Source: Cynocephalus volans (taxonomy: Eukaryota; Chordata; Mammalia; Dermoptera; Cynocephalidae). From it: a stretch of 64,000 nt of DNA. A model generated the notes under the pieces. It was not told the origin of the DNA. It was given only the letters and a program-made list of their open reading frames with translations, and searched no databases. The translations under genes and the position numbers were made by a program. The stretch is from NCBI RefSeq assembly GCF_027409185.1, contig NC_084472.1, positions 17,966,524 to 18,030,523 on the forward strand. The letters run 5' to 3'. Each line of letters starts with the position of its first letter. Position 1 is the first letter of the stretch. Positions 1 to 64,000 of the stretch are shown one piece after another.

Positions 1-1067
1 AGAGAGCACATGGGTAAATATTTTAATGTTGTAGAGAACCAGGGATCTCACACACAAAAAAGGGAGCCTCAAATATGGAATGGAGAAAGGTAAGAAATAC
101 TCCTTCTAGATTTAAATTAGAGATATCAGTATGAACTCATAATTTGAAAAAACTTGAATGTATTTTCTAGTTCCGTCTAGTGAAAGGTCTTAAAAACAGT
201 GACATCCTCGTACCTGTGAGCACAGTGAGCATCTTGTTCTTGGCTGACAGATACCATCACCCACTGTTCCAGCTCTGAGGTGGGACTGGTCCGGAATACT
301 GTGTTGTGCCGGAAAGTGAGAGAGTACTCAAAGATTCACGAGGGCGTGTCAAAAGGACATCGCAGCCTGTTCAAGGGAGAGTTTGCTTGCCAAATTTGTA
401 AGTTTTGAGCATCAAAAAGAATAATGGCAATGGATTTGTAACCTGTTGAAATTTTTTAAAAAACCCGTGGGTCCAGAGTAAAACCAAAAAATAAAAGGAG
501 CAGAAGTGAGGGGTGGAGGGAAAGCCCTTCTTTATAGAAGAGTACCAATTCATAATAGGAAATTAGAATTAGAAAATTTCTATTTTGTATTACCAGTGTA
601 ATTATTGATTCTGACACGCACCATCAATGGGTTCCAAAACCACAGCGTAAAATGTTGTCAGGGAACAAATATTCCCACAGTTTCAAAATATCATTCGTTG
701 GATTAAAAATTACAGAGATGGAAAAGTATCACTACAGGGGAGCGATCTGGCAGTAGACACTACCATAACCCAGTAATCAAACTTTGGCATCTCCAGTTAC
801 GGGGCAAACTGACGCTATATATGAATGGAAATACGCAATGTCACCTAAGAGGTATAACTGCCAAAAATATTTAACCTGAGTCTAATTACAAGGCAGCTCC
901 CAGACAAATCTAGATGGTGTGGCATTCTACAAAACAATTAGCCCAAAATTTTAAAAATAGCAATGACATGAAAGAACAAAAAAGAAGGAAAAGGAAAGGC
1001 AGAGAGGCCATTTCACTGTTTTAATTATGGAGAATAGAGAGATATAACAATCAAGTGAATTCGTAAG

Positions 1068-1396
1068 TCTTTATTATTTTTATTTTTTAATTGATGAATA
1101 AAAGTTGTATATACTTATGGTGTATAAAATGATGTTTTGATATAGATGGACATTGTGGAATGGCTAAATCAAGCTAATTAACACATGCATTACCTTACAT
1201 AGTTATCATTTTTTGTGTGTGGTGAGGACACTTAAAAATCTACCCTTTTAGAAATTACCAAGTATACGATACATTGTTATTAACTACAGTCACCATGGTG
1301 TACAGTAGATCTCCTGAACGTATTCCTCCGGTCTAACTGAAATTTTTTGCTCTTTGACCAACATCTCCCCAGTCTCCCTGGCCCCCCAGCCCCTGC
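1068..1396 (-). mobile_element. LINE-1 3' UTR fragment
   Basis: Contains recognisable reverse-complement 3'-UTR sequence of old primate/mammal L1 (L1MA/L1PB-like), e.g. ATGATGTTTTGATATA, GGAATGGCTAAATCAAG and CATCTCCCCAGTCTCCC. The T-rich left edge marks the reverse-strand tail. Confidence 0.75.
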
Positions 1397-1909
1397 TTAA
1401 TTCTTGGTTGGATCCTCCACCTCAAAATATAAAATAACACAGCTCTGGGACAAGTAGTAAAACTCAAATATGGGCTGTGTATGAAAGAATATTATACTAA
1501 CATTCGTTCAATTCCTTAGATGTCATAATGATATTATAGTCACGTAGGAGAATGCCTGTGCTCTCGAGAAATACAGACTGAAGGATTTAAAGGTGAAATA
1601 TTATGATATATGTTACTTCCAAATAATTTAGCAAAAACAACAACAATGAAGTCATAAAGAGAAAAAGCACATGTCGCAATCTATTAACAATTGGTTAATC
1701 TAACTGAAGGGTGTACAGGTATTTATTGCACTAGTTTTTCCATTTCAGAAGTATTCAAAATAGAGTGTGAAGGGAAAATAGTTGCTGTTCATTGATATAT
1801 CCTTTACATGGAATTTAGTATAGTTATTATTGTCTTCAAATATTTTCTAAAACATGGATAAATATTTATATTCCCCCTTTTTAAGAAGTTTTAAATTATT
1901 GAATAGATC

Positions 1910-2520
1910 AAATTTATAAAATTTATAAAATGTATTAAAAATCACAATAGAATGAACACTCACTACCCACCCAAATAAAAAACACTGAAGACTCTTCTCT
2001 CCTCCCTGATGCTAACGTCCCTCCTTTCAAAGGTAACCATTATTCTGAATTTTGTGTTCATCATTCCCTTGCTTTTATTTATAGTTTTACCATAATGCCT
2101 TAACTCCTAAACAATATATTGTTTAATTTTGTACACTTTAAACCTTTGTGTAAGTGGAACAACACTCTGTATTCTTCTCTAATTTACTGTTTACACTCAA
2201 TGTTACGTTCCTGCAATTGATCTGCTTATTGTGTGTAGCTATAATTCATTCATCTCACTGCTTTTTAGTATTCTATTATATTAATATACCACACATTTAA
2301 AAAAAATAAATTCCACTACGTATGGACATTTGAGATGTTTCTAGTTTTTTTACTCCTTTAAACAGCAGTGATAAACATGTATAAGAGTTTCTCTGGGAAT
2401 AGAATTGTCGAAGCATAGCTTTTGTACATATTTTACTTTCCAAACGATGCTAAATTTTTTCCGAAGTGATTATATTTGTACTTATACCAGCAATGTATAT
2501 GTTTAGTGGCAACTATTTAA
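1910..2520 (-). mobile_element. Old LINE-1/HAL1-like fragment, antisense
   Basis: Diverged sequence with reverse-strand L1-type phrases: transfer-type AAGGTAACCATTATTCTGA, AATTCATTCATCTCACTG and TGGACATTTGAGATGTTTC. The subfamily is not assignable by eye. Confidence 0.55.
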
Positions 2521-3835
2521 TATGGCCATGCTTCTTTAAAATTTTTTTATTTTAAAATTATTTTTAGACATTCAGAAAAGTCACAAAAGTAGTACAAGGT
2601 ATCCAAAAATGAAATAAAGAAGACAATTTTATTTATAATACCACCAAAAAGAATAAAATACTTAGAAATGAATTTGACAAAAGAAGTGCAAAGCTTATAC
2701 TCTGAAACTGTAAAATATCATTGCAAGAAATAAAACAAGACGTAAATAAGTAAAAAGACATTCATGTTCATGAATTGGGAGATTTATTAAAATTTTATGA
2801 TGGCAATATTCCCCAAAACTGATGTACAGATTTCATGCATTTCCTACCAAAATCTCAGCTGGCTTCTTGGCAGAAATTGAAGAGCAGATCCTAAAATTCA
2901 TGTGGAATTTGAGGAACCCAGAATAACCAAAACAATATTTAAAAAGAGGAACAAAGTTGGAGGACTCTCACTTCCCCTTTTAAGATACAGTAAGCTACAT
3001 AAGCTACAGTAATCAAGAAAGTGTGGTACTGACATAGGCTAGACATATAGATCAGTGAAGTAGAATTGAGAGTCCAGAAATAAACCTTCCTGTTTGCAAT
3101 CAATTAAGTTTTGACCAGGGTGCCAAGACAACTTGATGGGGGAAAGAATATTCTTTTCAACAAATGGTGCTTGGACAACTGAATATCTAGATGCAAAAGA
3201 ATGAAGTTGGACTCCTTCCTCACAAAAAGTACCTTGAAATGGATCAAAGACTAAATACAAGAGGTAAAACTATAAAATTCCTAGAAGAAAACAGGTGTAA
3301 ATTTTCATGACCTTGGATTATTCATTAATTATTTCTTAGATATGACACCAAAAGCACAAACTTTTATAAATAGATAAACTGGACATCATCTAAATTGAAA
3401 ATGTTTGTTCTTCAGAGGACACCATCAAGAAAGTGAAAAGATAAGCCACAGAATCAAAGAAACTCTTTGAAAATCATATATCTGATAAGGGACTATATCT
3501 ACAATCTTTAAAGACACATTACAACTCAATAATAAAAAGACAAATAGCCTAATGAAGATATAGGTGAAGGATCTGAACAGGCATTCATCCAAAGAAGATA
3601 AATGAATGGCCAATAAGCACATGAAAAGATGCTCAACATCATTCACAATTGGAGAAATGAAAATCAAAACCTCAATGAGATATTGCCACACATCCTGCTA
3701 GAATGGCTATCATGCAAAAGACAGAAAATAACAATTGTCAAATATGTGGGAGAAACTGGAACCTCATGCACTGCTGATGGGACTGTGAAATGGCACAACC
3801 ACTTTAGAAAACAGTCTGGCAGTTGCTCAGATGAT

Positions 3836-3910
3836 TAAAGAGTTACCATATGCTGTCTACGGCCATACCACCCTGAACGCGCCCGATCTCGTCTAAAGAG
3901 TTACCATATG
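3836..3910 (+). repeat. 17-bp target-site duplication around the 5S fragment
   Basis: Perfect copies of TAAAGAGTTACCATATG at 3836-3852 and 3894-3910. The upstream edge (ATT/AAAG) resembles the L1 endonuclease TT/AAAA site. This points to L1-machinery insertion. Confidence 0.9.
3853..3894 (+). pseudogene. 5S rRNA 5' fragment, tailless retropseudogene
   Basis: Positions 3855-3894 equal the first 40 nt of vertebrate 5S rRNA with no mismatch, from GTCTACGGCC to GATCTCGTCT. A 17-bp direct repeat TAAAGAGTTACCATATG flanks the insert (3836-3852 and 3894-3910; one T is shared with the rRNA end). There is no A-tail, and the rRNA is cut off well before its 3' end. The host is an L1 fragment whose sequence resumes after the duplication. 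The promoter box A/IE/C region of 5S is absent, so it should be silent. Two extra bases (CT) precede the rRNA. Confidence 0.93.
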
Positions 3911-4489
3911 TTATCCGCAATTTCACTACAAGTTATGAAATGAAAGTGAAAACATGTCCACACAAAAACTCGTGTAAAAATGTTCATAGCAGTATTATTC
4001 ATAATAGGCAAAAAGCAGAAACAACCCAAACGTCCATCAACTGATGAATGGATAAATAAAATGTGGTATATCCATTCAGTGGAATATTATTAGTCAGCAA
4101 TAAAAAGAAGTATTAATGCATGCTACAACATGGATGAAACTCAAAAACATTATTCCATGTGAAAGATGCCAATCACACAGACTGCATATTGTATGATCCC
4201 ACTTACGTGAAGTGTCCAGAATAAGCAAATCTAGAGAGACAAAGTACATTGGTGATTGCCTAGGGATGGGAGGTTGGGGGTTGAGGGACACAGGGAATGA
4301 GGGCAATGGTTAAAGGGTGTGGGATTCTATTTGGAGGTGATGAAAATGTTCTAAAATTGATTGTGGTGGTTGTTGTCCAACTCTGTAAATATCCTAAAAG
4401 CCATTGTATTGTACATTATAAATGGGAGAATTATATGTAAATACATGAAGTACATATCTCAATAAAGCTGTTAAAAAATAGTAGACTGT

Positions 4490-6110
4490 TTACTATACCC
4501 TTTACCCAGCTTCCCTTAAAGCTAACAACATACATAACCATAGTGTAAGTATCAGAGCAGAAAATCAGTCTTGGAACGATACTGGTAACTGACTAAAGAC
4601 CTCACCAGTCTTTCCCTTCATGATGTTTTCCTGTCCCAGGTTCTAATTCAGGATCACACACTGCATTCAGTGATTATGTCCTCTTCGTCTCTCCCAGTCT
4701 GTGACTGTTCTTCAGTCTTTCCTTGTTTCTCATGACCTTAAATGAATACCAGTCACTTGTTTTGTATAACGCCTCTCAATTTGGGAATGTCTGATGCTTT
4801 CTCATGATTAGGTTGAGATTATTTGTTTTGGGCAAGAGAACCACAAAAATTACATTGTGTCCCCAGTATGTTATGTCAGGGAGTACATGATGCTGATAAT
4901 GTTTTATTATTGGTGATGTTAACCTTGATCACTTCATTAAGGTGTGTCTGCCAAGCTTCTCCATTATAAAATTACTATTTTTCTTTGTAATTGCTAAAAT
5001 ATCTTGTGGAAATACTTTGAGATTATGCTAATATCCTGCTTCTCCTCTAACTTTCAACCATGAACCTTAGCATCCATCAGTGGGATCTGCCTGCAACTTA
5101 CAGTATTTACAGAGTGGTGATTTTGCATTTCTATCATTTTTTCCTGCATTTAATAGTAGGAGCTAACTAATTGCATTCTGTAAGGATAAGTGTTTTCTCC
5201 TTTTTTATTTATTTGGTTGTTTATTTATATTGGTATTTATGTTGGTCTGTTTATATATGGTTCATGGATATTTATTTTATTCTGGGGGTCATTGCCAATA
5301 CTATCATTATTTATTCCAGGATTATTCCTTGATATTCCAGGATTCTTCTTTATTTCCCTGTCTCAACCCTGGGCTTAACCTCTTCCCCAAGAAATCCTGA
5401 TTCTTTTTATTGAAGAATGGTATTTAGAAACCAAAATCTGGGTGTTGTGTGCTCATTGCTATGGTGGCATCATCACTGCTAGGCTTAGCAGACAGAGCTA
5501 GGAAATATATATGTATGTTAACCCATCTGTGTGTACACACATACACTTTTTAAAATCTATATCTTTATTTTAAAAATATGAACTCATATTGACACCTCCA
5601 ATTCCAATCTACCCCACAGGGTTCATTTTAGTCTTTCTGCTTTTTTTATTTGTAACTTCTTTCTCTGACAGGAAGAAACCTGGACAATGTATTCACTTAT
5701 TTGATTATTTTTCCTAGGAATTACTCAATTGCTAACCCATACCCCTGTGAGAAACAGATTTGCTAACTAAAGTTTTTGTGTACAGTTCTTTTTGTCTTTG
5801 GCCTTACAGTATCCAGCAAAATACTGGTTTGTTTTACTTAGATTTGTTCCTTTCATTCTTATCCCTTTCAGTGTGGTTATGGCAGGTTTCTTTTGTTACC
5901 ATTTGGATTCCATTTTGCACCTCACTCATACTCCACCATTCTTGGTTGATTTTCTTTGTTTGCTTGTTTATTGCTATGGTTCTATGAGTCAAAGCTATAC
6001 AAAATGTTTCAGTCAGAGAAGTGTCCTTCTGTCCTCACACCTTTTCCAATCCCATTCTTCCTTTTTCCCACCCACACCCCTATAGGTACCCAGACTCTTT
6101 AGTTTCTGGT
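4490..6110 (-). mobile_element. Ancient LINE-1 fragment (5'-end/ORF-like), interrupted by younger L1
   Basis: Phrases such as ACCCTTTACCCAGCTTCCC, TTCAGGATCACACACTGCA and CCTCAGTC-like CTTCAGTCTTTCCTT are typical of old L1M 5'-end sequence. Its apparent start, ACATTCAGAAAAGTCACAAAA, lies left of the younger L1 at about 2565. Orientation is uncertain. Confidence 0.5.
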
Positions 6111-6149
6111 TTATCCTTCCTGTATTTTTTTTTTTTTTTTTGTAGAAAT

Positions 6150-7630
6150 GAGATACATATATATTTTCTTCCATCCACTTCTTGCAATTATCTTGTTTTT
6201 AAAACTTTTATTAATTTGGTATGGTTCCATTTTATTTTGGCTTTAATTTGTATTTTCCATATTTTTAACACAGTTGAACATCTTTTTGTATGTTTATTGG
6301 CAATTTGGGTTTCTTCCAGGAAACTTTTATTAGTTTTTTTGCCATTTTTGGAGTAATTTATGTATTCTGAATTTTAATATTTTGTTAGTAATACTTGTTA
6401 CAAATTTGGGAGGCTTGTCTCTTTATTTAGAATGTCTTTGATGGGGCAAACAGTTGCAAGTCTGTAAGAGAAAAAAAAAAAGAATGTCTTGGATGAATAG
6501 AAGTTCTTAAGTTCAATTTATCTATCCTTTGCCCATTTGTCCTTAAGAAACCCTCTATGAGATGATAAAGTTGTTCTCCTGTGTTGTCTCCTAAAAGTTT
6601 TAGAATTTTGTCTTTTACATTTAAGTTTTTAATCCATTTGAAATTGTACTTTGTGTATGAGGTAAAGTAAGATCTAATACAATTTTTTTTCATATGGTGT
6701 CTTAGTTCGTTTGTGCTGCTATAAGAAGATACACAGGACTGCCTCCAAAGGGGACAGAAATGTTGTATTCTCACATGGCAGAAGAGACAGAAAGGCAAAA
6801 GGACAGAACACTGTGAAGCTCCTTTTATAAGGGTCTTATCCCATTCACAAGGAGTAGTTCTCATGACCTAATCACCTCCTAAAGGCCCCACCTCTTAATA
6901 CTGTGGCACTAGGGATTAAGCTTTGACATGGATTTTGGAGGGGACACAAACACTGAAATCATAGCATATGGATAACCAGTTCCTCAGCACCATTTATTGA
7001 AATGCCCATCCTTTTGCCACTGATCTGCAGTGCAAGCTTTATCATAAATAGTCTCCACCCTGTGCCAAAACCACTTTGTGTTACTGATTCTTATTCTAAT
7101 TCTTAATTTCCAGTGAGGCAAATCTCTCCCACCTTTTTTACTTCAGGTCTGTCTGAACTATTCTTGGTTATTTTCTCTGCATATACTTTTAAACAACAAA
7201 TATTCAAGTAAAAAAATTGTTTTAATTTTAATTGGATTACATTGAATCTCTAGATAAATTTGGGGAGAATTTAATTTTAACTATATTTTATGATGTAGTT
7301 CTATATAGGTTTTCTTTAACATCATTAATACTTGTAGTTTAATCATGTTGTCCATAAGGGTCTTATAGATACTTTGTAAGATTTATTCCTAGATAGTTAA
7401 TATTTTTGATATTACTATAAATTTTTAAATATATATATATTTCCTAAGCATTTCTGTTGATATATAGAAATGCAACTAATTTTTGTAAATTGATTTTGAA
7501 TTCATCAACTTAACTAGATTCTTATTAATTTAATTGATTTATCTATGGATTATATTGTATTTTCTATACAGACATAAACAAGTATTATTAATAAATAATG
7601 ATAATTTTGTTTCTTACTTTACAATCATAA
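6150..7630 (-). mobile_element. LINE-1 ORF2/3' fragment, antisense, split by an LTR
   Basis: Reads as reverse-complement L1 ORF2: ACATCTTTTTGTATGTTTAT, CCAGTTCCTCAGCACCATTT and TTTATTCCTAGATAG. The MaLR-like LTR at 6698-6966 cuts it; the L1 text resumes right after (GGATAACCAGTTCC). Frames are degraded. Confidence 0.75.
6698..6966 (-). mobile_element. Solo MaLR-type LTR (MLT1/MST-like)
   Basis: A 269-bp unit with TG...CA ends and an exact 5-bp target duplication TATGG (6693-6697 and 6967-6971). In reverse complement it carries the familiar ERVL-MaLR LTR phrases GGTGGGGCCTTTAGGAGG, TGATTAGGTCATGAG and CTTATAAAAGGAGCTTC. No internal retroviral sequence remains. Confidence 0.85.
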
Positions 7631-8465
7631 GTGAAAAAAAAAATCAGGATATACAATTACAAATTGTGAGCCAGGTAGCACAACATGCATAGAAAAAAAC
7701 ACAAGAAGGAAAGCACAAAAAATAAGCAGCTTATTTTGAGTTAAATAATTGTGGATACATTTTTCTTTTTTAATATATCTCTATACTTTCCAGTTTTTCC
7801 GAGATGAGTATCTATCACTTTCATAACCAGGAAAGAAACAAAACTTTAAAATAAAAGCAAGTCTAAAACAAAATTTAGAGGTAAGGATGATCTGCTAAAA
7901 ATGCCCAGTTAGAAATGAAATAATCAAGTTCCTCTGATGTGCCCGCTCTTCAGCCAACTTCACCACTGCACAGCCGCTGGCTGCGTAGTTATGGACTAAT
8001 GTGTCACATCGTATCAAAGAGAATGACCTCTTAGGTTCCTGGAACTTTGTTTTTCATTAAGGGCATGTATGGAATTGACCTGTCAAAGGCATACAATTGG
8101 TCTTTATTTGTTTTGAAATGTAGTCAACTCTTAATCATATATGTTTTGTTGCTAAATTTGGGGTTAAATAAAGGTTGCTAGATAAAGGAAGGTTTATGCA
8201 GTTATATTAATTCAGTCGAGAGCTATAGCCCAAAGCTCATGTTTTTCCAAGAGGCCTGCAATAGCCATTAGCAGAGCACTTTACATATCAGAACATTCCC
8301 TCGGTCAGGTACGGAGGTGTGATGGGGTGTGGTAGAGAAAAGGAAATCTGGTATTTCCTCCTCAAAACTGTGGTGGGAAATCTGAAAAAGAAAAAGTATC
8401 TGCTTTTATAGATCTCTGTATATAGTCAGTACCTAGTATTAGTCAACACTGAACATAAGTTTATT

Positions 8466-8496
8466 TTGTGTATATGTATATGTGTGTGTGTGTGTG
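8466..8496 (+). repeat. TG/TATG microsatellite near a splice acceptor
   Basis: TGTATATGTATATG followed by (TG)8-9, ending 42 nt before the first visible GREB1L exon. It is on the sense strand, so the pre-mRNA carries a UG run beside the pyrimidine tract. Confidence 0.9.
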
Positions 8497-8501
8497 GATA
8501 A

Positions 8502-41678
<33,177 letters not shown>

Positions 41679-44600
41679 GCTTTCGAGGAGACCAAAAATA
41701 GCAAAGGGTTGCCTAGGTGGGGTGGGACAAACAGTTATTTGGGATTATTTTTTTTTTCTTTAAAGTACAATCACTGTGGAGCAAAGTGCAACATATTTGT
41801 CTGTTCTCCAAAGAACTCCCCAAATCTGACCTAGGTCTTTGGGGACATCAGTCTCCTTCAGTTCCAATTACAGAACCTTAAATTCAGGTAAACTCCACCC
41901 TACGCAGTTATGCAATTACTTAAGATATAGTCTGCCCACGGGATCCGGAGGAGGATGTACTTTGGAGAATGAGCATGGAGTTTGCATTGTTTTTCTACTA
42001 AACTACATTAGGAGGAAACTGACTCTCAGCATTAGCTAGCCTGAATGTGTTACATGAGAGTCACACCATTGGTGTGGAATTAACTGAAGATTAACATTTG
42101 AGGCCTAAACCCTCAGCTTCTCTTCAGTTCTGTACTTTGGTACAGTATTACTCAGGGGTCTGAAATGATAGAATGTAGAAGATATTTGTATTTAAAAAAA
42201 GAAGTAGCTTTTGTCTTTCTCTGTGAAGTGTTAGTTTAAAATTTATAATCTTATATGTATTGAAACCTTTGGCAAAATTTCCACAGGAGTTAAAAGTTTA
42301 CTATTTAAACCGAACAAACAAATCAGTAAATGCAGAGCAGGCACTGTGTGCATTTATGCAGTTTCTCTGAGCTTAATTCCTTTGCTTTTCCCATTTTTTA
42401 AAAAATGTTTCCAGTCTTTAAGCACACCACATCTATGAGAATATGGAACAGTGACTAATCTTGGCCAAGAACCTGATTAAGTGGTTGAGCCAGTTAAGAA
42501 GCTTTCAGTGGTTAATCCGCACCCACCATGTTTGGTTGGAATTAAGCAGTTGGCACCAGCAAAAAGTTCTGTTGTGGAGTGAAGCTAGTTCCTTTCAGGG
42601 ATTCAAGCAAAGCTTCCTGTAAAAGATACACTGTATATTAGCTGCCTTATGCTGACAACACAGAAAACTGCTGAAATGGGAACTAGAGCCATAGAGAGAG
42701 AATTGTTTTGCTTAATTTTACCCATGACATTTGTGAGGAGTAAGGAAGATTCTATCAAGACTTTCTGACTCAAAATCAGCAGGGAGTGTTGTCCAATATC
42801 AGCAGTAGAAAGCATAAGTTACTACAGATTTTCACAGAATATTTTAATCAAAAACATTTTTAGAAAATGTTCTAGAACAAACTAAGTCTACTGGAAGTTT
42901 ACTCCTAAATTATTCCAGTCTTATCATTAAACATTCTCTTGAGATTAGCCCATATGTACCACTTTATCCCCATTTAAAATGGCCATCTTTACTTGAAACA
43001 ATATTGTTTGTGACCTGAAACTACTGAGAGGGGCCTACTAAGCCTGCATTTACTGAGAACAAATAGTGTTAATTAACCAGCTTTATTATCTTGTGATAAC
43101 AAGGAGTTTACAGCTAGTGAAAATATGGAATGTGTTTGACTGAAAATGGTTTGCAGATCTCTTGGTTTTAATATAGCTACTTAATGCTTTAAATGTCTTT
43201 TGACATGAACAATTCCTTTTAACGCCATTTTTAATTGTCCTTCAAAGAGGACCTGCCTTATATATGCTTTAAAAATACTACTTAATTTTAGTATGGCAAA
43301 ATTCTTGGCAAAGAGGTATGCTTTGAAGCAGTCTGATTTAGACATGAATGTATTTCACTTGTTCTGTTTTGTTAAAAGGGCCTAATGCAGATGATATCAA
43401 GAAACCCACTGTTTGTGCAATATTCCAATAACATTTACTATATAGGGCAAATAAAATACTTGAAATAATTCTAAAACAATTATACCCGGGGCAGATGGCT
43501 TCTCAGGGTTTCTTCTGGCTTTATGACTTCATAGTCCAAAGAACAACTTTTTAAAGTAGTTACTTTAGATGCAGGTACTCCATATTAGTTAAGGCTACAC
43601 TCTGAAAATTCAAATGATTATGAGCTCTTAAATACTATTTAACTCTGAGGAAGAGAAATGCCAGAATAAAGCCTAAAGATCATCACCCTAATAATGGAGA
43701 AACTTAAATTGATCTGCCTATTCTTTTCAAATCACCTTATCAGTATAATTCTTCAAAGAATGTTAGGTCCTTCTTTAAGGATAAAATTGCACAAGCACTG
43801 GACACCATGATTTGTTAGTGTATGTCTTGGTGTGTTCAGCTTTAAGCTTTGCCATCCCTTACAACACTGATGTGGGTGGTGAATGGATTCACTAGGCTCA
43901 CACAGTAACTCATCCACAGACCTGATGAACCCTGGCATGTATGACAGTTCACACAGGTTAATATTGAATGTAAACTAAAAATTAGAATGAGAATTGGTGT
44001 AGTCAATTTTTTTGGCTGTAATTTATGCAATTGCTTTTTGTGATTTTTTTTAGAAAAGGGAGCATCCCTGTCTTACTTTATTACTGTAAAAAAATTTTTT
44101 AAACCAAAATTTGGTGAACTTCACTAGTCAGTCTACCTCACATTTTGTTTATGATTCTAAATTGTATTAAGTTGTGTCTACAGTATGTTCTTGTCCTTTC
44201 ATTTAATTTGGTGAATGTATTAAAAATTTCTCCCACTCCCTATCCCTCCAAATTTTGGGGTTTTTTAAACTAATTTTCTGGTATGTTAAAAAAAAATGGA
44301 ATGAGCTCTGGCAATGTCCAAGAAAGGCTGTAAGTCCCCATATCATAGGTTAGATGACTCTAAGATTCTACTATTCTGGCATAAAAGTCCAAGAATATGC
44401 TAAATAAATACTTGTTGAATGAAAATCTGTAGCTTGTACAAAGCAGATACACACACCCATAAAACATCTACAGACCATGCCCATTCTCATCAGATTTACA
44501 CATAATTGCAGATGACTCATCTAGAATACTACTTTAGGAATATTCATACTACATCCCCAATCTTTTATCTTATAGATGGCAACTATACTCACTTTGGTGT

Positions 44601-45720
44601 CCTTCTCAAAAACAGAACTTTGAGTTGCTAGAACTGTGTAGTATGATACAAGATGTTACTATTAATCTCTATTTCTAAAGTCTACCTAATTTTACCAACT
44701 TTTGAGAATAACTTTGTCCCCCAAAGATGCCTTTCAGCTCTATATAAAGAACAGTAAAATAATAGAATCTGACATAAAATTCTATATAATATATATACGT
44801 ATAGACATAAAAATACTCTTCTAGGCCAAAGGCCCTTAGGCCATTACCTCAGGAGAAGCAATAAATATTTCTAAGTATGATGACAGATTTAGGGGAATAC
44901 AGAAACTGCCAGTGTTCCACTATATATGCCAAAACAGCTGCCTTGAAAAGATACTGTGAAACTCTGATTGTTGCACCTTCTTATTCAACTACCCAGACCT
45001 GGAACAAAATCCAGGAACAAACATACCTCAGGCTTACCTTTAGGGATGGAAACGGGCCCTGAGGTTTCCTTTGGGTCTAGGAGAATATTGCTATAACACT
45101 GAAACCCTGGCTTCACTGAAAAAACCATCAGTAAAGACAACTTCAAGAATAGCTTTCAAGGAAAATGTCAAATAATAAATTCATTGTGCTGTCAGATACT
45201 AAGCTAAAGCATCTATTTCAGTGACTGTGACGACGGATGGAATAAGTTATAAGAAAGAAAAGGCAACACCAATTAAGTTTTCTGACCACCTCATTCCATA
45301 AGTAGTTCCAATGTCTTTTATTTTATCTAGGAGAGCGGTGGGGTGGAGGGTTGCTATAAGACAGAACCCTTCTCTTTTTCTGCCAGAAGGATCAGAGGCC
45401 ATGAGAAAAATGATGTATATCTGTAAGTCAATACCCCGGGAATCAACTCAGCAACCTCTACCCTAGGCAAAATATGGCTGGTCAGGAATATGGCTGTGTT
45501 CTTTTATCCAGAGGGATAAGATTCCCTAGCTGGGCAGCCATGCAAAGTAAGCAAGAACGATTTAAATCACAATGCAGGTCTATTGCACTCATTTACTGTC
45601 CTTATAATAGTCATGCCTTTCATAGATACACTAAGTTCATTCTTACATATTATAAACTAGTAAAATATTGCTTTTTATAATTCTTGCTAAATAAACTACT
45701 GTATATCCATGCAGATGAGA
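41679..45720 (+). other. GREB1L: GREB1L 3' UTR and downstream flank
   Basis: About 4 kb of AT-rich, largely repeat-free sequence follows the GREB1L stop. AATAAA hexamers on this strand lie at 43450, 44403, 44860 and 45690. I cannot tell which is used. The one at 44403 sits in an L2-like tail; the one at 45690 is the last before an L2 fragment begins at about 45880. A 3' UTR of roughly 2-4 kb is therefore likely. No other gene is visible here. Confidence 0.6.
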
Positions 45721-45879
45721 ATAACCCATAAAATCTAATGGTTCCTGTCTATACCTGTGGTTCCTGTAATGTCTATATGATAGACATTTTTGTAAAGGAC
45801 CAAAAACTAGTTGAGGTTTACTAGTAAAAAAATGTATAGGTACCTTTATAACAGTAATTATAGAATCACCCTCTTTTGA

Positions 45880-46560
45880 AGTTTGTGCCCTTTAGTGTAT
45901 ACTCACTGTGTCCACTGCTGCCTCCACCATTCCAGAGACTGCTCTTTTCCTAACATTATGTGGATTCTCTTCAGTCTTCCATTGTGGTATGACAGTGTTG
46001 ACTATTCTTTGATTCTTGAAATTCTTCGTGTGGTTTCTTCCACTCTCTTCTGTCTTTCTTACCTTGCTCATGTCTTCTCAGTATTCTCTGAGACTCTTAA
46101 ATGATGGTGCTCCTCACAACTCCTTCCTGCCTTCTCACTTTACAAACCCCAGGGTGATCTCTTCTAAACCTTCAAATAACTAAACTCATAAATTTATTTG
46201 CTCAGTCCAAACCTCTCTCAAAATCTAGATCCATATATCTAGCATTGTATACTAGGTAGAGATCTCCACTTAGAGATTCTACAACCACCTTAAAATCTTG
46301 ACCAAAACAGAGCTCATCCTTCCCCCATCCAATCCTCCCAATCTACTTCTTCTCTATTCCAGTCTCAGTCCACCTACTCAATCATCCAAACCAAAATTCC
46401 CACTTACCCTAGATTTTTAGCTGTGATCCTTTTCCGGTCAGTTATAAACTCTTATCGATTCTTCAATTGTATCTTTTCACTGTGTATCTGTCTCTTCATC
46501 TTCATTCTTACATCACAGCTTTAGTTCAGTTTCAACATTTTTCATACAAATTGTCAGTTA
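45880..46560 (+). mobile_element. L2 LINE fragment
   Basis: Contains L2 ORF2-end phrases, diverged: AATCTAGATCCATATATCTA, GAGATCTCCACTTAGAG and CAAAACAGAGCTCATCCTT. It lies between the two convergent genes and bounds the GREB1L 3' UTR on the right. Confidence 0.7.
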
Positions 46561-46685
46561 ATTAAGTTCCTCACTTGTAAACGTTACCTCACAGGGTTGT
46601 CATGATGATTAAATAATGCAGCACTAAACACAGGGGCTGACACATAGCAAACACTCAAATGTTAGGTATTACTAATAATACTAAG
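46555..46685 (+). mobile_element. MIR 3' fragment
   Basis: CTCACTTGTAAACGTTACCT, GGTTGTCATGATGATTAAAT and GCTGACACATAGCAAACACT. Confidence 0.6.
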
Positions 46686-47264
46686 AGGAATACCTAGATT
46701 ATAAAATTTATTTGAGGGGATTATGTCGTCAATATAAACATAAACTGTTTTTCCAATATTGATATCACTTAAACCAACCAATCAATATATCCTCACTACC
46801 TCCAGGTCTCCTTGAAACCACCAAGTCAAAAGTAGTCAAAGTAGCACAATATGATTTATATGGAAACTGGACCTGTACTATCAAGTTAACAGTTACTAGA
46901 GAGTTTATACCCCAAAATTTCACTCTCTTTAAAAAAAATCTTGGTATCTATTAGGCAAATAATGAGACCAGGGATGACCAGAAGAGTCTCAAACCCAATG
47001 AGAAATGGTAGTGTCAAAAGACAGACTATCATAATGAGTCGGGAGGAATATTTACACAGCCTCACCATTCTACCCATACAAAGAATATAGAGTCTTATAC
47101 CACTTTATAAATAATAATTTTAAAAACCACAAATCTAGAGGGGGATAAAATGTATAGTTGTTAATCTTAATTTAAGGCCCTAAAGTTTAGCCAGTTGTCA
47201 ATGGAGATATGATCATTACAGCTCATTAAAATAATGAGCTAAACCATCATGGTACATCATTCTT

Positions 47265-47460
47265 GGGTTCCTGTAATGTCTAAATGATAAGACATTTTTA
47301 TAAATATTTCTTTATTTCTATGAAAGATCAGAAAAGTACCATGTTATTAAGTTGAACCATAGTGGTACTTCACTCTTGGACTGTGGTCCTTTATTTCTTT
47401 GAGAAATCAGAAAAGTACCATGTTATTAAATTATACAGTACCAAGTACCATGTTATTAAT
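47265..47460 (+). repeat. Local repeats downstream of ESCO1
   Basis: CAGAAAAGTACCATGTTATT occurs twice about 80 bp apart (near 47330 and 47410), and AAGTACCATGTTATTAA a third time near 47444. The adjacent GGTTCCTGTAATGTCTA-type segment at 47268 also recurs at 45759. The origin is unknown. Confidence 0.8.
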
Positions 47461-47659
47461 AAATCAGAAAGGATTTTGCCTTTTGGAGATAAAGTTCAGC
47501 TGATTTGCTGCTGACATGATTCTTTGGAAAACTGGTGAAAACTGCCTTTAAGAAGCCAGTGTTTTAATCATATTTCAAGGTATCAGACCTAAGAAGCTCC
47601 CTGAAAAAAACACAAATGACAACACACTGTTATCTTAGTACATTTATCACATAGAAAAA

Positions 47660-48689
47660 GCTAACAAGTATTTTATTATTTTATTCTACAATATATACAG
47701 GTCATAAAAGGCCACAGCAGTTTTTCAACATATAAACCCTTTAAAAGTAGAGGGCACTATGAAGGATAGACAAGTATCAAAATGAAGTCCCGTAATGAGG
47801 GCATATACTCAGTGCAGTATTTCTGAGGAATAACAAAGCAGATACCAAGTCATCCAAATTTGGCTTGCAATTATTCCAGAGGTTTTATAAAACTTTTTGA
47901 GATTTGTTAACTGTTTAGGTGTGCCAAGTGGCCATTTACTACAAAAATTGAAACCAGAATGAAAGAATAATGAATTTAAAGGGCACGCTTCCTAATTTTA
48001 GTGATTTATAGGTCTCCGGGAAAGAAAGCCTCAATTCTTTACTACCTTCCACTTCTTCCTGCCATCAAAGATAGGAAAGAGAGAAATGGAAGAAAAAACT
48101 CATTATTCCCAATTCTTTCTGCTTAGTTGAAGTTTTCATTTTCATTAGGGGTTTCTTCAAAGTATACATCAGGCCTTTTAAGAATTAGCTTCGAATTCCT
48201 AAACACATAATATTACATCCTCCTTGAATGATAACTCAAAAACATTGGTTTCTACTCTGTGAAAATACAATCTTTAAACCTATAACTGGTATCAGCAGAT
48301 CAATATAAAAAAATACAGTACCAAGCTACACTGGTATATTTCCATATTAAGAACTTCAAAATATACTTATCACTGAGACCATAGTCCTTGCATTAGTTTT
48401 CAGTCCACTATGAACAATTATCTGCTGCATGTAAACATGTCTAAATAACTATAGATAAAATACATCAATCATAAATTTCTGTAAAAGATAATAAAATATC
48501 TTCTTTAAAAAACAAAACAATAATAAGGTATTACTGCATTGTTTCCAATTTTATGAAAATGGAACAACCATAGGTTGTTGCCAGTCCTGAGTTCATTGTA
48601 ATAAAAATGGCCCTAGTTCCTGGTTAAAATCAGCAACCAATCCATTCTCTTCATTTGATGTCTTCTAGTACTGCAGGCAAGAATTTGTT
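47660..48689 (-). other. ESCO1: ESCO1 3' UTR with candidate polyadenylation signals
   Basis: AT-rich, without recognisable transposons. On the minus strand AATAAA occurs twice close together, at 47680-47685 and 47672-47677, about 1 kb after the stop. These are the likeliest poly(A) signals. Further AATAAA copies at about 47390 and 47311-47316 lie in a locally duplicated segment and could serve as distal sites. Confidence 0.5.
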
Positions 48690-48837
48690 TTAGATGTTAT
48701 TCTGTCCATTAATAAAATTATATACCAGAAACTGACCAGTGCCACAGTACTGTGTTGCAAACAGTTTTCCATCAGGAGTGGGATCTGAGAAAGCAATTTC
48801 TTCTTTACTCAAATATGAGCCATATATAAAGTTACTC
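48690..48837 (-). CDS. ESCO1: ESCO1 terminal coding exon with stop
   Basis: After one base completing Arg: [40 protein letters not shown], then FINGQNNI and TAA at 48692-48690. The acceptor is tttttttaatag. It contains the Asp equivalent to human Asp810. The last residues NNI differ from the NST I remember for human, at a tolerant position. Confidence 0.96.
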
Positions 48838-51800
48838 CTATTAAAAAAAAGGGTGGGGGGAGAATGTGGGAGGTTAAAAAAGTTAGTATTTCTAATCATT
48901 GAAACTGGAAAAACCTGTCAAATACAACTTGACTAGAAAGAATTTAGGTAATGCTATATGTTCTAAAAATTGTTGAAAATAACTGCTCATCTAAAATGTT
49001 ATAACAAGGTTAAAAATTTTTAAATAAACGCAACAATGTAAAAATGTTTACCCAGCATCTTTTCAGGATAAAAATACTCAACAAGTCACAGTACAAAGAA
49101 CTTCAACCTGATCAAAGGCATCAAGAAACATCTGAGTTAATCGCAAAAGAATGAAAACTGTTCCTTGAAGATTGTGAACAAAGAGGTAAGGCTGCTCCTG
49201 CCTCTTCTATTCATTATTGTACTGGTTCCAGCCAGGGCAATTAGATGAGGAAAAGAAATAAAAATCACCCAGATTGGAAAGAATGAAGTAAAAACTACCT
49301 CCTTTGCAGATGACATGATCTTGAACATTAATAAATCCTAAGGAATTCACGAAAAAACTTATAAGACCTAATAAATGAGTTTGGCAAAGATGCATATTTA
49401 ATATTGATATTCATAAATCAGTTGTATTCCTATACACTTGTAATAAACAATCCAAAAATGAAATTTAGAAAAAAATTCTATTTACAATAACATCAAAAAG
49501 AATAAAATACTTAGGAATAAACATAAAAGAATTATAAAACCTGTAAACTGAGAACTATAAAAAATTGTGGAAATAAATTAAAGACCTAATAAACAGAAAA
49601 ACATGCCATGTTTATTAGTCAGAAGACTGAATATTGTTAAAATGGCATTACTGTACACATTGATCTACAGCTGGCTTCTTTGCAGAAACTGACAAGCTGA
49701 TCCTAAAATTCACATGGAAATACAAGGCATGCCAAATAGCCAAAACAATCTTTAAAAAGAACAAAGTTGGAGGGGTCACCATTCCTTATTTCAAAACATG
49801 CTACAAAGCTACAGTATACAAAATAGTGTAGTATTGGCATAAGAATAGATATATAGACAAATGTAACAGAATTGAGAGTCAAAAATAAACCCTCACATTT
49901 ATGGTCAATGATTTTTGACAAGCATGCCAAGACCATTCAGTGGGAAAGAGCAGTCCTTTTAACAAATGGTGCTGGGAAAACTGGATATCCACATGCAAAA
50001 GAAACAATACCCCCATGTAATATCCTACCTCACATTACAAAAATTAATTCAAAATAAAGACTAAATGTAAAAACTAAAACTATGAACTCTTAGAAGAAAA
50101 CATAGGCATGAATCTTTGTGGCCTTAGATTAGGCAATGGCTTCTTAAATATGACACCAAAAACAGAAGTGACAAAAGAAAAATATACAGAAATTGTACTT
50201 CATCAAAACGAAAAACTTTTGTGCTTCAATAACACCATCAAGAAGACGAAAAGACAAGGCCCGTGGCTCACTTGGGAGAGTGTGGTGTTGATAACACCAA
50301 AGGCCACAGGTTCAGATCCCTATATAGGGATGGACGGTTAGCTCACTTGGGAGAGCGTGGTGCTGACAACACCAAGGGTTAAGATCCCCTTACCGGTCAT
50401 CTTTAAAAAAAAAAAAAAGAAAAAGATAAAAAGACAACCACACAAAGGTAAAAAATATTTGCAAATCACATATATGACAATGGACTTGTATCCAGAATAC
50501 ATAAAGAGCTATTATAACTATGAGGAAAAGATAAATAAACCAATTTTAAAATCGACATAGTATGTGAATAGGCATTTCTCTAAAGAAGATATACAAGTGG
50601 CCAATAAGCACATAAAAAGATGCTCATTAATCATTAGAAAAATGCAATCAAAACCACAATGAACTAAGAGTTCACACCCACTAGGATGGCTAAAATAAAA
50701 AACAACAACAAGCACTGAAGATAATGTGGAGATATTACAACCCTCATATACTCATACTGCTAGTGGGACTGTAAAACGATGCAGCCAATGTGGAAAACAG
50801 TTTGGCAGTTCATCAAAATGTTAAACGTACAGTTACCACACAGCTGAAACATTCTACTCCAAGGTATATACCGAAGAGAAATAAAAACATCGATTTGCAC
50901 AAAAATTTGTACATGCAGGCTCATAGCAGCGTTATTCATAATAGCCAACCTGTGTTAATCTAAATGTCTATCAGCTGATGAATGGATAAACAAAATGTGG
51001 TATACCTACATAGTGTTATATTATTTGGCAGTTAAAAAAAAAAAAAGGGACACACTGATACATGCTACAACATAGATGATCCTTGAAAACATTATGCTAA
51101 GTGGAAGAAAAACAGTCACAAAAGGTTTTATGCTGTAGGATTCCATTTATATGCAACATTCAGAATAGGTGAATCCACTGAGACGGAAAGAAAATTGGTC
51201 ATTGCTGGGGCTGGGAATAAGGAGGAAATGGGGATTCACTGCTAAAGGGGATGGTTTTTTTTTGTGGTGCGGGGGATGGAAATGTCTTGAAATTAGATAG
51301 TGGTGCTGGTTGCATAGCCTTCTGAATACACTAAAACCTACTTAATGATAAACTTTAAAAAGATGAATTTTATGGCATATAATTATACCTTAATAAAGCT
51401 ATTATTAAAATTTTTTAAAAACATTTAGAAAGTATACTGCCTACTAGTAAAATCTTCATGTTGTAACCTTAACAAGGAATGCTGGACTCTAATAACAGGA
51501 AGACATACTATATAGGAAGAAATAGTAAATTTAAAAAGTAGAAACTGTGTTTCAACAAGCTTATATAGGCAATTTCACTATTACAAAGAACAAACACAAC
51601 TACTATACTGTTTTTTGTTGTTGTTTTTAATAAACTAGAACCATCTTGTAGTTATCACAAGATTTAAAGAAGAGGCAATAACCCTCATTTAGGACTATGA
51701 TTTGATCAGTTAATTTTCCATATTAGTTCTGAAAGAGCTAAAAACAGACCTGACTCTTGTCATAAAAAAGGTGGACAGATCTGAACTCTTCTGCATCATT

Positions 51801-54800
51801 ACTAATTGATAAAATAAGGGGAACAGATCAGATATACATTAAGATACTGAGATTCTTAGAACAATGGATTATTTTGAAAGCTATATTCACAGATAACAGC
51901 ACACAAGAATTCTATGAATAAACAAAAATAGACTGACCTAAAAACCTTTTTTGAATGATTAATTTTAACCTCCTCCATTAATCCTTTATCAAAGATGCTT
52001 TATAGAACAAAAAACAAAACATAGGATTTTTGTCTGAGTCTCCCCTCGATGTCTTTGATAAACGATCAAGTGACAAAAGAAGAAAATCTGGGCTGGCCAG
52101 TTAATTCAGTTGGTTAGAGTGTGGTGCTGATAATGCAAGGTCCAGGGTTCGATCCCTGTACCAGCCAGCCACCAGAAAAAAAAAAGAAGAAGAAAAACTA
52201 ATAAGAGACTTACATAGTTTACAAATAATATTCTTAAATTAAGACAAATTTCTCTAAAAGCTAAACTCCCAAGAAACTTTCTACATTTCTTCAGTTATGT
52301 TTAAAATTCTCCAGCATCGAACACAGCTTGAAATAAGTGGGTTATTTTGACCTAACATCATTACTTACAAATAAATAAGTCAAAATGGTTTAATAATATT
52401 TAACCTACAGTGCTTTCTTCCTCCTCAGATTAACTTCACTTAAAAAGTACTTACAGATCCAATACACTGATAATCATGCAAAATTTATAATTAATACAAA
52501 TTAAGGTTATACATTTATGATTAATTAAATGTCAACTTTATACTAAAACTCTGCTTAAATCTTAACGTACTAAAAATGATTTGAAGTATTACATTCAAGT
52601 TACCTTAGGCATTCAATCATGCGAGAAGCAATTTTCTTCCGACGCATCATGCTGAATACCCATATTCGACTGATCCCACAGATTGCAGGCTCTGGCAGTG
52701 TTGAGCAGCACCAGGCTTTCTGCCTTTCAAATCTGACTTTTTCTTCCTCTGATCTGATAACTGGAAGTTTTTCTTCTATAACTCTGTAGCCCTGCCGGTG
52801 TCAAAGTCGGGGGGAAATTTTTAAAGTGAGACTATTAATTAGCAATCGTTTAGTATTGATCTTGTTGATGAGGTCACTACATTTGTCTGGCTTCTTAACA
52901 AACTATGGGGACCACTCTCACTTTTAGGAAACAAACTAACCTGTATCTACATTCTGTTCTAATTCACTTACTTGTTATGTAACCATGAGAGGAAATCACT
53001 TAATTTCTATAAACTTTGGGTTCCTCACTCATAAATTGGGCATATCTATCATGTCTCATTTTGAGATTAAATAAGGCAATATACACAAGGCATTTTGCCA
53101 TCGTGAGAGGCCCATAACTGGAACTGAATGTTAGTTCTCTCCACCTCCCACAATCTAAGGACCAGCAAACGTACATGTTAAGGTCTCAGCAATAATAACT
53201 ATTCCTGTGATTGCTGCCATAGTTCTAAGGTTCACAGCTGTGTAAAAACTAGGAATAGGGATGGCAGAGAAATCAAGAATTTAGAAAGGCCCTTTCCCCA
53301 CACTCAGATCTCTTAAAAAAAAAAAAGTACTTTAAAAAACGTAAATCTCCTCTACCAGTCTAACTGCCAAAAAAGACATGACCAGACTTCGGATAGGACA
53401 GGGTATAAAACTTAAGCAATAAGACAACACTATTAATAGCTAACAAAAACAACCCAAACAAACATTATGTAGTTATCTTCTAGTTTAAACACTGCTACAA
53501 GTCATTTTTGGAATGAGGTGGAATAGAAATTTAAAAACACAACAGTTTAATTTGAGTAAAATTAACTCAATCACAGTATGGCAAAATTCTATGAGTTATT
53601 TTAAAGCAACTATTTAAACCAATTTTGTTATTACAGCAAGAATCATAAGAACTACACAATTTCAGGCTGAATTGTTAAACATGTAGCTTAACATACAGAA
53701 ATAAATTCATGTAGACTTGTTTTGATTTTTACTTTATTAGAAAGTTTTATGGTAAGGGCCGAGCCCGTGGCGCACTCGGTAGAGTGCTGCGCTGGGAGCG
53801 CAGCAACGCTCCCGCCGTGGGTTCGGATCCTATATAGGAATGACCGGTGCACTCACTGGCTGAGTGCCGGTCACGAAAAAACGACAAAAAAAAAAAAAAA
53901 AAGAAAGTTTTATGGTAAAGCATACATTTGAAGGCACCTATAACTGTGCTAAAAGATATCAACTGAACAGAGACACATACAATGTACTGAATTCATGAGG
54001 GAGAATTCAGCTAAAAAAAAACACAGAATTAAAGTATGCCTCAAAGTGAGCATGATTAGGGAGACCAGAAACTTCTGTTCTCTTAGGTTGGTCTCAATTA
54101 CTACATAACACTCATAATGTGAACATATCTTTACTGTGATTCTATCTTTTGTTTTTTGTACAATTTGGCTCCTAAACACATGCCAACTACTCACCTAGAG
54201 CTCAATCAAAGAAGTGATCTATTCTAGGGGTGGGCAAACCTTCTATAAATGCCCAGATAGTAAGTATTTTAGGCACTGCAGCCTAAAATTGCAACTACTA
54301 TATTGCAACTACTTAACCCTGCCTTTGCAGTATGAAAGCAGTCATAAACAAATGTGCAAGCAAATGGGTATGGCTGTTACAAGAAAATTTTAGTTACAAA
54401 AGCGAGCTGGTTTTTGCCTGCTATAGAGTTTGCCTACCCTTGATTTATTCCAGTGCTGGAGGGACTAATTGAGAAAGACATTACATTATTATTCAATAAG
54501 GAAACTTACTGAAGAAACTTCAACAGTACTTTTGATTCTACAGAATTTTTATGTCTTGAGAAACTGATTCCCATACAAGATACAACTTCACTATGATAAA
54601 GAATCATACACAAGAATTCTTAAATTCACACTCTTCCTTATACAAAATGTAGACAAATTTATTAGGATTATGTTATTCAAGATTACACAGTAAACTCATT
54701 CAACACCAAACTACTAATGAGTACTCTTTGAAAACCACTTACCCACTGGATATGTTCTGCAATTAGGCAGCCAACTACTTTTTTGTCATTAGAAATAAAG

Positions 54801-57436
54801 AGAAGTGTTTTAGTTCTGGAATAGCACATTAGTGGAGCCTGTTGGAAACCTAAATCATTATCAACCATCTCTCTAATCTCGTCAACCTGCCAAATAAAAG
54901 CACAATAATGTTTTTTAACAATGAAAAGGCATTTTTATATATAAAACCATACTATTTCAGTTCAATAAGTTCAGTACATCATTCCAAGCAGGACATCTTC
55001 TAAAGAGTTCTTTTGATTGACTATACTGATCAGTAACTGGTTTTAAGTTCTATGGACCACTTTGCAAAATGACAGAACTGGAAAGTGATGCCAAGCCCAG
55101 CAGCCTAGGGAACAAGAACGGTGAGAGCTCCTACAATAGGTTAATAAGAACATTAAGGCTTCCAATTAGAAGCATCACAGACTTGCAAATTGGAGAGAAC
55201 TTCGCTGGAATCCTAGCTAAGCAAGTCACTTTTCTTCCTGAGCCTTAATCAGCACTCGCACTCTCATCAGTAAAATAGAAGTGAGGACAGAAGAAAGAAA
55301 CTCATGTTACTTCCTATCAACCACTTATGAGCCAGACATTATGCAAAGCATTTTACAAATATTATCTCATTTAAATCCAACATCTCTTGGAGGTTTATGG
55401 TTCCTCACTTTACAGATGGAAGAAATAAAATTCAAAAGTTAAGTTATTTTCCCATGTCAGATAATAGACATCTAGTAAATCAAGGAGTAAGGATTTGAAT
55501 CCAAAATGTTAATATGGCATCAAACCGTGCTTCTTCCAGTTTACCTCCTAGAACTAGTCAAGGTCAAACATAAGCTTAAATTTTATAAGCACTCAAAGTA
55601 AGAATTTTGCAGTCACTTGAACATTAGTTCCTTCCCAGTTAAAAATATTGCAAATATTCAGTGCAATAAACATTCATTTGTGTTACTAATTTTAAAATGC
55701 AAATAATCCCTAAGAGGGTTAAGCACTCTTACCTCTGGCATGCAGAATGCCATGCTGCACCTCCCTTATTCAGTGATGAAAACTCAAGTCCTCCTAATCC
55801 TGAGACAGTATCCTACAATACAACTCCTGATTCAGTTCCTAAGGGCAAGTGACCCACAATTCACTAGATTTTAATTTTTAACCTATTATGGGTTATTAAC
55901 TAGTAAAATACTGAATTGTAGGTTACCAAGATTTTGCCCTGAGAAACTAAAATGAGGAAACTGGCATTTACTGAGGATTCTTAGTAGGAAAAATCTGGCT
56001 ACCACATATAGTAGTGTAGTAAAGCTCCCACTACTGTGCATGTCCAAATGATTATATAGTTGGGATTTCCAAAATTCCATAATTTAATTTTCATGTAGTC
56101 AATCACTGATCCAACTTTAATTCAACAAGTATTTATTTTGGTGCAAAGATTAATGTCTCAAATACAAGACAGTTTGGGCATGTTTATGTGTCATTCTAAA
56201 TGCTACTGTCTATACTGTTAGGCAGTGGTAGTACAAGGGCTTATTTCGGTATCTGGGATTGTCCAGTCAGATATGCAGGGCATCTGAAAAGTCAGGAACC
56301 ACAGGATAAACATATTTTGGAACTCAGGATAAACATATTTTAACATTACAGAATGTTTGCACCTATTATTTGAAAATGTAGCTAAGTGTTTTCCTTCAGC
56401 CTCCTTTTCGGGTGAAGTATTCCTAAATTTTCTAAAGAGGTCCGACTGTCAACCTAAGTAAACTATTTTCCATGTGTTTCCACACATTTTGGACACATTC
56501 TAGTGTAATTATTCAAGTTTTTCAGATAAACAGTTGGACTCATTGCTTATGTTATGAGGTACTTCTGCTGAAAAAGCATCCAGAAGTTGAAGAAAAACAT
56601 ACTGAGTTTAAGTATATTATCCGGTTCCTGACTTTTAAGATACACTACGAAAGTACTTCAAAAAGTCCACGGATTCTTGTCATCTTTTAATTCTACTTTT
56701 TCATGAACTTTTTGAAGTGCCCCTGTGACAAAATGGTTCCAGACTTCATTCTCTCTCTGGTTCATTTCTCAACATAGTAAACTCTCTGAATCCTCAAAGT
56801 ATGGAACTCTAAGTTGGACTAAGACCTGGCTCACACTAGATAAAAGGAACTTTTCTTTATCTTTCTACATTGTATTTCTAAGTCCAGATACATCTTTTTT
56901 TCTCTTAAAAATATTATATGATTACTTCATGTTTAATTTCAGGTTTATTATGACCTACTGCTAAATCCCCTGCTGTGATAAGCTTTTATTTAGAAATTTA
57001 TTCTTAGAGTAAAACTTCACATTTTATTAATTTTAATTTTCTAAGTTATTATGACTCAACTTTTAGTTTTAATTCTACTTCTTGAAATCACTTACTTGGC
57101 ATTCTATTTTATCACTCAAATTAGTAATAATACTGGACAGTAATCAATTCACTTAAAACTCATTTCACATATTCTGTACACACTACAAAGTTTGGCATAA
57201 TTTTTCAATTGGGTTATATTCTTTAAATGCTTGTTTCTTTTCTTCAGAATTGGTGTTTAAATGTACTATGCCAGCAATGTGCTATACTCTTAAAGTTCAC
57301 TGTAAAATGATTATTCATTCTATGTGAAATTTCACTAGAAATATACCTTTTTCAGGGCATACTTTGGGTCTTCAGGAAGAACCATTATAATCCTACCATC
57401 AGGGTATTCAGCCAGAATTCGTTCTTTTTTCCAGCC
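48690..57436 (-). CDS. ESCO1: ESCO1, C-terminal acetyltransferase domain, 4 spliced exons (5' part outside window)
   Basis: ESCO1 is the cohesin acetyltransferase that modifies two lysines of SMC3 in the nucleus and stabilises cohesin on chromatin (established knowledge). Four minus-strand exons join in frame to 189 residues, equivalent to human 652-840. They hold the Eco1-type GNAT fold: [52 protein letters not shown], and [16 protein letters not shown]. Aligned to human numbering, Ser770 (GIS), the RRKKIA acetyl-CoA loop, Glu789 (MIE) and Asp810 (FSD) are all present, so the enzyme should be active. The C2H2 zinc finger that precedes GWKKER in the protein is not in the window. The product ends GQNNI. 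The gene converges on GREB1L with about 7 kb between stop codons. Confidence 0.97.
49060..51420 (+). mobile_element. LINE-1 3' half (L1M type), 5'-truncated, with SINE inserted
   Basis: About 2.2 kb of L1 plus a SINE. ORF2 text includes ACTGGTTCCAGCCAGGGCAA, CAAATGGTGCTGGGAAAACT and CATTTCTCTAAAGAAGATAT, then the 3' UTR and CTTAATAAAGCTATTATTAA. Frames are broken. It lies in an ESCO1 intron, antisense to that gene. The dimeric tRNA SINE at 50258-50428 interrupts it. Confidence 0.88.
50258..50428 (+). mobile_element. Dimeric tRNA-Ile-derived SINE (CYN-like)
   Basis: Two tRNA-like units in tandem. Unit 1 begins GGCCCGTGGCTCACTTGGG and ends near CCCTATATAGGGATGG; unit 2 begins GGTTAGCTCACTTGGGAGAG, has GTGCTGACAACACCAAG, and ends CCTTACCGGTCATC before the A-tail. 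Target duplication AAAAGACAA at 50249-50257 and 50429-50437. It lies inside an L1. Confidence 0.92.
52090..52187 (+). mobile_element. tRNA-Ile-derived SINE (CYN-like), monomer
   Basis: GGGCTGGCCAGTTAATTCAG, AGTGTGGTGCTGATAATG and CAGGGTTCGATCCCTGTACC, then an A-rich tail. The flanks AAAGAAGAAAATCT and AAGAAGAAAAACT look like a target duplication within A-rich sequence. This monomer has the best-kept B box (GGTTCGATCC). Confidence 0.9.
52604..52791 (-). CDS. ESCO1: ESCO1 coding exon (3rd visible), acetyl-CoA loop
   Basis: Encodes [60 protein letters not shown] and CLR. It contains the equivalents of human Ser770 and Glu789 and the RRKKIA cofactor loop. The acceptor is acaccggcag and the donor gtaact; it leaves two bases of the Arg codon. 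Confidence 0.97.
52960..53125 (+). mobile_element. MIR SINE
   Basis: TTACTTGTTATGTAACCATG, TCACTCATAAATTGGGCAT and GAGATTAAATAAGGCAATAT follow the MIR 3' half. Confidence 0.7.
53756..53901 (+). mobile_element. GC-rich compacted tRNA-derived SINE, young
   Basis: GGGCCGAGCCCGTGGCGCAC, then CTGCGCTGGGAGCGCAGC, GGGTTCGGATCCTATATAGG, TGAGTGCCGGTCACG and an A-tail. A perfect 17-bp target duplication AGAAAGTTTTATGGTAA flanks it (53739-53755, 53902-53918). It looks like the dimeric SINE with most of the second unit deleted. About 8 mismatches in about 124 bases separate it from the copy at 60483. Confidence 0.93.
54225..54442 (+). mobile_element. hAT-type non-autonomous DNA transposon
   Basis: Begins TAGGGGTGGGCAAACC and ends GTTTGCCTACCCTTG (inverted repeats of about 15 bp). 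The interior CCAGATAGTAAGTATTTTAG and GAAAGCAGTCATAAACAAAT is a well-known mammalian element. The 8-bp target duplication ATCTATTC/ATTTATTC has one mismatch. Confidence 0.85.
54743..54886 (-). CDS. ESCO1: ESCO1 coding exon (2nd visible)
   Basis: Forty-eight codons: [40 protein letters not shown], then LIAEHIQW. The acceptor is ttttatttggcag and the donor gtaagt. Whole codons at both ends. It forms central strands of the GNAT fold. Confidence 0.97.
55185..55295 (+). mobile_element. MIR core fragment
   Basis: Core-type text: GCAAGTCACTTTTCTTCCTG, GAGCCTTAATCAG and TCATCAGTAAAATAGAAG. Confidence 0.65.
55320..55505 (+). mobile_element. MIR SINE
   Basis: CCACTTATGAGCCAGACATT, TTACAAATATTATCTCATTT, CACTTTACAGATGGAAGAAA and AAGGATTTGAATCC. 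Confidence 0.82.
56278..56645 (+). mobile_element. Candidate non-autonomous Tc1/mariner-like element
   Basis: Terminal inverted repeats: GCATCTGAAAAGTCAGGAACC at the left against the complement of GGTTCCTGACTTTTAAGATAC at the right, 18 of 21 matching, about 368 bp apart. A 17-bp direct repeat CAGGATAAACATATTTT occurs twice inside (56302, 56325). No transposase frame is evident. Confidence 0.6.
56651..56722 (+). mobile_element. Palindromic mariner-type MITE
   Basis: A 72-bp near-palindrome: GTACTTCAAAAAGTCCA at 56653 and TGAACTTTTTGAAGTGC at 56704. It directly abuts the larger inverted-repeat element. A decayed relative begins at 38700 (GTACTTCAAAATGTTCATGG). Confidence 0.65.
57347..57436 (-). 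CDS. ESCO1: ESCO1 coding exon (1st visible)
   Basis: Thirty codons on the minus strand: [20 protein letters not shown] then [10 protein letters not shown]. The acceptor reads tttatgtctag and the donor gtatat on the transcribed strand. It is symmetric (whole codons). It directly follows the zinc-finger segment in the protein and opens the acetyltransferase fold. Confidence 0.96.
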
Positions 57437-58384
57437 CTAGACATAAAAAAAGAACGAATTTTATATATCATATTTTATTCATCATATCCTCATACAAGAG
57501 GAAAGGTACATCAATTTGTCTAAAAATTGCAAACATGAAAAAATATATGCTCATTAATGTTTAACTAATAAGGCATGATAAATCAGCTATTTTGTTAAGC
57601 ATACAGTAGCTACAATGCAAGCTAATTTCTCTCTACTACTCATTCAGGTATATCTAGTACCACAAAAATATTTCTAATTTATCATCTCCCATTTTAAATT
57701 AATTTCAAAATCACACACCAAAAGCAAGCCCCTTAAAGTCAGTGATTCCCAGAACCTAAAAGGGTAATTCTCCCAGATTCTTGCTCTTAAATTTCTTTGG
57801 AACATGGTTACCTCCACAAACAAACACTCATAGTTTTATGTCTGGCATGCCAAAGACCTCCAGGAGGTTTTAAATGAACTGATTTGCATGCAGTAGCCCA
57901 GTATGAAAGGAATAGTTTTTATTCTTATTGATCACAACTATCAAAGCCACAAGAAGGAGACTATAAAAAATATAACTACCTTCTAAGAATCTAATAGGGA
58001 AGGAGAGGCTACGTTGTGTGTATCTGAAGTTAAACATACTCAAAAAAAGAGAGGTAATAAACTCTTCTTCAGATCCACACTCGTGGTGATTAATGAGCAG
58101 AACCTGCATGAAAAAAAACAAAACAAAAGCCACTTAAATCTAGTAAGATGGGACTGAACCATAGGTTAAAACTAGGAGCTTTGAAGTTCAAAATAAGTAC
58201 AGAAGGAATGAGCTTAACTATTTGTTCCATTTGTCTTACCCAACCAACTTTAGGTAAAAAGGCCTTTGCAGAAGCAATTCGTACTTCTGTTAGAGAAAAC
58301 CATCATCTTTTTTTCTGATATCTGTTTCTTGTAAGAACACAAAAGCTCAATGAAACCAAGCAAAAGGCAACTATTTATACATTT

Positions 58385-58440
58385 AAAAAAAATATATATA
58401 TATATATACACACACATATACATATATATATATATATATC
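58385..58440 (+). repeat. (TA)n/(CA)n microsatellite
   Basis: Two TA runs separated by ACACACACATATAC. The sequence is self-complementary and could extrude a hairpin. It lies in an ESCO1 intron. Confidence 0.93.
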
Positions 58441-59249
58441 ATGACAAGTCTAAGCAGCAGTTGGTTTTCTTAATCTTGAATGGGTTTTTTAGGGGGAAGC
58501 AGAATCTTAGAGACAAGAATTCTAGTAACAAGCTGGGTATATGTAACAATTTAGATTAAAATATTTAAAATCCAAAATTTGTTTACAAACTAGAACATCT
58601 AAAGAAAAAATAAAATTTAGGTGATTAAAAAACTAAATCTGCATCATATGCAGATCTAAATAGGGGTAAACAATTTTTAAAAGGCATAAAAGATATCACC
58701 TCTTTGAAAACAAATTTATATTAATGTGACTTTTAGAAAAAGCTTTTAAATGAACCTATTTTCCATAAAATGAAAATGGAGACTTTTCACTTAAAAAAAA
58801 AAAATCAAACTACAAATTCAATGAAGAACTAGAAATTTGAGTAAGCTCAAGTTTTAAGAAAGCCATACTTCCTGAACTGAATTATCTGAAGACAATTCCA
58901 TAAAGAATTTTCCTATTGTCTTTAAAAACACTAATATTGGCCTCATGTCATTATATTGCATCATAGGCATTAAACAGATTATTTTGCTTTATTAACTTTT
59001 TAGTACAAAACTTTACCTTGAAACAACTTGAGACTTGCATGTTCATGCAGAAAATTCTGTCACAATTGAATCTGATATAAATGTTGTTTTAAATATTTTT
59101 TTTCATACGAAATAAACGCCTTTACATCTAAGAAGCATGAATTGTGATGGGCAGAGTTACTATTACTTAGGTTTCTAATGTTCACGAAGGCAGAATATTT
59201 TAGTGAAAACGTTTTAATAGTTCAAGGGTAAACATTAAGGATTTAGATG

Positions 59250-59435
59250 CTTGCTCCTGGTAGTTACTAGATTTATGGCCTTGGACAAATCACTAGAACT
59301 CTGATTCTGTTTCCCAATCTAAGCAATCTATGAAATGGCTGTCATCACCTCCATCACTTGGTAGTTAAGAAGGTTGTATTTAAGATGATTGCTCGCAAAG
59401 AGAAGCCACTCAGTAACTCTTAGTAACTTCCATTT
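59250..59435 (+). mobile_element. MIR SINE
   Basis: TTATGGCCTTGGACAAATCA, TCTGATTCTGTTTCCCAATC and AAGAGAAGCCACTCAGTAAC. Confidence 0.65.
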
Positions 59436-60482
59436 TTCCTTCCTACTGGTATCAAACTAAGATCAATGCACTAGTCTAACAAAACACAGCCAATCAATAA
59501 AACATCCCCCAAGTTAAATATAATAAATTCAAATTATGGACAAGCAAACATGAAAGAACCAACTTGGCTAATGTCTGTCAAATAGCATACTCAAGACATT
59601 TATATGCCTCAACTGCAGTTAATGCTTTGCTGGTCTCAATAACCCCATGACCTCCTGACTTTAGAGAAATTTAGAGGAGATGAACTCCATCAGCTGCTTG
59701 AAACTATGAGGTGGAAGATGCAGGGAAGGATGCATGCAATCTAGAGGAATAACCAGATAGCCACAACCTTTGGCAAAGATATAAATTCCAATGGAGTGTA
59801 TTTATACTTCTCACCTTTAGCCGTAACATGTTACACATACCCTTCTAGTAGGCAGTATTTCCCAAAACTTAGATTTTCTAAATTCACCTATCTGGCTGCT
59901 AAAAAACAAAGTTTTATATTCCAAATTTATATTTCTAATAGCAAGTAATGATTATTCTTTTCTCCTTGATGTTGTAGTTACTCTAAACCTTAGAGTTCCA
60001 AGAAAAAGAAATTTCTCCTCTTTTCCCGTCAAAAAAAGATCACAACTAAAAACAAAATACACTGTGTGATCAACACACTGATGTATACAACTGTCAAAAT
60101 TCATCAACCAAACACTTAAGATCTTAAGCATTTAATTGTAATTTTACCCCCATTTTAAAAGTTTATACTAATCACTTTCATAAAAGGTTGAATGAGAAAA
60201 CACATTTGAAAGAATACCCGAAGAAATAAAACTGATGATCATCTTTAAGTAAATCATCAACAAATATTGCAAGGTAAAAAAGAGAGAGGGGGAGAACCTT
60301 TAGATTAAAAGAGACTTAAGAGATATACCAAACAACAAAATTTATGAACCTTAATTGAAATGAATAAACAGCATAGAAAATTATGAGATATTTGGGAAGC
60401 TCCGAATCCCATGGAATATTTAATATTAAAGAATTAGTTTGTTTTTTAAAGGTGTGCTTATATTCTTTAAAGCATCTTTATG

Positions 60483-60676
60483 GGCCGAGCCCGTGGCGCA
60501 CTCGGGAGAGTGCGGCGCTGGGAGCGCAGCGACGCTCCTGCCGCGGGTTCGGATCCTATATAGGAATGGCCGATGCACTCACTGACTGAGTGCCGGTCAC
60601 GAAAAAGACAAAAATAAATAAATAAATAAATAAACAACTTGATACTCATTTAAAAAATAAATAAATAAAATAAAAA
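60483..60676 (+). mobile_element. GC-rich compacted tRNA-derived SINE, second copy
   Basis: Same structure as the 53756 element, with a tail of TAAA repeats (about 60607-60676, partly interrupted). A perfect 15-bp target duplication TAAAGCATCTTTATG flanks it (60468-60482 and 60677-60691). The tail includes a short non-repeat insert (CAACTTGATACTCATTT). Confidence 0.93.
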
Positions 60677-61179
60677 TAAAGCATCTTTATGTTTAAAAAA
60701 AGAGTAATCATCATCATTTAGAAATACCTACTAAAATGATAATGTTAGGCCTAGGTTTACTTCAAAATAACTGGGAAGGTTGAATGAAAGAAGACTGTCC
60801 ATGAGTTGATAATTGTTGAAGGTGGATGACAGACACATGAGAGTTCATTACTCTGTGGGGGGGAGGGGTTGAGCATCCCTAATATGAAAATCTGAAATCC
60901 AAAATGCTCCAGTGAGTATTTCCTTTGAGTGTAATATTGATGCTTTAAAAATTTCAGGTCTTGGAGAATTTCAGATTTTTAGGAACACTCTTCTACAATA
61001 TTTAAATGAATGAACTGAAGCTGAAACTTCCTAAAAACTTTTCTCCTCCAGTAAAACTATCTGTTTTGGTAAATCCTATATATTAGGACCAATTCTCTTT
61101 GATCCAGGATTGATAAAGATGTTGGGATCTGCAGCTTTAGGATGACTGGACCATCAAGATCTAGAAATGAGACATACTA

Positions 61180-61292
61180 TAGAGACCATAAGCTCCAAAA
61201 GGACTAAGACTTAGTCTGACACACCACTATATCTCAAGCACCCAACACAGTGCTGAGGCAAATTAAGAATCCAATAAATATTTACTTTTGAA
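61180..61292 (+). mobile_element. L2 LINE 3' end
   Basis: Ends like L2: CAAGCACCCAACACAGTGCT followed by CCAATAAATATTTACTTTTG. Short and diverged. Confidence 0.6.
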
Positions 61293-61324
61293 AGACTGGA
61301 GCATGCTCGAGTGACCAAAGCCTC

Positions 61325-61445
61325 TATCATGAAACCAAGAATTTAACCTTTCCGTGTGTTAGTGTCACACTCCATAAAAGAGGAATGAAAACTACTTCAC
61401 TGGGTTACAGCAAGTTAAATAAGTTAATACATATAGAACACTTAC
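61325..61445 (+). mobile_element. MIR 3' fragment
   Basis: AACCTTTCCGTGTGTTAGTG, TCCATAAAAGAGGAATGAAA and GTTAAATAAGTTAATACATA. Confidence 0.6.
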
Positions 61446-62164
61446 AACAGTTAATTATAGCTTATAGAACCTGGCAGGGAGATAAGGGGAAAGTTCAAGC
61501 AATGAGGAGTCAAATGTCATTTATAAATATTAAAGGTAACCAAAAGAACTAAACATAAAAATGTAACTAATAAAAACTGGGAGGAAAAAATATTTTACAC
61601 ATACACACACTTATATATAGCTTGAGATACATATGCTATACATATATAGCTTGATTTATTTAGTTATGTTAGGAACACTGAAACAGACAAAAGTGCTTAA
61701 GCCCTGGAGAATGGGACTAGAGATAGGGTAGTAGAAAAGGGGCTTTTATTTTTTATTTTACACCTTACAATACTGGTTAAATTTTCACTTACAGGTATAC
61801 ACATTGCTTTTATAAATTTAAAAAAAGACTTGAGTTGATGAATCAAAATTTGAAGGTCACCTAAATTAAATTACCTAAATTAAAATCTTCTTAAGAAAAG
61901 GAATATGAAAAGAAAATTTTCTCCACAATGGAGGTTTGAAGAACAAATGCCCTTAAAAAGAACATGTTAAAAGAAGTATTTAAAGATTCTTCTTGCAGGT
62001 AATACAATGATAATATATAATAAAAGTTTTTAAATAATGCCTTTTCATAATTAAAGACCAAATGACAATGAAATATGATTTTTAAAAATTTCTTTGAAGG
62101 AACTCACAATTTAGAGAAAAATGTCTATTTTTCAACAGTTATTTTCCATTCCTCAAGCATCCTG

Positions 62165-62235
62165 ACATGTATATGTACATATATGAATGTGTGTGTATGT
62201 ATATGAATGTGTGTGTATGTATATGTGTATATGCA
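62165..62235 (+). repeat. TATG/TG-rich minisatellite
   Basis: Two adjacent copies of a 20-bp unit TATATGAATGTGTGTGTATG within a longer purine/pyrimidine alternating tract. Confidence 0.85.
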
Positions 62236-63194
62236 CACTACCTTCTTTGTATTGCAGAAAAGATATTATATTGTTAAAAGTTCAAAAGAACACTAATGAA
62301 GATTGTCAAAGAGGGCTTTATAGTTTAACAGTAACTGGGGTCGATTCATTTCTATGAACTAAATTATACTGTACACACTATACAGGTTGTTGAAAATATA
62401 TATATTTTCACATGCATTGCATGAAACATTTAGCACCCCTGGCCTCTGCCCACTAAATGTCAACAATACTCTCCACATACTTCCCAATGCCCTTAATGTA
62501 AGTTATGTAACAAATGCCCCATTCCCCAACCTTGAGAATCACTGCCATAAATCAATCATTCTTGTTTCTTTTTGCCAGACTCTTGCTTTCCTAGTTTCCT
62601 TTGCAGGTAAGGGTAGCTACCAAGCCCACTTCTGGTGAATGAGAGAAAGGGAATTTTGCAAGTGGGCTTCTGGGAAAATGCTGTCCTTCACTCATAAAAG
62701 GAAAAAGCCACTTGAAGAAAGGACCCTTTCTAAAAGAGTACCCACCCCAACCAACATTTCTGCTTTGAATTTGAACGTGGAAGTCTACTTTAAGGACCAT
62801 GACATGACAATTGGGAAGCAGAAAAGTCAACACACTAAGCACAGCAGAGTGCTGAATGAGAAATAGATAGGATTCATGATGACATTATTGAACTGTTGGA
62901 TGAACAACCCGAAGACTGTATACCTCCAGGCTTCCTGTTAAGAAAATAAATATGCTTATGATTTAAGCCACTGTTAGTTGGGTAGTCTGATGAGTCCTCA
63001 CTTACATCAACTAAAAAGTTCCTTACTGTTGGGTATTAACTGACCCAATTCTCCCAATTGTGCCAGCTAAATGAACTTCTATTGTAATTACATCATCTAA
63101 ATCTATTACTATAGGAATAATATTTCTCCTAAGACATACTTGGGTCAGACCTAATGAAAAGTCAAACAGGAGGAATTATTCCATAATTTCAGCA

Positions 63195-63870
63195 ACCACT
63201 CTTGTTGGTATTTACATCCAAAGGAGCTAAAAACTTATGTCCACACAAAAACCTGTACACAGATGTTTATAGCAGCTTTATTCGTAACTGCCAAAATGTG
63301 GAAGCAACCAAGATATCCTTCAGTAGGTGAATGGATAAACTGTGGTGCACCCAAACGGTGAAATACTATGCAGCACTAAAAAGAAATGAGCTACCAAGCC
63401 ATGAAAAGAAACGAGGGATCTTTAAATGCATATTACTGAGTGAAAGAAGCCAATCTGAAATGGCTACATTCTGTATGATTCCAACGGACATGACATTCTG
63501 GAAAAGGTAAAACTACAGAGACAGTAAAAAGAACAGTGGTTGCTAGGAGTTAAGGGGGGAGGGAAAAATGAATAAGCAGAGCACAGAAGAATTTAGGGCA
63601 GTGAAACTACTCTGTATGATACTATAATGGTGGATACTTGTCACTATACATTTGTCAAAACCTAGAATGTAGCCAAGAGTGAACCGTATTATAAACTATG
63701 GACTCTGGGTGATAATGACGTGTCAATGTAGGTTTATCAACTGTAACAAATGTAGCACTCTGGTGACAGATGTTGCGAATGGGGGAGGTTATGCATGTGT
63801 GGAGTAAGAGAGTATATGAGAACTCTCTACTTCTTTCTCAATTTTGTTGTGAATCTAGAAGTCTATTTAA
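63195..63870 (+). mobile_element. LINE-1 3' fragment (L1ME/L1MC-like)
   Basis: Typical end-of-L1 text: TTTATAGCAGCTTTATTCGT, GTGAATGGATAAACTGTGG, GAGTGAAAGAAGCCAATCTG and CAGTGGTTGCTAGGAGTTA. It lies at the right edge of the window in an ESCO1 intron. Confidence 0.82.
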
Positions 63871-64000
63871 AAAAACCAAAACAAAACCTAATGAAACCAT
63901 GCACAGAAACAGGAAATTATGACCCAAGATTGAGAGGAAAAAAGTCCACAGAAACAGGCCCAGAGATGAATCAGCAGAAAATAACCTTAAAATTACTATT

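Follow-up and report, generated by a model that had tools for sequence, protein, structure and literature searches.

The window, a stretch of 64,000 nucleotides from the colugo Cynocephalus volans, contains the first 40 nucleotides of 5S rRNA, lying in sense orientation inside the 3' part of what we take to be an old L1 element. The 5S piece is flanked by two copies of a direct repeat, and another L1 copy in the window spans the corresponding site and lacks the piece altogether. The features on which the analysis is built are the following, all on the plus strand.

2601..4478 (+), host L1 (3' part), delimited by its blastn alignment with the L1 copy at 49450-51409 (two pieces, 69% and 64% identity)
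3835..3840 (+), L1-endonuclease-like target TT/AAAG, with five of six matches to TTAAAA; the minus-strand nick would lie between 3836 and 3837
3836..3852 (+), left copy of the target site duplication, TAAAGAGTTACCATATG; 16 bp if its first T is given to the flank
3853..3854 (+), two extra bases, CT, between the left duplication and 5S nt 1 (direct reading)
3855..3894 (+), 5S rRNA nt 1-40, identical at 40/40 positions to human 5S, with five CpGs intact
3894..3910 (+), right copy of the target site duplication, whose first T doubles as 5S nt 40 (repeat comparison)
50598..51144 (+), L1 paralogue that spans the insertion point and has no 5S there (paralogous empty site), 68% identical over 566 columns to the joined flanks of the host

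The 5S segment and its junctions

By exact comparison, positions 3855-3894 are identical to nt 1-40 of human 5S (40/40), the reference being the 118-nt human 5S sequence that PMC6962460 prints for an expression construct. The match begins exactly at nt 1, behind the CT, and ends sharply: at nt 41 the window has A where 5S has G, and nothing of 5S is found beyond nt 40. An earlier note on this DNA had proposed a 40/40 match to the 5' end of 5S that starts almost at the RNA 5' end and stops abruptly at nt 40; all three points hold, and the start can be sharpened to nt 1 itself. The identification is founded on this exact match and not on Rfam, since the alignment of model RF00001 (5S) to 3836-3910, in which model position 1 falls at 3855, remains below threshold (10.5 bits, E 6.4, cut-off 38). 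Neither the Rfam scan of the whole window nor that of 3600-4200 listed 5S, and a tRNA finder reported 0 genes. Outside the insert, which was masked for this comparison, the window matches the 40-mer exactly over no more than 10 nt; for 200 composition-shuffled 40-mers the longest exact match is 14 nt (mean 10.2), so a chance origin of the 40-nt match can be set aside. The masked window likewise holds no exact 5S match longer than 10 nt, whether from nt 1-40 or from nt 41-118. Searches for the exact 40-mer in viral contigs and in prokaryote genome contigs gave 0 matches each, a result that is uninformative for a mammal.

The repeats flanking the 5S piece are perfect when compared directly (17/17, 3836-3852 against 3894-3910), while the repeat search gave 22 bp at 91%. 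The duplication may be counted as 16 or 17 bp, because the right repeat opens with the very T that is nt 40 of 5S. An exact 16-bp repeat at a spacing of 58 occurs at 2 positions of the window, as expected from this one 17-bp repeat alone. The right copy follows directly upon nt 40, which leaves no A-tail, and the left side shows no T-run of the kind expected from a tailed insertion in antisense orientation. Both the perfect 17-bp duplication and the missing A-tail had been claimed before, and both are confirmed. The duplication starts at a TT/AAAA-like endonuclease site, TT/AAAG, a feature of L1-mediated insertions; on the plus strand of the window, 1081 of 63995 positions (1.7%) score at least 5/6 against TTAAAA, as do 32 of 1420 (2.3%) within the host L1. 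Extra bases at the 5' junction are not rare in L1-driven insertions, being given as 12.4% for 554 full-length Alu insertions in PMC2912911.

The host L1 and the age of the insertion

That both elements are L1s, and old ones, is presumed from known L1 3'-end sequence and from their mutual divergence; the two copies are 64-69% identical by blastn. The L1 is continuous on both sides of the 5S insert, and both sides align to the paralogue. A query in which the host flanks were joined, with the insert and one repeat copy removed, aligns across the site, where the paralogue carries a single GTTAAACGTACAGTTACCAC stretch without any 5S; the comparison is thus with a single paralogue, the other L1-like matches in the window lying outside the site. 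Since the covering paralogue lacks the 5S piece, the latter is an insertion later than the L1 and not a part of it, in agreement with the order of events put forward in the earlier note. Just 5' of AGTTACC, the host L1 has TTAAAG and the paralogue has the longer TTAAACGTAC. Both repeat copies carry the short form, which fits the duplication of an L1 that had already diverged.

Further stretches of the window, at 63230-63482 (+), 2241-2395 (-) and 6229-6305 (-), also match the host L1 near the site by blastn and none of them spans it; that at 2241-2395 falls under the nhmmer inclusion threshold. A search of viral contigs for more L1 copies, using an L1 motif, gave 0 matches. The window also contains six tRNA-like stretches, at 16624-16694 (-), 27823-27887, 39325-39378, 50266-50324, 50338-50399 and 52114-52167. 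The first is above the Rfam tRNA cut-off, and each of the remaining five aligns to it over 56-68 columns at 78-85% identity. The six have the look of a SINE family derived from tRNA, in which one copy is apparently dimeric. The family is probably tRNA-Ile-like, which would be in keeping with colugo SINEs. The dimeric copy interrupts the paralogous L1 at 50258-50429, where the alignment stops at 50258 and resumes at 50422 or 50429, and it is a second nested insertion in an L1 of the same type.

All five CpGs of the 5S 40-mer are intact, whereas in the surrounding L1 (3000-3835 and 3912-4500) CpG occurs 0.28 times per 100 bases, where the base composition would predict 3.0. The retention of five CpGs out of five in such a CpG-poor host makes the insertion look much younger than the L1. 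Over 72 sites (the 40 of 5S and 2 x 16 of the repeat, among them 10 CpG positions) there are 0 changes, or two if the repeat is read as 22 bp. The corresponding rough 95% upper bound on divergence is 4.1%, 2.4% or 1.7% for a CpG rate of x1, x6 or x10, on the assumptions that the rate is neutral and that the source gene did not differ from human 5S, and leaving aside that the case was chosen for its good match. The earlier note had called the insertion datable, which stands relative to the L1 and goes no further. Of the two explanations it offered for the exact identity, recency or chance preservation, the first is favoured by the absence of change at 72 sites and by a bound of 1.7-4.1% compared with L1 copies that are 64-69% identical. 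This reckoning, rough as it is, places the 5S insertion well after that of the L1.

Routes to the insertion and its 3' end

Taken together, the length of the duplication, its site, the start at nt 1 and the absence of a tail suggest that L1 inserted 5S in trans by target-primed reverse transcription, and the 5S copy was very probably pasted by the L1 machinery. The L1 endonuclease, known here only by its footprint, would have nicked the minus strand at TT/AAAG inside the old L1, and the L1 reverse transcriptase would have copied a 5S template from nt 40 to the 5' end. About two untemplated bases may then have been added at the 5' junction, and filling of a 16-17 nt stagger would have produced the direct repeat that is observed. 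No function is seen and none is proposed; the insert is a passive by-product.

The repeat search that extends to 22 bp at 91% identity suggests a variant of the same route, in which the repeat is 22 bp long (TAAAGAGTTACCATATGYTRTC), has since acquired two transitions, and overlaps at its end with the GTC of 5S, so that no untemplated bases are required. That both differences are transitions suits this variant, yet it needs 2 changes within 5 bases against none at the other 72 sites; it is regarded as unlikely. Repair of a double-strand break, with a piece of 5S cDNA or RNA captured as filler and L1 playing no part, could supply both the additional CT at one junction and the 1-nt microhomology at the other, but is very improbable, since the duplication of 16-17 bp is perfect and begins at an endonuclease-like site, and the RNA sequence starts precisely with its nt 1. 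Less credible again is that the 5S piece is native to the L1 subfamily or stems from a 5S-derived SINE. Such SINEs are described from various organisms in PMC13174262; here nothing is attached past nt 40, the L1 paralogue is free of the 5S piece, and the masked window offers no exact 5S match above 10 nt. An assembly or library artefact deserves next to no weight, since misassembly would hardly be expected to bring together a duplication, an endonuclease-like site and the 5' end of an RNA.

Within the preferred route of L1-mediated insertion, the 3' end admits two readings. Nt 40 falls within the hairpin loop that closes helix III; this loop starts at position 35 in the Rfam structure line, and nt 40 is its final base in the minimum-energy fold. 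Truncation in such a loop is usual for the tailless class as characterized by Noll et al. (PMC5322556). The 5S and the target overlap by 1 nt at the 3' junction, and 1 or 2 of 8 positions agree between them at the breakpoint, depending on where the nick is placed; the mean over 5S start points from nt 21 to nt 110 is 1.9/8, and some points reach 4 or 5 of 8. An overlap of 1 nt often arises by chance and falls short of the reported 2-18 nt; this speaks mildly for an RNA that had been cut in the loop beforehand and against internal priming of an intact 5S. A template cut in loop C needs no pairing with the target. For this one locus, copying of a 5S fragment from an end that had been cut in loop C is considered slightly more likely than internal priming. 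The fuller proposal is that the template was a ready-made 5S half, cut after U40 and copied end-to-end from a nearly unpaired primer, and that some tailless copies thus record cleaved rRNA fragments of the germline and not internal priming; it is advanced tentatively, at a little under an even chance.

The beta-domain of 5S is the arm formed by helix II/III and loop C. In human prostate cancer stem cells, 5S has been reported to be cleaved, mostly in the beta-domain (PMC6962460), which speaks for a pre-cut template. The same text stresses 3'-end fragments of 5S, its 5' fragment being a construct, and this emphasis counts against a pre-cut template. In PMC13174262, the 5S/L1 chimera ends at nt 46 and nt 90 sit in loops C and D and the former is read as possible targeted processing, again in favour of a pre-cut template; nt 40 belongs to the same loop region, C, as the nt-46 end. 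Noll et al. describe targets that match the RNA by complementarity over its final 2-18 nt, favour internal priming, found no truncated 5S or U2 copies with oligo(A) tails, and had small-RNA libraries without 5S fragments ending at the major breakpoints (PMC5322556); the last two negatives also count against a pre-cut template. Short microhomologies at the 3' junctions of tailless tRNA copies, described in PMC2912911, indicate that an overlap of 1 nt may be less exceptional than one would judge from the range of 2-18 nt.

Internal priming, in which the nicked target strand anneals within loop C of an intact 5S, belongs to the same class and subdivides the best explanation rather than opposing it. 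It is the model preferred by Noll et al. 2015 (PMC5322556), and a nick placed one base upstream would let U40 pair with the final A of the primer. A single common nucleotide at the junction speaks against it, as does an agreement of 1 or 2 of 8 at the breakpoint, which is the chance level; elsewhere in nt 21-110, 4 or 5 of 8 are attained. Internal priming is accordingly held to be a genuine possibility, albeit one somewhat short of an even chance.

Place among known small-RNA retropseudogenes

Schmitz et al. (2004) are reported to have been the first to describe the tailless class, in their case for tRNAs. The assignment of the present insert to the tailless retropseudogenes of 5S rRNA is made with high confidence, a judgement that applies to the class and not to the step at the 3' end. 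Of eight features checked, drawn from PMC5322556, six are present. The 5' end is complete to within 5 non-matching nt (start at nt 1, 2 extra nt), the 3' truncation is at least 10 nt with a length of at least 30 nt (40 of 118 nt kept), identity to the source exceeds 69% (40/40), the duplication is 8-35 nt and at least 70% identical (17/17, or 22 bp at 91%), no oligo(A) tail intervenes (the duplication comes directly after nt 40), and the truncation lies in a loop or single-stranded region (the hairpin loop closing helix III). The target, TT/AAAGAGT, compared by eye with the class consensus TT/WAAAAWW, agrees in TT and in 5/7 bases past the nick. Complementarity of the target to the terminal 2-18 nt of the RNA is absent, the overlap being 1 nt; PMC5322556 gives this property as typical and does not use it as a filter. 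The proposal that the insert is of the tailless class is thereby borne out at six of the eight features.

Noll et al. 2015 count 555 tailless 5S copies in human, or 194 per Gb (PMC5322556), and at that density about 0.012 would be expected per 64 kb, or one in about 80 stretches of that length. A word search of one open-licence library for colugo, SINE and 5S rRNA together found no paper. The class is known and well described, and this locus is an ordinary further member of it, very well preserved. Taken alone it matters little, as one more copy in a class with 555 human 5S examples. It may be used as a single clean data point on internal priming versus pre-cleaved RNA, and possibly as a presence/absence marker within the host lineage.

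Like the tailless 5S retropseudogenes of PMC5322556, the insert keeps the RNA 5' end, has its 3' truncation in a single-stranded region, is tailless, and has a duplication within the 8-35 nt range at an L1-like target. It differs from them in having 1 nt of complementarity instead of 2-18 nt and the target TT/AAAGAG instead of TT/WAAAAWW. The L1-made copies of U6 and U3, compared here solely by way of the description of U6/L1 and U3/L1 chimeras in PMC13174262, are likewise small non-coding RNAs mobilised by L1, and their source RNA is different. With the 5S/LINE-1 chimeras of PMC13174262, the insert shares a 5S that starts at nt 1 and is often cut in loop C. In those chimeras the 5S is typically antisense, is joined to the L1 5' end in one event, and commonly ends at nt 46 or 90. 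A chimera was considered for this locus and rejected, as the junction of 5S to an L1 5' end is lacking and L1 runs on both sides in alignment with the paralogue. Unlike the chimeras, the 5S piece described here is in sense orientation, lies inside an older, continuous L1, has a duplication of its own, and ends at nt 40.
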